DNA from: Pirellulaceae bacterium
Lineage (GTDB): Bacteria > Planctomycetota > Planctomycetia > Pirellulales > Pirellulaceae
NCBI GenBank assembly: GCA_022448315.1
Contig: JAKVCA010000004.1
Span: 1 to 64,000, forward strand
DNA length: 64,000 bases
Direction: 5' to 3'
In this document: in pieces, positions 1 to 64,000 of the stretch
How the letters are laid out: the number at the start of each line of letters is the position of its first letter
Numbering within the stretch: the first letter of the stretch is position 1
The notes under the pieces: generated by a model
What the model saw: only the letters and a program-made list of their open reading frames with translations
Database searches by the model: none
Told to the model about the DNA's origin: nothing
Made by a program: the position numbers and the translations under genes

Positions 1-1
1 T

Positions 2-304
2 TCCGACTACGCGGAATCGACCCTCGATTTTGCCGAAGCCACGACCTTTGCCATGGGCAAAAGCCACGACGGAATTAAGTTCTGTCGCACGCGATTTTCG
101 TGGCCCACCGAACAACTCGACCCCGAACCACTCGTCACAGGTGAACACCTGAGAAAACTCGGATTACAACCCGGCCCTCACTATCGCACGTGGCTGGACC
201 GAGTGAGGACGGAGCAACTACTCGGGCATATAGTCACAGAGGATGCAGCCGTCCAATGGCTAGTTGAAGAGCTTGGCGATTCCGACTCCACCGCGGCGGA
301 ATGA
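2..304 (+). CDS. CCA-adding enzyme / poly(A) polymerase family, C-terminal fragment
   Basis: The frame is open from the left window edge, so only about the last 100 residues are present. An internal ATG lies at 53, but there is no sign that translation starts there. The segment beginning PLVTGEHLRKLGLQPGP matches the C-terminal helical region of class II CCA tRNA nucleotidyltransferases, where a Leu-x-x-Leu-Gly-x-x-x-Gly-Pro stretch is followed by a helix containing Glu-Gln-Leu. The family adds or repairs the 3' CCA of tRNAs in the cytoplasm. This fits the tRNA-Pro at 15549, which does not encode its CCA. The catalytic head domain lies outside the window, so it could also be a related poly(A) polymerase. 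Confidence 0.7.
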   Translation, partial: SDYAESTLDFAEATTFAMGKSHDGIKFCRTRFSWPTEQLDPEPLVTGEHLRKLGLQPGPHYRTWLDRVRTEQLLGHIVTEDAAVQWLVEELGDSDSTAAE

Positions 305-474
305 AGGGTGTCTTGAGGGTAGACCTCCACTCCAAGATTGATCCCGGTTGCACTCGACGATACGATGGTTTTAACGGTCTGAAGATTCGAAAAGCAACTT
401 TGGTTGGGACAGCATGTGGACCGCCGCCTCGCTCAGAAGGGTCGCCGGGTAGAACAAGGGTAGTGGGAACGACA

Positions 475-1596
475 ATGCGCGATCAAACAGACTGGAGCTT
501 TTCGATTGGGACATGGTTCGGTGTTCCGATCCGCATCCACATGTTTGTCTTGTTGTTCGCTGTCTTGAGCATCTCTCTCGCCTGGCAGTTTGACGGCCCG
601 GGTGGCGAGGTTGTCTCCCCCGCCGCTCTTCCATTTGCAATTGGAATGGCTTGGCTCGTCGCGTTGGTCCTTCACGAGGTCGGACACATTCTGGCTGCCG
701 CGCATCTGGGTGGGGAAATTCGTTCGGCCACGATACTTCCCTGGGGAAGCGACTTTGAGGCCTCCAATGGGCCAGGCTGGTCACGCGTCTTCATTTATCT
801 CGCGGGCCCGGCTGCAAACCTTTTCGTTGCCGCGTTTTTGACTGCCGTCTTGATTGCATTTCGAAAAGAGGCACCGATCAGCCCCGGATTCTTCAACCTG
901 TTGGCTCCCGAGCGGCTTCTCCTCAATAACAACACGCTGGACGATTTTGTACGATTAGTGATCTTTGCCAACTGGTTGATGGCGATGATCAACCTGGTGC
1001 CCGCATTTCTTTTTGATGGGGGCTTCATCTGCTTCTCGTTAATGCAGTCTGCGTGGCCACTTCGCCCGAACCAAAAATTGTTTTTGCATTGCAGCCTGAT
1101 AACCCAGGTCTTCGCGGTCATGCTGTTTGCCGCAGCAATCGTGTCACAGGCTGGAGCGGACACCGAAGTCCTTCCGGCGTGGTTGGGCCTTTCTCTCTTT
1201 TCCGTCGTGTTGATGTTCGCTTCGCGGACATTCCCGCCGCAATTGAAAGGTAACCCTGATTCCCAGTCGGTTCGCGATTCTTTATTCCGCATCGGCGGCT
1301 CAAACGAAGAGGTTTACCTGAGTGAAAACAGTGAACGTTTCATGGAAATCATGTCTTTTGATGATGACGGTGAGGTAGAACTCGAGGATGAAGAGTCCCT
1401 CAGTCGCTGGCTGAAGGAGCGACAACTCGAACGAGTCGAACAGGCTCGGGAAAATGAAGCGAATGAAGAAAAACTTGCAGACGACATTCTCAAAAAAGTT
1501 CATCGTTCAGGAATCGACAGCCTGACCACGGAGGAAAAAGCGGTGCTTCAACGCGTGAGCGTAAGATTTCGCAATCGGCAACGTGAACAGGCCTGA
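475..1596 (+). CDS. Site-2-type intramembrane metalloprotease (peptidase M50)
   Basis: A membrane protein of about 373 residues. The zinc motif HEVGH is at about residues 67-71 in a hydrophobic helix. A second conserved motif, NLVPAFLFDGG, lies further on (the usual Asn-x-x-Pro...Asp-Gly-Gly metal site). Together they mark an S2P-type protease that cuts substrates inside the inner membrane. The soluble C-terminal quarter is acidic and ends in a helix pair containing SGIDSLTTEEKAVL. As I recall, that tail is shared with C-termini of many rhomboid proteases. The frame is open further upstream, to an ATG at 301 that overlaps the previous gene, but the extra 58 residues look non-coding. The ATG at 475 directly precedes the first hydrophobic segment. 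The substrate is unknown, and no anti-sigma factor gene is adjacent. Confidence 0.85.
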   Translation: MRDQTDWSFSIGTWFGVPIRIHMFVLLFAVLSISLAWQFDGPGGEVVSPAALPFAIGMAWLVALVLHEVGHILAAAHLGGEIRSATILPWGSDFEASNGPGWSRVFIYLAGPAANLFVAAFLTAVLIAFRKEAPISPGFFNLLAPERLLLNNNTLDDFVRLVIFANWLMAMINLVPAFLFDGGFICFSLMQSAWPLRPNQKLFLHCSLITQVFAVMLFAAAIVSQAGADTEVLPAWLGLSLFSVVLMFASRTFPPQLKGNPDSQSVRDSLFRIGGSNEEVYLSENSERFMEIMSFDDDGEVELEDEESLSRWLKERQLERVEQARENEANEEKLADDILKKVHRSGIDSLTTEEKAVLQRVSVRFRNRQREQA

Positions 1597-1791
1597 AGTG
1601 CATTTGCACCCCAAGTTGCATTTCTCGGAAGAAAACGATCGATCACCTTCGAAGGACCGACACGATTCTGAAGTGGTGGTCATTGCGACGAAGCCCAACC
1701 GAAGCCTCCTGCAAATGTTGCGTAGTGTGGCTGAAAGCCGAGGGAGGCCATGCCCAGGACCCTGTCCGCATTCCAAGTCATCCGCAAGTTA

Positions 1792-4700
1792 TTACTCTGC
1801 GACAAGTCGGGCAACTGTCGCTTGAAACACCCGCCGATTCTCGCGTCGTGATGACGCCAATTCCCGCTGAAGTGATCCCACGTCGTCCACGCGTAAAATG
1901 TAAGCGAGCTTATCGAGCTCGCCGTCTTTTTCCGGCAGGTCGTGTCGAGCCGTGGTATTCAACAGTCTTAAACGAGACTCCACCGAACGCAGCAATCGAT
2001 ATCCGGAACGGAGGGACTCCGCATCCTCCGATGTCAGGAGTTTAGCCTCCTCGAGTGATGAGATGGCCTTGAGTGTTCCGGGCTGAAGAACTTCAGGAAA
2101 TTCCAGCCCGTAACGGAGTTGCAGCATTTGGACACAAAACTCAATATCAACGGTCCCCCCAATTCCTCGTTTCAAATTCGCTAACGTTGCCGTCGCCTCC
2201 ATCCTCGCACGCATCGCCTCAACTTCCAGGGCGTGACTTACCTGCCAGGGGTCGACGAACATCGCTGAATGGACTGCAGTCATTACCCTCTTTGCAGCCC
2301 GAGACGAGCCATGGATGGGCCGAGCTTTGCATAGCGACTGTCGTTCCCAGAGTTGCCCGGCTCCAGATTGAAAATATTCGGTAAATCCTTTGATCGAAAC
2401 GACGAGTGGTCCACTTTGTCCTGTAGGCCGGAGTCTGGCGTCTGTTTCATAAAGACGACCGTAGGGCCCCGTATGATTCAAACGCTTCAAGACCCTGACT
2501 GCCAGTTGATTGAAAAAATGCTGATGTGTGGTAGCCGACTTCGGGTCAGGATGGGTTGTAAGGCCATCCTCTTCGTAAAGAAAAATCAAATCGAGATCGC
2601 TGTGATAGTTGGGCTCACTCCCACCAAGTTTCCCCATTCCAAGGACCACCAACTCACAAACATTTGCCCCATCCGGATCACCGTTCTCAGCCGACTTCAA
2701 GGGCCCGGGTGAACCGTACCGGTGCACTAGGTCGTGATACTCTATCTCCACGATCTGCTGTAGAAGGACTTCAGCGATCACACTCAGTGTGGCATGAGTC
2801 TGCACAATGTCCTCTTTGCCCAAAATGTCGCGAACCCCAACACAAAGGTGGTAAGCATGCTTGAAGGCATGGAGCATTGGGGAGACATTTTCGGCCCCGT
2901 AACAGAGTTCACGAAGTTCGGTCCGAAGCGAGTTGTAGGACGGAAGTCGATTCACCATGAGGGAATCCAGCAACTCGTCAATCATCCCGGGATGGCTGGT
3001 TAGAATCTCCGCCAGATAGGGACACGCGGCGCACAGACGAACGCAGAGATCCATTGAGGGCGGGTGGTAACTGAAGAGTTCCCACAACAACCCCTTTCCC
3101 CCGATCGACTCGCTGACGTTTTCCAAACTGATCAGCGTGGCATCTGGGTCCGGAGTCGCACCGACAAGCGGAAGTAACTTCGGGAGCACCGACGCAAAAA
3201 AGTGTCGACACCGCTGATGTGACAGATAGGGAATCGACTCGACGCTTAAAACCCGGAGTCGTTCGTACGCACGATGAACTTCGCGAAATTGATAGTGACC
3301 GAGGACCGTTTCTACTTGCGAAGCCGACGGTTCCGGATCCAAGATCAAATCGGTTTCAGGTGCGATTTCCGAAGTTTGAGAAAACGCATCGTGAAGTAAA
3401 AAGTTGAGGATCTTGCGATTAATCTCCGTCTTCTCAAGATAGTCACGTCGAAACTGCTCGACCAAGCTTTCATCTCCTGAACCCTGATACCCGAGCCGCC
3501 GGGCAAGTTTCTGCAATCCTTCGTCCGTCGGCGGCAGTTCGTGGGTTTGGAGATCAAACAGCAGTTGCAACCGATGTTCGACACGTCGCAAAAAAACGTA
3601 ACTCTCCTCGAGCAATCCACGTTCCTGCAAAGTCAGACAACCGGACTCGGCCAACTGGGCGATGGCGGTCAGCGTGTTTTCGGTTCGGATGGATCCCAGT
3701 TCACCACCGTTAAGCAGCTGCAGAAACTGAATGGCGAATTCAATGTCGCGAATCCCGCCTCGACCTTCCTTGACATTTCGTTCGTTGCCTCCTGCCTTGG
3801 ACGTTCGGTTTTCGATTTGCCGCTTGAGTGCGCGAATTTCAGTGATCTCCGAGTGGGAGAGACATTTATGGTAGATCCAGGGTTGCAATTTTTCGAGAAA
3901 TCTCCGCCCCAAACCCAATGATCCGGCGATCGGCCTTGCCTTGACATAAGCCTGGCGCTCCCACGTTCTGCCCTGCAGGTCGTAATACCGCAACATGGAC
4001 TCGAGCGAATGGACGAGTGAGCCTGTCTTTCCATGGGGTCTCAACCTCATGTCCACACGATAAACCGTGCCGAGTTCCGTCATTTCCGTAAGCAGTCGAA
4101 TGACATCGCGAGTTAAACGCTCAAAAAACTCTTGGTGAGAAATACTCCTTGGACCCACCGTTGTCCCGGAATGGTCGTAAAAACAGATGAGATCAATATC
4201 GCTGGAGTAGTTGAGTTCGGTACCTCCCAATTTCCCCAATGCAAGAATGCAGTATTCCGCCGCCCGCCCATCCGGACCAAGTGGCTGACCGAAGCGCTGC
4301 TCGAGTTGGCGTCGAGCAAAGCTGACTGCAGCATGACAGATCGCCTCAGCGACATAGGAGATTTGACGAGTCACCAGATCAAGACGCTGTTGCCCTACCA
4401 GATCTCCGTAAGCAATCCTCAGTGTTTCACGCTGCTTGAAATGCCTCAAAGCTGCCATCGCGGATCGGGGATCATGGATCGCGTCCAACTCGCTCGAAAT
4501 GTCGTCCACCAGCATGTGCCGGGAAACGGGCTGGCCCTGCGTCAACCTCAGCAAATCATAGGATTCTGGTGCGCGGATGAGGACGTCAGACAAATGCTGA
4601 CTTGAAGAAAAAATTTGCAGCAGGGTGGGAAGAGCCGCATGGTCTCGATCAATGAGCGCTGCCAAGGCGAGAGGACTGCGGGACGACAACGTGAAACGCT

Positions 4701-5001
4701 CAAAATTGTTCAAGGCCATATCGGCATCACCGACCTTGCGCAACTCCTGATCAAGCTGAACCACAAGAGGCACCATCAGATCCGATGAGACTCCCGCTCG
4801 ACGAATTCGGTCGAGGTTGGCTCGAGCGGTCGCCGTGTCACGCAATCCCCAACTACGCAATGCCTCGTCCGACTCAGGATCCGAGTCGCCGAATCGATTG
4901 ATGAGTGTGACAGCATCCATGAAGTTCTTTTTTTGCGGAGGGTCAATTCGCGCCTGGGTCGGTTCGACACCTGCCAATGTTAACCGAACCCGTGAAGTCA
5001 A
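1792..5001 (-). CDS. glnE: Bifunctional glutamine synthetase adenylyltransferase / adenylyl-removing enzyme
   Basis: At 1069 residues it is slightly longer than typical GlnE. Two nucleotidyltransferase domains are visible, each with the hallmark GKLGG-x-E-x-NY-x-SD-x-DL motif: residues 256-271 (N-terminal, adenylyl-removing half) and about 790-805 (C-terminal, adenylyl-transferring half). In the family the enzyme adds AMP to, or removes it from, glutamine synthetase in response to PII and glutamine. No glnA, glnB or ntr gene is in the window, so it is not in a nitrogen operon here. The first 27 residues look unstructured, and Met28 (codon at 4918-4920) is an alternative start. The gene is divergent from the WD40 gene at 5298. 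The 224-base gap contains an inverted repeat (about 5058-5080) without a T-run. Confidence 0.95.
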   Translation of the reverse strand: MTSRVRLTLAGVEPTQARIDPPQKKNFMDAVTLINRFGDSDPESDEALRSWGLRDTATARANLDRIRRAGVSSDLMVPLVVQLDQELRKVGDADMALNNFERFTLSSRSPLALAALIDRDHAALPTLLQIFSSSQHLSDVLIRAPESYDLLRLTQGQPVSRHMLVDDISSELDAIHDPRSAMAALRHFKQRETLRIAYGDLVGQQRLDLVTRQISYVAEAICHAAVSFARRQLEQRFGQPLGPDGRAAEYCILALGKLGGTELNYSSDIDLICFYDHSGTTVGPRSISHQEFFERLTRDVIRLLTEMTELGTVYRVDMRLRPHGKTGSLVHSLESMLRYYDLQGRTWERQAYVKARPIAGSLGLGRRFLEKLQPWIYHKCLSHSEITEIRALKRQIENRTSKAGGNERNVKEGRGGIRDIEFAIQFLQLLNGGELGSIRTENTLTAIAQLAESGCLTLQERGLLEESYVFLRRVEHRLQLLFDLQTHELPPTDEGLQKLARRLGYQGSGDESLVEQFRRDYLEKTEINRKILNFLLHDAFSQTSEIAPETDLILDPEPSASQVETVLGHYQFREVHRAYERLRVLSVESIPYLSHQRCRHFFASVLPKLLPLVGATPDPDATLISLENVSESIGGKGLLWELFSYHPPSMDLCVRLCAACPYLAEILTSHPGMIDELLDSLMVNRLPSYNSLRTELRELCYGAENVSPMLHAFKHAYHLCVGVRDILGKEDIVQTHATLSVIAEVLLQQIVEIEYHDLVHRYGSPGPLKSAENGDPDGANVCELVVLGMGKLGGSEPNYHSDLDLIFLYEEDGLTTHPDPKSATTHQHFFNQLAVRVLKRLNHTGPYGRLYETDARLRPTGQSGPLVVSIKGFTEYFQSGAGQLWERQSLCKARPIHGSSRAAKRVMTAVHSAMFVDPWQVSHALEVEAMRARMEATATLANLKRGIGGTVDIEFCVQMLQLRYGLEFPEVLQPGTLKAISSLEEAKLLTSEDAESLRSGYRLLRSVESRLRLLNTTARHDLPEKDGELDKLAYILRVDDVGSLQRELASSRRENRRVFQATVARLVAE

Positions 5002-5297
5002 GTTAAGCGGGCTTACATTCCCTTAACCCCGAGTAGCATTAACACCGTTTTAGGAGTTGAAGGAAACCGCAGGTTCCTTCAGCAAGGAGATCGACCAGCC
5101 TCGCTCGATCCGCGCTTGATGGATTCCGTCGTCAAAAGGCTCGCGTTTTGCTAATATGAACCACTTCAGATCCAGCCGCGACTTAAATGCAGCCGGCGGC
5201 ATTTACACCCCAAGCGGCCCTTTGATTGAAACCGTGGCCTCTGAATGACCGACTAGAGGTTCTTACCGATCCAGCTCCATGGGGCAGGCCTAAAGCA

Positions 5298-6371
5298 ATG
5301 AAATTGAACCGTATCCACCAGTTTAAGCTACCCACCGCCGCGCTCGGCGCTGATATCAATCCGGCAGGTGACGCACTTCTGGCGAGTTGCTTTGACGGAG
5401 TTTACCGCGTCAATCCGGCCGAAGGGCAACCCACAAAAATTGGTGAACATGAGAGTTACGCAAGTGGCGTTGCGTGGATTGACGACCAACAATACGTCAC
5501 GTCGGGCTATGACGGTCAGATCTTTTGGTGGCACTCCGACAAGAAGGATCCGATCCGCAAGATTCAGGCACACGACTTCTGGAGCTGGGATCTCGCCCGA
5601 TCGCCCGACCGCAAGTGGCTCGCTTCGTGTACAGGGCAATACTTGGCGGGTAGCTACAAGTACGAACCCGCGGGCGAAGTCGAACCGTCCATCAAAATCT
5701 ATGATGTTGCCGACGGTCAACTGCATGCGGAACTCAGCCTTCAGCCGAGCGTTCACACCGTGAGTTTTAGCCCGGACAGCCAGAAACTTTGCGCGGCGAA
5801 CCTGATGGGCGAGGTCAAGGTTTGGGATGTTGCTACAAAACAGGAATTGGCGACGTGGAAGACAGATGACTTTACCAGTTGGGGAATCATCAAGAGCCAC
5901 TGCTATATCGGTGGAATTCACGCGAGCGTCTTTCACCCCTCCGGAGACCGTGTCATTGTCGCCGGCATGGGACCGATGCGAGACCCCATGGCAGGGAACG
6001 GAAAACAGCGATGGCAGGAATACGCATGGCAGGAACAGCCGTCACGCAAAGTGAAGGAAACGAAGTCGGATCAGGCCGGGGAAGGTCTGATGGAAGCCCT
6101 TGCGGTTCACCCCAACGGCCGCTGGTTCGCGATGGGAGGTCGCTTGAGAGGTGGTAATTGGAACGTCGCCATCTTTGATCTCGAAAGTGGAGACTTGCTC
6201 ACTTCCGCAAAAACGGGCTATCGAATCACCGATGCCACCTTCATCGAAGCCACCGGCCAGCTCCTTCTGGTCGGCACTCAGGGCCAGCCCAGCAAACTGA
6301 ACCGCAGTGGCGAGTTCTCCGATTTTGGCCGAGTCGAAGTCTATGATTTCTCAGAGTCAGACGATTCCTGA
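5298..6371 (+). CDS. WD40-repeat protein
   Basis: About 357 residues of beta-propeller-like repeats: short units with WSWDLARSPDRKWLAS, HTVSFSPDSQKL and KVWDV motifs, spaced as in WD40 blades. No signal peptide or membrane segment is seen, so it is probably cytoplasmic. The frame extends upstream to 5226, but those 24 residues do not resemble a blade, and the ATG at 5298 starts directly at the first strand. Such proteins are scaffolds. Nothing in the sequence identifies a partner, and the gene stands alone between glnE (divergent) and apbE (convergent). Confidence 0.75.
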   Translation: MKLNRIHQFKLPTAALGADINPAGDALLASCFDGVYRVNPAEGQPTKIGEHESYASGVAWIDDQQYVTSGYDGQIFWWHSDKKDPIRKIQAHDFWSWDLARSPDRKWLASCTGQYLAGSYKYEPAGEVEPSIKIYDVADGQLHAELSLQPSVHTVSFSPDSQKLCAANLMGEVKVWDVATKQELATWKTDDFTSWGIIKSHCYIGGIHASVFHPSGDRVIVAGMGPMRDPMAGNGKQRWQEYAWQEQPSRKVKETKSDQAGEGLMEALAVHPNGRWFAMGGRLRGGNWNVAIFDLESGDLLTSAKTGYRITDATFIEATGQLLLVGTQGQPSKLNRSGEFSDFGRVEVYDFSESDDS

Positions 6372-6465
6372 GTTTTAAATTGCAGGCGAAACGGACCAGA
6401 GCACCGACGAAAAAAAGATACGCGGATGTCCCACGGCGTTTGAAACGTACTCTTGTGAGCTTCAG

Positions 6466-7608
6466 TCAAGGAGCCCTTTCTTGGACCGGAGCTTCGTGCA
6501 AGTAGCTCTCAAAACCACTCGATTGGTAGGTTTGAACGGCTCCCTCGTTCGCAACGATGTAGAGCGCTTCGATTCCTTTTAAAGTTTCGACGAGCGTCAG
6601 TCCCTCCTGATGCCCCATGACGCTTAAGGCGCTTGCCCAAGCATCCGCTTTGGCGCCATCGGGTCCGATGATGGTGACGCTCTGACGCCCACGGATCGCC
6701 CAACCGGTTCGTGGGTCAATGATGTGCGAATAACGGACACCCTCAATCTCCACGAACTGCCACGCATCCCCCGAAGTCGCCACGGCATTTTGCTTCATCG
6801 AAAGTCGGTGGACGGGTGGACCATTTTTCTCTAATGGGGCAACCGCAACCACCCACGAAGATCGGCCGGGTGGCGGATCTGAAAAGCTGACATCCCCGCT
6901 GGCATCGATTAACGCGGAGCGAACTCCGTTTTCTCGAAGAACTATCAACGCTTGATCCGCAGCATAACCCTTGGCAATCCCACCAAAGTCCAGGTCGATG
7001 TTCCCGCGTTTAAATCGCACCAGGTGGGCAAACGGGTGAACTTCCACACTTTGAGCGTCGACCTTTTGTTGGGCCGCTTCAAGCAGGTCGATGGCCGGAA
7101 GTGACTGCGTTTTTCGAACATTCCGCCACAAGTGACTTAGCGGCCCCACAGTCAAATCGAAAGCCCCAGACGAGGCTTTCGATATTTTTTGCGAAGTACT
7201 TAAAACCCGGTGCATATCCGAACTGACTCCCAGCCAATTCCCGGGACTCGCATCCCTCGATAGTCGCGATGTTTCGCTTGACGGGTCATAGTCGCTGAAG
7301 ACAGAATTTAAAAAATCGATCCTCGAGAAGGCCTCTGCAGTCGCAAATCTTGCCTGTTCTTCGCTTTCCGCGTAACCCACCAACTTAAACAGAACTCCCA
7401 TCGCCAATTTTTGTGCCTCAAAACGACGCAACGTCGAGTCGTCCTGTTCGTTTTTCAATACCTCCGGGAGTGGGTCGCCGAGCGTACTTTGGGCGACGAG
7501 CAATGGAAGCCTGCCCATTGAAAAAAAACCGAAGAGGCACACGAGAACCACTACGGGAACACGCCTTACCCCCAACCACCTTGTCCGACTTCGAGGATCT
7601 TGAGCCAT
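6466..7608 (-). CDS. apbE: FAD:protein FMN transferase (ApbE family), exported
   Basis: About 380 residues. A hydrophobic segment (VPVVVLVCLFGFF) near the N-terminus looks like a signal peptide or anchor. ApbE features follow in order: FSRIDFLNSVFSDYDPSSE, the SGAFDLTVGPL segment, DFGGIAKGYAADQAL, SALIDASGDVSF, and near the end IDPRTGWAIRG with a following Asp/Ala stretch (KADAWASALS) of the Mg site. The family transfers FMN from FAD to threonines of extracytoplasmic flavoproteins such as Nqr/Rnf subunits or FMN-binding-domain proteins. No such target gene is adjacent. The start at 7608 is chosen because a G-rich ribosome site (gggggttac) precedes it. An ATG at 7656 would add 16 residues. Confidence 0.9.
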   Translation of the reverse strand: MAQDPRSRTRWLGVRRVPVVVLVCLFGFFSMGRLPLLVAQSTLGDPLPEVLKNEQDDSTLRRFEAQKLAMGVLFKLVGYAESEEQARFATAEAFSRIDFLNSVFSDYDPSSETSRLSRDASPGNWLGVSSDMHRVLSTSQKISKASSGAFDLTVGPLSHLWRNVRKTQSLPAIDLLEAAQQKVDAQSVEVHPFAHLVRFKRGNIDLDFGGIAKGYAADQALIVLRENGVRSALIDASGDVSFSDPPPGRSSWVVAVAPLEKNGPPVHRLSMKQNAVATSGDAWQFVEIEGVRYSHIIDPRTGWAIRGRQSVTIIGPDGAKADAWASALSVMGHQEGLTLVETLKGIEALYIVANEGAVQTYQSSGFESYLHEAPVQERAP

Positions 7609-8060
7609 GTAACCCCCGTCTTCAGGAGTGCTGAGGGCAATATTGACGTCACACATGATTGATTAAGGCGTCCGTTATTAGTATTCTTGACGGTCCCCAG
7701 AATTCGCTTTCACGGCACGCAGGTCGAGTATCGTCACCTGCGACTACCCAGTGCATCCGAGCGTAAACACTTTAAACAATAAGTTCAAAGGCCGCACTCG
7801 GCTCGAATCCTGTTCGGACGACCGAACCGGTGATGTTTATGAGCGGGTCACGTTTGTTGATTCGCGATAGCCAACATCCTTTGATGGTTAATCCGTGAGA
7901 ACGGGTCAGACACAATGCACAAAGATTCCGATCCAAGAGGCCGTGGCGCACGTAATAACGGAACTCAGTTTTGCTGAAAGTTAACGTCGCATTGAGAGAT
8001 GCCACACGGCGATCTGGCAGCACAAGCCCCTAACCTTCCCGCTTTGAGGAGATCATTTGT
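7609..8060. other. Intergenic region between apbE and the Tat oxidoreductase gene
   Basis: About 450 bases between divergent genes, so it should hold both promoters. The only longer open frame (minus strand, 7772-8023) has no recognisable protein character or ribosome site. No RNA gene, repeat or clear promoter was recognised. The last bases contain the ribosome site GAGGAG ahead of the ATG at 8061. Confidence 0.5.
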
Positions 8061-9440
8061 ATGACGCAAGAAAAAAGCAACGCCACAACGGCAGCAGGCA
8101 ACAGCAAATCAAAAAGCAATTCACGGCGCGATTTCATCATAACCGGCTCCAGTCTCGTTGCGGGTGGTGTCACTACGGGGCTTGTGGGTGGACAACTTAA
8201 TCTCGCCCGAGCGGCTCACCCGTATGGCCAAGATGAAATCAAGATTGGCCTTGTCGGTTGTGGTGGCCGTGGAACGGGAGCAGCGGTTCAGGCGCTGAAC
8301 ACCACCAGTGGCCCCGTCAAGATTGTCGCCATGGGTGACGTTTTCGCAGATCGCCTGCAGTCTTCCTATCGCACCATCAACTCACAGCATGCCGACAAAT
8401 GTGACGTTCCAGAAGAGCGTCGCTTCATTGGCCTCGATTCGTACAAGCAAGTTTTGGACAGCGATGCGGATCTGGTCATTCTGGCCACGCCTCCGGGCTT
8501 CCGTCCGATGCATTTCGAAGCTGCCGTTGAGGCGGGCAAGCACATATTTATGGAAAAGCCAGTTGCCGTTGACGGGCCGGGTGTTCGCCGAGTACTGGCC
8601 GCCAATGAAATTGCAAAAAAGAAGAATCTTGCGGTGGCCGTCGGATTGCAGCGTCACCACGAAGTCGCTTATCGCGAGACCATCAGTCGCCTTAAGGACG
8701 GTGCCATTGGAGATATTGTTTTTGCCCGTGCTTACTGGAACGGTGGTGGAGTCTGGGTTCGACCTCGACAGCCGCAACAGACCGAACTCGAATACCAAAT
8801 GCGAAACTGGTATTACTTCAATTGGCTTTGCGGCGACCATATCGTCGAACAGCACATTCACAATCTGGATGTCATCAACTGGCTAAAAGATGGCTTCCCC
8901 GTGAAGGCCCAAGCACAGGGCGGTCGCGAAGTTCGAAAGGGTAAGGATTACGGTCAAATCTTTGATCACCACTCGGTCGAATACACCTACGCCGATGGGA
9001 CCATCCTGTTGAGCCAGTGCCGACACATTAAGAATTGCTGGAACAGCGTGTCCGAACACGCCCACGGTACGAAGGGCTCGTCCAACATCAGCGGGGCATC
9101 GATTTTTAACCTTGCTGGCGAGAAGACCTTCCAGTCCAACGGCAAACGAGGCGGCCATCAGGAAGAGCACCATGACTTGTTCCGTGACCTGCGAAACGGT
9201 GTCATTCCGAACGAAGCCGAATACGGTGCCAAAAGCACAATGACCTCGATCTTGGGACGGATGGCTTCCTACACGGGTGCCGAAATCAGTTGGGATGCCG
9301 GAATCAATTCGGAACTGTCGCTGTGTGATGTCGACAGCCTAACGTCATTGAAAGATGACGCACCGTTATCCCCGAGCGATTCTGGAGATTACTTCGTTCC
9401 TGCTCCAGGTAACAAAGCAGATCGTGCTCAAGTCCTCTAA
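8061..9440 (+). CDS. Gfo/Idh/MocA-family oxidoreductase, Tat-exported
   Basis: 459 residues. The N-terminus carries a twin-arginine signal (SRRDFIITGSSLVAGG, residues about 22-37) followed by a hydrophobic stretch, so the folded enzyme is predicted to cross the inner membrane. A Rossmann NAD(P)-binding motif follows (IKIGLVGCGGRGTG), then the family signature MEKPVAVDGPG and the C-terminal alpha/beta domain with the DHIVEQHIHNLDV segment. Such enzymes oxidise or reduce sugars and sugar derivatives; the substrate cannot be read from sequence. Planctomycetes carry many Tat-exported members. A good ribosome site (GAGGAG) precedes the ATG. A rho-independent terminator follows at 9498, so it is probably a single-gene transcript. 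Confidence 0.92.
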   Translation: MTQEKSNATTAAGNSKSKSNSRRDFIITGSSLVAGGVTTGLVGGQLNLARAAHPYGQDEIKIGLVGCGGRGTGAAVQALNTTSGPVKIVAMGDVFADRLQSSYRTINSQHADKCDVPEERRFIGLDSYKQVLDSDADLVILATPPGFRPMHFEAAVEAGKHIFMEKPVAVDGPGVRRVLAANEIAKKKNLAVAVGLQRHHEVAYRETISRLKDGAIGDIVFARAYWNGGGVWVRPRQPQQTELEYQMRNWYYFNWLCGDHIVEQHIHNLDVINWLKDGFPVKAQAQGGREVRKGKDYGQIFDHHSVEYTYADGTILLSQCRHIKNCWNSVSEHAHGTKGSSNISGASIFNLAGEKTFQSNGKRGGHQEEHHDLFRDLRNGVIPNEAEYGAKSTMTSILGRMASYTGAEISWDAGINSELSLCDVDSLTSLKDDAPLSPSDSGDYFVPAPGNKADRAQVL

Positions 9441-9497
9441 GGCCACCGCGACGGTGGTTCGGGAGAGTGACTGATCACCAAGTAGATCGGACGTACA

Positions 9498-9532
9498 AAC
9501 CCCGAAGTCGTTGAAGCTTCGGGGTTTTTTTC
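9498..9532 (+). terminator. Rho-independent terminator after the Tat oxidoreductase
   Basis: An inverted repeat AACCCCGAAG / CTTCGGGGTT with a short loop, followed by a run of T. It separates the oxidoreductase gene from trpF. Confidence 0.85.
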
Positions 9533-9610
9533 TAGGTTGGCCCATTGATGGCTGCCAGCCTAAAAAGGTTGCTTGAAAATCCGTTGCCCACTTGCAGGAG
9601 CTTGCTAACC

Positions 9611-10336
9611 ATGAACACCGGGTTGATTCCATTCCGAGTCAAAGTCTGTGGTGTCACCGCGCCAGATCAGGTTGCCAAGATTTGTGCGACAGGGATCGAT
9701 GCCATCGGCGTCAACTTCTCCTCAACGAGCTCTCGCGGTATCGGTGCAGCCATTGCTCGAAAAATTCAAGAAGCAAAAACCCCTACGGTGAAACTCGTCG
9801 GCGTCTTCGTCAACGAAAAAGTGGAACGTATCTCGGAGTTGGTCAATGAAACTCCGCTCGACTACGTTCAGTTGCACGGAGATGAAAGCTGGGACAACTA
9901 CACGCAGCTTTGTGAACGTATTGGAGCCCATCGGATCATCCGAGCCTGCCGTTTGAAGCAGTCGCGTTGGGACGTGGCACTCCAATTCGCACAGCAGGCA
10001 ACCGCTTCCGGACTTCTACCGGCCGGAATCTTGATCGATTCCCAAGTGAGTAAACAATACGGGGGAACAGGCAAACGCCTCGACTGGAGCAAGCTGGGGA
10101 CAAAATCGGGTCCGCTCGAAAGAATCCCCATCATTTTGGCCGGTGGTTTGACACCGGATAATGTTTCCCAAGCCATTCGACTCATGAATCCTGAGGCGGT
10201 CGATGTCGCAGGGGGAGTCGAAACCAATATTGGCATGAAGAGCTTTGACGAATGCCGGCGATTCACGGAGCAAGCGAGATGGGGCTGGTCGCCGCCCCCC
10301 CCTCAAACGAGCCATTTTCCAGCAACATTTAACTAG
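9611..10336 (+). CDS. trpF: Phosphoribosylanthranilate isomerase
   Basis: About 241 residues of TIM-barrel type. The N-terminal strand [13 protein letters not shown] carries the catalytic Cys of the KxCG motif. [10 protein letters not shown] is the family's QLHG motif, and the phosphate-binding end reads [11 protein letters not shown]...VDVAGGVE. It converts N-(5-phosphoribosyl)anthranilate to CdRP in tryptophan synthesis. No other trp gene is adjacent, which is common where the pathway genes are dispersed. The start at 9611 is set by an AGGAG ribosome site ten bases upstream; the frame is also open to a TTG at 9545. Confidence 0.93.
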
Positions 10337-10482
10337 ACGGTGAACCTGCATGCATTCCGCCGGTTGTCTTACTGACTCAAATTAAACTAACATGTTGCAC
10401 GTACATTTTGCATTTGATTTTTGAAACGAATCAGTGCTCGACCACTCTGGTGGGTGATGATAACAACTTAGGAGAAACATTC

Positions 10483-11817
10483 GTGGCGAACGTAGACACC
10501 AACCGGCTTCCCTACAAAGTCAAAGATCTAGAACTGGCTGAGTTTGGGCGCAAAGAAATTCGGCTCGCCGAGAATGAAATGCCCGGCTTGATGGCCCTTC
10601 GAGAGAAGTACCGAGACTCCAAGCCGCTCCAGGGTGCCCGTATCGCCGGCTGCCTGCATATGACCATTCAGACGGCTGTTCTGATCGAGACACTGGTCGA
10701 ACTTGGTGCTGAAGTCACATGGTCAAGTTGCAACATTTTCTCAACGCAGGATCACGCCGCGGCTGCCATGGCTGAAGCCGGAATCCCGGTTTACGCTTGG
10801 AAAGGCATGACGGAGGAAGAGTTTGATTGGTGCATCGAGCAAACAGTCTTTTTTCCGGACGGCAAGCCGCTCAACTTGATCCTCGACGACGGTGGCGACC
10901 TGACGGCGATGATTCACAACCGATTCCCCGAACTACTCGAAGGGATCAACGGACTTTCGGAGGAGACCACCACGGGCGTCCACCGACTGTACCAGATGCA
11001 CGCCAGTGGCGAACTGAAGATCCCCGCCATCAACGTCAACGATTCGGTCACGAAAACCAAATTTGACAACCTCTACGGCTGCCGCGAAAGCTTGGCAGAC
11101 GGCATCAAACGAGCCACCGATATCATGGTGGCGGGTAAAGTCGTCGTTGTCGCCGGCTATGGTGATGTCGGAAAGGGTTGTGCCCACTCAATGCGAGGCT
11201 TTGGTGCTCGCGTTCTGATCACTGAGATCGATCCGATCATTGCACTCCAAGCGGCAATGGAAGGGTTCGAAGTCACCACCATGGAAGATGCTGCCGCCGA
11301 AGGCGACATCTTTGTCACCACAACGGGGAACCGCGACATCATCACCGGCCCTCACATGCAGGTGATGAAGAACGATGCTATTGTCTGCAACATCGGGCAC
11401 TTCGATCTTGAAATCGACATGGCTTGGCTGGAATCCCAAAGTGACGTGACGAAGGAAGTGATCAAGTCAAATATGGACGAAGGCGGGCCCGTCGACCGTT
11501 ATACGTTTGCGGACGGTCATGCCATCCTGATTTTGGCCGAAGGTCGACTTGTTAATCTTGGTTGTGCAACTGGTCATCCTTCGTTCGTCATGAGTGCGTC
11601 GTTCACAAACCAGGTGCTCGCTCAACTCGCTCTTTGGCAGGATCCGGACCAATACGAGCTCGGCGTGCATGTTCTTCCGAAAACGCTCGACGAAGAGGTG
11701 GCGAGACTTCACCTCGGCAAACTTGGCGTGAAGATGACGACCATGACTCAAGCTCAGGCCGATTATGTCGGCATTCCAGTCAATGGGCCCTACAAGGCGG
11801 ACCATTACCGGTACTAA
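10483..11817 (+). CDS. ahcY: Adenosylhomocysteinase (S-adenosyl-L-homocysteine hydrolase)
   Basis: About 444 residues. Visible landmarks are [16 protein letters not shown] near the N-terminus, the NAD-binding loop [14 protein letters not shown], the conserved [11 protein letters not shown] segment and the C-terminal KADHYRY, which ends exactly where the family normally ends. The enzyme hydrolyses SAH to adenosine and homocysteine, recycling the product of methylation. The start is GTG at 10483, preceded by a strong AGGAGAAAC ribosome site. An upstream frame to 10408 looks untranslated. A terminator follows at 11855. The leader was inspected for an SAH riboswitch and none was recognised. Confidence 0.96.
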
Positions 11818-11854
11818 ATCGCGAGGCTTGCCCTCCCCTTTGACATCCACGAAA

Positions 11855-11885
11855 GGCTCCGCCATAACATGGCGGAGTTTTTTTA
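11855..11885 (+). terminator. Rho-independent terminator after ahcY
   Basis: A perfect 8-bp stem CTCCGCCA / TGGCGGAG with a five-base loop and a T-run, starting 40 bases after the ahcY stop codon. Confidence 0.9.
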
Positions 11886-12019
11886 TGCGCCGCGGGACCT
11901 GAGTAGTTCCTCGAACAACGCTCTAGGCTCTTTCTCAGATCACCCCTTGGGCTGCGGCCTCGACTGTTTTTGGAACCTCACCCTCATTAATGCTAGCATT
12001 TTGACGGAACGGGAGAGTT

Positions 12020-13363
12020 ATGGCCAACATCCAGGCATTCAGAGGCATTCGTTATGATCTCGGTCACGTGGGATCGCTCGCAAACGTGATTGCCCCGCCT
12101 TACGATATCATCGATCGAGAGATGCAGGATGAACTCTATAAAAAACATCCTGCAAATGTCGTTCGACTCATTTTGAATCGAGATGAACCCGGGGACGAAC
12201 AAGATGCGCGTTACGCGCGCGCAGCGAAGTTCCTGAATTCGTGGAAGAAGCAGGGCGTTCTCTTTGAAGAAGCGGACCCCGCCATCTATGTCTACCATCA
12301 GACCTTCACATTCGCAGGTCAGACTTACACCCGTCGCGGATTCATGGCTCGGTGCAAGCTGGAGAAGTTTGGGGAGGGGAATATCTTTCCTCATGAAGAA
12401 ACCCACTCGGCAGCCAAAGCAGATCGCCTCAAACTCTTCAGTGCTTGCGAACACAATCTGAGCCAGATTTTCGGGATTTATCCGGATGAAACCAACGATG
12501 CTCAGGAGAAGCTCGAAACCGCGATTGCCGGAACAGCCCCGCTTGAAGTGACAGATCACCTCGGTGTCGTCCACCACCTCTGGACCGTCACCGATACCAA
12601 GATCCTTTCTGAAGTCACCTCCTGCCTCGGTCCCAAACCTGTTTTCATCGCGGATGGGCATCATCGGTATGAAACCGCCTGCAATTACCGAGATGAGAAA
12701 CTGGCTACAGAATCGATCAGCGATGAACACCCAGCAAACTACGTACTCATGATGTTTATAAGCATGAATGATCCAGGCATGGTGGTTTTGCCGACTCACC
12801 GTTTGTTTCGAGGTATTCGACCCACATCTTTGACCGCACTGGAAAGCCAACTCTCCTCCTGCTTCGAAACAGAGCGTGTTGGTTCAGGCGTCGAGTTCGC
12901 CAATGAACTCTGGCAAGAAATCGAAATAGAAAACAAGCAATCGACGCTGGGACTTTATTCTGCAGTCGATAACGGCTGGCTTAGGATACGCATCAATGAG
13001 ACGGGCCAGAGTCGGCTGAGTGAAATTGCTACGAGCCAAAGTTCCCAATGGTGCGGCCTCGGAGTTTCCATCCTTCATCAGTTGGTCATGGGTGAGCTGC
13101 TCGGCTATTCAGATCTTCCAACTCCCAAATACGTGCACGATATTCCAGAAGTGGTGGAGGGGATTCGCCAAGGTGACACGGCCGGGCGTGACGCGACTGG
13201 ACAGGCGGGTTCCAACGAGCCCTTCCAGTTGGCAGCACTCGTCATGCCCGCTTCTGTGAACGATGTTCGAGCCATAAGCTTGCAAGGCGAGAGAATGCCC
13301 GCAAAAAGCACCTACTTTTATCCGAAGTTACTCAGCGGCCTGGTGCTCAACCCGCTTTCCTGA
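12020..13363 (+). CDS. DUF1015-family protein
   Basis: 447 residues. The N-terminus IQAFRGIRYD...VIAPPYDII and the internal FIADGHHRYETA match the DUF1015 family, which is widespread in bacteria and archaea and whose biochemical role is not settled. The His-Arg-Tyr cluster is the family's most conserved patch and could be an active site. No signal peptide is seen, so it is cytoplasmic. GGGAGAG lies seven bases upstream of the ATG. The two parS sites begin about 45 bases after its stop codon. Confidence 0.88.
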   Translation: MANIQAFRGIRYDLGHVGSLANVIAPPYDIIDREMQDELYKKHPANVVRLILNRDEPGDEQDARYARAAKFLNSWKKQGVLFEEADPAIYVYHQTFTFAGQTYTRRGFMARCKLEKFGEGNIFPHEETHSAAKADRLKLFSACEHNLSQIFGIYPDETNDAQEKLETAIAGTAPLEVTDHLGVVHHLWTVTDTKILSEVTSCLGPKPVFIADGHHRYETACNYRDEKLATESISDEHPANYVLMMFISMNDPGMVVLPTHRLFRGIRPTSLTALESQLSSCFETERVGSGVEFANELWQEIEIENKQSTLGLYSAVDNGWLRIRINETGQSRLSEIATSQSSQWCGLGVSILHQLVMGELLGYSDLPTPKYVHDIPEVVEGIRQGDTAGRDATGQAGSNEPFQLAALVMPASVNDVRAISLQGERMPAKSTYFYPKLLSGLVLNPLS

Positions 13364-13408
13364 GTCAAGCACGGTGAATTCGGGTTCGATTCCGAGGTGT
13401 GGTGGTAG

Positions 13409-13422
13409 GTTTCACGTGAAAC
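13409..13422. other. parS: parS centromere site 1
   Basis: GTTTCACGTGAAAC, a perfect 14-bp palindrome identical to the core of the bacterial parS consensus bound by ParB. It lies 237 bases upstream of the parA start codon of the adjacent partition locus. Confidence 0.95.
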
Positions 13423-13438
13423 AGGCAAAGTAGCGAAG

Positions 13439-13452
13439 GTTTCACGTGAAAC
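13439..13452. other. parS: parS centromere site 2
   Basis: A second exact GTTTCACGTGAAAC, 30 bases from the first measured centre to centre (close to three helical turns), so ParB dimers would sit on roughly the same face of the DNA. Confidence 0.95.
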
Positions 13453-13658
13453 GCACGCCTCGTTCTGATAGCATTCCGCGCGAATTGCCATTCCTGCAAC
13501 CGCGTTCCATCGTCTAAACTCCGAAATCGATTTGGGACGAGCCGCCCTACTCACCGTATGAGAACGGATGACGATTTGTCGGCCGGTCCATGCGAAGGGC
13601 CGCCTGGGCCTTTATCGAAAACGAAGTGTGGGTTTTGAAGGCAGCAGGGAGGCATGCC

Positions 13659-14417
13659 TTGGCCAGAGTCTTATGCATTGCGAATCAAAAGGGAGGTGTC
13701 GGCAAGACCACGACGGCCGTCAATTTGGCCGATGCGCTGGCGAAATCCGACCGTCGAACGCTTTTGGTTGACCTGGATCCGCAATGCAACGCCACATCGG
13801 CACTCGGAGCTAAAGCGGTAGATCACCACCCTCTGCTGATGGATGAACCTCTCAGCGATCTTCAGGTGGGGATCTATCCGGACACCCTGGCGGTACTGCC
13901 GGGAAGTCGTAATATCGATGACGTTCAGAGGCTGGCCGCAAGCGACGAAACCGATCGTCGACACTTGCTCTCGAGACTCGCGACGACCCACGCAACATTT
14001 GATACGGTCGTGATCGACTGCCCTCCCTCTCTAGGCCGCCTCACTCAGACCGCATTGATGGCATCCACCGAAGTATTGATGCCCATCCAGTGCGAGTTTT
14101 TTGCGATGGAAGGCCTCACTCAAATGATCGAGGTCATTCGAGATGTCATGCACTCCGAAACCAGCCAACTGGATTTTGGGGGCATCCTGCTGACGATGTA
14201 CGACCCGACTTTGGAATTAACGTTGGAAGTTGATGCCGAAGTGCGCGACTTCTTTGGTGAAGTAGTCTTTGAAACTGTCATTCCTCGAGACATCAACGCT
14301 GCGGAAGCACCCAGTCACGGACAATCCGTGTTGGAATACGCCCCAAGGTGTCGTGCGACTCGAGCCTATATTGAATTGTGCATGGAGGTGCTGGAACGTG
14401 ACGACGAATCAGAATAA
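13659..14417 (+). CDS. parA: Chromosome partition ATPase ParA (Soj)
   Basis: About 252 residues. The deviant Walker A motif KGGVGKTT with its signature lysine comes right at the start (IANQKGGVGKTT), followed by LLVDLDPQ (Walker A') and VVIDCPPSLG (Walker B). It uses ATP to move ParB-parS complexes during chromosome segregation. The start is assigned to TTG at 13659, because an AGGGAGG ribosome site ends six bases upstream and the protein then begins like other ParAs. An ATG at 13590 would add 23 residues without similarity. The 3' end overlaps the parB start by 20 bases. Confidence 0.95.
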   Translation: MARVLCIANQKGGVGKTTTAVNLADALAKSDRRTLLVDLDPQCNATSALGAKAVDHHPLLMDEPLSDLQVGIYPDTLAVLPGSRNIDDVQRLAASDETDRRHLLSRLATTHATFDTVVIDCPPSLGRLTQTALMASTEVLMPIQCEFFAMEGLTQMIEVIRDVMHSETSQLDFGGILLTMYDPTLELTLEVDAEVRDFFGEVVFETVIPRDINAAEAPSHGQSVLEYAPRCRATRAYIELCMEVLERDDESE

Positions 14418-15432
14418 AAAACGTAGATTGGGTCGGGGGCTGGAGGCACTGCTGAATCCAACACCGGGTGCGGCAAGCCCTGAATCCGATGCTTCTGGCA
14501 ACGAAGGCCCCGCGAAGATCCTGCCAATGCGAACCGCCGCGCTCCCCTCGAGTGAGGATGAAGAGAGTGCTAGCACCACGAGCGATGTCCCTGATATTCA
14601 AGATCTGGTCTTCTTGAACGTTCATGAAATCGAGCGCAATCCTTTTCAACCCCGGCGGGAATTCAGCGAAGCAGAATTGGCGAGTCTCTCGGAGAGTCTC
14701 AAAGAACATGACATGTTGCAGCCGATTCTCGTCCGCGAAGTTGAAACGGGTTACCAGATCATTTCAGGTGAGCGTCGATGGCGAGCCGCTCAACTTGCCG
14801 GATGGGATCGTATTCCAGCGCGACTGCGAGTTGCCGATGATCGGCTGGTCGCTGAATTAGCCATCGTTGAAAATCTCCAACGCAAGGACCTGAATCCCCT
14901 TGAGAAGGCGATGTCATTTCGTCGCTATCTGGATGAGCACGATTGCTCTCAGGAAGACTTGGCAGGCCGATTGAAAATCGATCGCTCCACCATCTCCAAT
15001 TTGATGAGACTACTCGATCTCCCTGAAATTGTTCAGGACGCCCTGCGTATGGGTTCAATCTCTGCAGGACACGCGCGAGCACTGCTCCCACTTGGAGTGG
15101 AGTCGAGTCAAATCCAAATGTGTAACGCCATTCGCAAAGAAGGCTGGAGCGTTCGAGAAACCGAACGGCGAGTCCACCAGCAAATCGCGGACGAAGATTC
15201 CCTTGGCGAAACCTCCGCATCGACCACGGTAAAACGAAGTTCAACGCCGCTCCAAATCAAAGCACTCGAACAACAATTGCGGCGCGCCTTGGGTACGACG
15301 GTGGAGATCAAAGCAACCCGGCGTGGCAAAGGGAAAATCATGGTTCATTTCAGCAATAATGACGAGTTCATCCGCATTCGTGATTTTCTCACCCAAGATT
15401 CCGAAGTTCATAACCTGAGGCGAGCAGGCTGA
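14398..15432 (+). CDS. parB: Chromosome partition protein ParB (Spo0J)
   Basis: About 344 residues. The N-terminus reads RRLGRGLEALL, the usual ParA-contacting start. The CTP-binding/arginine-patch segment ISGERRWRAAQLAGW follows, then a helix-turn-helix (DLAGRLKIDRSTISNLMRLL) that reads parS, and a C-terminal dimerisation region. The start is GTG at 14398, nine bases after a GGAGG inside the end of parA, so translation is coupled. With the two parS sites it forms a complete parABS system. In many bacteria parAB lies near oriC, but no dnaA, gidA or DnaA-box cluster is visible here, so closeness to the origin is not shown. Confidence 0.96.
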   Translation: MTTNQNKKRRLGRGLEALLNPTPGAASPESDASGNEGPAKILPMRTAALPSSEDEESASTTSDVPDIQDLVFLNVHEIERNPFQPRREFSEAELASLSESLKEHDMLQPILVREVETGYQIISGERRWRAAQLAGWDRIPARLRVADDRLVAELAIVENLQRKDLNPLEKAMSFRRYLDEHDCSQEDLAGRLKIDRSTISNLMRLLDLPEIVQDALRMGSISAGHARALLPLGVESSQIQMCNAIRKEGWSVRETERRVHQQIADEDSLGETSASTTVKRSSTPLQIKALEQQLRRALGTTVEIKATRRGKGKIMVHFSNNDEFIRIRDFLTQDSEVHNLRRAG

Positions 15433-15548
15433 CCCACGGAAACAGTTCACCGGGCAAGCCGTCCCCCCAAAAAACGAAAGGGAGAGTTGAAAGCGTATTT
15501 GGCTGGGATTGCAACAGGGACCATGCCTCGCTAACATTGGATCCAACT

Positions 15549-15623
15549 CGGGGTGTAGCGCAGTCTGGCTAGCGCACCTGCTTTGGGAGCAGGGGGTCGT
15601 AGGTTCGAATCCTATCACCCCGA
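15549..15623 (+). tRNA. tRNA-Pro (UGG)
   Basis: A 75-base cloverleaf: acceptor CGGGGTG / CACCCCG, an anticodon arm CCTGC-TTTGGGA-GCAGG giving anticodon TGG, and the T arm with GGTTCGAATCC. The discriminator is A and the 3' CCA is not encoded. A terminator follows 33 bases later. No integrase or direct repeat suggests use as an attachment site. Confidence 0.96.
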
Positions 15624-15655
15624 CTTGACCGTTTAACTCGGTATCTAACGATCGA

Positions 15656-15687
15656 GGACCAAGGATAGAACGCCTTGGTCCTTTTTT
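15656..15687 (+). terminator. Rho-independent terminator after tRNA-Pro
   Basis: Stem GGACCAAGG / CCTTGGTCC, eight-base loop and six T residues, placed to end the tRNA transcript (and perhaps parAB read-through). Confidence 0.9.
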
Positions 15688-16028
15688 CGTTAATCGTGCT
15701 TCTCTGCGTAATCTCCGAGGGTCTGGTTTTGCCAAAAGACGCCTGACGAGGCAGTCTCAGCACTGAAAAGAGATCAAGCTTCTTTTTCCATCCGAACGCA
15801 GCACGACGTTGTTTTTTTGGCCGTTAATCCCGATGGAGATTTCTTCAGTGAAAGGTCATGGGGCAACTGGGCTGCGTAATTGTGCAATTCAGCACAATCC
15901 GAAAATCCGGCTCAAGCGGATTCTGCCCCAAGGACGATGAACCGAGGTAGAGCGTAATCCTCTCCGTTCACACGGATGGGACTGCGCTATTTCTTCGTCC
16001 ATGGTTTCACGCAGCTCAAGGTTTTGAA
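15688..16028. other. Intergenic region before the exopolysaccharide-control operon
   Basis: No gene or RNA is recognised in these 341 bases. Open frames here are short and without protein character. The operon promoter is expected here, but no convincing -35/-10 pair was identified. Confidence 0.45.
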
Positions 16029-17579
16029 ATGGTCGCTCGCACCAGTTCATGGCGACAGCCAGCCAATGTGCCGCCAAAATCGAGCCGTCTTTATTTCGGC
16101 TGCGTGATCGGTCTGTCCGCGTTTTCGCTCCTCGCCTACCTTTGGCCTCAAACGCCACATATTGAACGGGTGCAATGCGTCATTGAGGTGACTCTGTCCC
16201 CGGAAGAAATCGAGGAGGGACTCTTCAAGGACCTGCTTGAAGAATCTTTCCAGGCCTGTCTTAAAAAGGATGTGCTCGACGACATCGTGTCACTCTCCTC
16301 CGCCTCCTTTACCCAACTCGAGTCAAGCCTGGGCATAAAACAGACGCTTCCGACCGAGCAAGAACAGTTAGGGTTCTGGCTCAAACACAAGGTCACGATT
16401 AACGAAGTAGGTGGGTCAACGGTCGACTACCGCTTAGTAGAACTGACAGGAACGGAACTTCGAGGGGACCTTGCCGCCATCCTGCTCAATCAATTGGCAA
16501 CACGCCTGACTGAAAAGCTGAATCGTAAAATCATTTTTGAGCGACTCGCAGGTGATTGGCTGCTCCATCAACAGAATATTGAAGATACCCTGCGATACCG
16601 ACGACAGTGGATGGGCGAACTCAGGGGAGCATCGGGCCTTCAGGCTCAGGTCCTCCAACAGATCGCGACACAACAGATCCCCAAACCGACCAGCTCTCCA
16701 ACCCAACTTGCATCAGCGAAAACGGTCACTCCGACTACAAAACCACCGCGTGACAGGGAACTTTTGCTTGCGGAGATCGAAATGCGTCAGGAGCAACTCC
16801 TCGCCTCGTCGAATCAACACACCGGCCCTGGGAGTCCATCAGAATTCGAGACCCGTCTACGGCAAATCGAACAACTTCAACAACTCGTCGGAGAATCTGG
16901 CCTTGCCCTACCACCAGAAACATCCGACGTCAAAGCAACCCGAGTTCGAGTCGAGGAAAATCAATTCTATCTTGAAAAAACCAATCCCGATCAAGTTGAC
17001 AGATCATCGGAACAACAAGCTGAATTTATCGGACTGATCGACCAAGCTCAGGATGCGAACAGTCAAATCTTTGACCTGCAGGCCGAGGCTGAATCTCGAC
17101 TGAAAGCCGATGAAAAACGGACGACCGAAATTCGAGAATGGATCGACAGTCTATCCCTTGGCTCCGCACCTTCTTCCCTGCAAATTATCAAGTTTGCCAG
17201 ACAACAGCCGAGATCGCCTTCTTCGATTCCCTCCTCTCACTGGATCTTTATTTGCTCTGTTTCGATCATCGTCGGCGGTGGATTATCCACCGCCCTCGCC
17301 TTTCGACCGATGCCATTTCAGTCTTCGGCCGATGTCGAGTCCACGCTCGGCGTTGAAGTACTCGGGGTCATTCCCGCAGAGCCGACAGAACGTGAATCGT
17401 TTGTGGCCAAACTCAAAAGGCATGAAAGCAAACTGAGAATTGCAGCTGAATTGACCGTTCTGATCATGACGATCCTCGTCGTCTTAAGCCTTTTTCAAGA
17501 CCCCCGCTTACTGCCACTCCTTCTGGAAAATCCCTTCGAAGGTGTGGCTCAAGCGTTTCGGTCGTTGCGTTCCCTTTAA
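16029..17579 (+). CDS. Wzz/GumC-like polysaccharide chain-length (PCP) protein
   Basis: 516 residues. A membrane helix lies at about 20-38. A large periplasmic part follows, rich in Gln/Glu/Leu coiled-coil segments (about 180-395). A second helix is at 405-424 and a third at about 470-489. Between the last two sits SSADVESTLGVEVLGVIPAEP, which matches the cytoplasmic loop linking polysaccharide co-polymerases to their BY-kinase (the S-x-x-D-(I/V)-E-x-x-LG-x-x-VLGVIP pattern). Such proteins set chain length and gate export of surface polysaccharide. It is the first gene of a four-gene operon with gaps of 26-44 bases or overlaps. The third helix after the loop is unusual for GumC-type proteins. 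The fold is inferred from topology and the loop only. Confidence 0.7.
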   Translation: MVARTSSWRQPANVPPKSSRLYFGCVIGLSAFSLLAYLWPQTPHIERVQCVIEVTLSPEEIEEGLFKDLLEESFQACLKKDVLDDIVSLSSASFTQLESSLGIKQTLPTEQEQLGFWLKHKVTINEVGGSTVDYRLVELTGTELRGDLAAILLNQLATRLTEKLNRKIIFERLAGDWLLHQQNIEDTLRYRRQWMGELRGASGLQAQVLQQIATQQIPKPTSSPTQLASAKTVTPTTKPPRDRELLLAEIEMRQEQLLASSNQHTGPGSPSEFETRLRQIEQLQQLVGESGLALPPETSDVKATRVRVEENQFYLEKTNPDQVDRSSEQQAEFIGLIDQAQDANSQIFDLQAEAESRLKADEKRTTEIREWIDSLSLGSAPSSLQIIKFARQQPRSPSSIPSSHWIFICSVSIIVGGGLSTALAFRPMPFQSSADVESTLGVEVLGVIPAEPTERESFVAKLKRHESKLRIAAELTVLIMTILVVLSLFQDPRLLPLLLENPFEGVAQAFRSLRSL

Positions 17580-17623
17580 AATCCTCGAAACCGCAGTTTC
17601 ACTATTTGTTGATTGATCGAGCC

Positions 17624-19810
17624 ATGACCCAACATCCATTTCAATTCCAACATCGCCCGTTTGCCGCAGCCCCCGACGTGAACAACTACGTTCCCACTGA
17701 GTCGGTGGAAGCCTCGATCGATGCCGTTTATCAATGCGTCCAGCGATCCGCAGGGCCCGCCTTGGTCATCGGACCCACGGGAATAGGCAAGTCAATGCTC
17801 TGTGTGGAACTTGCACGTCGTTTGGGCACGCCATTTGAGATGGTCCTTCTTGCCACGAGTCAAATCTGCACACGAAGGGCCCTGTTGCAAAACATTCTCT
17901 TTGAACTTGGGCTGAATTTTCGCGATCGCGAAGAGGGCGAACTCCGTCTCGGCATTTTGGATCACTTGAAATCGCCCAAGTCAACGTCCTCCGGGGTGTT
18001 GCTGATCATCGACGAAGCTCAAACCATGCCGCTTAAACTTTTGGAGGAGATTCGAGGTCTGACCAATATCCAGCGTCAGGGCCAATCCAGAGTCCACCTG
18101 GTGCTCGCGGGAAATCAGAGGCTCGATGAACGGCTCAATCACCCCAAAATGGAGGCCTTCACTCAAAGGATCGCCGCCCGCTGTTACCTGCAAAGCCTAA
18201 ACCGGCAGGACACCCATAACTTCATCGGTCTTCAATGGACCAGGGCGACAGGCAACACGGGGACGAGTCCATTCTCGGAGGCCGCGATTGACGCGGTCTA
18301 TGCAGCAACGAACGGCATCCCGAGACTAATCAATCAGCTTTGCGATCACACTCTTTATTTGGCGAGTGCCCGCAACATCACCGACTTCACGGATGAGCTT
18401 ATTGGAGAGGCCTGGTCCGACCTGCAACAACTCCCAACCCCATGGCAGGTAAACCACCAAGAGTCAAAAACGACTGGAAAAGATTCGAATACGGTTGTCG
18501 AATTCGGCGAACTAAGCGATGAAGTTTCTACAGACTCGCTTTCCTCCTCATCATCGAATCTCCCCCCTTTGCCTTGTGCGGATAACGGAGAATTGAACGA
18601 TCTTGGCGCACTGGTGTCAGTAGACGACTTGGTTGATCCGCTGTCGGAAATGACTGATTCCTCCGAGCCAATGTCGCATGAAACCCACGCAACACTTTCT
18701 TCCACACACGGTCTTTCCATCGGGTCGATCGAGTTCGAGCGTCTTTCCTCAACGCAGGTTTACTCTGGCGAGACCACCATCGCAAACTCATTGGAAGAGC
18801 CAACAACCCCAGCGGAAATTACTCTCGAAACCGAAAATCAGCCGGCCACGGCGAGCGACGCCAATCAAGTCGCCCATCCCTTTGAAAGTGATGATTTCAT
18901 CGAGGAAGAAGTCGTCGCTGAACAGAAAGAAATGATGGCTGCCGAATACGGCCTCCCGAAACCGGCGACCGAGCCATGCCAAGCGGAGAATCAGGCTGAA
19001 AGCGTCGAGGATTTGGAACTCGCCGCGGATTCATCGACCAAAGCGGTCGTCAACGAGATTGAGTCAACCGGAGCACTGCCAATGCTACCGTCGGACATCT
19101 CATTCTTCTTGAGTCAGTCACCCGACGGATACGAGTTCGGCGAAGCATCCATTGAGGATACGGTCGCGGCGACGATCGAAGGTTTATCCAGCGAACTCAC
19201 TACCGAACTGGCCGATGCTGAAGCTCATAAAGAGCCTCAAAAGTCCGAGACTGCTTTGGATGACATGATTGACCGATCGCAAAACGAAGGTTCGGCCGAC
19301 AGCCTCACGACTCATGAGGAGCCCTCTTGCTCCGCTCAACAACAGCTAAATGAGACGGAGACGACAGAAACAAGTGACACGTTAGAGGCGACAGAAGGTT
19401 GCTGCAAAAACTCCTGTTCGACTCATCCGTCCGATGAGTGTGAAATCAGTCATGCATCGGATCATGCCACGGTGACCTTGGGATCCTGCCCGACGGCGGA
19501 GGCCATTCGCGACGTGACTCAGTCCTCGAGCAGCACTGAAAAAACGGTCGTCTTGCCACAAGCCGAGCCACTCGCGACGGAAAACGAAACCGTCCACTCC
19601 ACCCATCAACAGGCCGCGAAGTCGCTCACCGATTCAAATGACGACAAGGACATGATCGTCGTTGACAATCCAATCCCGGCCAATGCGCTCCGACTGATCG
19701 GCTCGAAAACGCGAAAGAACGAGACGAACGCCGCGGAGTCGGAGGGCATTGCTTTCCGTGAAGATTACCAGAAACTGATGCATCGACTCCGTGGAACGAT
19801 CAATACGTAA
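17624..19810 (+). CDS. ExeA-like AAA+ ATPase with a long acidic low-complexity tail
   Basis: About 728 residues. The first 270 form an AAA+ ATPase of the ExeA/MshM type: Walker A GPTGIGKS at about 50-57, Walker B LLIIDEAQT at about 126-134, and the lid motif NGIPRLINQLCDHTLYLA. The architecture matches the ATPase that sits beside chain-length and tyrosine-kinase genes in XrtA/PEP-CTERM exopolysaccharide loci. The remaining 450 residues are Glu/Ser/Thr-rich and probably disordered, with a Cys cluster (GCCKNSC) and a short basic, more structured end containing REDYQKLMHRLRGT. No membrane segment is seen. I place the start at ATG 17624; ATG 17606 is also possible. The tail is far longer than in typical ExeA proteins. 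Its function is unknown. Confidence 0.75.
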   Translation: MTQHPFQFQHRPFAAAPDVNNYVPTESVEASIDAVYQCVQRSAGPALVIGPTGIGKSMLCVELARRLGTPFEMVLLATSQICTRRALLQNILFELGLNFRDREEGELRLGILDHLKSPKSTSSGVLLIIDEAQTMPLKLLEEIRGLTNIQRQGQSRVHLVLAGNQRLDERLNHPKMEAFTQRIAARCYLQSLNRQDTHNFIGLQWTRATGNTGTSPFSEAAIDAVYAATNGIPRLINQLCDHTLYLASARNITDFTDELIGEAWSDLQQLPTPWQVNHQESKTTGKDSNTVVEFGELSDEVSTDSLSSSSSNLPPLPCADNGELNDLGALVSVDDLVDPLSEMTDSSEPMSHETHATLSSTHGLSIGSIEFERLSSTQVYSGETTIANSLEEPTTPAEITLETENQPATASDANQVAHPFESDDFIEEEVVAEQKEMMAAEYGLPKPATEPCQAENQAESVEDLELAADSSTKAVVNEIESTGALPMLPSDISFFLSQSPDGYEFGEASIEDTVAATIEGLSSELTTELADAEAHKEPQKSETALDDMIDRSQNEGSADSLTTHEEPSCSAQQQLNETETTETSDTLEATEGCCKNSCSTHPSDECEISHASDHATVTLGSCPTAEAIRDVTQSSSSTEKTVVLPQAEPLATENETVHSTHQQAAKSLTDSNDDKDMIVVDNPIPANALRLIGSKTRKNETNAAESEGIAFREDYQKLMHRLRGTINT

Positions 19811-19838
19811 CTTGTGGCTCAATATCTGACGGAGTTCC

Positions 19839-21191
19839 ATGTCGATGAAATCGTTGAGGGAAATTGTGGAAGCGACGCGAGGTCGAAACCGCTCGGCTGC
19901 GCGAATGAACCGCCCCACGCTTCACCCGCTGACAGATATCCCCCCGGAGCCACAACGTCAGCCGCTACCCGAGACGATAGAGACCTCGTCCATGGGTAAT
20001 GAGCCTCATCGCGAGTCCCATATCCCCGAGGCTTCGGCAAGCTCTGCGGTCGAGGATTCTTCAGCCGCCCAAACGCGGCAAACATTACCTCCCGCCCTTG
20101 CCGATTCAGATCATTCCGCCGAATACGATCTGGCGTCTGACCCTGCAATCAATTCTCTGGAAAAGACGGGGGCGGTAATCGCGTCGATTCAAGGCCCGAC
20201 CGCCAAACCTCGTATCGTAAAATCGCACTTTCCCGCAGAAGGGACCCTAACGCGTGAAACAGGGAATCAACATCACTCCGTGAGTGAACACGAGGCGGTG
20301 AAGGAACCTGAAGTCTTCGGGGCAAACTCGCGGGATACGGCTTCACTTGAAGACCCTGTGAAAACCGAGCCTTATTCTCCCAAAATGCGAGATAACCAAC
20401 CTCGCGTCGATTTGCCCCAGAGCTCACCAGAAAATCGAATCCTGCCCTCGCTTTCGCCACCTGCCCTATCGAATTCAACTTTGGGTTCAACATTCAATCC
20501 TACAAGAACCGACAGCCCCGCAACAGCAAAGCAGGGGACCGACGCGGTGCACAGCAACTCGGGCAAGACAAGTTCGGGACGAGCACCCTACTGCGATGCT
20601 GTCGAGAAAATTGCCCAACGGTTGATCAAACGATTCGTCTCACAACCGCCCGGCCACTTACTGCTGGTGACTTCCGGGGAAATCAGGCGTTTCCGCACGG
20701 CAGCACGCACCCTGTCGTTCTCGTTGACGAATCAGCTTAAACGCTCAGGTCGATTGACCGTGATTTCGACAACGAACCACCGCAAGATCACAGATGCCAG
20801 GTCGCAAAAACCCGCAAACGATGAAATCGAAGCCTCATGGAAACCGGTTGCCCGCCGCTATCGATTCCGTCAGGATAATCAACTCTCGGTAGCGGACGTC
20901 ATTTTGGCTCAGCGTTATGCGAACCGGCTGCCCGAAGATTTCAATCGGCTCTTTGAAAAATACTCTGAAACAGGAGACATTTCCATCTGGATGGTGGACC
21001 AGGCGAACAAGGCACTCATTCGTTACTTGAAAGAGAGTTGCGACGCCACTGTCCTCATGGTCGATCTGAGCCATGCTTCCGTGGAGCTTTGCTCGAAATT
21101 GGCGACCCAACTCCAAGACTATGGCTCACCGCTCGTGGGGAGCATCGTCCTCCAGGAAATGAAGGGAGGACATCGTTGGGTAAAGTCTTAG
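19839..21191 (+). CDS. Degenerate BY-kinase-like protein (P-loop lost)
   Basis: 450 residues. Residues 1-250 are Pro/Ser/Thr-rich and probably disordered. Residues 250-450 follow the order of a bacterial tyrosine (BY) kinase domain: a strand and loop GHLLLVTSGEIRRFRTAART where Walker A should be, a strand LTVISTT in place of Walker A', DISIWMVDQ in place of Walker B, then DATVLMVDLSHAS and LVGSIVLQE, which match the late strands of CpsD/Wzc kinases. The Gly-Lys-Ser/Thr of the P-loop and the Walker A' Asp are absent, and there is no C-terminal tyrosine cluster (it ends GGHRWVKS). I infer a catalytically dead partner of the upstream chain-length protein and ATPase. The similarity was judged by eye. 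The epimerase start overlaps its 3' end by 16 bases. Confidence 0.55.
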   Translation: MSMKSLREIVEATRGRNRSAARMNRPTLHPLTDIPPEPQRQPLPETIETSSMGNEPHRESHIPEASASSAVEDSSAAQTRQTLPPALADSDHSAEYDLASDPAINSLEKTGAVIASIQGPTAKPRIVKSHFPAEGTLTRETGNQHHSVSEHEAVKEPEVFGANSRDTASLEDPVKTEPYSPKMRDNQPRVDLPQSSPENRILPSLSPPALSNSTLGSTFNPTRTDSPATAKQGTDAVHSNSGKTSSGRAPYCDAVEKIAQRLIKRFVSQPPGHLLLVTSGEIRRFRTAARTLSFSLTNQLKRSGRLTVISTTNHRKITDARSQKPANDEIEASWKPVARRYRFRQDNQLSVADVILAQRYANRLPEDFNRLFEKYSETGDISIWMVDQANKALIRYLKESCDATVLMVDLSHASVELCSKLATQLQDYGSPLVGSIVLQEMKGGHRWVKS

Positions 21192-22129
21192 TCACGGGGG
21201 GTGCTGGGTTCATTGGCTCGCATCTTGTAGAAGCCCTGATCGGTCAGGGTCATCAGGTCAACGTCCTCGACAATCTCGCCACGGGAGACCTGAGCCATCT
21301 AGATTCGGTGATCGACTCGATTCAATTCTTCAAGGGTGATACTCAGGACCCTCAGTTGGTTGCGGAAGCCATTGCTGAATGCGAAGTGGTTTTCCATCAA
21401 GCGGCCCTCGCTTCAGTCCCCGCGAGTATCGAGCACCCACTGGAATCTCATGCCGCCTGCGCAACCGGAACGCTCGTGATGCTGGATGCAAGCCGAAAGG
21501 CAGGTGTGAGAAGGGTGATCTACGCCGCCTCGAGCAGCTGCTATGGAGATCAGCCGACGATGGCGAAACGCGAAGATGACGCCATGCGCCCCATGTCCCC
21601 CTACGCGGCTGCCAAACTTACCGGTGAACTCTACTGCCAAGCGTTTTATCATACGTACGGCCTGGAAACCGTGGGCCTTCGATACTTCAACGTCTTTGGG
21701 CCAAGACAGGACCCTGACAGTCCATACTCGGCCGTGATCCCCATCTTTCTGACGCGAATGCTTCGGGGAGATTCCCCCGTGGTCTATGGTGACGGAGAAC
21801 AATCTCGTGACTTCACCTACGTCGCAAATGTCATTCAGGCCAATCTGCTCGCGGCTTCAAAAGCGGAAATCGCAGGACGCACCTTCAATATCGCGAATGG
21901 TGTTTCGACCAGCCTCCTACAACTGATCAAAACGCTGAACCAGACCCTAAACACCTCGATCCATCCGATCCATGAATCGGCAAGAGCGGGTGACATTCGG
22001 GATAGCATGGCCGATATTTCTGCGGCGCGAAAGGCCATCGGATATGAGCCCAAGGTGTTATTCCAAGAGGGCATTGAGCGGTCGATCGACTATTACAAGA
22101 CCCTTGCTCAGGGCACGCCGCCCTCCTGA
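21176..22129 (+). CDS. NAD-dependent nucleotide-sugar epimerase/dehydratase (extended SDR, GalE/WbpP-like)
   Basis: About 317 residues. It begins GKVLVTGGAGFIGSHLVEAL, the TGxxGxxG NAD site. The catalytic Ser-Ser and Tyr-x-x-x-Lys follow (AASSSCYGD; SPYAAAKL), then the GLRYFNVFGPRQDP signature typical of UDP-GlcNAc/UDP-Glc 4-epimerases. It should supply a sugar nucleotide for the polysaccharide handled by this operon. The start is TTG at 21176, six bases after GGGAGG and inside the preceding gene, giving translational coupling. The open frame further upstream (from 21038) is read-through of another frame. No glycosyltransferase follows. Confidence 0.88.
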   Translation: MGKVLVTGGAGFIGSHLVEALIGQGHQVNVLDNLATGDLSHLDSVIDSIQFFKGDTQDPQLVAEAIAECEVVFHQAALASVPASIEHPLESHAACATGTLVMLDASRKAGVRRVIYAASSSCYGDQPTMAKREDDAMRPMSPYAAAKLTGELYCQAFYHTYGLETVGLRYFNVFGPRQDPDSPYSAVIPIFLTRMLRGDSPVVYGDGEQSRDFTYVANVIQANLLAASKAEIAGRTFNIANGVSTSLLQLIKTLNQTLNTSIHPIHESARAGDIRDSMADISAARKAIGYEPKVLFQEGIERSIDYYKTLAQGTPPS

Positions 22130-22458
22130 AGTTCACGTCTGCGAAACCCACAGGATTCCGGTTGCACTTGACTCGGCAACCACGATTCGATGAGGTGCCG
22201 ATTACCGGTCGCGAGTTGCTCAAGCAATTTGCGTATCCGCAACTTCTTCTCGGGCTGATTCACCTCGTCAAACGCCGATCAAAACTCGGTCTGTCGTCGC
22301 GACGATTGCTTACGCAAAAACAGCAGATGCCATTCAGAACCGACACCCCGCTGTCCTTCGCCTCGAAGCCGGGCCAACACCCGCGAAATCGCCGGCCTAT
22401 CCTGATCGTCAATTGAACATGACCCACGTTTTCTCAGACTAAAGGAGACGGACCCCAT
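22108..22458 (-). other. Minus-strand reading frame interrupted by one in-frame TGA
   Basis: From ATG at 22456-22458 a frame runs 59 codons to TGA at 22279-22281, and the same frame then continues 56 codons to TGA at 22108-22110. The second half (NQPEKKLRIRKLLEQLATGN) reads like a helical protein. There is no clear ribosome site before the ATG; a GTG at 22261-22263 with only a weak GACGAG ahead of it could start the second half alone. It may be a decayed gene, two tiny genes, or chance. A competing plus-strand frame (TTG 22162 to 22416) covers the same bases. Confidence 0.2.
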
Positions 22459-22586
22459 GCATTGTGCCAGAGTTCGCGGGTTATGTTAGGATACCGGAGC
22501 GTGAGCCCTGCGACAGGAAACACGTCGCTTTAAAAGTGGCAGATTCGGATACAAGATGTTTACTTTTGATTTTTGGAGCCGCCGCG

Positions 22587-23255
22587 ATGCGCCACCATTT
22601 CTTTTTTGCCATGTCGACAGAACTGCTGACGATCGTGCTCGCGTTGAGTACCACCGCGACACTCATGGGTCAGGAAAAGAACTTTCCCGAAGGCAAGTGG
22701 GTGCCTCTCTTTGATGGCAAGTCGCTCACCAGCTGGGAATCTGCGAATTACGGTGGCGAAGCCGAAGTTAAGATCGACGATCACTCAATCATTCTCGAGC
22801 CTGGTAGTCCACTGACAGGCATCACTTACACGGGCAAAGGGCTTCCAAAAATCGACTATGAAATCGAATTGGAAGCTCAAAAACGACAGGGAATCGATTT
22901 TTTCTGTGCTCTGACATTCCCCGTAGAGGAGGCAAGCTGCACCTTTGTTGTGGGGGGGTGGGCCGGCAGCGTGGTCGGACTTTCGAGTATCGACGGCGAT
23001 GATGCTTCTCAAAACGGGACGACCAAGTACATGAGCTTTAAAAAGGACCAGTGGTATAAACTCAAGGTGCGAGTGACTGAGGGCAAGATTCAAGCGTGGA
23101 TCGACGGAAAAGAAGTTGTCGATCAAGACCTCAAGGGGCGGGAACTCTCGATACGCCCTGAGGTTGAGTTAAATCGTCCGCTGGGTATCTGCTCGTTCGA
23201 AACTCGCGCGGCGTTAAAAAACCTCAAACTGCGCCGCATCTCCGAGACAAAATAA
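22587..23255 (+). CDS. DUF1080 (3-keto-disaccharide hydrolase-like) exported protein
   Basis: About 222 residues. An N-terminal signal peptide (MRHHFFFAMSTELLTIVLAL...) ends near Ala/Gly-Gln. A single LamG-like beta-sandwich follows, starting with the family phrase WVPLFDGKSLTSWE and containing YKLKVRVTEGKIQAWIDGKEV. DUF1080 proteins are very numerous in planctomycetes and are linked to glycan breakdown; some members hydrolyse 3-keto-glycosides. The start at 22587 has a GGAG eight bases upstream. A frame to 22464 adds a non-signal extension and is rejected. It is 40 bases upstream of tadA and may be co-transcribed with it. Confidence 0.85.
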   Translation: MRHHFFFAMSTELLTIVLALSTTATLMGQEKNFPEGKWVPLFDGKSLTSWESANYGGEAEVKIDDHSIILEPGSPLTGITYTGKGLPKIDYEIELEAQKRQGIDFFCALTFPVEEASCTFVVGGWAGSVVGLSSIDGDDASQNGTTKYMSFKKDQWYKLKVRVTEGKIQAWIDGKEVVDQDLKGRELSIRPEVELNRPLGICSFETRAALKNLKLRRISETK

Positions 23256-23295
23256 TGAGAGCCTCCAAAATCTTTTTCTTTCTTCAGGACACACA

Positions 23296-23817
23296 ATGGC
23301 CCCCGCGCGTGACAAGAGTGGATTTCATTTGAACGAAGAAGCCTTTAACGATACGGCCGCGGACGAATTCTATATTCGCCAGGCGCTGAACCTTGCCCAG
23401 CAGGCGTTCGAAGCAGACGAGGTACCCGTGGGAGCCATCATTGTTCACGAAGGAAAGATGATTGCCGCTGCCCACAATCAGCGTGAGATGCTCCGTGACC
23501 CGACGGCCCACGCGGAAATGATTGCCATCACGCAGGCAGCAGAAGCCATTGGAGATTGGCGGCTCGACAAATGCACATTGTACGTCACTCTTGAGCCATG
23601 CCCCATGTGCTGCGGCGCCCTTCTCCAGAGCCGCATGAAACGGCTCGTCTATGGCGCACATGACCCGAAGGCGGGGGCCGTTCAGTCGCTCTACACGCTC
23701 GGAAACGACCCTCGAATGAACCACCAATTGTTGATCACCTCGGGTGTGATGTCGAGCGAATGCGGTTCCATCTTGACTCATTTCTTCCAACAGAAGCGGG
23801 CTCAAGGCAAAAAGTAG
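23296..23817 (+). CDS. tadA: tRNA-specific adenosine deaminase
   Basis: 173 residues. The zinc-dependent deaminase site is intact: HAE at 72-74 (Glu74 is the proton shuttle) and PCPMC at 101-105 (Cys102 and Cys105 ligands). The family's VPVGAIIV and RMKRLVYGAHDPKAGA segments are present. It converts A34 to inosine in the tRNA-Arg(ACG) anticodon. A nucleoside or guanine deaminase is a less likely alternative. The N-terminal 20 residues before DEFYIRQAL are an extension of uncertain translation. Confidence 0.92.
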   Translation: MAPARDKSGFHLNEEAFNDTAADEFYIRQALNLAQQAFEADEVPVGAIIVHEGKMIAAAHNQREMLRDPTAHAEMIAITQAAEAIGDWRLDKCTLYVTLEPCPMCCGALLQSRMKRLVYGAHDPKAGAVQSLYTLGNDPRMNHQLLITSGVMSSECGSILTHFFQQKRAQGKK

Positions 23818-24379
23818 GGAAGCACTCTTTCGTTGCTTTTCCTGTTTCCGTAACAAGACGCAGCCTCTGCCCATTGCGATCGCCCCTTCTCAGTGGGCCG
23901 TCGCGATAACGCCGTCCCTTGTCACGCCGTCGATTCCCATCGATTCCAAACAAAAGACTGGCGCTGAAACGCTTTGGCTCCCTCTCTCACATGGGTTCAA
24001 CCAGAGTGAAAGACGTTGCATAGCGCCTAACCGCATCCCTTGGCGTTTTCGAAGAGAACTCCTTACCGCGTTTCGTCAAGTGCCTTTCCGTGATAAACAA
24101 GGCTCATCCACCCACAGAACGCACCCCAAGGGATTCGAATTTACCATTAGAAATAAAGAGATATTTATCACCCTTAAAAAAAGCCAATGGAACAACACCC
24201 CACCAACGAACGGTTTACCGTATTTTCCGACTGTCTGAGTCCCAAAATAGGTGGGCTTGGTGGGATAATAAGGGTTCATCGAATGAATCATGGAGTCTTA
24301 AGATGGGTAAAATACTCCGGCTCTAAACCGTCTACAGAACATTAAGGGGAATATTTCCACTCAAATTATTACTTTTTTC
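23818..24379. other. Long A+T-richer intergenic region
   Basis: No protein-like frame, RNA or repeat is recognised in these 562 bases. Composition turns noticeably A+T-richer from about 24100 onward. Open frames here (for example minus 24076-24291) lack ribosome sites and protein character. It precedes a promoter-like sequence at 24380. Confidence 0.45.
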
Positions 24380-24409
24380 TTGACCTTTGGTCGGCGTCGA
24401 AAATAATAT
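24380..24409 (+). promoter_or_regulatory. Sigma-70-type promoter for the small gene at 24553
   Basis: TTGACC (24380-24385) and TAATAT (24404-24409) are separated by 18 bases in an A+T-rich patch, predicting a leader of roughly 135 bases before the ATG at 24553. It is the best housekeeping promoter match that I saw in the window. Confidence 0.55.
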
Positions 24410-24552
24410 CACGACTCGATCATTTGACAACTTAGATCCACGCGGGGCGGCAAGAGAACCCACTCTACGGACGGGGTGTGATCCAACCGTTGATTCCCAC
24501 GGGTTTACATCAAACCGCGAAACTGACCCACTTTTGAAATAGGTTACAAGCA

Positions 24553-24780
24553 ATGTCCAAGATTTCGATGAATGTCTTCGAAGCAATCCTGAAGTACGGA
24601 CACGATGAAGACTTCGAACCCAATCGGTCGGACGAGTTTTCCGCCACAGACGCCCCTGCCGGCTCCGTTGAGAAAATTGAAGAACTTCGTCGTCGCGTTG
24701 AACTCGGCCTCCCACTTTGGCACAACGAAGATCGTTGCGACTACAGTGGTCTGACCGGTGCAGTTCGCCCGCGGGAGTAA
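24553..24780 (+). CDS. Small conserved-looking acidic protein, function unknown
   Basis: 75 residues, acidic and without Cys pairs, signal peptide or membrane segment. The second half (SVEKIEELRRRVELGLPLWH...DYSGLTGAVRPRE) has the look of a conserved domain. From memory, similar short proteins ending in a DYSGLTG-like motif occur in other planctomycetes, but this is unverified. The gene is a well-formed unit: promoter-like sequence at 24380, AGGTT-type ribosome site, and a strong terminator 25 bases after its stop, so it is probably monocistronic and well expressed. No function is proposed. Confidence 0.75.
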   Translation: MSKISMNVFEAILKYGHDEDFEPNRSDEFSATDAPAGSVEKIEELRRRVELGLPLWHNEDRCDYSGLTGAVRPRE

Positions 24781-24805
24781 ATCGCTGTGAACAATGAGAT
24801 TATTA

Positions 24806-24832
24806 GCCAGAGCCCAAGCTCTGGCTTTTTTT
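24806..24832 (+). terminator. Rho-independent terminator after the 75-residue gene
   Basis: Stem GCCAGAGC / GCTCTGGC with a four-base loop and seven T residues. Confidence 0.9.
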
Positions 24833-24961
24833 ATGCCTGGACTTAAGCCCCTGACCTTCATGATCAATCCACTGAGACAGAGTTGCTCCCACGTGGATCA
24901 GGTACGCTCTGCTGGCTGGTCATTGGAACTTGAAGACGGAAACACAGAGTTCTGACGCGAC

Positions 24962-26257
24962 CTATTCAAGCTCAAACTTCAGCAACGCATACTTTTTCTT
25001 CCCGCTTCGAAGCACCAAAGTGGTGGGTGTCACCAAATGGTCCTTCTTGATACAGGCATCCTCGTCTGCCCAACGATGATTATTGACATAGAGACCACCC
25101 TGAGCGAATAGACGACGAGCCTCCCCTTTCGACTTGCACAAACCCGCCTGAACGAACGCATCGTAGACAGCAAGTCCATCTCCTTCGAGGAGCGATTTCG
25201 AAACCTGCTGGCTTGGTACATCCGAGAAGATCGCGTTCAGATCACGTTCGCTGCAATCATTGATCTCTGCCCCAAAGAAAACGTCTGTCGCGTACTTTGC
25301 CGCCTTGAGTCCCTCTTCCCCATGAATTTGCCGGGTGATTTCTTCAGCAAGTCTTTTCTGACTGTCGCGTTGATGAGCCGCGGCCTCCCTTAAACCGTCG
25401 AGTTCTTCAATCTCGCCTCGCTCCAGATCTGTCAAATATTTGAGGCACTTCGAGACATCCGCATCGTCGACCCTGATCCAATATTGATAGAGTTCATAGG
25501 GACTCGTCCGATCGCTAGACAGCCAAACCGTTCCCGTTTCTGTCTTGCCCATTTTGCTTCCATCCGCTTTGGTCAACAGGGGCAAAGTCAGGCCATACAG
25601 TTGCTTGGACAGCATCCGTCGGCCCAGGTCGATCCCCGCCGTCACGTTGCCCCACTGATCACTTCCGCCAAGTTGCAACTCACACCCATACTCTTGATGC
25701 AGATGCACAAAGTCATAGGCCTGCAAGAGCATGTAACTGAATTCCGTGTAACTGATACCGGCATCAGACCCAAGCCGACTTTTAACGGAATCTTTCGCGA
25801 GCATCACATTGACGGGAAAATTTTTGCCAACGTCGCGGAGAAAGTCGATATACGAAAACGACTTCATCCAGTCGTAGTTATTGACAAGGATGGCTGAATT
25901 CTCACCACAGTCGAAATCAAGCATCGCAGCCATCTGCTGCCTCATTCCCTCGATATTCGCTTGCAGCTGATCTTCGGAAAGCAGATTTCGTTCCGCACTT
26001 TTCCCGCTTGGATCACCAATCATCCCCGTCGCACCACCAATGATGGCAACGGGGCGATGGCCCGCCAACTGAAAACGCCTGAGAGTTTGCAGTGGCAACA
26101 GGCTCCCGATGTGAAGGCTGTCAGCCGTGGGATCAAAGCCAACATAAACCGTCCTTGGCTTCTCATTGAGCCACGACTGCATCTTCTCATCCGTGGACTG
26201 ATAAATCAGACCTCGCCATTTCAAGTCTGCGTAAATATCAAATGGAATTGGGTTCAT
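24962..26257 (-). CDS. tyrS: Tyrosyl-tRNA synthetase
   Basis: About 431 residues. The class I motifs are HIGS (in DSLHIGSLLPL, the HIGH site) and KMGKT (the KMSKS site, in DGSKMGKTETG). The tyrosine-binding region GGSDQWGNVTAG and a C-terminal S4-like RNA-binding domain (CKSKGEARRLFAQGGLYVN) are present. It charges tRNA-Tyr. The frame is open 32 codons further, to 26353, but the protein begins normally at MNPIPFDIYADL (ATG at 26257). It lies 97 bases downstream of ispD on the same strand and is probably co-transcribed with it. Confidence 0.96.
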   Translation of the reverse strand: MNPIPFDIYADLKWRGLIYQSTDEKMQSWLNEKPRTVYVGFDPTADSLHIGSLLPLQTLRRFQLAGHRPVAIIGGATGMIGDPSGKSAERNLLSEDQLQANIEGMRQQMAAMLDFDCGENSAILVNNYDWMKSFSYIDFLRDVGKNFPVNVMLAKDSVKSRLGSDAGISYTEFSYMLLQAYDFVHLHQEYGCELQLGGSDQWGNVTAGIDLGRRMLSKQLYGLTLPLLTKADGSKMGKTETGTVWLSSDRTSPYELYQYWIRVDDADVSKCLKYLTDLERGEIEELDGLREAAAHQRDSQKRLAEEITRQIHGEEGLKAAKYATDVFFGAEINDCSERDLNAIFSDVPSQQVSKSLLEGDGLAVYDAFVQAGLCKSKGEARRLFAQGGLYVNNHRWADEDACIKKDHLVTPTTLVLRSGKKKYALLKFELE

Positions 26258-26354
26258 CTTGGGTGAGCCTGAACGTTGGGAGCTTTGGGGGGATCCGCGA
26301 TAAAAGTCACATCTCGGACTTGATGTCGACAGTCTGCAGGATGGCAAGTTCACG

Positions 26355-27059
26355 TCAACCCGACAAGACCTTCAGAGCGAACTCCGCCATTTTCAAATCG
26401 GGTAGGGCGGTGATTTTCAGGTTCAACGGTGACCCCTCCACCATGAAAACATCACGCCCCGCCTGCTCAAGCAGTTGCGCTTCATCGGTCGGTTGTTCCC
26501 CGGATCGGGACCCAAACGCCTCAACCAACCAGGCGCGACTCGCCACTTGAGGGGTCTGTGACATCCAGATACCTCGGCGATCCACCGTCTCTGAGACTTT
26601 TCCGTCCGCCCCCACCTTTTTGAGAGTCGAGGTCACGGGAATCCCGATGGCGGCGGCTCCGTGAAGCATTGCTGCGGTGAAGGCATCCGTAAGCATCTTC
26701 TGGTCGATACACGGTCGTGCCGCGTCATGGACGGCGACGAACTTGATATCGTTCCCCATCGCCCGCAACCCGCATTCAACCGAGTCGGCCCGTTCCTGAC
26801 CTCCCTCGACGAGCGTGACTGCAAGCCTTTCAAGCTCACCTGCATACTCTTGCTCGATGAACGCCCTGTCCTCGTTGTGAATCACCATTACGATCTTGGA
26901 CACCTGCGGATGCGAGCGAAATTGCTCGGCCGAGTACAACCAGACAGCCTTCCCTGCAAGATCGACGAAGGGCTTCTTGGCCGTTGGATCTCCAAAACGC
27001 TGGCTACGACCTGCGGCTGCCAAAATAACCCCAACTCGAGGTTCCGCTGTTTTCATCAC
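26355..27059 (-). CDS. ispD: 2-C-methyl-D-erythritol 4-phosphate cytidylyltransferase
   Basis: 234 residues, normal length for IspD. The nucleotide-binding start VGVILAAAGRSQRFG, KKPFVDLAGKAV, and the VHDAARPCI motif are visible. It makes CDP-ME in the MEP isoprenoid pathway in the cytoplasm. No ispF is fused or adjacent, unlike the common ispDF arrangement. It sits between the nitroreductase gene (39 bases upstream) and tyrS, all on the minus strand. Confidence 0.94.
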   Translation of the reverse strand: MMKTAEPRVGVILAAAGRSQRFGDPTAKKPFVDLAGKAVWLYSAEQFRSHPQVSKIVMVIHNEDRAFIEQEYAGELERLAVTLVEGGQERADSVECGLRAMGNDIKFVAVHDAARPCIDQKMLTDAFTAAMLHGAAAIGIPVTSTLKKVGADGKVSETVDRRGIWMSQTPQVASRAWLVEAFGSRSGEQPTDEAQLLEQAGRDVFMVEGSPLNLKITALPDLKMAEFALKVLSG

Positions 27060-27097
27060 GATGAGTCTCCCGGCGGATCAAGCCCGCAAATGAATGC

Positions 27098-27823
27098 CTA
27101 CTCGCCGAATTCGACTGCCTTGAGCCAACCCATTTCTGGATCTCGTGACTTCCGCAGCTTGCCTTCAAGACGATCCAACCCGACATCAGGGGTCGACCCG
27201 CGGTAGTGAACAAAGACCACTGCCGTGACCTTCTCCTTGTCTTGCAATCCCAGTCGATCTGGAATTCCTCCCTCCAGAACCACTGGACCGCTCGCCCAGT
27301 AACTTCCCAAGTTCCGTGCTTCGAGCGCAATGAGAAAGTTTTGAACGAAAGCCGCGGTTGCAGCCAGATGCTCCTCGTTGACTTGAAGGCGTTTCTTTTC
27401 TGGATGCATCTCCGTATTCGGCAACCACGAAACGATGACGCAGCTCCCACATGCTCGAAACAGCTTGGGAAACTTGTGCCCCGCGGCTAACTGCCCATGC
27501 CATTCTGGCATTTTACTGGCGAAAGTAAGACAGGCATCGCGGCGAAGCCAGCGAACCGTCCAGGGTTCGACCTGTTGCTGCAGATCTCGAGGGTAATGAA
27601 ACGGGGCCCAACGCGCAACATCCAGTGCGGATTCTACCGCTCGATCCCCCGTCGACAGATCCTCTTTACTTGGTTGCCAGTCAAAGTCGTCATTCGCCAG
27701 TATTTTCTCTGTCCTGCGTGCACGGATGACCTCATCGACGGTGGCCACCGTGTTCTCGTCCCTTTTCCGCAGAAAGTTTGCACTCATCGAGACACTCATT
27801 TTCAAAAAGGTTTTGCTGCCCAT
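27098..27823 (-). CDS. Nitroreductase-family flavoprotein
   Basis: About 241 residues. The N-terminal VDEVIRARRTEKIL is the FMN-contacting Arg-Arg-(S/T) segment. ALDVARWAPFHYP is the family's A-x-x-AP-(S/T) loop, and LIALEARNLGSYWASGP is the late conserved helix and loop. Members reduce nitro groups, quinones or flavins with NAD(P)H; the substrate is not predictable. The start is uncertain: ATG at 27823 follows a purine-rich GAAGGTAGGG, while ATGs at 27799 and 27787 and a GTG at 27868 are alternatives. It is the first gene of a probable nitroreductase-ispD-tyrS transcript. Confidence 0.85.
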   Translation of the reverse strand: MGSKTFLKMSVSMSANFLRKRDENTVATVDEVIRARRTEKILANDDFDWQPSKEDLSTGDRAVESALDVARWAPFHYPRDLQQQVEPWTVRWLRRDACLTFASKMPEWHGQLAAGHKFPKLFRACGSCVIVSWLPNTEMHPEKKRLQVNEEHLAATAAFVQNFLIALEARNLGSYWASGPVVLEGGIPDRLGLQDKEKVTAVVFVHYRGSTPDVGLDRLEGKLRKSRDPEMGWLKAVEFGE

Positions 27824-28186
27824 CCCTACCTTCACCTGCTCGGGAATCACGGCGACGAAAGCTGTCACCGCTCTGGAAAGGTTAGCGGTTTTTGGAAGGT
27901 TGCAAAAGCGAGTTTAAAAAATCGTGTTGGTTCCGAGACGACGTCACACGAGTCGAAATCCGTTTTCAATCGACTTACTCCGCGTTTTCCGACTTGCTAA
28001 ACTTGTGACGACGTGATCGACGATCAACTTGCCTACAGGACCAGCCTTCATCGAATCGCCATGGAAATGATAGGACGATCGCTCAAGGTTCATTGGCTTG
28101 CGAGTTTCCTCATCGCCAGCGTCTCAAGGCACCTACTCGCGTGATCCGGCCGTCTTTTTGAAGCCATTGAGTAAAGGAAGCGACCG
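27824..28186. other. Divergent promoter region between the nitroreductase and M16 protease genes
   Basis: These 363 bases contain no convincing gene. A 27-codon frame from ATG 28061 encodes a hydrophobic peptide but has no ribosome site. No promoter or RNA structure was recognised. Confidence 0.4.
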
Positions 28187-30952
28187 ATGCTGCTCAAAGA
28201 AGTCTTGTCTCGCACCAATACGGCGTGGTTCCTATTCTGTTTCCTCTTGTTGTTGAAGCCCTCCATGTCCATCGGCCAAACCCCTGATCCAATCACATCG
28301 GTTGAAGGGATCACCGAATACCAACTTGAAAATGGACTTAAAGTCCTACTTTTTCCGGATGATTCCAAACCCACCGTCACCGTGAATTTGACACTCTTTG
28401 TCGGATCAAGGCACGAGGGTTACGGGGAAGCTGGAATGGCTCACCTGCTGGAACACATGCTGTTCAAGGGAACGCCTTCGCATCCCAACATTCCGAAATC
28501 GCTGCAGGATCTCGGTGCCCAATTCAACGGGACTACGTGGGTTGACCGCACGAACTATTACGAGACGTTGCCAGCGTCAGAGGAAAACCTTGAATTCGCG
28601 TTGCGACTCGAAGCCGACCGGATGGTGAATAGTCTGATTCGGGGTGAGGACCTGGAGTCGGAAATGACGGTGGTCCGAAGTGAATTCGAAAGCGGCGAAA
28701 ACTCCCCTCTGCGGATCCTGCTTCAACGGATGCAGGCTGCTGCCTACGAGTGGCACAATTACGGTAAATCAACGATCGGCAATCGCAGCGATATTGAACG
28801 AGTTCCTATCACCAATCTCCGAGCATTTTATCGCAAGCATTACCAGCCCGATAATGCCATGTTGATCGTGGCGGGTAAATTCGACCGAGCCAGAGCCCTC
28901 GAACTGATCCTCAAGCACTTCGGACCTCTTGAGCGTCCCGATCGTGAATTGGACAAAACCTACACGGAGGAACCGGCGCAGGACGGCGAAAGAACGGTCG
29001 TCCTCCGGCGCGTCGGAGACGTCAGCCTTGTGGCTGCGGCTTACCACATCCCCGCCAGCTCTCACCCGGACTTCCCAGCGATTCGCGTCCTCCAAAACTT
29101 AATGACCAGCGAGCCAGGCGGCAAGCTTTACAAGGCTTTGGTGGAATCAAAAAAAGCGGCCACCGTGCTGGGTACGGCGTTTGCTTTTCATGATCCTGGC
29201 CTGGCTTTATTCGGAACCATCGTCCCTGAAGGGACTCCAACAGGCGAAGAAACGACAGCGCTCGAAACCGCCCGGGTTTCTCTGCTGGAAACGCTTGAGA
29301 ACTATGGCGAAGGCGAAATCAGCGCGGAAGACGTCAATCGGGCAAAGGAAGAACTTTTGGCGGGGCGTGAACGCGAACTGGCCAACAGTCAGGGTTTGGC
29401 GGTTTCATTAAGCGACTGGGCGGCCCAAGGTGACTGGAGACTCTTTTTCCTCTATCGAGACCGCCTTGAAAAAGTGACCGTGGAAGATATCCAGCGTGTC
29501 GCGAAAGCCTACCTCCAAAGGAACAATCGAACAGTTGGATTATTCATTCCAACGGAGAAGGCCGAGCGAATTGAGATTCCTCCTGCACCCGATGTGGCTG
29601 CCATGGTTGAGGGATACGAAGGCCGGGAGCTGGTTGCAGAAGGGGAGGTCTTCGACCCGGACCCCGTCAACATCGAAAAGCGTGTGCAACGGGGTGAACT
29701 CAAGACCGGCCTCAAGTACGGACTTCTACCCAAGAAGACTCGGGGGGAGATGGTCTATCTTCAGCTTACCCTCCGGTACGGCTCAGAATCGACTTTGCTG
29801 GGTAAAGACATCGCATGCGAGCTAGTCGCTGATGCGATGATGCGGGGGGCCTCCTACTTGAGCTACCAGGACATTCAGGACGAACTTAACCGAGCTCGCG
29901 CAACCATGAGTGCCGCAGGTCAGCGTGGACTTGCTCTTTTCAATGTCCAAACGAAACGCGAGTTTCTTCCGGAGGTGATCGAACTGCTCAGAAAAGTGGT
30001 TCGGGAACCCACCTTTGCCAAGGAAGAATTTGAGTTACTGCGTCAGGAGATTGTTGCCGATCTCGAATCTCAACTTTCAGATCCTCAAGCACTTGCAGGA
30101 AATGCTCTGAGAAGGGCGATGTCTCCTTACCCGGAAGACAGTATTCATTATGTTCCAACGCTGGAAGAAGAACTCGAGAAATACAAGTCCGTGACCTTGG
30201 ACGATACCGTTTCCATCTATCAGGACTTGATGAACGGCGTCCACGGTGAGGTGGTCATCGTCGGTGATTTTGAAACCAGTGCGGTGATGCCTTCGCTTGA
30301 GACATTGGTTGAAAATTGGGAATCTGAAGCAGCATTCGCTCGGATCCCAGAAGCTGCTCAGGTCGATCTGCCCGGCAGAGAAATCACGATCGAAACTCCC
30401 GACAAAGCCAACGCGGTTTACCTTGCGGGGTTGAATCTTGCGATCAAAGATGGCGATGCCGATTTCGCTCCATTGGTGATGGCCAACTTCATCTTGGGCG
30501 GAGGAAGCCTCGCCTCAAGACTTGGCGATCGTGTCCGTCAGCAAGAGGGACTCTCCTATGGCATTCGCTCCGGTTTTTCGGCTCACCCCATTGATGACCG
30601 AGGCCGCCTCACCATTTCCGCAATCACCAATCCGAACAACCAAACGAAACTGGAGAAGGCGATTTCTGAAGAACTGAATCGTTGGATTGAGGAAGGGATT
30701 ACAGAAGAAGAGTTGAAGCGTGCTCAGCAAGGTTACCTGCAAGGTCAACAACTCCAACGTTCGAATGACCGGGTGCTGACGGGGCTGATTGGAAGCACTC
30801 TGTTTGCAGGGCGAACTCTGGATTACTACGCGGACCTCGAAAAAGCGATCGGGCGTCTGTACCCGGAAGCAGTCAACGAAACCGTTCGAAAACGAATCTC
30901 GTCCAACAAGCTGATTCAGGTCTTCGCGGGCGACGTCGGCGCTAAAGAGTAG
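28187..30952 (+). CDS. Exported M16-family zinc protease (pitrilysin/PqqL type, double-domain)
   Basis: 921 residues. A signal peptide (FLFCFLLLLKPSMSIGQ) covers about residues 14-31. The inverted zinc motif HLLEH is at 86-90 and the third ligand Glu166 (in VVRSEFE) lies 76 residues after His90, as the family requires. A second, non-catalytic M16 repeat begins near 500 (RGELKTGLKYGLLPKK), with the substrate-contacting region GGGSLASRLGDRVRQQEGLSYGI near 770. It should degrade peptides in the periplasm. AAGGAAG precedes the ATG. The downstream gene is convergent. Confidence 0.93.
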   Translation: MLLKEVLSRTNTAWFLFCFLLLLKPSMSIGQTPDPITSVEGITEYQLENGLKVLLFPDDSKPTVTVNLTLFVGSRHEGYGEAGMAHLLEHMLFKGTPSHPNIPKSLQDLGAQFNGTTWVDRTNYYETLPASEENLEFALRLEADRMVNSLIRGEDLESEMTVVRSEFESGENSPLRILLQRMQAAAYEWHNYGKSTIGNRSDIERVPITNLRAFYRKHYQPDNAMLIVAGKFDRARALELILKHFGPLERPDRELDKTYTEEPAQDGERTVVLRRVGDVSLVAAAYHIPASSHPDFPAIRVLQNLMTSEPGGKLYKALVESKKAATVLGTAFAFHDPGLALFGTIVPEGTPTGEETTALETARVSLLETLENYGEGEISAEDVNRAKEELLAGRERELANSQGLAVSLSDWAAQGDWRLFFLYRDRLEKVTVEDIQRVAKAYLQRNNRTVGLFIPTEKAERIEIPPAPDVAAMVEGYEGRELVAEGEVFDPDPVNIEKRVQRGELKTGLKYGLLPKKTRGEMVYLQLTLRYGSESTLLGKDIACELVADAMMRGASYLSYQDIQDELNRARATMSAAGQRGLALFNVQTKREFLPEVIELLRKVVREPTFAKEEFELLRQEIVADLESQLSDPQALAGNALRRAMSPYPEDSIHYVPTLEEELEKYKSVTLDDTVSIYQDLMNGVHGEVVIVGDFETSAVMPSLETLVENWESEAAFARIPEAAQVDLPGREITIETPDKANAVYLAGLNLAIKDGDADFAPLVMANFILGGGSLASRLGDRVRQQEGLSYGIRSGFSAHPIDDRGRLTISAITNPNNQTKLEKAISEELNRWIEEGITEEELKRAQQGYLQGQQLQRSNDRVLTGLIGSTLFAGRTLDYYADLEKAIGRLYPEAVNETVRKRISSNKLIQVFAGDVGAKE

Positions 30953-31000
30953 GTTAGCCCACGGGACGTCATCGTCCCAACAAGCGGCGGTGACGTTTCT

Positions 31001-31498
31001 TTATCCGTTGGGGAACTGTCTACAATACTCATAGACAGCAACCGACGTTGCAGTCGCGACATTGTGACTGTAGGGCATACCATACACGGGAATTTCTGCG
31101 ACTCGATCGACCATATCGAGCAATTCGGGGGTGAGACCGTGCCGCTCATGCCCAATGAGCAAGACCGTTTTTTGAGCAAACCCGAATTGGTAAAGTGATT
31201 CGGAATGCTCCGTCTGTTCCAGGCCCACCACCTGATATCCCTCCGTCTTCATCTTTTTCAGGACAGGAGGCAGGCTTCCTCGAGACTCGAGTTGCACGGC
31301 CTCCGCACCATCTCGGGCAATCTTCTTATCGAGACGAATCGGCCCCTCGACAATGATTCGTTGTAGCCCAAAACAACCTGCAAGACGAACGATTCGGGAG
31401 AGATTGATCCCACTTCTCAAAGAAGGTAGCGCCAAAACCATGCCTCTCGGCTGATGAAGCTCCAGAGGGGGTTTATGTCGTAAGTGTGTAAACGTCAC
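31001..31498 (-). CDS. SpoU-family (TrmH-like) RNA 2'-O-methyltransferase
   Basis: 165 residues, the size of a stand-alone SPOUT knot domain without a substrate-recognition arm. The three family motifs are present: SGINLSRIVRLAGCFG (normally N-x-G-x-x-x-R), VLLIGHERHGL (motif 2) and IPVYGMPYSHNVATATSVAVYEY (motif 3, normally S-LNVS-AVA). It uses SAM to methylate a ribose in tRNA or rRNA; which nucleotide cannot be told. In motif 3, His-Asn replaces the usual Leu-Asn and the segment is somewhat degenerate. Confidence 0.88.
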   Translation of the reverse strand: MTFTHLRHKPPLELHQPRGMVLALPSLRSGINLSRIVRLAGCFGLQRIIVEGPIRLDKKIARDGAEAVQLESRGSLPPVLKKMKTEGYQVVGLEQTEHSESLYQFGFAQKTVLLIGHERHGLTPELLDMVDRVAEIPVYGMPYSHNVATATSVAVYEYCRQFPNG

Positions 31499-31926
31499 AA
31501 GAAGAGGTCATTTCAAAATGAATTGGGACAAACGGGAGCACGGCGATCGACTCCAAGACAGAAAAGGCTTTTAGTCGTGACTTTCAGACGGGGTGGTTCG
31601 GGCAGCCCTTCAGATACCTCGAATTCTACAAAGACCAACAATGGACGACAAAGCGCTATCGAATTGATACAACGCGAAGCGTCTTGGACCCTCCAACTAG
31701 GCGGCCCGCATGCTCACGAAAGTCAGAAAACGTTGAGAATTCAGGCATAAACCACTTTGCCCCATTTTTTTAACCGTTTGGTCTGCCGGTTGCATTTCCA
31801 CTCTGTTGTTCACAGGGAAATTCAAAGTGGACAACTTTGTGACGGTCGCTGCTCTGGCAAAGGGACATGAAGTGCCTTACGCCGTCCCGGACATTGATAT
31901 AGGCTTTCGCCAGTCAGGAGTTAACC
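31499..31926. other. Intergenic region upstream of the small membrane protein
   Basis: 428 bases without a convincing gene; the frame 31484-31750 (plus) lacks protein character. No RNA or repeat is recognised. Confidence 0.4.
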
Positions 31927-32028
31927 ATGCTGCTCGCACACATTGGACTGATGGCAGGATTTTTACTCGTTTTCATCACCGTTGGTATTGCCAAACAACC
32001 CCTCCGTTTTGACGGTGAATCGCAGTAA
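31927..32028 (+). CDS. Small single-pass membrane protein (33 residues)
   Basis: An ATG at 31927 preceded by CAGGAG, with seven bases between, opens a 33-codon frame. Residues 2-21 form one hydrophobic helix (LLAHIGLMAGFLLVFITVGI), followed by a short polar tail AKQPLRFDGESQ. The well-placed ribosome site together with a clean membrane segment supports a genuine small protein. It lies alone, convergent with the HtrA gene. The function is unknown and no family was recognised. Confidence 0.5.
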   Translation: MLLAHIGLMAGFLLVFITVGIAKQPLRFDGESQ

Positions 32029-32161
32029 CGATTGGATCCCGCAACGTTCGCTGAGCGAGGCGGGAATCGACCTTGCACCCGTCATGCGAGTCAACATCAG
32101 ACAACGTTTCGATTCAGTTCCCTGCATGTCTGAAGGAAATGGCTGAACACGTCCTGAAAAT

Positions 32162-33610
32162 TTAAGGGGTGACCCACTGGTTCCTCGAGTCAACCTTGAC
32201 TTCAACCCTTATTTTCCGCCCCCCACGAAGCAGTTCGACGGCGGCGATGGAGTTGGGCGGGGTCAACCCAACGAGGCGGAATAGAATGATGTCGTTTTCA
32301 ACCACTTGGCCGTTCCACGACAGAATGATATCCCCTTCACGAATCCCCGCTCTCTCAGCGGCGGTGGAGCGAGTGACCGATTGCACGAAGGCTCCGAGGC
32401 CATCAGGAATTTGATACTGGGAGACCAAGTCTCCGGGAATCAGAGACGGCATGACCCCGAGAAAACTTCGGTCCACGTAGCCATTTTCACGAATACGATC
32501 AAAGACTTCCTGAGCAACGGAGCTCGGCACTGCGAAACTGATTCCACAAAACGCCTCACCTACGATCGAGGTATTGATGCCGATCAATTCCCCTCGTTCG
32601 TTAACCAGAGGACCGCCGCTGTTCCCGGGATTGATTGCCACATCACTTTGCAGAAGATCTTGGTGCAATTTGGTGGACACCCTCTCCGCTTGGCGTCGGT
32701 GCTTGGCACTGACAATCCCCTGGGTCGTTGTTTGTTCCAATCCAAATGGGCTTCCCAACGCCCATACCAGAGAACCGACCTGCAGCGCGTCACTATCTCC
32801 CCAATCCGCTGCAATCAGATTTGGCGCTTCGATTCTCAGGACGGCCAAGTCCGTTTCAGAATCCACGCCGACCAGATCTGCCCGATAATTACGACGATCA
32901 AACAGGGTGACCATGATTTCTTCGGCGTTTTGGACGACATGCTCATTGGTCAAGATGAAGCCGTCAGTGGAGACGACAACTCCCGATCCCTGACCTTCGC
33001 TTAGGGGTGAGCTCCAATCAGGAACCAAACTTCCATCTGCCGACTGGCTCGTCGTCCGAATATGTACGACCGTTGGCTTCACTTTTTGAGAGACCCACTG
33101 CGAGGCCACAGACAACCGCGCAAGAGGTGCTCCCTCGAGCGCGGACTTGGCGATATCATACTTGGCCAGCATCTCGCCCTTGGTTCGTGCGTAGTAGAAA
33201 CGCTCGACAAGTGTGGGCCCAATCACCCAAGCAACAAGCAGTAGAGTTGCAGAAGCAACGACTCCCATCAAACGACCTGAAGCAGTTCCGTCCGAACTCT
33301 CGGGGCGCTTCGACTCCCCATCGTCAGGAGACTCCGCATCTTTTGCTCTCTCAGACGGTGCCTTGGATTGGATCCCGGGCTTCTGAGGCAAATCGGTCGA
33401 TTCAGGTCCCCACTCAGCCTCCCATTGCTCGAGGGTGATCTCGTCCTCAAGGAAGTCGACGTCACGATGCGGAAGATCACTGGAGGGCGAAATTTCAGAC
33501 GGACTTCGGGCGAAAACATCATGGTCATTCTCACCGCGGAGCTTCCCATGGTGCAGCTTCTCGTCGCCCGTTTCACCCGATGATTGATTCACGACCTGAA
33601 CGCCCTTCAA
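32162..33610 (-). CDS. HtrA/DegP-type membrane-anchored serine protease with one PDZ domain
   Basis: 482 residues. An acidic cytoplasmic region (1-112) is followed by a single membrane helix at about 114-134, then the trypsin-like domain with triad His224 (TNEHVV), Asp254 (ETDLAVL) and Ser331 (NPGNSGGPL). One PDZ domain (about 380-475, containing REGDIILSWNGQVV) ends the protein. It should degrade or refold damaged periplasmic proteins, or act in regulated proteolysis. The long acidic N-terminal part before the helix is unusual for DegS-like proteases and could be regulatory. No two-component or sigma-E genes are adjacent. Confidence 0.92.
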   Translation of the reverse strand: MKGVQVVNQSSGETGDEKLHHGKLRGENDHDVFARSPSEISPSSDLPHRDVDFLEDEITLEQWEAEWGPESTDLPQKPGIQSKAPSERAKDAESPDDGESKRPESSDGTASGRLMGVVASATLLLVAWVIGPTLVERFYYARTKGEMLAKYDIAKSALEGAPLARLSVASQWVSQKVKPTVVHIRTTSQSADGSLVPDWSSPLSEGQGSGVVVSTDGFILTNEHVVQNAEEIMVTLFDRRNYRADLVGVDSETDLAVLRIEAPNLIAADWGDSDALQVGSLVWALGSPFGLEQTTTQGIVSAKHRRQAERVSTKLHQDLLQSDVAINPGNSGGPLVNERGELIGINTSIVGEAFCGISFAVPSSVAQEVFDRIRENGYVDRSFLGVMPSLIPGDLVSQYQIPDGLGAFVQSVTRSTAAERAGIREGDIILSWNGQVVENDIILFRLVGLTPPNSIAAVELLRGGRKIRVEVKVDSRNQWVTP

Positions 33611-33819
33611 AAACCGATAGCCTTAGTAACATGGGGTAACTTGGCCTCTACCTTCTATCCTAAAGGAGCGCACCGACGGAATTCAATGAAATGGTCGAGG
33701 ATTCTGGCAGGATGCTGGCGACACTTGAGACTAATTGTTGGAAGCGTCATGTTTAAACAACATCCTTGGCGGGCTTTGAACCGCAAAAACCGCAAAAACC
33801 TTTCAGATCTCATGAACGG

Positions 33820-34410
33820 TCAAGCCGTGCCGTTGGGATCAAAGTACTCCGGGGCAGCGTCCGGCTTCCATTTGATATTGCAGCCGATACTCGGAATCTG
33901 TTGGTCATCCAACGTTTCCCCAGAAACCAGCTGACGCACCGCACGATCCAAATCTTCCCCGGTGATTTCAATCTCATTCCCTGGCCGGCTCGCATCATAC
34001 TGACCTCGATAGGCGAGTTGATGCTGCGAATCGAACAGAAAGAAATCGGGTGTGCAGGCAGCTCGATAAGCTTTCGCCACCGACTGGTCAGCGTCGAAAA
34101 GGTACGGGAATTCATACCCCCGTTCCGCGGCCTCGATTTTCATCGCCTCGGGGTTATCCGCAGGGTAAGCCTCAGCGTCGTTGGAAGAGATGCCGACCAC
34201 CGCAACCCCCAGTTCCTGCCAGCTCTTGGCAATCGCTGAAAGATGATCCGCAAGATGCTTCACGAACGGACAGTGATTGCACATGAAAATCACGAGGAGC
34301 GGCTTACCGGCAAAGGCACTTCTCCGAACCAGCGAACCATCGACATGTGTCAATTCAAAATCAGGCGCCTTTGTCCCTAGCGGCAACATGGTGCTTGCTG
34401 TCTTTACCAT
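33820..34410 (-). CDS. Thioredoxin-like / AhpC-TSA-family protein
   Basis: 196 residues. APDFELTHVDGS opens a peroxiredoxin/ResA-like thioredoxin fold. The active-site region is VIFMCNHCPFVKH (CxxC as Cys-Asn-His-Cys), followed by VAVVGISSNDAEAYPADNPE and the cis-Pro segment AACTPDFFLFD. No signal peptide is seen, so it is probably cytoplasmic. The CNHCPF variant recurs in a group of bacterial thioredoxin-like proteins with unassigned substrates. Its neighbours give no hint. An ATG at 34389 is an alternative start. Confidence 0.85.
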   Translation of the reverse strand: MVKTASTMLPLGTKAPDFELTHVDGSLVRRSAFAGKPLLVIFMCNHCPFVKHLADHLSAIAKSWQELGVAVVGISSNDAEAYPADNPEAMKIEAAERGYEFPYLFDADQSVAKAYRAACTPDFFLFDSQHQLAYRGQYDASRPGNEIEITGEDLDRAVRQLVSGETLDDQQIPSIGCNIKWKPDAAPEYFDPNGTA

Positions 34411-35045
34411 TCTTTTCGTTCCCTGGTCAGTCGTTGCATGGAGAGGAATAACGCGAGTCAGGCACGTTCATGGGATAGGTAGAGATAGAACTCAGAGGTC
34501 CACCCATAATTCGTGTGCATGCAATTTCGCCCTTCAGAAGCCAAAAAGCAATGAGGGGAGATCTGTTTCTTTTTGCGGGAAAACGCGACTGCATCTCACA
34601 CGACAATTTGCGGCGTTCCTTGAGATGCACAAGTGTGGTCGCGGGACCACTCCTGTGGCCATTTTGGGGCAAATCATACACGTTCGACCACAGGTGGATT
34701 TGCTTTCCGATCGTCACGAAAGGCACATCTGGAAAGGCGCTGAAAATTCTAAAGCGAGTTGTTTGACACAGGCCCAAGCTGACATAGGGTTCGAATGTCA
34801 GGCCAACACGGCCGACGCCGCCACAAACACAGAACTTGCACGACACACCGAAGTAACCCTGTGTTCCAGGCGATGTTGAAGATTCGTCACTGGCAACTGC
34901 CTACTTGAAGTGACCTCCGATTGAGTCCACTCGGCAGACGCTGCGACAGTAACCAACGAAAGACCTGCAAACCCTATCACAGCTGGGTTCTTTTGGGAAA
35001 CGCTCCGTTTTGGAGCTCGGTCACATTCTCTGAGGAGAGGCAATC
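34411..35045. other. Intergenic region upstream of the Tad/Flp locus
   Basis: About 635 bases. Overlapping frames on both strands exist, but none has a ribosome site with protein-like sequence. It should contain the pilin promoter, yet no clear sigma-70 or sigma-54 element was seen. The end holds the pilin ribosome site (GAGGAGAGG). Confidence 0.4.
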
Positions 35046-35252
35046 ATGAAACGTTTTTTCAGCAAAATCAAGCAGTTCGTTCGATCGGAAGATGGCCCAA
35101 CGGCGGTCGAGTACGCGGTGATGCTGGCCCTTATCATCATCGTTTGTCTGGCCGCCATCCAGGCAGTCGGTGACCAGGCCAACAGCACTTTCGAGAACAT
35201 CAATAACCAACTTCAATCGGCCAACTCCGGTGCAACTGGATTGACCCCCTGA
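35046..35252 (+). CDS. flp: Flp-family type IVb pilin
   Basis: 68 residues. A basic leader MKRFFSKIKQFVRSEDG is followed by the mature start PTAVEYAVMLALIIIVCLAAI, a hydrophobic helix with the essential Glu at +5 of the mature protein. A prepilin peptidase should cut after Gly17. The mature residue at +1 is Pro, which is unusual compared with the Ala/Val-type starts of many Flp pilins. It is the major subunit of Tad pili. A strong ribosome site and an immediate terminator (35277) suggest high expression separate from the downstream assembly genes. Confidence 0.95.
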   Translation: MKRFFSKIKQFVRSEDGPTAVEYAVMLALIIIVCLAAIQAVGDQANSTFENINNQLQSANSGATGLTP

Positions 35253-35276
35253 TGCAGATCCGTCGCCGACTCAAAG

Positions 35277-35304
35277 GCCGGCCCGTTGAGGGTCGGCTTT
35301 TTTT
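35277..35304 (+). terminator. Rho-independent terminator after the pilin gene
   Basis: Stem GCCGGCCC / GGGTCGGC (one G-U pair), five-base loop and seven T residues. It likely lets pilin mRNA exceed that of the assembly genes. Confidence 0.85.
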
Positions 35305-35551
35305 GTGCGGGCGTGAACCCTCAACGGATCACCCACTTCTCAAGGGCTGGCGACGTGCAGACTTCTCTGCCCTTACCTGATTTGCAAGTGATTTGGTGCA
35401 ATCAGGCAGCCCAAAGCGAAAAGCTTCGTCCTTTTTCCTCACAGACAACGTTCTCGACATCACAACGGATGATTCCCTTTGACTCGGGCCCCTTTCCAAT
35501 GCCGATCGAGGACCATCCTACAACTCAAAAACACCGGCGGAGATCTTCAGC

Positions 35552-36136
35552 ATGTTTTCACCCGAAGCATTCATGGCTGGCATTATTTCGAATTGGCCCA
35601 TATGGACAGTCTCGGCGGTCCTTGTCCTTGCTGCCGTCATCGACGGTATTCAACTCAAAGTTCCCAACTGGATTACACTTCCCATGATCGCCATGGGATG
35701 GATCTACACCGCTCTCGCCTATCAACTGGATGGCTCGCAGTGGTGGGTTGGCCTTGGATGGAGTTTGATGGGAACCGCCGTTGGGCTTGCCCTGCTTTTA
35801 CCTGCCTATTCGATCGGCGGCATGGGTGCGGGTGACGTGAAGCTACTCGCCGGGGTCGGGGCCTGGATTCACATGACCGATACTTTTTATGCGTTTGCCG
35901 TCTCTGCAATCGTCGGAGGGCTCATCGCTTTAGGCATGGTGGCCTACAAGCATTCCTGGCACCGGCACACGGGTCAGTTTTTTGGCATTCTTCACGAGAT
36001 CACCACCATTAAGAATCCTGAAACGCTAGCAACGATTGCTGCGGAGCGTAAATCTCGCATGTTTCTTCTTCCTTACGGCATCCCAATCGCCATTGGCACG
36101 ATTGGCTACTTTTCATGGATGGGCATGTTTCTGTAG
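35552..36136 (+). CDS. cpaA: Type IV prepilin peptidase (CpaA/TadV)
   Basis: 194 residues with about five membrane helices. It carries the two aspartates of A24 proteases: Asp in VLAAVIDGIQLKVPNWIT (normally D-x-x-x-x-x-(I/V)-PN) and Asp in GMGAGDVKLLAGVG (the GxGD motif). It processes the Flp prepilin encoded just upstream. There is no N-terminal methyltransferase domain, as expected for the TadV type. The C-terminal third, with a soluble loop (residues about 130-165), is longer than in minimal TadV proteins. Confidence 0.92.
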   Translation: MFSPEAFMAGIISNWPIWTVSAVLVLAAVIDGIQLKVPNWITLPMIAMGWIYTALAYQLDGSQWWVGLGWSLMGTAVGLALLLPAYSIGGMGAGDVKLLAGVGAWIHMTDTFYAFAVSAIVGGLIALGMVAYKHSWHRHTGQFFGILHEITTIKNPETLATIAAERKSRMFLLPYGIPIAIGTIGYFSWMGMFL

Positions 36137-36299
36137 TCAAATTCCATTTAATCGGAAAATTCTGTCATCGCCTCAAATCCGACAAACTTGGTTCAAGCGG
36201 AACGGAAAGGTGAAACTCCTCGTCCCGAATTACCGAAAAAGACTAGGGCGCGCTAATTGACTCGAATTCCGCGCCCCTGACCTCTGAGGGTAACGAATC

Positions 36300-37304
36300 A
36301 TGCGTTCTCGTTCATTCATTTTGATCCTGATGTCGCTGGGCTGTGGCGCTGTTGCCGCCATCGGGATGCTCCAGGTCCTTTCTCAGGCCCCAGCAGAATC
36401 AAACAATGAAAAGAAATTCCCGGTTCTCGTGGCACATGGCGACTTGAACATCAAGGATGAACTTACTGCCGAGAATGTACGGATTGAGTATTTCCCAGAA
36501 ACTCTGGTTCCAGAAGGGGTGGTTTCGAGTTGGGATGAGGCTCAGGGCAAAAAGATCATGGCCCGTGTTCATCGAGGCATGCCCATCATGGCCACAGCTC
36601 TGTTCGACAAACACCAGATCAGCGATGTGATTGTCCCAGAAGGATACAAAGTGTTCCCCGTCAAAGTGGACACTCAAAATAGCTTTGTGGGTCTACTCAA
36701 CCCGGGTGATCGTATCGACGTCATCAGCATCCATAGGATCGATGGCGAAGATCAGGCAAAGACGTTTCTTAAGAATGTCCAAGTCTACGCCGTCGGGAAC
36801 AAAACCGATCGAATTCCCGACCCGGAGTCGACCCAGAAAGCGATTTCGACCGTCCAACTTGTGGTGAATCAAATTCAAGCGGAGAGGCTTGCACTCTACG
36901 AACGCCGAGGGTCCATCCGATTCATCATGGGCAGCGACGACGAAGGCAATGAGCCCATCCTGGTCGATGATCCACCGGTCGAAGAAGAGATTGCCGAACC
37001 AGCCACGGTCCCCTCAACTCAAAGGGTCGTGGAAAGCCAAGCCGTTGGTAAACTCCTTTCTCAGGCCGCCACGGGCTTCGCCAGTATGGTCGATGAGGCT
37101 CGAAAGGCGCACCTGGAAGCCCATAGGGCACGCGTTGCTGCGGCAAGCCGCGAGCCTGAAAAACCTTCGCACGTGATGATTCTGATGAAGAACGATGGCT
37201 CTGAAACACGATACGAGTGGCCAGATACAGAGCAATCACCGAGAATCTCCACCCCATCGATCCCGGCCAGCACGGTCAGGGCTTCAAGATCGAACTCGAA
37301 TTAA
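36300..37304 (+). CDS. cpaB: Flp pilus assembly protein CpaB (RcpC)
   Basis: 334 residues. A hydrophobic signal/anchor lies near the N-terminus, followed by a SAF-like domain (VLVAHGDLNIKDELTAENVRIEYFPE) and the RcpC/CpaB part (FPVKVDTQNSFVGLLNPGDRIDVI, with TFLKNVQVYAVGN). In the family it is a periplasmic partner of the secretin. An Ala/Glu-rich tail from about residue 215, including a short coiled-coil-like stretch (DEARKAHLEAHRARVAA), extends beyond the usual CpaB end. Confidence 0.9.
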   Translation: MRSRSFILILMSLGCGAVAAIGMLQVLSQAPAESNNEKKFPVLVAHGDLNIKDELTAENVRIEYFPETLVPEGVVSSWDEAQGKKIMARVHRGMPIMATALFDKHQISDVIVPEGYKVFPVKVDTQNSFVGLLNPGDRIDVISIHRIDGEDQAKTFLKNVQVYAVGNKTDRIPDPESTQKAISTVQLVVNQIQAERLALYERRGSIRFIMGSDDEGNEPILVDDPPVEEEIAEPATVPSTQRVVESQAVGKLLSQAATGFASMVDEARKAHLEAHRARVAAASREPEKPSHVMILMKNDGSETRYEWPDTEQSPRISTPSIPASTVRASRSNSN

Positions 37305-37486
37305 GCGTCAAAACGATAGCAACAGGTCATTTGCACCGCGGGATCGCGCAAGTTGTTCGATTCCGACGCAAGAAATGCCGATCGTTGATCAAGATAAGGA
37401 TGCAGGAAGCGTCCTAGAGGACTAGCCCCGAACGCCCCGTGAAACGGATGTTTTGCTAGCAAACATGCCACGGAAAGGCTTATAGG

Positions 37487-39160
37487 ATGTCGCTTAAGTA
37501 TCTCAGCCTTCTGATGCAGAGGCTCCCTCTTTCACTCGTCATAGTCGCCTTCTTGTGCGCTGTTGCAACCGTGACCATCGGCCAACAATTCTCAAGATCA
37601 GTTGCCTTCTACCAAGACGCAGGTGAGGGTTACCAACGACTTGAGATGTCGGTCGGTACAAGTCGGGTTCTGACCTTCAAGTACGACATCCCCAAAGTCA
37701 TCATCAATGACGGAACAGTGACTGCAAAACCCGTCTCCCCGAATCAGATCATGCTGCAGGCGATCCGACCGGGCGTTGCAAGCATTTACGTCCATAACGC
37801 CAAAAATGAAGTCCAACCCATCGACGTCGTGGTTGTCGCGGATACCCGACCTCTGCGTGAGGCGATCGATTCGCTGTTCCCCTCGTCCGAAATTCGTGTC
37901 CGCCCGCTCAACAGCACCGTCGCACTGACCGGATATGCCTCGAGCACCGAGCAGGTTAAACAGATCATGGAGGTGGCGAGAGACTACTTCCCCACTGCAA
38001 TCAATCAAATGCAGGTGGACGGCAACTACAAAGTTCTGCTCAACGCCAAGGTCTTCGAAGTCTCAAGAACCAAACTTCGCCAGATCGGTGTCGACTGGGC
38101 CGCCATATTGAACGGTGACTTCATCATCAGCAATCCTGGTGCAGGATTTGACCTTCAAACATTCTTTTCGGAGGGGGCATCGACAGGAAGCAGCACGGTG
38201 GTGGGAGGTATCGTTGATGCCAACAACCAATTCACCGTCCTTCTCGACCTTCTGGAACAGAACAACATGGCCAAAATCCTGGCCGACACCCAACTTGTTG
38301 CAGACAGCGGCCGAGCGGCCAGTCTGCTCTCGGGCGGAGAGATTCCGATCCCAATTTCAAATGGCTTCGCCACCTCCATTGACTTTCGAGAATTTGGTAC
38401 CTCACTGGATTGTGTGCCCATCGTTCAAGCGGACGGCCTGATCCGTCTGGAGATGGTGACCCAGGTTCGTGATGTTGCTGGCGATCTTCGAGACAGCGTA
38501 ACGGGCACTCCCGGATTTCGAACACGGAGCGTCAATACCGCTGTGACGATTCCTGCAGGTCGAACCATTGCGATCGCTGGGATCATTCAGAATCGATCGG
38601 ATACTGAAGTCAAAGGCATCCCTGTCTTGATGGACATGCCATGGGTGGGTGGTCTCTTCAGAAGATCCGTGGAGACTTTCAACGAAGTTGATCTCGTCGT
38701 CATCATTCGGCCGGAATTTGTGGGCTCCGTCGATCCCGTGGATATGCCAGAGGGTCCTGGTCGCGCTACCGTACTGCCCAAAGATACCGAGTTCTACATG
38801 AAGGGCTACATCGAAGTGCCCAGTTGTTATCCGCCCAAAGAACTCGGTCCGGTTTTGCCCTTTGAGGATGGTGTCCCTGAAGCAATCCAACCCCTTCCCA
38901 CGCAACAGGCTCCCGCGGCCCTGCCAACCAAGCCTGAACCCCTCGCCCCCACCAGCGTTGATCCTTCACTGTCTCAGTATCCCTATGAGCGAACAGATTC
39001 GTCTCTTGTGAGCGATCGAGGTCTTACGATGGAGTCGCTTCCCGGTACAAAAGGAACAGGCGCTGCCATCCGACTATCCAGTTCACAAACCGACATGAGA
39101 CCGCCGATGCCGCAAAAACAGATTGTTGTTCCGGCCGGCTATGCTCCACTTCCAAAATAG
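37487..39160 (+). CDS. cpaC: Tad secretin CpaC (RcpA)
   Basis: 557 residues. After a signal peptide (SLVIVAFLCAVATVTIGQ) comes the N-terminal pilus-assembly domain (EMSVGTSRVLTFKYDIPKV), a BON-like module (ALTGYASSTEQVKQIMEV) and the secretin core (GGEIPIPI...VDCVPIV-type strands, RSVNTAVTIPAGRTIAIAGI, KGIPVLMDMPWVGGLF). It forms the outer-membrane channel for Tad pili. The last 110 residues are Pro-rich, probably disordered, and not part of the usual secretin. Confidence 0.92.
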   Translation: MSLKYLSLLMQRLPLSLVIVAFLCAVATVTIGQQFSRSVAFYQDAGEGYQRLEMSVGTSRVLTFKYDIPKVIINDGTVTAKPVSPNQIMLQAIRPGVASIYVHNAKNEVQPIDVVVVADTRPLREAIDSLFPSSEIRVRPLNSTVALTGYASSTEQVKQIMEVARDYFPTAINQMQVDGNYKVLLNAKVFEVSRTKLRQIGVDWAAILNGDFIISNPGAGFDLQTFFSEGASTGSSTVVGGIVDANNQFTVLLDLLEQNNMAKILADTQLVADSGRAASLLSGGEIPIPISNGFATSIDFREFGTSLDCVPIVQADGLIRLEMVTQVRDVAGDLRDSVTGTPGFRTRSVNTAVTIPAGRTIAIAGIIQNRSDTEVKGIPVLMDMPWVGGLFRRSVETFNEVDLVVIIRPEFVGSVDPVDMPEGPGRATVLPKDTEFYMKGYIEVPSCYPPKELGPVLPFEDGVPEAIQPLPTQQAPAALPTKPEPLAPTSVDPSLSQYPYERTDSSLVSDRGLTMESLPGTKGTGAAIRLSSSQTDMRPPMPQKQIVVPAGYAPLPK

Positions 39161-39238
39161 TTCCCAATCTTGAAAGCGTTCGTGAGCTAAGGTTGATCAG
39201 AGTCGGTTTCTGTCCTTCTTCTCTTGGTTCGAATCACA

Positions 39239-40444
39239 ATGTCAGACGCACTCAAGCTAGTCATTGTTGACCCCTGCGATCGTACTCGCGAAGATCTCAA
39301 ACAGACGTTGTTGAGCCTTGAGTCGGCGTGGCTTGAGGCTGAGTGTTCGCGATACGAGTTCTTTCAGGATGTGGTCGAGCAATCGGTCCCCGACATTGGA
39401 ATCATCAATCTGGATTCCAACGCCGAGCAGGCAATTGCACTCGTCCAGTCAGTTTCCGAAGCGTGCCCTTCATGTAAGCTGATCGTCAGCAGCGACTCGA
39501 GCGACGGGCAACTGATTCTATCAGCCATTCGGGCAGGCGCCAGAGAGTTCATCAATTCCCCCATTCAGGCAACGGATCTGGTGGCCGCCATTGACCGCAT
39601 AAACCGTCAGTTGGGTAATGGCGAAGCGGCATCCAAGAAGCGAACAGGCAAAGTCATTGCAATATGCGGCGCAAGCGGGGGTACGGGTACGTCCAGCATT
39701 TGCGTCAACCTGTCGACGATGCTCGCAGAGCACGAAGAGACCTCCGTCGCACTTGTCGATCTGGATCTGGCTTTGGGCGCGACCGACGTCTTCCTCGACA
39801 TGCTGCCTGAGCATACCCTCTTGGACCTCGTACAAAACGCCGTAAGGCTGGACTTGGCCTTCCTCAAAAAATCACTCGCAAAGCATGAATCCGGTGTCTA
39901 CCTGCTTCCACGCCCCGTCCACCTCGACGAAATTCCCGCAGTTGGCATCCAGGAGTTCTCTCAGGTCATCGGTCTGATGCGGGCGGCCTTCAACTACATT
40001 GTTCTCGACCTGTCGAAATCGTATTCCCCACTGGACATTGAATCCTTGAAACAGGCCGATCATGTTCTACTCGTGACCCAGCTTGACCTGCCTTCATTGA
40101 GGAACGTCGTCCGGATCTTGAACTCCCTTCGACAAATGAACCTCGATGAAAAGGTCGAAATCGTGGTCAATCGAGTCGGTCTCGACAGCGGACAGATCAG
40201 CCTCAAAAAAGCGAAGGAAACGTTGAATCGGGACATTTATTGGCAGGTCCCCAACGACTACGCATCCATCGTGCAATTCCGAAATAATGGCATTCCGTTG
40301 AACCAACTCGCCCCCAAAGCGCTGGTGACTCAATCACTGCAGGGACTCGCCAACCGCCTCGCGGGAATCGAACCTGAAGACGAGGCCAGACGTTCCGGCT
40401 TCAAAGGAAATTGGCTAGGGTTTCTGAAGCAGAAGCAGGCATAA
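39239..40444 (+). CDS. cpaE: CpaE/TadZ-like pilus localisation ATPase
   Basis: About 401 residues. The N-terminal 120 residues form a response-regulator-like domain (KLVIVDPCDRTRED ... AGAREFINSPI) that lacks a normal phospho-acceptor site. The C-terminal part is a MinD/ParA-like ATPase with loop GASGGTGTSS (about 144-153), VALVDLDLALGATD and IVLDLSKSYSPLD. The P-loop has Thr-Ser-Ser where ParA has Gly-Lys-Thr, so the catalytic lysine is missing, a feature also known in CpaE/TadZ. It directs where the Tad machine assembles. The start at ATG 39239 is chosen; a TTG at 39224 is possible. A terminator follows at once. Confidence 0.9.
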   Translation: MSDALKLVIVDPCDRTREDLKQTLLSLESAWLEAECSRYEFFQDVVEQSVPDIGIINLDSNAEQAIALVQSVSEACPSCKLIVSSDSSDGQLILSAIRAGAREFINSPIQATDLVAAIDRINRQLGNGEAASKKRTGKVIAICGASGGTGTSSICVNLSTMLAEHEETSVALVDLDLALGATDVFLDMLPEHTLLDLVQNAVRLDLAFLKKSLAKHESGVYLLPRPVHLDEIPAVGIQEFSQVIGLMRAAFNYIVLDLSKSYSPLDIESLKQADHVLLVTQLDLPSLRNVVRILNSLRQMNLDEKVEIVVNRVGLDSGQISLKKAKETLNRDIYWQVPNDYASIVQFRNNGIPLNQLAPKALVTQSLQGLANRLAGIEPEDEARRSGFKGNWLGFLKQKQA

Positions 40445-40445
40445 A

Positions 40446-40471
40446 AAAAGGGCCTCGGAAAGGCCCTTTTG
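40446..40471. terminator. Bidirectional terminator between cpaE and the cytochrome-WD40 gene
   Basis: Stem AAAAGGGCC / GGCCCTTTT with an A-run on the left and T-run on the right, so it can stop transcripts from both converging genes. Confidence 0.88.
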
Positions 40472-40497
40472 GAATACCCTCTGAAGGTGGATGCCTA

Positions 40498-43227
40498 TCA
40501 GGCAGAGATCCCCTGCAACTCTTGGCGTTGCTGATCGATCTCCAAAAGCTTCTTCTCGAGAGCTTCGACTTCGGTCGTTGCAGCATCCACCGCCGCCTGT
40601 TGAGCCGACACTTTATTCTGCGTTTCAGCCAACGACTTCTTGATTCCGTTCATTTTTACCACCATCTCATCAGCCACCTTCTTCCCCGCCTCCAGGGCCG
40701 TGGCGTTTTCAGTCAATTGCTTTTTCAGCGAAGTGATCGACTGATTGAGTTCCGTGATCTTTGTCTTAGCATCCTCCAAGGCCTGCTGTTTCCCAACCTG
40801 AAGTTCCGTCAGTTGTTTCACGGCTGCTGCGAGTTCCTTGTCTTCACCCGCAAGTTCCAACGCGGCGGACGCGTGTTTCACCGCATCACCCAGTGCTGCG
40901 ACGCCCTGAGTCATTTTTTGAACCGAGACCGTCATGGCCTTCGAATTCGTTTCCGCTTTGGTCATCGTTTGCTGCATGCCGTTGCCCTGCTCGGACAGTT
41001 CTCCAAGTTTCGAAACCTGAGCCGAATGCTGACTCTCAGCGGTGGCCATCTCGGAGGTTTTTGTGGTCAGCAGTTGCGTAACTTCGGCCAACGCCGTTTC
41101 GGCTTGAGAAAGTGCTTCAGCCTTCGATTCCCACTCGGCTTCGGTTTTCTGACTCAAGGCCGAAAACTCTGCCATCTTGGCGACGAATTGAACCTCTGAC
41201 TTCCAGCGATTGACTTCGCTCTGCGCTGCCGCATGTGCCTTCTCTGCCACCGCCACGACTTCGTTTTGCTTTTCGAGTTCAGCGGACATGGTCACTTGAG
41301 ACTTGTTCATTTCGGCCATGCTGGCAACGAGCTTGGCGATCTCAACCTCCAGCATCTTGATGGCCACTTTTCGCTCTTGGATCTTTTTTGTCAGCTCTGC
41401 AATGTTGGCCTTCTTTACTTCCGCAGATTTCTGGTGCTTGGCGAGCGTCGCTCTACGAGCGTCGAGAGCTTTTGCTGCTGCCGCGGCAACCTGTTTCAAT
41501 TCAGGGTCGCCTCCAGACGAATTTGCGGCCTCGGCGAGTTTATCTCCTGCCAACTGCAATGAGGGGAGGACTTTCTGAATGACGGCAATCGACTCCGATA
41601 ACGACGTTGCCATGGTCATGTTGTCGGCAAGCATCTTTTCATCCGACGCTTGAGCCGCAACAGCCGCATTAAGGTTTGTCTCTTTGGTCGACATGTCCTG
41701 CGTGCTCTGAGTCAGTTTCGTTCGAACAGCGACAAGCTGCGTGTCCATTTCCTTCTGTTTCGCCTGCTCAGGCGTAAGTTTTGCTGTCGCCTCACCAAGC
41801 GTTTTTTCGGCCAACGTCAGTCGACTCTCAAGTGATGGAGGAGTGACCTCGAGACGTCCAACTTCTTTCCCGTCCGCGGAAAACACAATCGCGTTGCCAG
41901 CCCAATCACCGACAACAATCTGATTTGTTTCATCGCAGTGGGTGACTGAAGTACCGATGTCGGCCAAACCACTGAAGGCTGCAAGTTGTTTACCTGCCTG
42001 ATCCCACAGTTTCCCCGTCCGATCTCTCCCCGTCGTCACGAGTCGGCCATCGCGGGCGAACTCCACCGCCTGCGTTCCACCGCCGTGGGCGTTCCAACTG
42101 CGGACCTGCCCACCGTTCTCCATCTCCCAAAGCTTGACGGTTCCGTCCTCGCTGCAAGACGCGAGCAGATTCGAATCACCTCGCCAAGACAAACCGGTAA
42201 CCGCGGCCCCATGCCCTGGAAGTGTTAAATACTCTCGCCCGGTAAACGTTTCCCAGACATGGATCCCGCCATTTCGATCGGCTGTCGCCAACAACACTCC
42301 ATCTGGGCTGAACTCACCGGCCGTCAACCACTCTGTATGTTTTTTAACTTCAAACGCCAGTTCTTCCGTCGCGGTGGAGTACACGCGAACCATTTTCTGA
42401 GGACCACCTACGAAGACCTGTTGTTGATCTGGGCTCAAATCAGCCGTCAAAATGGCATCGATCTCTTCGTCAAGCGTCGCCAACCGACGCCCTGACCTGA
42501 GATCCCAGATGGCGACGATGCCTTGTGCACCGGGTCGTCCGCCAGCTCCCATGAGTAGAGATCCGTTCCGACTGAACTTCAGGACATTGATGATGCCTTC
42601 GGGAAAGTCAAGGATACCAGTCAATTCCCGCGTCGCTGTGTCGTACAACTGCACCTGCCCCGGTCCAGCGAGGGCCATGACCGAAGCCCAAGGACTCGTA
42701 TGCATGGTCAAAACCGCATTCGCCCGGCTGACCACGTTGGAGGGTTGCAATTCAAGGTGGGCCGGACTGATCACCACAGCCGGCCTTTCCAACGGTGAAG
42801 CGTCGAGTGCGGCGACCTTGGGCTTATTCGACATCCGCGCCTTACTCGACTTGTTTTCAAGGGCCCCTTGCTCAATCCACTGGCTTAGAAGGCTAATCTC
42901 CTCATCTGGAATGCGAGGCGAATCCGGCGGCATGGCGGGTTCATCATCATGATTGACCAGTGCAAAGAGATAGCTGCCACCCACATCCCCGGGGGAAACG
43001 ACCTCACCAGAACCACCACCCAGCATCAGGCTGGTGTAGTTCGTGACGTCCAAGTCCCCATTTTTTTTGTCCGGGTTATGACAGGCCGCACAACGGGTTC
43101 GAAACATCGGCTTGATGTGATCTTCAAAGGTCACCTTTTCCTGTCCGAGAACATTGTCGCTCAGGACGAAAATCAAGCAAACAAGGGTCCATGTCACCCG
43201 ATGAAAGCACACTTTAGTGGCATCCAT
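40498..43227 (-). CDS. Cytochrome c - WD40 - coiled-coil fusion protein, exported
   Basis: 909 residues. A signal peptide (TWTLVCLIFVLSDNVLG) is followed by a planctomycete-type cytochrome domain with CAACH (46-50) and a candidate axial Met99 in EPAMPPDSPRIPDEE. WD40 blades fill about 160-470 (HGAAVTGLSWRGDSNLLASCSEDGTVKLW). The last 430 residues are an Ala/Glu/Lys/Gln-rich coiled coil (for example MLEVEIAKLVASMAEMNK). It is the last gene of the four-gene minus-strand cassette starting at 49807. Functions of these fusions are not established. I infer an extracytoplasmic scaffold able to bind heme. Confidence 0.88.
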   Translation of the reverse strand: MDATKVCFHRVTWTLVCLIFVLSDNVLGQEKVTFEDHIKPMFRTRCAACHNPDKKNGDLDVTNYTSLMLGGGSGEVVSPGDVGGSYLFALVNHDDEPAMPPDSPRIPDEEISLLSQWIEQGALENKSSKARMSNKPKVAALDASPLERPAVVISPAHLELQPSNVVSRANAVLTMHTSPWASVMALAGPGQVQLYDTATRELTGILDFPEGIINVLKFSRNGSLLMGAGGRPGAQGIVAIWDLRSGRRLATLDEEIDAILTADLSPDQQQVFVGGPQKMVRVYSTATEELAFEVKKHTEWLTAGEFSPDGVLLATADRNGGIHVWETFTGREYLTLPGHGAAVTGLSWRGDSNLLASCSEDGTVKLWEMENGGQVRSWNAHGGGTQAVEFARDGRLVTTGRDRTGKLWDQAGKQLAAFSGLADIGTSVTHCDETNQIVVGDWAGNAIVFSADGKEVGRLEVTPPSLESRLTLAEKTLGEATAKLTPEQAKQKEMDTQLVAVRTKLTQSTQDMSTKETNLNAAVAAQASDEKMLADNMTMATSLSESIAVIQKVLPSLQLAGDKLAEAANSSGGDPELKQVAAAAAKALDARRATLAKHQKSAEVKKANIAELTKKIQERKVAIKMLEVEIAKLVASMAEMNKSQVTMSAELEKQNEVVAVAEKAHAAAQSEVNRWKSEVQFVAKMAEFSALSQKTEAEWESKAEALSQAETALAEVTQLLTTKTSEMATAESQHSAQVSKLGELSEQGNGMQQTMTKAETNSKAMTVSVQKMTQGVAALGDAVKHASAALELAGEDKELAAAVKQLTELQVGKQQALEDAKTKITELNQSITSLKKQLTENATALEAGKKVADEMVVKMNGIKKSLAETQNKVSAQQAAVDAATTEVEALEKKLLEIDQQRQELQGISA

Positions 43228-43285
43228 AAATCTCTCCGAACCTCAGTGGTCAGCCCAGAACCTCTTCCGGGGCATGCATGTTCGT

Positions 43286-45769
43286 CTAGTGGTTAAAAAC
43301 GAATTCGCGTGAATTCAACAGGGCCCAAAAAGCATCCCTCAATGCCTTATCTTGATCCCCCTCACTGGCGACGAGTTCAACCAGTTGGCTGATCTCTTTT
43401 TCCGTGGGTTCGCGGGTCAAGACTCGCACGTAAAGTGACTTAACAATGTCGGGAACGCTTTTCCCTTCGGCGAGCAACGCCTTCACCAAACCACCCTGCT
43501 CGACCTTCGATTGAACCGTATCCCCGTTCAGCAAATGCAACGCCTGAGACAGGTTCGGCTCCATTTTTACTTCGCACGAGCAAACCGTCTCGCGAGACGC
43601 CCGCCCGAAAGTCGTCAGGAAGTAAGTTGACGTGTTTCCGTCTGCAATCTGAACCGCTCTCGCGCCCAACGGCAAACCGGTAAATTTGTTTTTGGTGGTT
43701 GTGACCTGCGTGATCATGTCGAGCAAAACCTCGGCCCTGACCCGTCGAAGACTCGCGTGTGAAAAGTTGGTCGTATCCGACGCGTTTGAGTCATTCGTGG
43801 CAGTACTTAGCTGGTACATTCTCGACGTGCAGATATCACGCACCAACCGCTTGAAGTCGTACTCGTATTCGGTGAACTTCCCAGCCAAAGCCTGTAGCAG
43901 TTCTTCATTGACCGCCGGATTGCTCACGCGAACGTCATCCACGTCATTGATAATCCCCCGCCCGAAGAAGTGGGCCCAAACCACATTGGAGAGGTTGGTG
44001 GCGAAGAACGGATTCTCTGCCGATGCTAACCAGCCGGCGAGCACCTCTCGTCGATCCTTACCCTTAAGGTCGGGAACGTCTCCGCCGAGAAACTTCGGCG
44101 TCATCACCCGATTTCCCACCAGATGACGAACCTCGCCACTTCCCGAATTGAACACGATCGTTTCTCTCGGGTCTTCTCCTCGTTTTCGACCGATCTGGGA
44201 AAAGAACGCTGCAAAACTGTAGTAGTCATCCATCGTCCAACGGTCGAAAGGATGGTTGTGGCACTGTGCACACTGGATTCTCATCCCCATGAAGACTTGG
44301 GCGATGTTTTCGGCCACTTTGAGCGTGTCCGTCTCACTTTGGAAGTAGTTGGTTGCCGCGTTGGCAAACGTTCCTCCCTTGGACGAAATCAGCTCCCGAA
44401 CCATCTGATCGATGGGGACATTGTCGGCCACCCGTGTCTGCAACCAGTTGTAGTAAAGAAGCATCGACTTGTAAGAAACCTGATTGGATGATTTGATCTG
44501 AAGCAACTCCGACCATTTCATCACCCACATTTCCACAAATTCTTTTCGGTCCAGCAGCGCGTCAACCAGCTTCACACGCTTATTCGGATCATCGTCCGAC
44601 ATGAACGCATAGTACTCTTCTTCAGTAGGAAGCACACCGCAGATATCAATACTCACGCGACGAAGAAATTCCTCATCCGTACATAGATCACTCGGGTTGA
44701 TTCTCAGCTTCTTGAGCTTCTCATAGGAGAGTTCGTCAATGTAGTTGTTGGCAACAATCTCATTCCATTGGAATTGAAGGTCCTTAGGCAATGTGATGTA
44801 CTGCCGACCCACCGTGTGGGTATCGAATCGAGCCATCACAAACGCCTCGCCACGATTCGTCGCGGTGATCAAACCGTCCTGACTCACCATCGCGGAGTTG
44901 TCATTATTTGAACTGAAGTAGGCAAGACTGGTCACATCGCGATCAGTCCCATCGCTGTATTTCGCCCGAACCATCAACTTCTGCGTGGAACCTTCACCGT
45001 TAAGCACCCCGCCCTTAGGAAATAGCTCGACCGACACCACTGTAGGAACTTCTCCGGGGTCGTTGACCGCACCGTCTTTCAACCACTCAAGCAAAGTCGC
45101 ATAGTACTCATCACCGACCTGGATTCGCTGTCCGCCGCCATGAGCGACCGCACCGACTCCCTTTTCGAGCAACAGGCTACGTTCAGGAAGAGCCAGATCA
45201 ACGCGTCGGCCTACCATTTCTCTTGTGAGACGGTGGTGATCTCCATCAGGATCAAATCCGAAAAGAGAGAGGCGAAAGCCTTCTTTTCCCCGTGCTGCAC
45301 CGTGACAACTTCCCTGATTGCACCCTGTTTTCATGAAGACCGGCATCACGTCGATCTTGAAGCTAACGGGGGGATGCTCGGTCGATCGCTCGACTTTCAC
45401 CGGAAGCGTTTTCGAAACGCCTGAGTAACTCACCGTGACCGTGGTTTCACCATCAGAGATCGGCACCAATCGATCCTCTTGCCACTTCGCCACCCCCTCG
45501 TTGGCAACAGAGACCAACATCGCATCTGTGACATCGTCCGTGAGGCCATTGGGTTTTCGAATCTGAGCGATCACCCTCTGGAGGTCTCGATCTGTGGTCA
45601 AGAATATCTCTTCCGGGAAGACACTCAGTTCAAATTCTGACGCTTCTGGTTCCTGCCCTTTCGCAACTTTGAAGGCACTCTCGCAAAGACACACGAAAGA
45701 CCCGACCACCAACGTTCCGACAGCCAAAACCTGTCGAAAAGAGGCTTGTTTGTATGATAACGCTCGCAT
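43286..45769 (-). CDS. DUF1549/DUF1553 cytochrome with bacterial Ig-like domain, exported
   Basis: 827 residues. The N-terminal hydrophobic segment (VLAVGTLVVGSFVCL) is a signal or anchor. Two heme-type motifs are seen: Cys150-NQGS-Cys155-His156 (CX4CH spacing, unusual) and Cys500-AQ-Cys503-His504 (standard CXXCH). An Ig-like Big_2 stretch (LMVRAKYSDGTDRDVTSLA...ITATNRGEA) lies at about 260-315, followed by DUF1549 (YEKLKKLRINPSDLCTDEEFLRRV) and DUF1553 (VVWAHFFGRGIINDVDDVR). Such proteins are abundant in planctomycetes, with unknown activity. It lies 58 bases upstream of the cytochrome-WD40 gene and 89 bases after the PPC gene. Confidence 0.93.
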   Translation of the reverse strand: MRALSYKQASFRQVLAVGTLVVGSFVCLCESAFKVAKGQEPEASEFELSVFPEEIFLTTDRDLQRVIAQIRKPNGLTDDVTDAMLVSVANEGVAKWQEDRLVPISDGETTVTVSYSGVSKTLPVKVERSTEHPPVSFKIDVMPVFMKTGCNQGSCHGAARGKEGFRLSLFGFDPDGDHHRLTREMVGRRVDLALPERSLLLEKGVGAVAHGGGQRIQVGDEYYATLLEWLKDGAVNDPGEVPTVVSVELFPKGGVLNGEGSTQKLMVRAKYSDGTDRDVTSLAYFSSNNDNSAMVSQDGLITATNRGEAFVMARFDTHTVGRQYITLPKDLQFQWNEIVANNYIDELSYEKLKKLRINPSDLCTDEEFLRRVSIDICGVLPTEEEYYAFMSDDDPNKRVKLVDALLDRKEFVEMWVMKWSELLQIKSSNQVSYKSMLLYYNWLQTRVADNVPIDQMVRELISSKGGTFANAATNYFQSETDTLKVAENIAQVFMGMRIQCAQCHNHPFDRWTMDDYYSFAAFFSQIGRKRGEDPRETIVFNSGSGEVRHLVGNRVMTPKFLGGDVPDLKGKDRREVLAGWLASAENPFFATNLSNVVWAHFFGRGIINDVDDVRVSNPAVNEELLQALAGKFTEYEYDFKRLVRDICTSRMYQLSTATNDSNASDTTNFSHASLRRVRAEVLLDMITQVTTTKNKFTGLPLGARAVQIADGNTSTYFLTTFGRASRETVCSCEVKMEPNLSQALHLLNGDTVQSKVEQGGLVKALLAEGKSVPDIVKSLYVRVLTREPTEKEISQLVELVASEGDQDKALRDAFWALLNSREFVFNH

Positions 45770-45858
45770 CGAACTCTAGCTCCAATCGCTGCTATCAAAT
45801 GGATCGTGTCGGAATTAGACTTTTGAACCGCTGGCACCCGAAGGTCTCAGCAGGACTC

Positions 45859-48318
45859 CTAATTTCCTTCACCCGCTTCCTTACGTTTTTGCGCCTCGAG
45901 CCGCAACTTCTCCAACCGCGTCAACGGTTTGGCCTTTGGGGCCTCAGGCTTGGCTGCCTGGGGCTCCGGCTTTGGCATCGGTGCTGCAGGTTTTGCCGTT
46001 TCCATGGGAAGCGGCTTATCAATTTGCAGTTCAAAACCGCCTGTCGAACTGACAACGGGTTCTCCGTTTACAATACAAGTCATTCGAATAAACGGAGTTT
46101 TGTGCTTTCCAACAGGAACGTCCGCTTCGGTCTTGATCAGGAACGACAGTTCCGTCGTTTCCTTTGTGATTTTTAATGGTTCCGCAACGGCCTTCGGCGG
46201 TAAGCCAATCAACTCGGCAGTCGCTTCACCTTCCAACGTTTCACCAACCGCAAAAGTGACCGGCACCTGAACCTCCTGACCCTGTTCGGCCGACGATCGA
46301 CTCGAAGTAGCCGTCACTAGAGGTTCGGCCACCGTCAAGGTTGCCAATTGTGACGAAACGTAAGCGTTGCCACCGTGATTCGCCCGACCGATGGCGTATA
46401 CAGGCCAGTCACCGAGTTGGGCGTTTGCATTGGCATTGAGTGTGTACACTCCCTCGGACTGATCCCCATTGATGGTGATCGAACTGGGCGCTCCAATACC
46501 TGGAGAACGAAACGGGAATTGAACGACGATCGCTTCGGCAAAGCCCTCATTCCTGTCAACTTTCACCACAAGGCTTTTGCTTCCATTCCGCACAATTGGA
46601 GATGCTGGTTGAACAATCTCCAATTTGAACGGAACCTCATCAATTACCGCGACCGCAAGTTGCTCAACGTGGCCCGTGAGGTAATTGGTATTGTTGGGAG
46701 GTCCCAAAACGAAATCCGCATTGTTTTGAAAATGGCCTGTGATCCCCGTATTCGCATCCACGTGGCGACCGACAAACTTCATCAACTTTCCACCCACTTC
46801 CGCATCCGCCGTCGCCTCAAAAACAACGGGCATCGAACTCAAGTTGGCTGCCATCGGACGGAAATCCATTGACATTCCGGCAGGAAGTTCATTGCCTTCC
46901 AAGGTAATCTCACCGCCGAAGTTTGCTCGACTCGCGTTGACTAAAACGGCATAACGGTTTCCACGCGGCACGTAGACCGTCTGACGGGTCTGAGAGTAAC
47001 GATCGATTCGCGGAATCGAAAGCGAAAGCGAAGCTTTCAGGGGTAGAAACTCTAAACGATAGACATAGTCGGGTTGGCCTCGTTGAAGGTGGTCCGTGAC
47101 TCGGATCAGATACTCTCCGTCCACAGGTACCGTAAAACGGATGTAGCTATCGGGGCCTCGAGAATCGTCATTGCCTGCGATTCCACGTCCATCGCCGTAG
47201 TAAATGTTGACCACAGGATCGAGTCCCGTTCGTGCCCTCCGTGCGAAACACTCGACGTCAAAAACCTGCCCCTTCTTGGCCATGAAACGAAAGACGTCAA
47301 TATCCCCCGGTTCGGAAATGATCCCATTAAACGCGTTCGGCAATTCGACCGTCGTCGCATTTGCGAAGTCGTTATTGGGTTCCTGCTCAAGACTGTTGCC
47401 GAACTCGGAGACTCGGAAGGGGATCGAAGAAGGTGAAACTCCGCCTTCGTCTTCCGCGTAAACACCAAACGCATCGGTCACCCCGCTGGGTGCCTGAACA
47501 TCGAAGGGAGCATCTCCTGTCGCATCTCCGACGAACGTCACTTTGGTGGTTTGGCCCACCTGCCCTCCCGCCGGATAGACGGCAGTCGGACGGGGAAATG
47601 AGCCAATGTGCATCCGGTAGCGACAATTCCCGTTCCCGCCATAAGAGCTTTCACGAACCAGCACAAAATAATCCCCGGCTTCCGGGGTAACGATACTCAA
47701 GACACCGTCTTGTTTGACAAGCGGCGCGTCATCCACCGCGGCCAATTCAAATCGCTTGGAGTCGAGAATCGCGATGTAAGGGTCGAATAGCGTGGTCCCT
47801 AGACGCAACGCCTCAACTTCAACCGCGAGCCTTTCGCCTTTACCCATCGCAACTTTGAACAGATCGACATCTTCACTCGTCACGATCCCCGTGACCGTCA
47901 CGTTGTTCTCAATGGCTTGGGCCTCTTCGAGGGCCCCGTTCGGCTCCGCCTCGGCTACCGCAGGTAACGCACCAACGAAAAAAGACCGGAACTCGCTGAT
48001 CCCACTCCGAGTCCTCAGTTGGGCAATGTGTTCACCGAGTTCACAGTCCGCCGAGACCTGAACCTTCACTTTGACATTTTTGTCATCGACCACCTCAATG
48101 CCGATGGCAGTAACCCCTTCCTGATAGAAGAGCACCTCTTCGGTGTCTTGCAAACGATTCCCCACGAAGGTGAGTTCGTGCTCAACCCCACGCTGAATAC
48201 CGCGAGGCATGATGATACTGAGTTGAGGCGAGGAGGCTAATAAATCGGCCGTTGAACAAAGCAAAATGCTCAGGGCGATCAGAAAAAAGAGCCGATTCGA
48301 ATTGGAAGGGACACGCAC
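45859..48318 (-). CDS. Exported PPC-domain protein
   Basis: 819 residues. A signal peptide (LFFLIALSILLCSTADLLA) is followed by Ig-like beta-rich sequence and two bacterial pre-peptidase C-terminal (PPC) domains, each with the family opening: EAEPNGALEEAQ...DVDLFKVAMGKGE (about 122-240) and EQEPNNDFANAT...DIDVFRFMAKKGQ (about 312-430). The C-terminal half is further beta-sandwich repeats, and the end is a Pro/Ala/Lys-rich tail plus a short basic helix (RLEKLRLEAQKRKEAG). No protease domain is present. Its place between the DUF1501 and DUF1549 genes suggests a structural part of the cassette. Confidence 0.9.
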   Translation of the reverse strand: MRVPSNSNRLFFLIALSILLCSTADLLASSPQLSIIMPRGIQRGVEHELTFVGNRLQDTEEVLFYQEGVTAIGIEVVDDKNVKVKVQVSADCELGEHIAQLRTRSGISEFRSFFVGALPAVAEAEPNGALEEAQAIENNVTVTGIVTSEDVDLFKVAMGKGERLAVEVEALRLGTTLFDPYIAILDSKRFELAAVDDAPLVKQDGVLSIVTPEAGDYFVLVRESSYGGNGNCRYRMHIGSFPRPTAVYPAGGQVGQTTKVTFVGDATGDAPFDVQAPSGVTDAFGVYAEDEGGVSPSSIPFRVSEFGNSLEQEPNNDFANATTVELPNAFNGIISEPGDIDVFRFMAKKGQVFDVECFARRARTGLDPVVNIYYGDGRGIAGNDDSRGPDSYIRFTVPVDGEYLIRVTDHLQRGQPDYVYRLEFLPLKASLSLSIPRIDRYSQTRQTVYVPRGNRYAVLVNASRANFGGEITLEGNELPAGMSMDFRPMAANLSSMPVVFEATADAEVGGKLMKFVGRHVDANTGITGHFQNNADFVLGPPNNTNYLTGHVEQLAVAVIDEVPFKLEIVQPASPIVRNGSKSLVVKVDRNEGFAEAIVVQFPFRSPGIGAPSSITINGDQSEGVYTLNANANAQLGDWPVYAIGRANHGGNAYVSSQLATLTVAEPLVTATSSRSSAEQGQEVQVPVTFAVGETLEGEATAELIGLPPKAVAEPLKITKETTELSFLIKTEADVPVGKHKTPFIRMTCIVNGEPVVSSTGGFELQIDKPLPMETAKPAAPMPKPEPQAAKPEAPKAKPLTRLEKLRLEAQKRKEAGEGN

Positions 48319-48380
48319 GGTGAATTCCTCCGAGCTTGATTTTCATCGAGCAATGAAAAAGAACTTCGATCGTGTAAAGC

Positions 48381-48489
48381 GTGACCTGCCCTAGGCAGGC
48401 CACGACTTTCTCATTCAGAAACTTCCCCTTCCGCAGACCACACTATCTGGTCTGACTCGACGGGGCGAAGACTTGAAACCAAAGGTTTC
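48381..48489 (-). other. Three short inverted repeats between DUF1501 and PPC genes
   Basis: Within the 187-base gap are GAAACC-AAA-GGTTTC (48475-48489), CAGACCA-7-TGGTCTG (48434-48454) and CCTGCC-CTA-GGCAGG flanked by GTG/CAC (48381-48403). None has a T-run on the minus strand, so they are not classical terminators. They could be processing or stability elements for the operon mRNA. Confidence 0.45.
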
Positions 48490-48505
48490 GCTGACCCCAT
48501 CGAAC

Positions 48506-49807
48506 TTAGGCCAGAAGTTCATCACGAACCTCGCCACCATCGACAATCTCGATGGGGCGATCGCCAGGAGCCATTAACTCCTTATCTGCCACGATACCCA
48601 TCTGGTGATAAATCGTGGTCGCCCAGTCCTCAACCGTCAGTGGATCCTCTTCGGGTTCACTTGCAGTCGCATTCGAACTTCCGTAGACCTGGCCGCCCTT
48701 AACACCACCGCCGGCCATCACCACACTGAACACCTTCGGCCAGTGATCTCGCCCCGCGGTTCCGTTGATTTTCGGAGTTCTCCCGAACTCAGATGCAATG
48801 CAGACCATGGTGGAATCGAGCAAGCCACGCTCCTCGAGATCCTGAATCAAGGTGGAAAATCCCTGATCAAAGGCGGGCAACTGGTTCTTCATTCCCCCAG
48901 CGATATTGTCGTGCATATCCCAACCTCCGTAGGTCAGGGTAACGAAACGAACGCCGGACTCCACAAGGCGACGAGCAAGCAGCATGCGAGCACCCGCGGT
49001 GTTGCGGCCGTAACGATCCCGAATGGCGTCCGGCTCTTTATTGATGTCAAACGCGAGTCGCGCTTTTTCAGAACTGATCATCGAGTACGCTCGCTGATAG
49101 AAAGAATCCAGGGCGTCGAGCGAATCCGACTCTTCTTTGGCTCGGAAGTGATCATTAACCACATCCAGCATCTGTCGACGTTTTTCGAAACGGGTAAAAT
49201 CAACACCGCCCGGCAGGTTCAGATCTCGAACCTTAAAGTTTCCATTGGCGGGATCCGCTCCCAGGGAAAATGCGGCAAATGAAGAACTCAGATAGCCAGT
49301 CCCTGCAAATTCATTCGGCTGATTTGGAATACAGACATATGGGGGAAGATTATTACGAGGCCCAAATTCGTGAGTCACAATGCTGCCCATACTGGGGTAT
49401 TTCAGAGCGGGACTCGGTCGATAACCAGTGAACATGTTGTGTGTTCCCCGCTCATGCGCCGCTTCTCCGTGCGTCATCGAACGGCAGATGGCAAGTTTGT
49501 CTGCCACTTTCGCGGTTCGCCCAAGCAGTTCGCCAACGCGTATCCCCGTGACGTTGGTCTCAATTGAGTTGAGAGGACCACGATACTCCACAGGCGCGTA
49601 TGGCTTTGGGTCAAACGTTTCCTGATGCGCCATTCCACCCGGCATGAAAATAAAGATAACGGACTTCGCTGGTCCTTCTTTACTTTCGTAATCCTTGATG
49701 TCACCATGAGCCGCTTTGACCCGGAAGAAATCGGCAAGCGTAAATCCGCCGACAGCACCCACTGTCAAAAATCCGCGACGACCCAGTCGGTTTCCAAAAC
49801 ATTTCAT
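48506..49807 (-). CDS. DUF1501 protein, Tat-exported (alkaline-phosphatase-like fold)
   Basis: 433 residues. An Arg-Arg signal (GRRGFLTVGAVGGFTLADFF) suggests Tat export. Family landmarks are VIFIFMPGGMAHQETFDPKP, CRSMTHGEAAHERGTHNMFTGY, LTYGGWDMHDN and SEFGRTPKINGTAGRDHWPKVF; the clustered Asp/His residues resemble metal sites of the alkaline phosphatase/sulfatase superfamily. The substrate is unknown. It is the first gene of the minus-strand cassette, followed by PPC, DUF1549/1553 and cytochrome-WD40 genes. Confidence 0.93.
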   Translation of the reverse strand: MKCFGNRLGRRGFLTVGAVGGFTLADFFRVKAAHGDIKDYESKEGPAKSVIFIFMPGGMAHQETFDPKPYAPVEYRGPLNSIETNVTGIRVGELLGRTAKVADKLAICRSMTHGEAAHERGTHNMFTGYRPSPALKYPSMGSIVTHEFGPRNNLPPYVCIPNQPNEFAGTGYLSSSFAAFSLGADPANGNFKVRDLNLPGGVDFTRFEKRRQMLDVVNDHFRAKEESDSLDALDSFYQRAYSMISSEKARLAFDINKEPDAIRDRYGRNTAGARMLLARRLVESGVRFVTLTYGGWDMHDNIAGGMKNQLPAFDQGFSTLIQDLEERGLLDSTMVCIASEFGRTPKINGTAGRDHWPKVFSVVMAGGGVKGGQVYGSSNATASEPEEDPLTVEDWATTIYHQMGIVADKELMAPGDRPIEIVDGGEVRDELLA

Positions 49808-50121
49808 GAGGGGCTCTCCGTAGGCTGTTTTCGAAGGCTATCTGCGTACTAAAGGCGTCTGAATCGATGTTTCAACCCTGTAAGGTCTTCGATTCTGGAA
49901 AGATTATTTCACTCGCCAGCAATGGCGTTTTACGGCAGGGTATGGGGGGTGGGAGAATGCCAGGTTCAAACGGAAGCATCGCACGGACTTGTAAGACTCA
50001 AAAACTATCGGCAATCCCACGCGTTTGAACGCACCTACATTCGGCCGCCATACTAATCGATACCCCAGCGCCTGTCAAATTGGTCTTTGGCGGAAAAAGG
50101 GGTTTGATCGGCGCCAAACGG
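49808..50121. other. Presumed promoter region of the DUF1501 cassette
   Basis: 314 bases upstream of the cassette and downstream of fxsA (both minus strand). No gene, terminator or clear promoter motif is recognised. Confidence 0.4.
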
Positions 50122-50580
50122 CTAACCGTCGCCTTCGGACGGACGATCATTTTCGACGACATAAGAATCCAGAATTTGCGAATGATGACTCGCTTTCTGC
50201 ATCCGCGTCTCCACTCGAAAACGCTTTGAGGCCCATTCTTTAATGCGTTTTCGCGCCCACCCCCTAGTCAAGGGAACAAGAAGGAAAATCCCAACCAGAT
50301 CGGTCAAGACCCCGGGGGTGATCAAGACAATCCCGGCAATCAAGATCAAGACGGCGTCCAACCCCGAATCGGTTGGCAATTTCCCGGTGCGAAGGTCCGC
50401 TGCAAGGCGTCTCCAAGCATTTGCACCCTGATGTCTCGCGAGGCTCGCCCCAATTAACCCCGTGGCAATCACGATGAGCAGTGACAACCACCAGTGAGTC
50501 GCCTCCGCGATCATAAGCAGCAGTGTCAACTCGGCGATGGGCACAAGGACGAAAAGCAAAAATATCCCGATGAACCACAT
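50122..50580 (-). CDS. fxsA: FxsA-family cytoplasmic membrane protein
   Basis: About 152 residues. The family pattern is clear: WFIGIFLLFVLVPIAELTLL (helix 1), a second helix WWLSLLIVIATGLIGASLAR, and LIAGIVLITPGVLTDLVGIFLLVP with the conserved PG-x-(L/I)-TD. FxsA was named in E. coli for overcoming phage T7 exclusion by the F plasmid; its normal role is unknown. The start is at 50580 (protein begins MWFIG); an upstream ATG at 50607 adds nine residues. The C-terminal tail is basic, then acidic. Confidence 0.9.
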   Translation of the reverse strand: MWFIGIFLLFVLVPIAELTLLLMIAEATHWWLSLLIVIATGLIGASLARHQGANAWRRLAADLRTGKLPTDSGLDAVLILIAGIVLITPGVLTDLVGIFLLVPLTRGWARKRIKEWASKRFRVETRMQKASHHSQILDSYVVENDRPSEGDG

Positions 50581-50728
50581 GGCTGATCGTCTTTCTGTTG
50601 TCGCCAAAGTTTGATGCGATCATTGATTGCTTGGAAAAGACGCAGAAGTACTTGACTGGCGGAGCCACCTTTTGTCGCCAAACTGCCCTGCCACAATCCC
50701 GAATCTCCACGATCACGTACGCAGGTCC

Positions 50729-51871
50729 CTAAGCAAAATCACCATTCCTCAGATGCATATAGCTTTCATACCTACGCAAGTCGATTTGATTGTCTGCGAC
50801 GCCGTCCTTCACTCCACAGCCGTCTTCATGGGTGTGTGAACAGTCAGGGAACCGACAACGGTTGATGTACGGACGGATATCGCGAAAGAAACCGCAAACT
50901 TCCTCGGGAATAACATCCCACAATTGAAACTGCCGAATGCCGGGAGTGTCGACGAAAAAACCACCCTCATTCAAACCGATCAACCGCGTTGACGTGGTTG
51001 TATGGCGTCCTTTCTGATTTTCAGCGCTGACGTGGGAGACCCTCAAGTTCAAGCCCGGCTCAATCGCATTGAGCAATGAAGATTTCCCAACGCCACTTTG
51101 ACCAGCCACAACGGACTTTTTTCCCCTCAACCAACCCTTCAAAGCCGCAATCCCCTGTCCTGTTTTGGCAGAGATCGGCAACACACGGTAACCCATTTGT
51201 CCATAAACCCCAAAAATGGGCTGCAGGTCGGCCGAATCGACCAGATCAATCTTGTTGATGCAAATCAAAGGCTGGACCCCCACCTTTTCAGCCGTCACCA
51301 ACATTCGGTCAATCAGGTTGGGTTTAAGTCCCGGTTCTGCCGCACTGGACACGATGATCAATTGATCCACATTCGCAACAAGGATGTGCTGCCTTCCACG
51401 ACTCGTACGACTGATGATGCCATACCTTGGCTCAACCCGCTCAATGACACCCTCGCCGGCCCCCGTTGCCTGCACCAGAACCCGATCCCCAGCCACAACA
51501 ACATGCCGCACCTCGGTGCTTAGCGATTTCAAAATCCCCCGAATGGCGCACGACAGGACTTTTCCCGTTGGGACCATGACCTGACATGCCAATCCGTGAA
51601 CACTCAAAACCGTACCTTCAGAACAACGTTCACTTACCACATCCCGATGCACTTCGAAGCCGGTTTCTTCCTGACTTTCCACCACTTCACCGACAATGGT
51701 GCGGCGACGCGTCAGCCGTCCTTTACCAGAAACCCGCTCACCCTGTGTCAACGCCTCGTCGAAAGTATCTTCCTCCCGATACTCCCGCGTGAAGTCCGTT
51801 TTTCTGGCGCGACTTTCGTAACGCTTACGAAACTCGGCTCGGATTTTCTTTCCCTTCTTGGGTTTGGTCAT
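50729..51871 (-). CDS. rsgA: Ribosome small-subunit-dependent GTPase A
   Basis: About 380 residues. After a basic N-terminus (MTKPKKGKKIRAEFRKRY) and OB fold comes a circularly permuted GTPase: G4 CINKIDLV precedes G1 GQSGVGKSSLLN and G3 DTPGIRQF. The zinc site at the C-terminus is C-x-FRDIRPYINRCRFPDCSHTHEDGC. It helps mature the 30S subunit. The start is ATG 51871; the frame open to 52012 contains no matching sequence. The N-terminal basic/acidic extension before the OB fold is longer than in E. coli RsgA. Confidence 0.95.
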   Translation of the reverse strand: MTKPKKGKKIRAEFRKRYESRARKTDFTREYREEDTFDEALTQGERVSGKGRLTRRRTIVGEVVESQEETGFEVHRDVVSERCSEGTVLSVHGLACQVMVPTGKVLSCAIRGILKSLSTEVRHVVVAGDRVLVQATGAGEGVIERVEPRYGIISRTSRGRQHILVANVDQLIIVSSAAEPGLKPNLIDRMLVTAEKVGVQPLICINKIDLVDSADLQPIFGVYGQMGYRVLPISAKTGQGIAALKGWLRGKKSVVAGQSGVGKSSLLNAIEPGLNLRVSHVSAENQKGRHTTTSTRLIGLNEGGFFVDTPGIRQFQLWDVIPEEVCGFFRDIRPYINRCRFPDCSHTHEDGCGVKDGVADNQIDLRRYESYMHLRNGDFA

Positions 51872-52172
51872 TCCAATCTCTGAAATTCGTTTAAACTCGC
51901 AGTACCTGCCGGATTGGTGCTCCCCTTGAGACCGTGTTTTACAAATGCAGCCGGTACGGTCTCCCCTTCGTTCACCACAGTTGATTAAACTGACGTCGTG
52001 GATGAGGTTCAAGGCTTCACACCAACATTTGTACCAACGTTGGCGGTTTCTGACCTGACCGCGGCGATCGATGCCAGCGGAAACACCACGCGGTACGACT
52101 TGAGATGCTCGTCAGATCGCGAGCCTCGAAAAGCCAACATGATAAATCTTAACATGGTTTCGAGAGGTCCCT

Positions 52173-53135
52173 ATGTCGGATTCGCCCTCGCTGGTTGTCA
52201 CCTGCCCCCACTGCTCCGTCGAATTGAATGTCCCGGCGGCCGCCGACCTCGGCCAACTTAAATGCCCTCAGTGCCAAGAATTTTTGGACGGTGCCGTCCC
52301 GATCCAATCCGTGTCAGGCCCCATTCCACCTCACCTGCACCCTGACGCCGGCAAGCAGCCGATGGCGCCTCCGCCAAGTCCGAAACCAGGTTTCCAGCTT
52401 GAGCTGGACGAGTCCGACCAGAGATCGATTCGCCCTCCTCAAAAAGGAGTGGGCAAACTCGGAATCGTTGCGAGCACGATTTCACTGGGCCTGTTCAGCC
52501 TTCTCGTTGTCGCCTCACTGATGATCCGCTTTATTTTTCCGGATTGGTTCACCCCCGAAACCGTCACAGATACGGTGAGTGTTCAAGTCGTTCGCGGCAA
52601 GTATGAACCCCCTTCAAGTTGGGCCCCCGCCCCGGGCAAAGCCTTGCGCGTCGGTGGATTGAAAGTGAAGGTTGAGCGAATCGAAATCGGACCTGTGCTG
52701 GCGAAGGCGGGGACGCAAGAGATCATCTCCTCCGAAGATCAAAACATCATGCAGGTCTACATCTCACTGGAAAATGAATCCGAAGAACCCTTCGACTACA
52801 CGAGTTGGTACGGAAATGAATTTGTGGTCGGTGAGACAACGGTCAGCGCGAAGCTGACCAACAGTCGCCAGGAACTTTATTCGATGCTCGTGTTCGAAGA
52901 CGTTGCCGGGATTTACGGGCACGTACCGCGGGCAGTCATCCGAGGCAAAGAAACTCTGCAAGATTCGATTGTATTCGAGCTGCCAAGTGAAAAATTCGAA
53001 GGGGAAGGTCCGTGGCGGCTGGAATTGCCTCAAGCGGCATTCGGATTCAGTGGATCACTCGGGTTTGAACTCCCTGAAAGTCTGGTGATTCGCGAGTCGG
53101 CCCTCGGATCCAGCCCGATGCTGGGCAACGAATAA
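52173..53135 (+). CDS. Zinc-ribbon single-pass membrane protein, function unknown
   Basis: 320 residues. An N-terminal zinc ribbon with two Cys pairs (TCPHCSVELNVP...LKCPQCQEF) resembles the MJ0042-type finger that is common in planctomycete and myxobacterial membrane proteins. A Pro-rich linker and one membrane helix at about 96-117 (IVASTISLGLFSLLVVASLM) follow, then an extracytoplasmic beta-rich domain of about 190 residues with no recognised family. GAGAGG precedes the ATG. It lies downstream of, and divergent from, rsgA. Confidence 0.75.
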   Translation: MSDSPSLVVTCPHCSVELNVPAAADLGQLKCPQCQEFLDGAVPIQSVSGPIPPHLHPDAGKQPMAPPPSPKPGFQLELDESDQRSIRPPQKGVGKLGIVASTISLGLFSLLVVASLMIRFIFPDWFTPETVTDTVSVQVVRGKYEPPSSWAPAPGKALRVGGLKVKVERIEIGPVLAKAGTQEIISSEDQNIMQVYISLENESEEPFDYTSWYGNEFVVGETTVSAKLTNSRQELYSMLVFEDVAGIYGHVPRAVIRGKETLQDSIVFELPSEKFEGEGPWRLELPQAAFGFSGSLGFELPESLVIRESALGSSPMLGNE

Positions 53136-53167
53136 TGTCAAGCAGGCTCGCCTGAGGCGGTTATTGA

Positions 53168-53213
53168 ATAAAAAAAGTGGGTGCACTACGTGGTAAGTAG
53201 CACACCCACTTTA
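53168..53213 (-). terminator. Terminator for the cysteine-repeat gene
   Basis: AAAGTGGGTG / CACCCACTTT with a further inner stem (CTAC / GTAG); on the minus strand it is followed by a T-run. It lies 42 bases after the minus-strand gene and may also stop the plus-strand gene ending at 53135. Confidence 0.8.
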
Positions 53214-53254
53214 TAAATTCTTCAAGCTACCGAGCTTTGCAGCTTCGGAGTCGC

Positions 53255-53899
53255 TTATGCACCGCAAGTAGGCTCGACACCGCAAGTGGGCTCGACACCG
53301 CAAGTGGGCTCGACACCGCAAGTGGGCTCTTCAACCTCTTCGCAGCAGGAAGCTTTGCAGCGGCTCATCAGACCACGAAGCTTTCCTTTGAAAATGCTGC
53401 AACGCTTTCCGCAGGAAGGCTCTTCAACTCCGCAGGAAGGTTCTTCAACTCCGCAAGTTGGTTCTTCAACTCCGCAAGTTGGCTCGACACCGCAGGTAGG
53501 CTCTTCAACCTCTTCGCAGCAAGAAGCTTTGAAGCGGCTCATCAGGCCACGAAGCTTCTTTCCCTTGAGAATGCCACAAGGCTCGACACCGCAGGAAGGC
53601 TCTTCAACACCGCAGGAAGGCTCTTCAACACCGCAGGTCGGTTCGACACCGCAGGAAGGCTCTTCGCAGACAACTTCTTCGCAGCAATCGTTCTTGTGGA
53701 ACATGCTGTGAAGTTTGTCCTTCAACATTTTCATTTTGCCAACCTTAAGAGCACAGCATGGATCTGCGCTACAGACAGGCTCACTACCACAACCAACTAA
53801 CGTCATGCGATCGAGTAACTCGAACGCCTTGACGTTAGTGCCACCAGCCAAAGTCAAAAGGCCGATAGCCAACGCCGAAAAATACACTTTGTTCACCAT
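53255..53899 (-). CDS. Secreted cysteine-rich repeat protein
   Basis: About 214 residues. Start ATG 53899 has AAGGAG eight bases upstream and opens a signal peptide (VYFSALAIGLLTLAGGTNVKAF). The mature part has about 27 cysteines. It is built from repeats of a PTCGVE hexamer and an EPTCGVE/EPSCGVE heptamer, grouped into three blocks. Two blocks are preceded by near-identical linkers (KLRGLMSRFKASCCEEVEEP and KLRGLMSRCKASCCEEVEEP), showing a recent segmental duplication. The basic linkers alternate with strongly acidic repeats. The sequence shows export, disulfide or metal potential and duplication; a structural surface/cell-wall role is my inference. No known domain was recognised. Confidence 0.85.
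   Translation of the reverse strand: MVNKVYFSALAIGLLTLAGGTNVKAFELLDRMTLVGCGSEPVCSADPCCALKVGKMKMLKDKLHSMFHKNDCCEEVVCEEPSCGVEPTCGVEEPSCGVEEPSCGVEPCGILKGKKLRGLMSRFKASCCEEVEEPTCGVEPTCGVEEPTCGVEEPSCGVEEPSCGKRCSIFKGKLRGLMSRCKASCCEEVEEPTCGVEPTCGVEPTCGVEPTCGA
53270..53660 (-). repeat. Coding tandem repeats of 18 and 21 bases with a larger duplicated unit
   Basis: The DNA underlying the Cys-Gly-Val-Glu repeats. Between about 53272 and 53330 an 18-base unit (CTCGACACCGCAAGTGGG on the plus strand) is repeated almost exactly three times. Elsewhere 21-base units (one extra Glu codon) alternate. A larger unit of about 180-200 bases including a linker plus an array is present twice. Near-identity at DNA level suggests ongoing slippage or recombination. 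Confidence 0.85.
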
Positions 53900-54441
53900 T
53901 GAACAAACTCCTTGGATCGGAAAAACAGGAACCAACCGGAACTGATCACATGAATCGAACTGCGATTTGTTTTGTCTTCTCGCCCGCTCGGGCTCGTTGC
54001 GACCAGTTTGTCTTTGCGTTCAGCTACTCGAATACTGAACTCCTGAGAGCGTTATCGTCTCCCCATAGCCCTTCATTTAGCCATCCACCCTATTTGTCCA
54101 CGCTTTTACGGTTCCCGTGATCAGAATGCTTGACCTGTAAGGACCAATCCGCACGAAACGAACTTGAGGCCTGTAACGATTCGACGTATTGCATCGGCAA
54201 ACACCGCCAATTCGGGTAGATTTATGCGGTTCTAGGCGCAATCAGGGGCCAAACCTGCCGCTTGAAGTCGGAGCTTGGGAACTTAAGTGGAGGTAATTTC
54301 GTCATTGTCACCATGCCAAGACGTGAGGCTCGGCTTTCTGTGCTCCAGCAAAAGGCTCCTTCCTCCCCCTCAACGAGGACTTTGGGCAGGAGCCAATCGA
54401 GCGGAGCTCGCTTCTCTTACTCCAAATTTGAGGCAAATCCG
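53900..54441. other. Divergent intergenic region between the cysteine-repeat and VIT-VWA genes
   Basis: About 540 bases that should carry both promoters. The frame open upstream of 54442 (from 54262) lacks signal or domain character. No RNA or promoter motif was recognised. Confidence 0.4.
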
Positions 54442-56772
54442 ATGCTACGCCAACGAACGCTCCAACTCGCCATCGCCTTCATCGCCTTTTTAACCTTCAG
54501 TATGGCGGGTGTCTCTGGCTCCTGGGGACAGGGCATTCTCCTGACCGAAATCGATGACCGATCACTCCCGCTGCCGCGTCCCATGGTTGAGCCGAATCGC
54601 CGTCAAGAGTCCTACACGATCAAAGACTTGGCCTTCCACGCCACGATCAAGGATCAGGTCGCCGAAACGCAAGTGACTCAGACGTTCTTGAATCCAAGCA
54701 CCCGTGTTCTGGATGCAAAATTTGTTTTCCCGCTTCCTGATGAAGCGGCCATTCAGGATCTGACCCTACTGGTGAATGGCAAGGAGTATCAGGGCAAAAT
54801 GCTCCCCAAGGACAAAGCGCGGGATATCTACGAGAGCTATGTCCGCAGAAGTCAGGACCCAGCTCTCCTCGAATGGCTCGGAGCAGGGTTGTATCAAACC
54901 CGCGTGTTTCCAATCCCTGCAGGCGAAACACGTACCGTCACCATCAAGTACAGCCAAGTTCTAAAAAAATACCACCGCCTGACGGATTACCTGATCCCGC
55001 TGGCGACCGCCAAGTACACCACTCGGCCCATTGAAGAGTTGAACATCCAGATTCGGCTGGAATCTTCAGAGAAGCTTAAAACCATTTACTCTCCCACCTT
55101 TCCACTTGATGTGACTCGGGCGGGCAAACGGACCGCGACGATCAAAGTCCATCAAAAACAATGCCTCCCCGCCTCCGATTTTCGCCTGCTCTTCGATACA
55201 AGTGACCAAGCGATTGGAGCGAGCCTCTTGACCCATTGGCCCAAAGATGACGACGAAGGCTACTTCATGTTGCTGGCTAGTCCAGAGGTCAAGCAGAACC
55301 GCCAGGATGCCTTGCCCAAGGACATCATCTTCGTGGTGGATCGCAGCGGGAGCATGACAGGGAAAAAAATCGACCAGGTCAAAGATTCCCTTCGCTTCGT
55401 CGTCAATCAACTGAGTCAAGGCGATCGCTTTGACATCGTCTCCTACTCAACCGACATTGAAATCTTTAAACCCAGATTGCAAGCCTTCAATGAAGAGACT
55501 CGCCAGCAGGCTCTGGGTTACATCGAGGGGCTTTACGCCGGAGGCAGCACGAACATCTCGGGAGCATTGGAAGCCGCATTTGATTTGCTTCAACAGTCTG
55601 ATCGTCCCCAGTATGTCGTTTTCCTGACCGATGGTCTGCCAACCGCAGGCGTTACTCAAGAGGCGAAGATCGTCGAGCAAACACGTGAGACCAATCAGTC
55701 GCGTGCCAGACTTCTCAGCCTCGGTGTAGGCTACGACGTCAACAGCCGACTTCTGGATCGTCTTACTCGCGCGAATCGCGGGCAAAGCGAATACGTTCGA
55801 CCGGATGAAAATATCGAGAGTTATATCGGGCGACTCTACGGACGCATTGCATCGCCCGTCCTGACCGATGTCTCCATCGAGTTTTTAAAGACGGAAGATC
55901 GACTTATCACCGCCAATCTGGTGAATCGTCTTTACCCTCGAGAACTCCCCGACCTGTTTCAGGGGGAACAGTTGGTCGTGGCAGGACGTTATACGCAAGC
56001 GGGCGCTGTGACGGTCCGCATCCAGGGCAAAGTGAATACAGAAGCCGCATCTTTTGAATTTCCGCTTAATCTGCAAGAGCCGAGCGTGGCTCAAAATCAC
56101 CAATTCGTGGAGCGAATCTGGGCGTCTCGACGCATCGGTGAGATCATCGACGAAATGGACCTCAACGGACCCAATCGCGAACTCATCGAGGAACTGGTCA
56201 TGCTTTCTACCCGCCACGGCATCTTGACCCCGTACACTTCGTTCCTTGCGGATGACCAAGCCGATCAGGGGATTGCGATAAGCGATCAACTTGAGCAAGC
56301 CGAACGTCGCGTCGAGCGCCTCGCTGAAGTGGATGGTATCAGCGGTGTGGCACAGCGGCAAAGCAAAGCAGATTTCCAACGCGCGGGTGCAGCCGCACGA
56401 ACTCCACTCTATGAAGGCCGCGCCGCATCGGATGATACGGCCGATGCGCCCCTCGCAAACCTATCCTCCGCCGCATTCGGTGGAGCTGTTTACCGAGATA
56501 TTGATCGCGATCGCACGGTTGTGACGAGTGAAGTTGTTACGGTGGGCGGTTTCACGCTTTACAAACGAGGAAACTTTTGGCTCGCCAACAACGTGGGCAA
56601 AATTGACCTTGATCAACTGCCGCCGGACACCCTGAGGATCCAACGCTTCAGCGACGCCTACTTTGACTTGGCGGCAAAGAATACCAAGGAGGAGAACGCG
56701 GTGCTTTCAAGGATTGCTACCAAGACAAAGCTTGTGATCAAGCTCAGAAACCAACTCGTTTTAATCGAGTGA
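54442..56772 (+). CDS. Exported VIT-VWA domain protein (inter-alpha-trypsin-inhibitor-like)
   Basis: About 776 residues. A signal peptide (TLQLAIAFIAFLTFSMAGVSG) leads into a VIT domain (TIKDLAFHATIKDQVAETQVTQTF...LDAKFVFPLPD, about 37-165). A von Willebrand A domain follows at about 290-450 with a MIDAS site DRSGSM and downstream FLTDGLPTAG. The C-terminal 300 residues are less defined. Members bind ligands or matrix outside the cell; in bacteria their partners are mostly unknown. The start is set by TTGAGG just upstream of ATG 54442. There is no sorting motif or C-terminal anchor. Confidence 0.9.
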   Translation: MLRQRTLQLAIAFIAFLTFSMAGVSGSWGQGILLTEIDDRSLPLPRPMVEPNRRQESYTIKDLAFHATIKDQVAETQVTQTFLNPSTRVLDAKFVFPLPDEAAIQDLTLLVNGKEYQGKMLPKDKARDIYESYVRRSQDPALLEWLGAGLYQTRVFPIPAGETRTVTIKYSQVLKKYHRLTDYLIPLATAKYTTRPIEELNIQIRLESSEKLKTIYSPTFPLDVTRAGKRTATIKVHQKQCLPASDFRLLFDTSDQAIGASLLTHWPKDDDEGYFMLLASPEVKQNRQDALPKDIIFVVDRSGSMTGKKIDQVKDSLRFVVNQLSQGDRFDIVSYSTDIEIFKPRLQAFNEETRQQALGYIEGLYAGGSTNISGALEAAFDLLQQSDRPQYVVFLTDGLPTAGVTQEAKIVEQTRETNQSRARLLSLGVGYDVNSRLLDRLTRANRGQSEYVRPDENIESYIGRLYGRIASPVLTDVSIEFLKTEDRLITANLVNRLYPRELPDLFQGEQLVVAGRYTQAGAVTVRIQGKVNTEAASFEFPLNLQEPSVAQNHQFVERIWASRRIGEIIDEMDLNGPNRELIEELVMLSTRHGILTPYTSFLADDQADQGIAISDQLEQAERRVERLAEVDGISGVAQRQSKADFQRAGAAARTPLYEGRAASDDTADAPLANLSSAAFGGAVYRDIDRDRTVVTSEVVTVGGFTLYKRGNFWLANNVGKIDLDQLPPDTLRIQRFSDAYFDLAAKNTKEENAVLSRIATKTKLVIKLRNQLVLIE

Positions 56773-57051
56773 TCTCCCAGTGGTTCCGACCCGAAAGTGG
56801 TTGGCTACAGAGACGGCTCCAGGGCAGAGCCCAAACAAAAATTATGCGAGAGCATGACGTTTCGAACGGCTCTAGGCCGTCGGAGCGGCTTCTGCCTCTG
56901 GCAAAGACCTTGGACCACGTGATGAAAACAAGGCGAGTTTTCAAAAAACGAACCATCAACCCACATGTGCGATACAATACTGAGACCATTCCGTGGAGCC
57001 CCTGGGTGATTTTCAACCCAAGAAGTAACCTTCTGTTGGAGCGTGTCCAAG

Positions 57052-58266
57052 ATGAATACGTGTTTTTGGCCGTCCAAACGCTTCATGTTCGAGCGTTCGA
57101 TTCACGCACCATTCATGGCGTTCGCTTTGATCGCTTTGCCCCTCCTATCGATTACCGCTCAGGATTCGCGTGTCAGTCAACTCCCAGAAATATTGGAGAG
57201 ACTCGACGACGAAAGCCCTGACACAAGAATGGAGGCCGCGAATGCGATCCGAAGATTAGGTCCACAAGCCATCAGTGCCGCCCCGAAGTTGATCGGTATG
57301 CTCGAGGATACTTCGATCAATTCGGATGGCGAGCCGGTCGCTCAATATTACAGTCGAGCTTTAGCCGGATTGGGACCTTTGGTCGTCCCTGAACTCCTCG
57401 AAGAAATTTCAACTGAAAACAACTACCAGCGCTCGGGGATCTGCGAAGCACTCCATCAACTGGGTCCGTCGTCGTCCGCGGCAGTCGAGATTTTAATCCC
57501 GAAAATGAGCGAGGCCAGCAAAAATGATCGTTGGGCATACACTTACGTTTTCGAAGGCATCGGCCCGAAGGCGGCTGCCGCCGTCCCTCAGATCATCGAA
57601 CAGTTGGACAGCGAAGATTTTCAGTTGCAACTGGTTTCCTGTCGCGCTCTGGCGGCCATTGGGCCCAAGGCGAAGGACGCGTGCCCTGAATTGTTACGAC
57701 TGCTCGACGAAGGGAACCTCAGTGTCAAAGGCCATGCAGCCATGGCGCTTGGGAACATTGGTATCCAACCCGGACTCAAGATCCCAGAGAGCTTGGCTCG
57801 CACACTCGAACACCCCCATTTTGTTGTTCGAGAAAGGGTCCTTGAGGGGATTGGTCGGCTCGGTCGCGACGCCAACGTCGTACTTCCCACTCTTGAAAAC
57901 TACATGGGGGATTCAAAATTTAACGCCCCTGTGGACGTTGCTCTGGCCTACTTCCGCATCGGTGGTGAACCCCAAAAAGCATTGGATCAACTGACTGAAA
58001 TCGCGAGTCATTTCCAAAACGAACTTGAAGCAGTGGTTGCCATTGGCAAGATGAAAACGGCAGCAGCTCCCGCCATTCCCATGTTGATCGAGAAGCTGGA
58101 CTCTGAAGATCCAGACGTCGCTTATGAAGCATGTTTCGCGTTGGCCGCGATTGGTGACCCAAAGCCCGCTATTCTTGCGAAACTGGATGAGGTGTCCAAA
58201 TCCAGCGATCAGTTTCTTGCCAGTGGAGCGAAGCGAGCAGCCTTTTTATTACGCGCAATCAAGTAG
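57052..58266 (+). CDS. Exported HEAT-repeat protein
   Basis: About 404 residues. An N-terminal hydrophobic segment (FMAFALIALPLLSITAQ) looks like a signal peptide. The rest is 35-40-residue helical HEAT/PBS-lyase-type repeats with recurring G-P-x-A-x-x-A-x-P (IGPKAAAAVPQIIEQL, LGPQAISAAPKLIGML). It is probably a periplasmic protein-binding scaffold. GGAG lies ten bases before ATG 57052. Its 3' end overlaps the convergent fliM by eight bases. Confidence 0.85.
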   Translation: MNTCFWPSKRFMFERSIHAPFMAFALIALPLLSITAQDSRVSQLPEILERLDDESPDTRMEAANAIRRLGPQAISAAPKLIGMLEDTSINSDGEPVAQYYSRALAGLGPLVVPELLEEISTENNYQRSGICEALHQLGPSSSAAVEILIPKMSEASKNDRWAYTYVFEGIGPKAAAAVPQIIEQLDSEDFQLQLVSCRALAAIGPKAKDACPELLRLLDEGNLSVKGHAAMALGNIGIQPGLKIPESLARTLEHPHFVVRERVLEGIGRLGRDANVVLPTLENYMGDSKFNAPVDVALAYFRIGGEPQKALDQLTEIASHFQNELEAVVAIGKMKTAAAPAIPMLIEKLDSEDPDVAYEACFALAAIGDPKPAILAKLDEVSKSSDQFLASGAKRAAFLLRAIK

Positions 58267-59323
58267 ACCCACCGTCAGGCGTACCATGACCAAGCGGATC
58301 CTCCACCGGTGACTGCGGCTCGACGACCTGCGTAATCTGAATCGCCTTCTTGCCTTTAAGCGCTCCAGCCTGCGCCTCAAACTTCCGCTGATCACCCAGC
58401 ATAACTTCCAAAGGGCTTCCGATGTCATGATCCGTTGTAATGATGTCTCCGACCTTAAGACCGATAAGCTCAGACATCGTGACTGTAGACTCTGCCAGTG
58501 TGACACTCAATTCCATTTCGGATTGTGCGAGTCGTCTTGAAAGTTGATTTCTCGAAAAATCGGTCGCGGCACGCTTGCCGTATGCCTGCCAAGTGTTCGC
58601 CGTAAGCCGCCCGGCGATCCTTTCGATCGAGTTGTAAGGAATGCAAAGATTCATCATGCCACGCAGCTCTCCCAGAGAGAGCTCAAAGCTGATCAGCACA
58701 ACGACTTCGTTCGGCGGGACAATGGAGACAAGATGTGGGTTGCTCTCCACGCGTTCGATACTAAGTGTCAGTTTGACCACATTTTCCCAAGCTTTATGCA
58801 GTTCCGAGAGGAACAACCGGGTCATTTTATTGACGAGTCGCATTTCAAGCTCTGTCAATGGCCTGCGAAGTTGGGGACTCTTTTCTTTTCCGCCGCCAAG
58901 CAACCGGTCGAGCAGCGGAAAGATGACCGAAGGATTGATATCGAGGATGACATTGCCTTCAAGCGGTGCGGCCCTCAATACGTTGAAGCAAGTTGGATTC
59001 TCCAAGCCAAATACGAATTCGCTGTAAGTCATCTGGTCCACACCGACCAGTCGAACGTCCACCATGCTTCGAATCAATCCCGACAGTGACGCTGCGAAAT
59101 TACGACTGAAGCCTTCATGCAGCGTCTGCAACGCACGCATCTGCTCTTTACCGACACGTTCCGGACGTTTGAAGTCGTAGGTAACGACCTTTTCCGGCAA
59201 TTGCAGTTTCCGTGAGCTCGTTGAGGTCACCGACGGTTTTGCGGCCTGCAGCGGCGTCTCCGTGGAGTCAGCTTCATTTTGCAAGCTTTCGCCCTCCCCC
59301 TCACCCAAGATCTCTTCGTCCAC
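58259..59323 (-). CDS. fliM: Flagellar motor switch protein FliM
   Basis: 354 residues. The middle domain reads FSRNFAASLSGLIRSMVDVRLVGVDQMTYSEFVFGL, with the GG loop in LLDRLLGGGKE; the C-terminal SpoA domain contains MSELIGLKVGDIITTD. It forms the rotor-mounted C-ring that receives the chemotaxis signal. The first 45 residues are acidic and lack the canonical N-terminal CheY-binding motif (usually SQ-x-EIDALL); the start reads MDEEILGEGEGE. No other flagellar gene is in the window, so fliM is isolated here. It is followed by the convergent HEAT gene and preceded by proA on the same strand. Confidence 0.93.
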   Translation of the reverse strand: MDEEILGEGEGESLQNEADSTETPLQAAKPSVTSTSSRKLQLPEKVVTYDFKRPERVGKEQMRALQTLHEGFSRNFAASLSGLIRSMVDVRLVGVDQMTYSEFVFGLENPTCFNVLRAAPLEGNVILDINPSVIFPLLDRLLGGGKEKSPQLRRPLTELEMRLVNKMTRLFLSELHKAWENVVKLTLSIERVESNPHLVSIVPPNEVVVLISFELSLGELRGMMNLCIPYNSIERIAGRLTANTWQAYGKRAATDFSRNQLSRRLAQSEMELSVTLAESTVTMSELIGLKVGDIITTDHDIGSPLEVMLGDQRKFEAQAGALKGKKAIQITQVVEPQSPVEDPLGHGTPDGGST

Positions 59324-59434
59324 AACTCACTCCTACAAACCTGTGGTCCAACGCACGCCTACCCTGCACATACAAAACACCAAATTGTTATGGGCTTCCT
59401 CGTGTCGGTAGCCTTCTTCATCGAACGACCTCAA

Positions 59435-60712
59435 TCATCCTTCACGAATTAAACCGTCCCCAAAGCAAACGTACTTGTACGTTGTCAGCTCTCTCAGACC
59501 ACATGGGCCACGAGCATGTAACTTGTCGGTACTGATCCCAATTTCAGCCCCCAAGCCAAACTGACTTCCATCATTGAACCGCGTACTGGAATTGACCATG
59601 ACAGCCGAAGAGTCGATCTGAGTAACGAAGTGTCGCGCTGTCCTCAGGTCAGAAGTCACGATCGCATCCGTATGGCCCGACCCGTAATGATTGATGTGCT
59701 CGATCGCCGCATCAGTATTTTCGACCACTTTGACGGCTAAAATCAAATCAAGATACTCAGTCCCAAAATCGTCTTCAGTTGCACCCTCGGAACCCTCTAA
59801 ATGAGGGGCAGACTTTTCGCAAGCTCGAAGGAGCACTTGTTCTTTTTGCAAAGCTTGCCCCAGTGCAGGGAGATAATCTCGTGCCACGTCGGCATGGATC
59901 AGCAAGGTCTCGCACGCGTTGCAAACTCCGGGCCGCTGGCATTTGGAATTCACCAAAATATTGACGGCCATCTCCAGTTCCGCGGTCGCGTCCACGTATA
60001 CATGGCAGTTCCCCGTGTAGTGTTTGATCACGGGCATCTTGGCCTGCTCGGCGACACGTCGGATCAATGATTCCCCACCTCGTGGTATCGCCACATCAAT
60101 GAAAGAGTCCAGCTGCAGAAAATGACCTACGGCCTCACGATCTGCAATGTCAACCAGTTGAACCGCGTGTTCTGGAACCCCGACATCCGTCCCAACGCTC
60201 AAGAGCACATCGACAATCGCGCGACTCGAGTAGTAGGCTTCTTTACCGCCTCGAAGGATGACCGCATTGCCACTTTTAAGGCAGATCGCCGCGGCATCCG
60301 CTGTCACATTTGGCCGTGATTCGTAGACGAAAAAAACCACGCCCAGCGGGACTCGAACACGCGACACATCCAACCCGTTCGGACGGCGACTCGAATCCAA
60401 TACCTCACCAATAGGGTCGGGGAGGCCGGCAATCTCTTCCAACCCTACCGCAATTTGTTCGATGCGTTTCTCGTCCAATCTCAGTCGATCGATCTGTGCC
60501 GTGGTCAGACCGAATTGAGGCGCCCGGTCAAGATCCTTCGCATTCGCCGTCATGATGGCACCAACCGCTTGCCGCAACTCCGCCGCTGATCGCAGTAACC
60601 ATGAATTCTTGGTCTCTCCACTCAGGTTACGCAGCTCCGCCGAAGCCTTTTTTGCGGACTCCGCCAGACGAACGCAATAGTCCTCAAGGTTGAACTGCCC
60701 TGTGTTCGCCAT
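59435..60712 (-). CDS. proA: Gamma-glutamyl phosphate reductase
   Basis: 425 residues, normal length. It is an aldehyde-dehydrogenase-fold enzyme with the catalytic Cys in QRPGVCNACETLLIH, the NADP-binding GNAVILRGGKEA and the late TSDLRTARHFVTQIDSSAVMVNSSTRFNDGSQFGLGAEIGIST block. It reduces gamma-glutamyl phosphate in proline synthesis. No proB is adjacent. It lies downstream of the ABC ATPase gene on the minus strand, after a 155-base gap. Confidence 0.97.
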   Translation of the reverse strand: MANTGQFNLEDYCVRLAESAKKASAELRNLSGETKNSWLLRSAAELRQAVGAIMTANAKDLDRAPQFGLTTAQIDRLRLDEKRIEQIAVGLEEIAGLPDPIGEVLDSSRRPNGLDVSRVRVPLGVVFFVYESRPNVTADAAAICLKSGNAVILRGGKEAYYSSRAIVDVLLSVGTDVGVPEHAVQLVDIADREAVGHFLQLDSFIDVAIPRGGESLIRRVAEQAKMPVIKHYTGNCHVYVDATAELEMAVNILVNSKCQRPGVCNACETLLIHADVARDYLPALGQALQKEQVLLRACEKSAPHLEGSEGATEDDFGTEYLDLILAVKVVENTDAAIEHINHYGSGHTDAIVTSDLRTARHFVTQIDSSAVMVNSSTRFNDGSQFGLGAEIGISTDKLHARGPCGLRELTTYKYVCFGDGLIREG

Positions 60713-60867
60713 ACTCGCCTCACCTGATCGTTCGTGATTCGTCGACGGAGAGTATCTTGAATGCTCGAAAAGCCGTCAATGTTGTTCGAACAATCCAACC
60801 TCTCATCTTGCTAGCAATTGGCGATCCGCCCTGGCTCCAGGGGGGAATTCTCGTTGCATTGGACGAT

Positions 60868-61830
60868 TCACCCCACTCCCGCCTGCTCCTCATCCGCAAG
60901 AGAGCGGCCGGTCAGACTTACAAAAACATCCTCAAGGCTGGCATGCCTTGTGGTCAGCCGATTGAATTCGAGTCGATCCTGCTGCAAACGATTGAGCAGA
61001 GCGGGAATGGCGACATGAGGTGACTTCACCGTCAGGAGCGCGTGGTCCGAGTTCATTTGGACCCCCGAGACCGAAGGCAGTTTCTGCAATTCTTCGGCAG
61101 CGATCCCCATGGTTTGATGTTCGTTGACTGAGAATTCGACGACATGTTCGCCCCCGATCTTTCGGATCAACTCGTCGGGTGTGCCCAGAGCAATGATCTT
61201 ACCTTGGTCGACAATCGCCACACGATCGCAGAGTCGTTCCGCTTCATCCATGTAATGCGTCGTCAGCAGGACGCTTCGCCCACGCTCGCGATAGTCACAT
61301 ATGATGTCCCAAAGCTGACGCCGCGATTGTGGGTCAAGCCCGGTGGTGGGCTCGTCCAGAAAGATCAATTCAGGGTCACCGACCAGAGCAGTGGCGACAG
61401 CAAGCCGTTGACGTTGTCCACCGGAAAGCCGTTTGACCCAAGTATCGGCTTTGGCCTCCAATGAGACCTGAGCCATGGCCTCCTCAGCGGTCATCGCGGT
61501 CTGATAGAAACTTCGAAAGAGTCTTAACGTTTCCAACACGGTAAGCTTGTCGGAAAGCCGAGTCTCCTGAAGCGAAATCCCGATTCGTTCTCGAATCTCA
61601 TCGGCCTTGGTTTTCCAATCTCGCCCCAGAACCTGGACACTTCCTGACGTCGGTGTCAGTAAGCCTTCGAGAACCTCGATGGTTGTGGTTTTTCCCGCGC
61701 CGTTCGGTCCAAGGACTCCGAAGCATTCCCCGACCTGCACTTCCACATCAATCCCACGAACGGCCTCAACGGGTGGACGTCCGGGATAAGTTTTCACCAA
61801 GTCATGACATTCGATCGCGAGTTCCATCAA
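60868..61830 (-). CDS. ABC-2-type transporter ATP-binding protein
   Basis: 320 residues. Walker A is GPNGAGKTTT, the signature is LSGGQRQRLAVA, Walker B is LIFLDEPTTGLDP, followed by the H-loop TTHYMDEAERLCDRVAIVDQG. The C-terminal 90 residues end in SLEDVFVSLTGR, as in DrrA/NatA/CcmA-type exporters of drugs, lipids or polysaccharides. Its permease would normally be the next gene, but downstream is proA and upstream the enolase-like gene, so it is an orphan here. Confidence 0.92.
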   Translation of the reverse strand: MMELAIECHDLVKTYPGRPPVEAVRGIDVEVQVGECFGVLGPNGAGKTTTIEVLEGLLTPTSGSVQVLGRDWKTKADEIRERIGISLQETRLSDKLTVLETLRLFRSFYQTAMTAEEAMAQVSLEAKADTWVKRLSGGQRQRLAVATALVGDPELIFLDEPTTGLDPQSRRQLWDIICDYRERGRSVLLTTHYMDEAERLCDRVAIVDQGKIIALGTPDELIRKIGGEHVVEFSVNEHQTMGIAAEELQKLPSVSGVQMNSDHALLTVKSPHVAIPALLNRLQQDRLEFNRLTTRHASLEDVFVSLTGRSLADEEQAGVG

Positions 61831-61920
61831 TCCATCCGTTTCAATTCAGCTTCGGCAGCCACTCACCCGCCCTCGAGACAGCGGATGATCCATCCCACCA
61901 TGCGGACACCCATGATGGGT

Positions 61921-63303
61921 TCAATCCCAACAGGCCGTTTCGACCCACTCAAATCCCAAACCGTTTCCTGACAATTCTGCCGTTGTCACACGGCCGTCGT
62001 CGACCAAAAACATCCCGGGGTAATCCTGCTCCCAATCGGCGTTGCCACAGGGGCAATATTGTCTTCCATTTCCCTCGATGGCAGCAACCGTCGGAACATG
62101 GGCAGCGAGCGAGGCGGAATGTAAAAATGATGGCCCGATACAGGTAAGATCCTGAACGCAGAGAAACATCTTGTATTTCTGGGCGGCGGCCGCCATCAAA
62201 AGCGATTCGGTTTGCCCTTTGCACGCCTTCAAGGCGATGCCCGAATACCCCAGCTCCTTAGCCCGCAAAACACTCTCAAAATCCAACAAAGACTCATCAA
62301 TCACAACAGGTTTGAGCCGGGCCGCTTCGGCGACACTCGTTGCCCCAGTACCCTGACTCATATCTCGATGCATCGGTTGCTCAATGTATTGGATTCGCTC
62401 ATATGCCTCCGGACGCAATTCGGTCAGGCGAGCCAGGAATTCAAGGACATACCCGATATCGGGGCATTTTTCATTGAAGTCCAAGCTATAGGCCCAACGC
62501 TGACATTGCCGTTCTGATTGGGCTTCCGCTGCAACTCGATCGATCGAGACCACTCGCTCTACATCCCAGTCGAGATCATCTCCGGCAAGCTTCAGCTTCA
62601 GGTGATCAAGCCCATCCGCCTGAATCCACTCGCCGAGTGCCTGTGGAAGCCCGTCTAACACGGGCTCAAGAATATCCGCCGTCGTCAAGGGATCGAGCGC
62701 TCCAACAAGATGATAAAGGGGCATCTCGCTTTGAGGCGTGGACCGGGTGTATTGCGAAAGGAATTCGCCCTCGAAGTCCTCGTTGAGGAAGTGCGAAAGA
62801 TCTTGATTGATCCATTCGGTCCCAAGACAAGCAAAGGCCGATCGTTGCTGAAGTCGTCCAAATGCATCGTGAATAGCTGCCTCAACAGGGCTGGCTGCAA
62901 CCAACGCCGCAAGCTGTGGCATCGCTTTCTCATCTCCAAGGGCTCGACCAATGACTCTGCGGATATCGGGGTACTCCGCCGCCATCTGCAGTGTCAATTG
63001 CAAAGGATCTCCTATCTCCTCAATGCCATTCACCCGTTCCTTCAGTACCTCCACAAACTCCAGCATGGACGACAGCGTTGCCGTTGCATCCAGCGAGGGA
63101 CTGGGCCACGCCCAAACATTCCCCATCGTCATGGACCCATACCCGGTCGCTCGACGCCCCTGCCGGTCTTCAACCAGCACCTTTGCATCCACAACAGTCA
63201 CATCCCGCACCACTCGCCCACCGAACTTGATGGGCGTCCGGTAGTCGATCTGCTGACGTTGCGTCTGCACTTCGCAAATTCGAATATCCGTCGATTTACT
63301 CAT
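61921..63303 (-). CDS. Enolase-superfamily enzyme (mandelate racemase / muconate lactonizing group)
   Basis: About 460 residues. An N-terminal capping domain (IKFGGRVVRDVTVVDAKVLVED) is followed by the barrel with LKLKLAGDD (KxK-type catalytic Lys), metal ligands Asp in SLDFNEK, Glu in YIEQP and Asp-Glu in VVIDESL, and a second Lys in ALKACKGQTES. The pattern allows racemisation or dehydration of an acid substrate; the substrate cannot be inferred. A start at 63303 is chosen (GAGG eleven bases upstream); ATG 63372 would add 23 residues. The 3' region includes YCPCGN, a possible extra metal site. Confidence 0.85.
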   Translation of the reverse strand: MSKSTDIRICEVQTQRQQIDYRTPIKFGGRVVRDVTVVDAKVLVEDRQGRRATGYGSMTMGNVWAWPSPSLDATATLSSMLEFVEVLKERVNGIEEIGDPLQLTLQMAAEYPDIRRVIGRALGDEKAMPQLAALVAASPVEAAIHDAFGRLQQRSAFACLGTEWINQDLSHFLNEDFEGEFLSQYTRSTPQSEMPLYHLVGALDPLTTADILEPVLDGLPQALGEWIQADGLDHLKLKLAGDDLDWDVERVVSIDRVAAEAQSERQCQRWAYSLDFNEKCPDIGYVLEFLARLTELRPEAYERIQYIEQPMHRDMSQGTGATSVAEAARLKPVVIDESLLDFESVLRAKELGYSGIALKACKGQTESLLMAAAAQKYKMFLCVQDLTCIGPSFLHSASLAAHVPTVAAIEGNGRQYCPCGNADWEQDYPGMFLVDDGRVTTAELSGNGLGFEWVETACWD

Positions 63304-63448
63304 TGTTTCGGCTGTTTCCTCAAATTCGTGTTTCCTGTCACGAGGCTCGGGGCCCCTCAGAGGGCGAGCCATTTACTTTGCCCGCGTTGAGGTCACGAAG
63401 GAGCGTCGTTTCAGAAGCAACAATCTCGGTCGCTCAGTGATCCGAGTC

Positions 63449-64000
63449 TTAACTTCCCTCTGCAGCGAGAAGACGGGGCAGGACGTTGGCTATCGTATCA
63501 TCTGTCTTCAAAAGTTCGTACCGCGCGCCAAATCGATGACATATCGCTCTGAAGTCGCGGAGATAGTCCTCCATTTCCTGAAGATATGCCTGCCGGATTC
63601 GATCGGCGTTGACCCTGAGTCGGTCTCCTCTTTCGAGGTCCTCGAGTTGCACTCTTCCCTGAAGGGTTGGCTCCAGCTCTTCAGGATCCAGAATGTGAAC
63701 CACGCGGACATCGAGATGCAAGCTCTCTCTGAAACGTTGCAAGATCTCCCCGAGTCCAGCAAGCTCGTCCAACCAGTCACCTATCAGAAAGATCACACCC
63801 CGGTTGCCCATTTCAAACCCTAAAGAGGACAGTCCTACCATCCAATCGCCATCGGACTTCTTGGGTTGCCCCTGCTCAAGGAATTGGACCGCCCGACTCC
63901 ATTGACTGGGTTGATCGCTTGGCAAAAGAGACCGAGAAGATTCCCCTCCCAACAAAGATAACCCGACCGCATCACCTTGCTGAACGACCAATCTCGAAAT
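63449..64000 (-). CDS. DUF58-family protein, C-terminal part
   Basis: The frame is open to the right window edge; the visible 183 residues are the C-terminal part. It opens with QQGDAVGLSLL, the second half of the DUF58 signature, followed by a von-Willebrand-like fold with RGVIFLIGDWLDELAGL. Members commonly sit with MoxR ATPase and VWA/transglutaminase genes; those would lie beyond the window on the right. Its stop codon is about 75 bases from the enolase-like gene upper frame (63372), same strand. Confidence 0.85.
   Translation of the reverse strand: MSRLVVQQGDAVGLSLLGGESSRSLLPSDQPSQWSRAVQFLEQGQPKKSDGDWMVGLSSLGFEMGNRGVIFLIGDWLDELAGLGEILQRFRESLHLDVRVVHILDPEELEPTLQGRVQLEDLERGDRLRVNADRIRQAYLQEMEDYLRDFRAICHRFGARYELLKTDDTIANVLPRLLAAEGS

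Follow-up and report, generated by a model that had tools for sequence, protein, structure and literature searches.

Pseudokinase partners of PCPs have already been described. Myxococcus xanthus requires for its EPS the EpsV-binding protein EcpK, which has no Walker motif and no Tyr tail, and HfsB of the Caulobacter holdfast has been proposed to play the same scaffold role with HfsA (PMC12004946). Both pairs are proposed phosphorylation-independent PCP scaffolds (PMC12004946). GspA/GspB (ExeA/ExeB), an assembly pair of type II secretion, includes an AAA+ ATPase (PMC9239104). Here, we report a locus in a 64,000-nucleotide stretch of a Pirellulaceae genome (the window), the third gene of which encodes a BY pseudokinase that probably acts as a PCP scaffold without tyrosine phosphorylation and may serve as an adaptor to the neighboring ATPase.

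Gene calls and family matches agree with an earlier note on this DNA that a PCP, an ExeA-like ATPase, a BY-kinase-shaped protein and a sugar epimerase are encoded by four tightly spaced, co-directional genes, all present at 16029-22129 (Table 1). The ATPase start was taken as the family start Met at 17624 (an alternative TTG at 17606 is possible). The epimerase starts at TTG 21176, just 3' of a Shine-Dalgarno-like GGGAGGA; its reading frame overlaps that of the kinase-like gene by 16 nt, and its product matched PF01370 (E 3.6e-63). The epimerase was rejected as a specific partner, its presence showing no association (p 0.67) with that of the kinase-like gene. Neither a glycosyltransferase nor Wzx or Wzy was recognized between 12 and 27 kb in the window, and the sole match to PF09721 (exosortase) in the genome was on contig G000:C105, the window being on contig C61.

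Table 1. Genes and sequence features of the locus (positions in the window)
Feature	Position	Strand	Details
PCP gene	16029..17579	+	516 aa; Wzz/Wzc-like without kinase domain
PCP TM2-TM3 loop	17301..17390	+	~30 residues, SSADVESTLGVEVLGVIP; consensus SxxExxxxLxxPVxGxxP; helices from AF2 model
ATPase gene	17624..19810	+	728 aa; ExeA/XrtA-type AAA+
ATPase Walker A	17771..17794	+	intact, GPTGIGKS; invariant family columns G50, G53, G55, K56
ATPase Walker B Asp-Glu	18011..18016	+	intact; D130, E131 invariant in family
ATPase tail, first conserved short motif	19640..19669	+	DDKDMIVVDN (family DDRDLIVVEDD)
ATPase C-terminal motif	19754..19795	+	FREDYQKLMHRLRG (family RRQEYRQLFARLRRG)
Kinase-like gene	19839..21191	+	450 aa; N-terminal helix, disordered linker, C-terminal BY-kinase-fold domain
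N-terminal motif of kinase-like protein	19839..19880	+	degenerate, MSMKSLREIVEATR (family M[SG]xxLxALKxIExR)
Gly-Lys-Thr, residues 242-244	20562..20570	+	disordered linker ahead of first helix, away from P-loop position
BY-kinase-fold domain, residues 247-439	20577..21155	+	profile search, AF2 model, structure comparison
P-loop-equivalent position, residues 278-289	20670..20705	+	TSGEIRRFRTAA; without Gly-Lys-Ser/Thr
Walker A' Asp position	20766..20768	+	Ser310 (LTVIS)
Epimerase gene	21176..22129	+	317 aa; NAD-dependent sugar epimerase, TviC/GalE-like SDR

Searched singly against Pfam and NCBIfam, the kinase-like protein gave no match, TIGR03018 included. A profile of its 34-member family (window copy included) found BceF (1.6e-30), Etk, Wzc, VpsO and CapB, and 25 of the 34 members, the window protein not among them, matched TIGR03018. 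A window-independent profile, built from 67 relatives with the window copy and L111 left out, scored the window domain (residues 247-439) at 29.7 bits versus 10.5 for the best of 2,000 shuffles. The best PDB matches of the AF2 model (pLDDT 75.5, pTM 0.74) were Wzc, Etk, VpsO, BceF and CapB; the top 19 rows from VIA-align were all BY-kinases (Z 14.6-16.4), and the next fold scored 12.2. The BY-kinase fold proposed in the earlier note is upheld by this model and fold search.

This fold lacks catalytic residues, and the protein is a BY pseudokinase. The earlier claim that it has no Gly-Lys-(Ser/Thr) holds at the P-loop position but not for the whole protein, as one Gly-Lys-Thr exists in the linker. 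The claimed absence of a Walker A' Asp and of a tyrosine cluster was confirmed, with Ser at the A' position and a single Tyr in the last 30 residues. Met occupies the aligned Walker B position, with an Asp two residues later (IWMVDQ); from the alignment, Walker B appears displaced or lost and is not cleanly scored. A frameshift or sequencing error masking a P-loop was rejected, since none was found in the other forward frames of the gene. Compared with the active BY-kinases Wzc, CapB and Etk, the MinD-like fold is present, whereas the P-loop GK[ST], the Walker A' Asp and the Tyr-rich tail are absent. As in EcpK/EpsV, a stand-alone BY-kinase fold without Walker A, A' or (at the aligned position) B and without a Tyr tail accompanies a kinase-less PCP. 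Unlike EcpK/EpsV, the window encodes an ExeA/XrtA-type AAA+ ATPase between PCP and pseudokinase, its pseudokinase family has a long N-terminal linker and a conserved N-terminal peptide, and its PCP has, by predicted topology, a third TM helix. HfsB/HfsA, by description (PMC12004946), likewise combines a stand-alone pseudokinase with a kinase-less PCP, and the window differs from it in the same respects.

Motifs were counted over 72 kinase-like relatives adjoining the same ATPase. Intact P-loops in related genomes, which the earlier note had named as evidence against its reading, do occur, yet in a single clade (GKT in 6/72); the other 66 are K-less, and this is not a frameshift effect. In Blastopirellula marina DSM 3645 the locus (L152) is likewise K-less. 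Decay confined to the window genome was rejected on the same count. Of these relatives, 54 keep the Walker A' Asp and 30 have an Asp at the aligned Walker B position; a Tyr tail was found in none of the 72. Near-P-loops persist in a few (e.g., SGTTTT or DGTGTT), which, with the many Walker A' Asp residues, would suit a nucleotide-binding protein other than a kinase, a TadZ-type, MinD-like switch with an atypical P-loop; the window copy, however, has no P-loop Lys, A' Asp or aligned Walker B Asp, making such a switch improbable.

The gene order is shared with other planctomycetes, as the neighborhood survey suggested in the earlier note found, and the adjacency of ATPase and kinase-like genes is order-wide. 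Outside Pirellulales the ATPase pair mostly carries an intact kinase, and the loss of catalytic motifs is therefore derived; in L251, L253, L256 and L258 the gene next after that of the ATPase encodes a BY-kinase that has both GK[ST] and Tyr in its C-terminus. The kinase-like gene was present in 46/50 loci with a recognized PCP versus 13/48 without (Fisher p 1.9e-11, in a test that ignores shared ancestry and with imperfect PCP detection). It is very improbable that the window gene is a decaying relic that does nothing. Few members have diverged as far as the window copy (9-21% identity to the others), its N-terminal motif is degenerate, and some relatives miss the gene altogether; nonetheless, its 450-codon frame is open and overlaps the epimerase gene, its codon-position composition resembles that of the adjoining genes, its sequence still fits the fold, and a K-less gene is kept in most lineages, usually alongside a PCP.

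An M[SG]..ALxxxE-type N-terminus is common to the pseudokinase and intact-kinase groups and also occurs in an otherwise unrelated protein encoded 3' of the ATPase in L257 and L259. The N-terminal motif presumably resembles that of ExeB, and it is a possible ATPase-docking peptide. Plasmid kinases checked for it were only of CpsD/CapB types, covering the domain alone. A kinase-like/ATPase fusion in L058 was rejected, as the kinase-like domain was not found.

The PCP alone had a single family match (TIGR03007, E 1.9e-4, residues 392-487), with a score of 19.8 versus a curated cut-off of 278.85; 16 of the 22 members of its family match TIGR03007, and the family matches PslE and Wzc in the PDB. 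Its AF2 model, of moderate quality, resembles Wzc, WzzE and FepE, and TM helices are predicted at about residues 17-38, 402-424 and 454-490. The TM2-TM3 loop would be cytoplasmic by this topology and might be where the kinase-like protein makes contact. The C-terminal tail was dropped as a pseudokinase binding site, as the third helix of the model would place it in the periplasm. PCPs of the GKT loci are without a C-terminal tail.

The ATPase matched TIGR03015 (E 1.5e-36; score 126.2, below the curated cut-off of 324.5) and AAA_22 (E 2e-20). Its domain (about residues 1-285) is followed by a long acidic low-complexity tail with two short motifs, the first found in 47/126 relatives by strict pattern (0.3 expected in shuffles) and the C-terminal one in 110/126 (0.05 expected). 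The parallel drawn earlier with the XrtA/PEP-CTERM set (TIGR03007, TIGR03018, TIGR03015) is sound in that the three protein kinds are the same and the PCP, the ATPase and most kinase-like relatives match; unlike in that set, all scores fall below cut-off, the kinase is inactive and the locus has no exosortase. As in GspA/GspB (PMC9239104), an AAA+ ATPase is paired with a partner bearing a short cytoplasmic N-terminus, although that partner is here a BY-kinase-fold protein and not a secretin membrane scaffold.

An ATPase that spends ATP, via the pseudokinase, on PCP assembly and disassembly in place of the kinase cycle could be imagined from its invariant Walker A and B residues beside a decaying kinase-like domain, from the adjacency of the two genes across Pirellulales and from the N-terminal peptide that could dock to it. 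We consider this unlikely. The ATPase coexists with intact, Tyr-tailed kinases in other planctomycetes and so did not originate as a substitute for them. Of the 98 loci with complete context, 35 have the ATPase and neither a PCP nor a kinase-like gene. These findings do not support the earlier idea that the ATPase took over from a dead kinase. Similarly doubtful is the stronger proposal that the pseudokinase physically couples the ATPase to the PCP, such that PCP cycling in Pirellulales would be driven, and polymer length set, through ATP hydrolyzed in the AAA+ ring instead of through tyrosine phosphorylation.

We favor a scaffolding pseudokinase, which could neither bind ATP in the usual way nor phosphorylate itself. 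It would most likely scaffold the adjoining PCP, itself without a kinase domain, and may thereby aid assembly and cycling of the PCP oligomer, such that polymer length or export would be set with no need of tyrosine phosphorylation. Its N-terminal peptide, on a long linker in most relatives, may dock onto the adjoining ATPase, and the pseudokinase would then bridge ATPase and PCP as an adaptor. Phosphorylation-independent control is not the new way of controlling chain length that the earlier note envisaged, because EcpK and HfsB were already described (PMC12004946). No paper was found in the literature on planctomycete BY-kinase loss or on degenerate PCP kinases.

We read the window system as a planctomycete version of BY pseudokinase scaffolds that is tied to an AAA+ ATPase and may act as an adaptor from it to the PCP. 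To our surprise, the window genome (~97% complete) yielded no canonical BY-kinase; its polysaccharide export might thus not require tyrosine phosphorylation. Two parts of an XrtA-type set are separated here, the ATPase staying catalytic and the kinase losing its active site. The proposal of pseudokinase-run PCPs has so far rested mainly on EcpK and HfsB; here it extends across an order, and natural before-and-after pairs are provided by those other planctomycetes in which this ATPase adjoins an intact kinase.

The four genes for a polysaccharide co-polymerase (PCP), an ExeA/XrtA-type AAA+ ATPase, a BY-kinase-like protein and an epimerase (an ordinary SDR) were confirmed at the positions first assigned to them, tightly spaced on one strand (gaps of 44 and 28 nt, then a 16-nt overlap). 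Immediately before them, on the same strand, come genes for ParA and ParB (13590-15432); a ParA-like gene is also upstream at three relatives' loci (L164, L185, L191).

Searched alone against Pfam and NCBIfam, the kinase-like protein gave no match. The gene order, for which the earlier note proposed a survey of other planctomycetes, recurs in many Pirellulales, where homologues of the kinase-like gene are flanked by this ATPase and often by this epimerase as well. A 34-member family profile, window copy included, matched solved structures of BceF (1.6e-30), Etk (8.9e-24), Wzc (3.6e-23), VpsO (9.2e-23) and then CapB; 26/34 members matched TIGR01007 and 25/34 matched TIGR03018, the XrtA/PEP-CTERM-set kinase model. 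BY-kinases outranked all other folds for the AF2 model, which leans on kinase-intact relatives because its alignment includes them; the independent fold test was instead a profile leaving out the window copy and its closest relative (L111), which matched residues 247-439 at 29.7 bits (best of 2000 shuffles, 10.5). The BY-kinase fold proposed for the C-terminal domain is supported by profile and by structure comparison.

The protein was said to have no Gly-Lys-(Ser/Thr), which holds at the P-loop position (TSGEIRRFRTAA) but not in the linker, where its single Gly-Lys-Thr lies (residues 242-244). The Walker A' Asp and tyrosine cluster are absent, as described: Ser310 occupies the A' position, and the C-terminus has no Tyr cluster. 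At the aligned Walker B position Met stands in place of Asp, although an Asp follows two residues later. Among 72 readable kinase-like members adjoining this ATPase, the Walker A' Asp is kept in 54, the aligned Walker B Asp in 30 and a Tyr cluster in none. Intact P-loops in related genomes, which the earlier note would have counted against the loss, do occur (GKT in L139, L153, L163, L168, L169 and L178), but these 6/72 all fall inside one group and the other 66 are Lys-less.

Single-sequence evidence for the PCP was weak (TIGR03007, E 1.9e-4); 16/22 family members match that model, and PDB matches of the family were PslE and Wzc. The AF2 model (pLDDT 71.5, pTM 0.47), most like Wzc, KpsE, WzzE and FepE, lends moderate backing to the predicted identity. 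In PCPs of this family, the window's included, a third TM helix seems to be present, followed by a short tail that contains [ED]xP[FL]; this tail is missing at GKT-keeping loci L153, L163, L168, L169 and L178.

The ATPase matched TIGR03015 (1.5e-36), with Walker A (GPTGIGKS) and Walker B (D130 and E131, invariant in 24 sequences) intact. Pirellulales ATPases carry a long acidic tail with a C-terminal motif (RRQEYRQLFARLRRG) found in 110/126 (0.05 expected from shuffles); those outside the order and class, in the same phylum, are mostly short (about 290 aa). Both tail motifs are conserved across Pirellulales, even at loci without PCP and kinase-like genes; because the C-terminal motif is present where the pseudokinase gene is absent, the pseudokinase is not necessarily its partner. 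Across 98 loci with full context, the kinase-like gene accompanied 46/50 with a recognised PCP versus 13/48 without (uncorrected for shared ancestry), and 35 had the ATPase with neither.

An N-terminal M[SG]xxLxALKxIExR matched 37/75 kinase-like proteins by strict pattern (1.0 expected from shuffles). Kinases outside the order share the peptide (MGKMHDALRKAE), and at L257 and L259 it occurs on another kind of protein, whose gene follows that of the ATPase (MSRIFDELKKFRGKK). We infer a candidate ATPase-docking peptide, which we take to resemble ExeB in sequence. GspA/GspB is a published pair of ATPase and partner (PMC9239104).

Features of the four-gene locus and of two further BY-kinase-like genes in the window's genome (G000)
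Feature	Location	Strand	Description
PCP	16029-17579	plus	
ATPase	17624-19810	plus	
ATPase tail	19640-19795		two short motifs ending the acidic tail; family forms DDRDLIVVEDD and RRQEYRQLFARLRRG
Kinase-like protein	19839-21191	plus	450 aa
Epimerase	21176-22129	plus	
Full-length Wzc	L200:152-2335 (contig C105)	minus	PDTGCTGT in place of PGDGK[ST]
Second stand-alone BY-kinase-like protein	L199:8690-10045 (contig C54)	plus	451 aa; P-loop SGDGRSVM (Arg for Lys)

Six proteins encoded in the window's genome matched TIGR03018, two BY-kinase-like and four ParA-, CpaE- or TadZ-like; the window protein, too diverged, was unmatched. The C105 Wzc, with few C-terminal tyrosines, neighbours an exosortase, an EpsI-like gene and a 1655-aa TPR gene. 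Relatives' Wzc proteins that were read keep the Lys and mostly have Tyr-rich tails; of 29 relatives' loci retrieved with the C105 kinase domain as query, the 23 that match the P-loop pattern were read, all with GK[ST] (23/23). The C54 gene follows one for a 291-aa one-TM protein and precedes a membrane protein gene. No canonical BY-kinase was found in this assembly (completeness 97%; a missing piece is possible). At about 39500-40800 (seen in L195), next to a secretin-like gene, is one for a CpaE/TadZ-like protein whose P-loop (GASGGTGTSS) lacks the Lys.

BY pseudokinases that stand alone and are paired with PCPs lacking a kinase domain are known from M. xanthus (EcpK) and C. crescentus (HfsB), in a paper whose text does not mention planctomycetes (PMC12004946). 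The window system is of the same kind, new in variant form: unlike EcpK and HfsB, its pseudokinase shares an operon with an AAA+ ATPase, is distributed order-wide and has kinase-intact relatives.

In the ATPase tree, all GKT loci fall within one 13-row group (SH-aLRT 97, quick method); because this group is nested among Lys-less rows, the tree suggests that the P-loop was lost repeatedly, but with a poorly supported backbone and the window's own placement unsure. In same-phylum genomes from beyond the order and class, the gene after the ATPase at L251, L253, L256 and L258 encodes a BY-kinase that carries C-terminal tyrosines and KEGKS, SEGKS, AEGKS or GEGKT; at L252 the motif is KDGRS, and L254 has none. 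Next to the ATPase in eleven genomes from a different family within the window genome's class, no kinase-like gene was found. The simplest reading of these sequences would be an ancestral ATPase-kinase pair whose kinase active site was lost in most of Pirellulales. The ATPase is older than that loss, and possibly supplies what phosphorylation once supplied.
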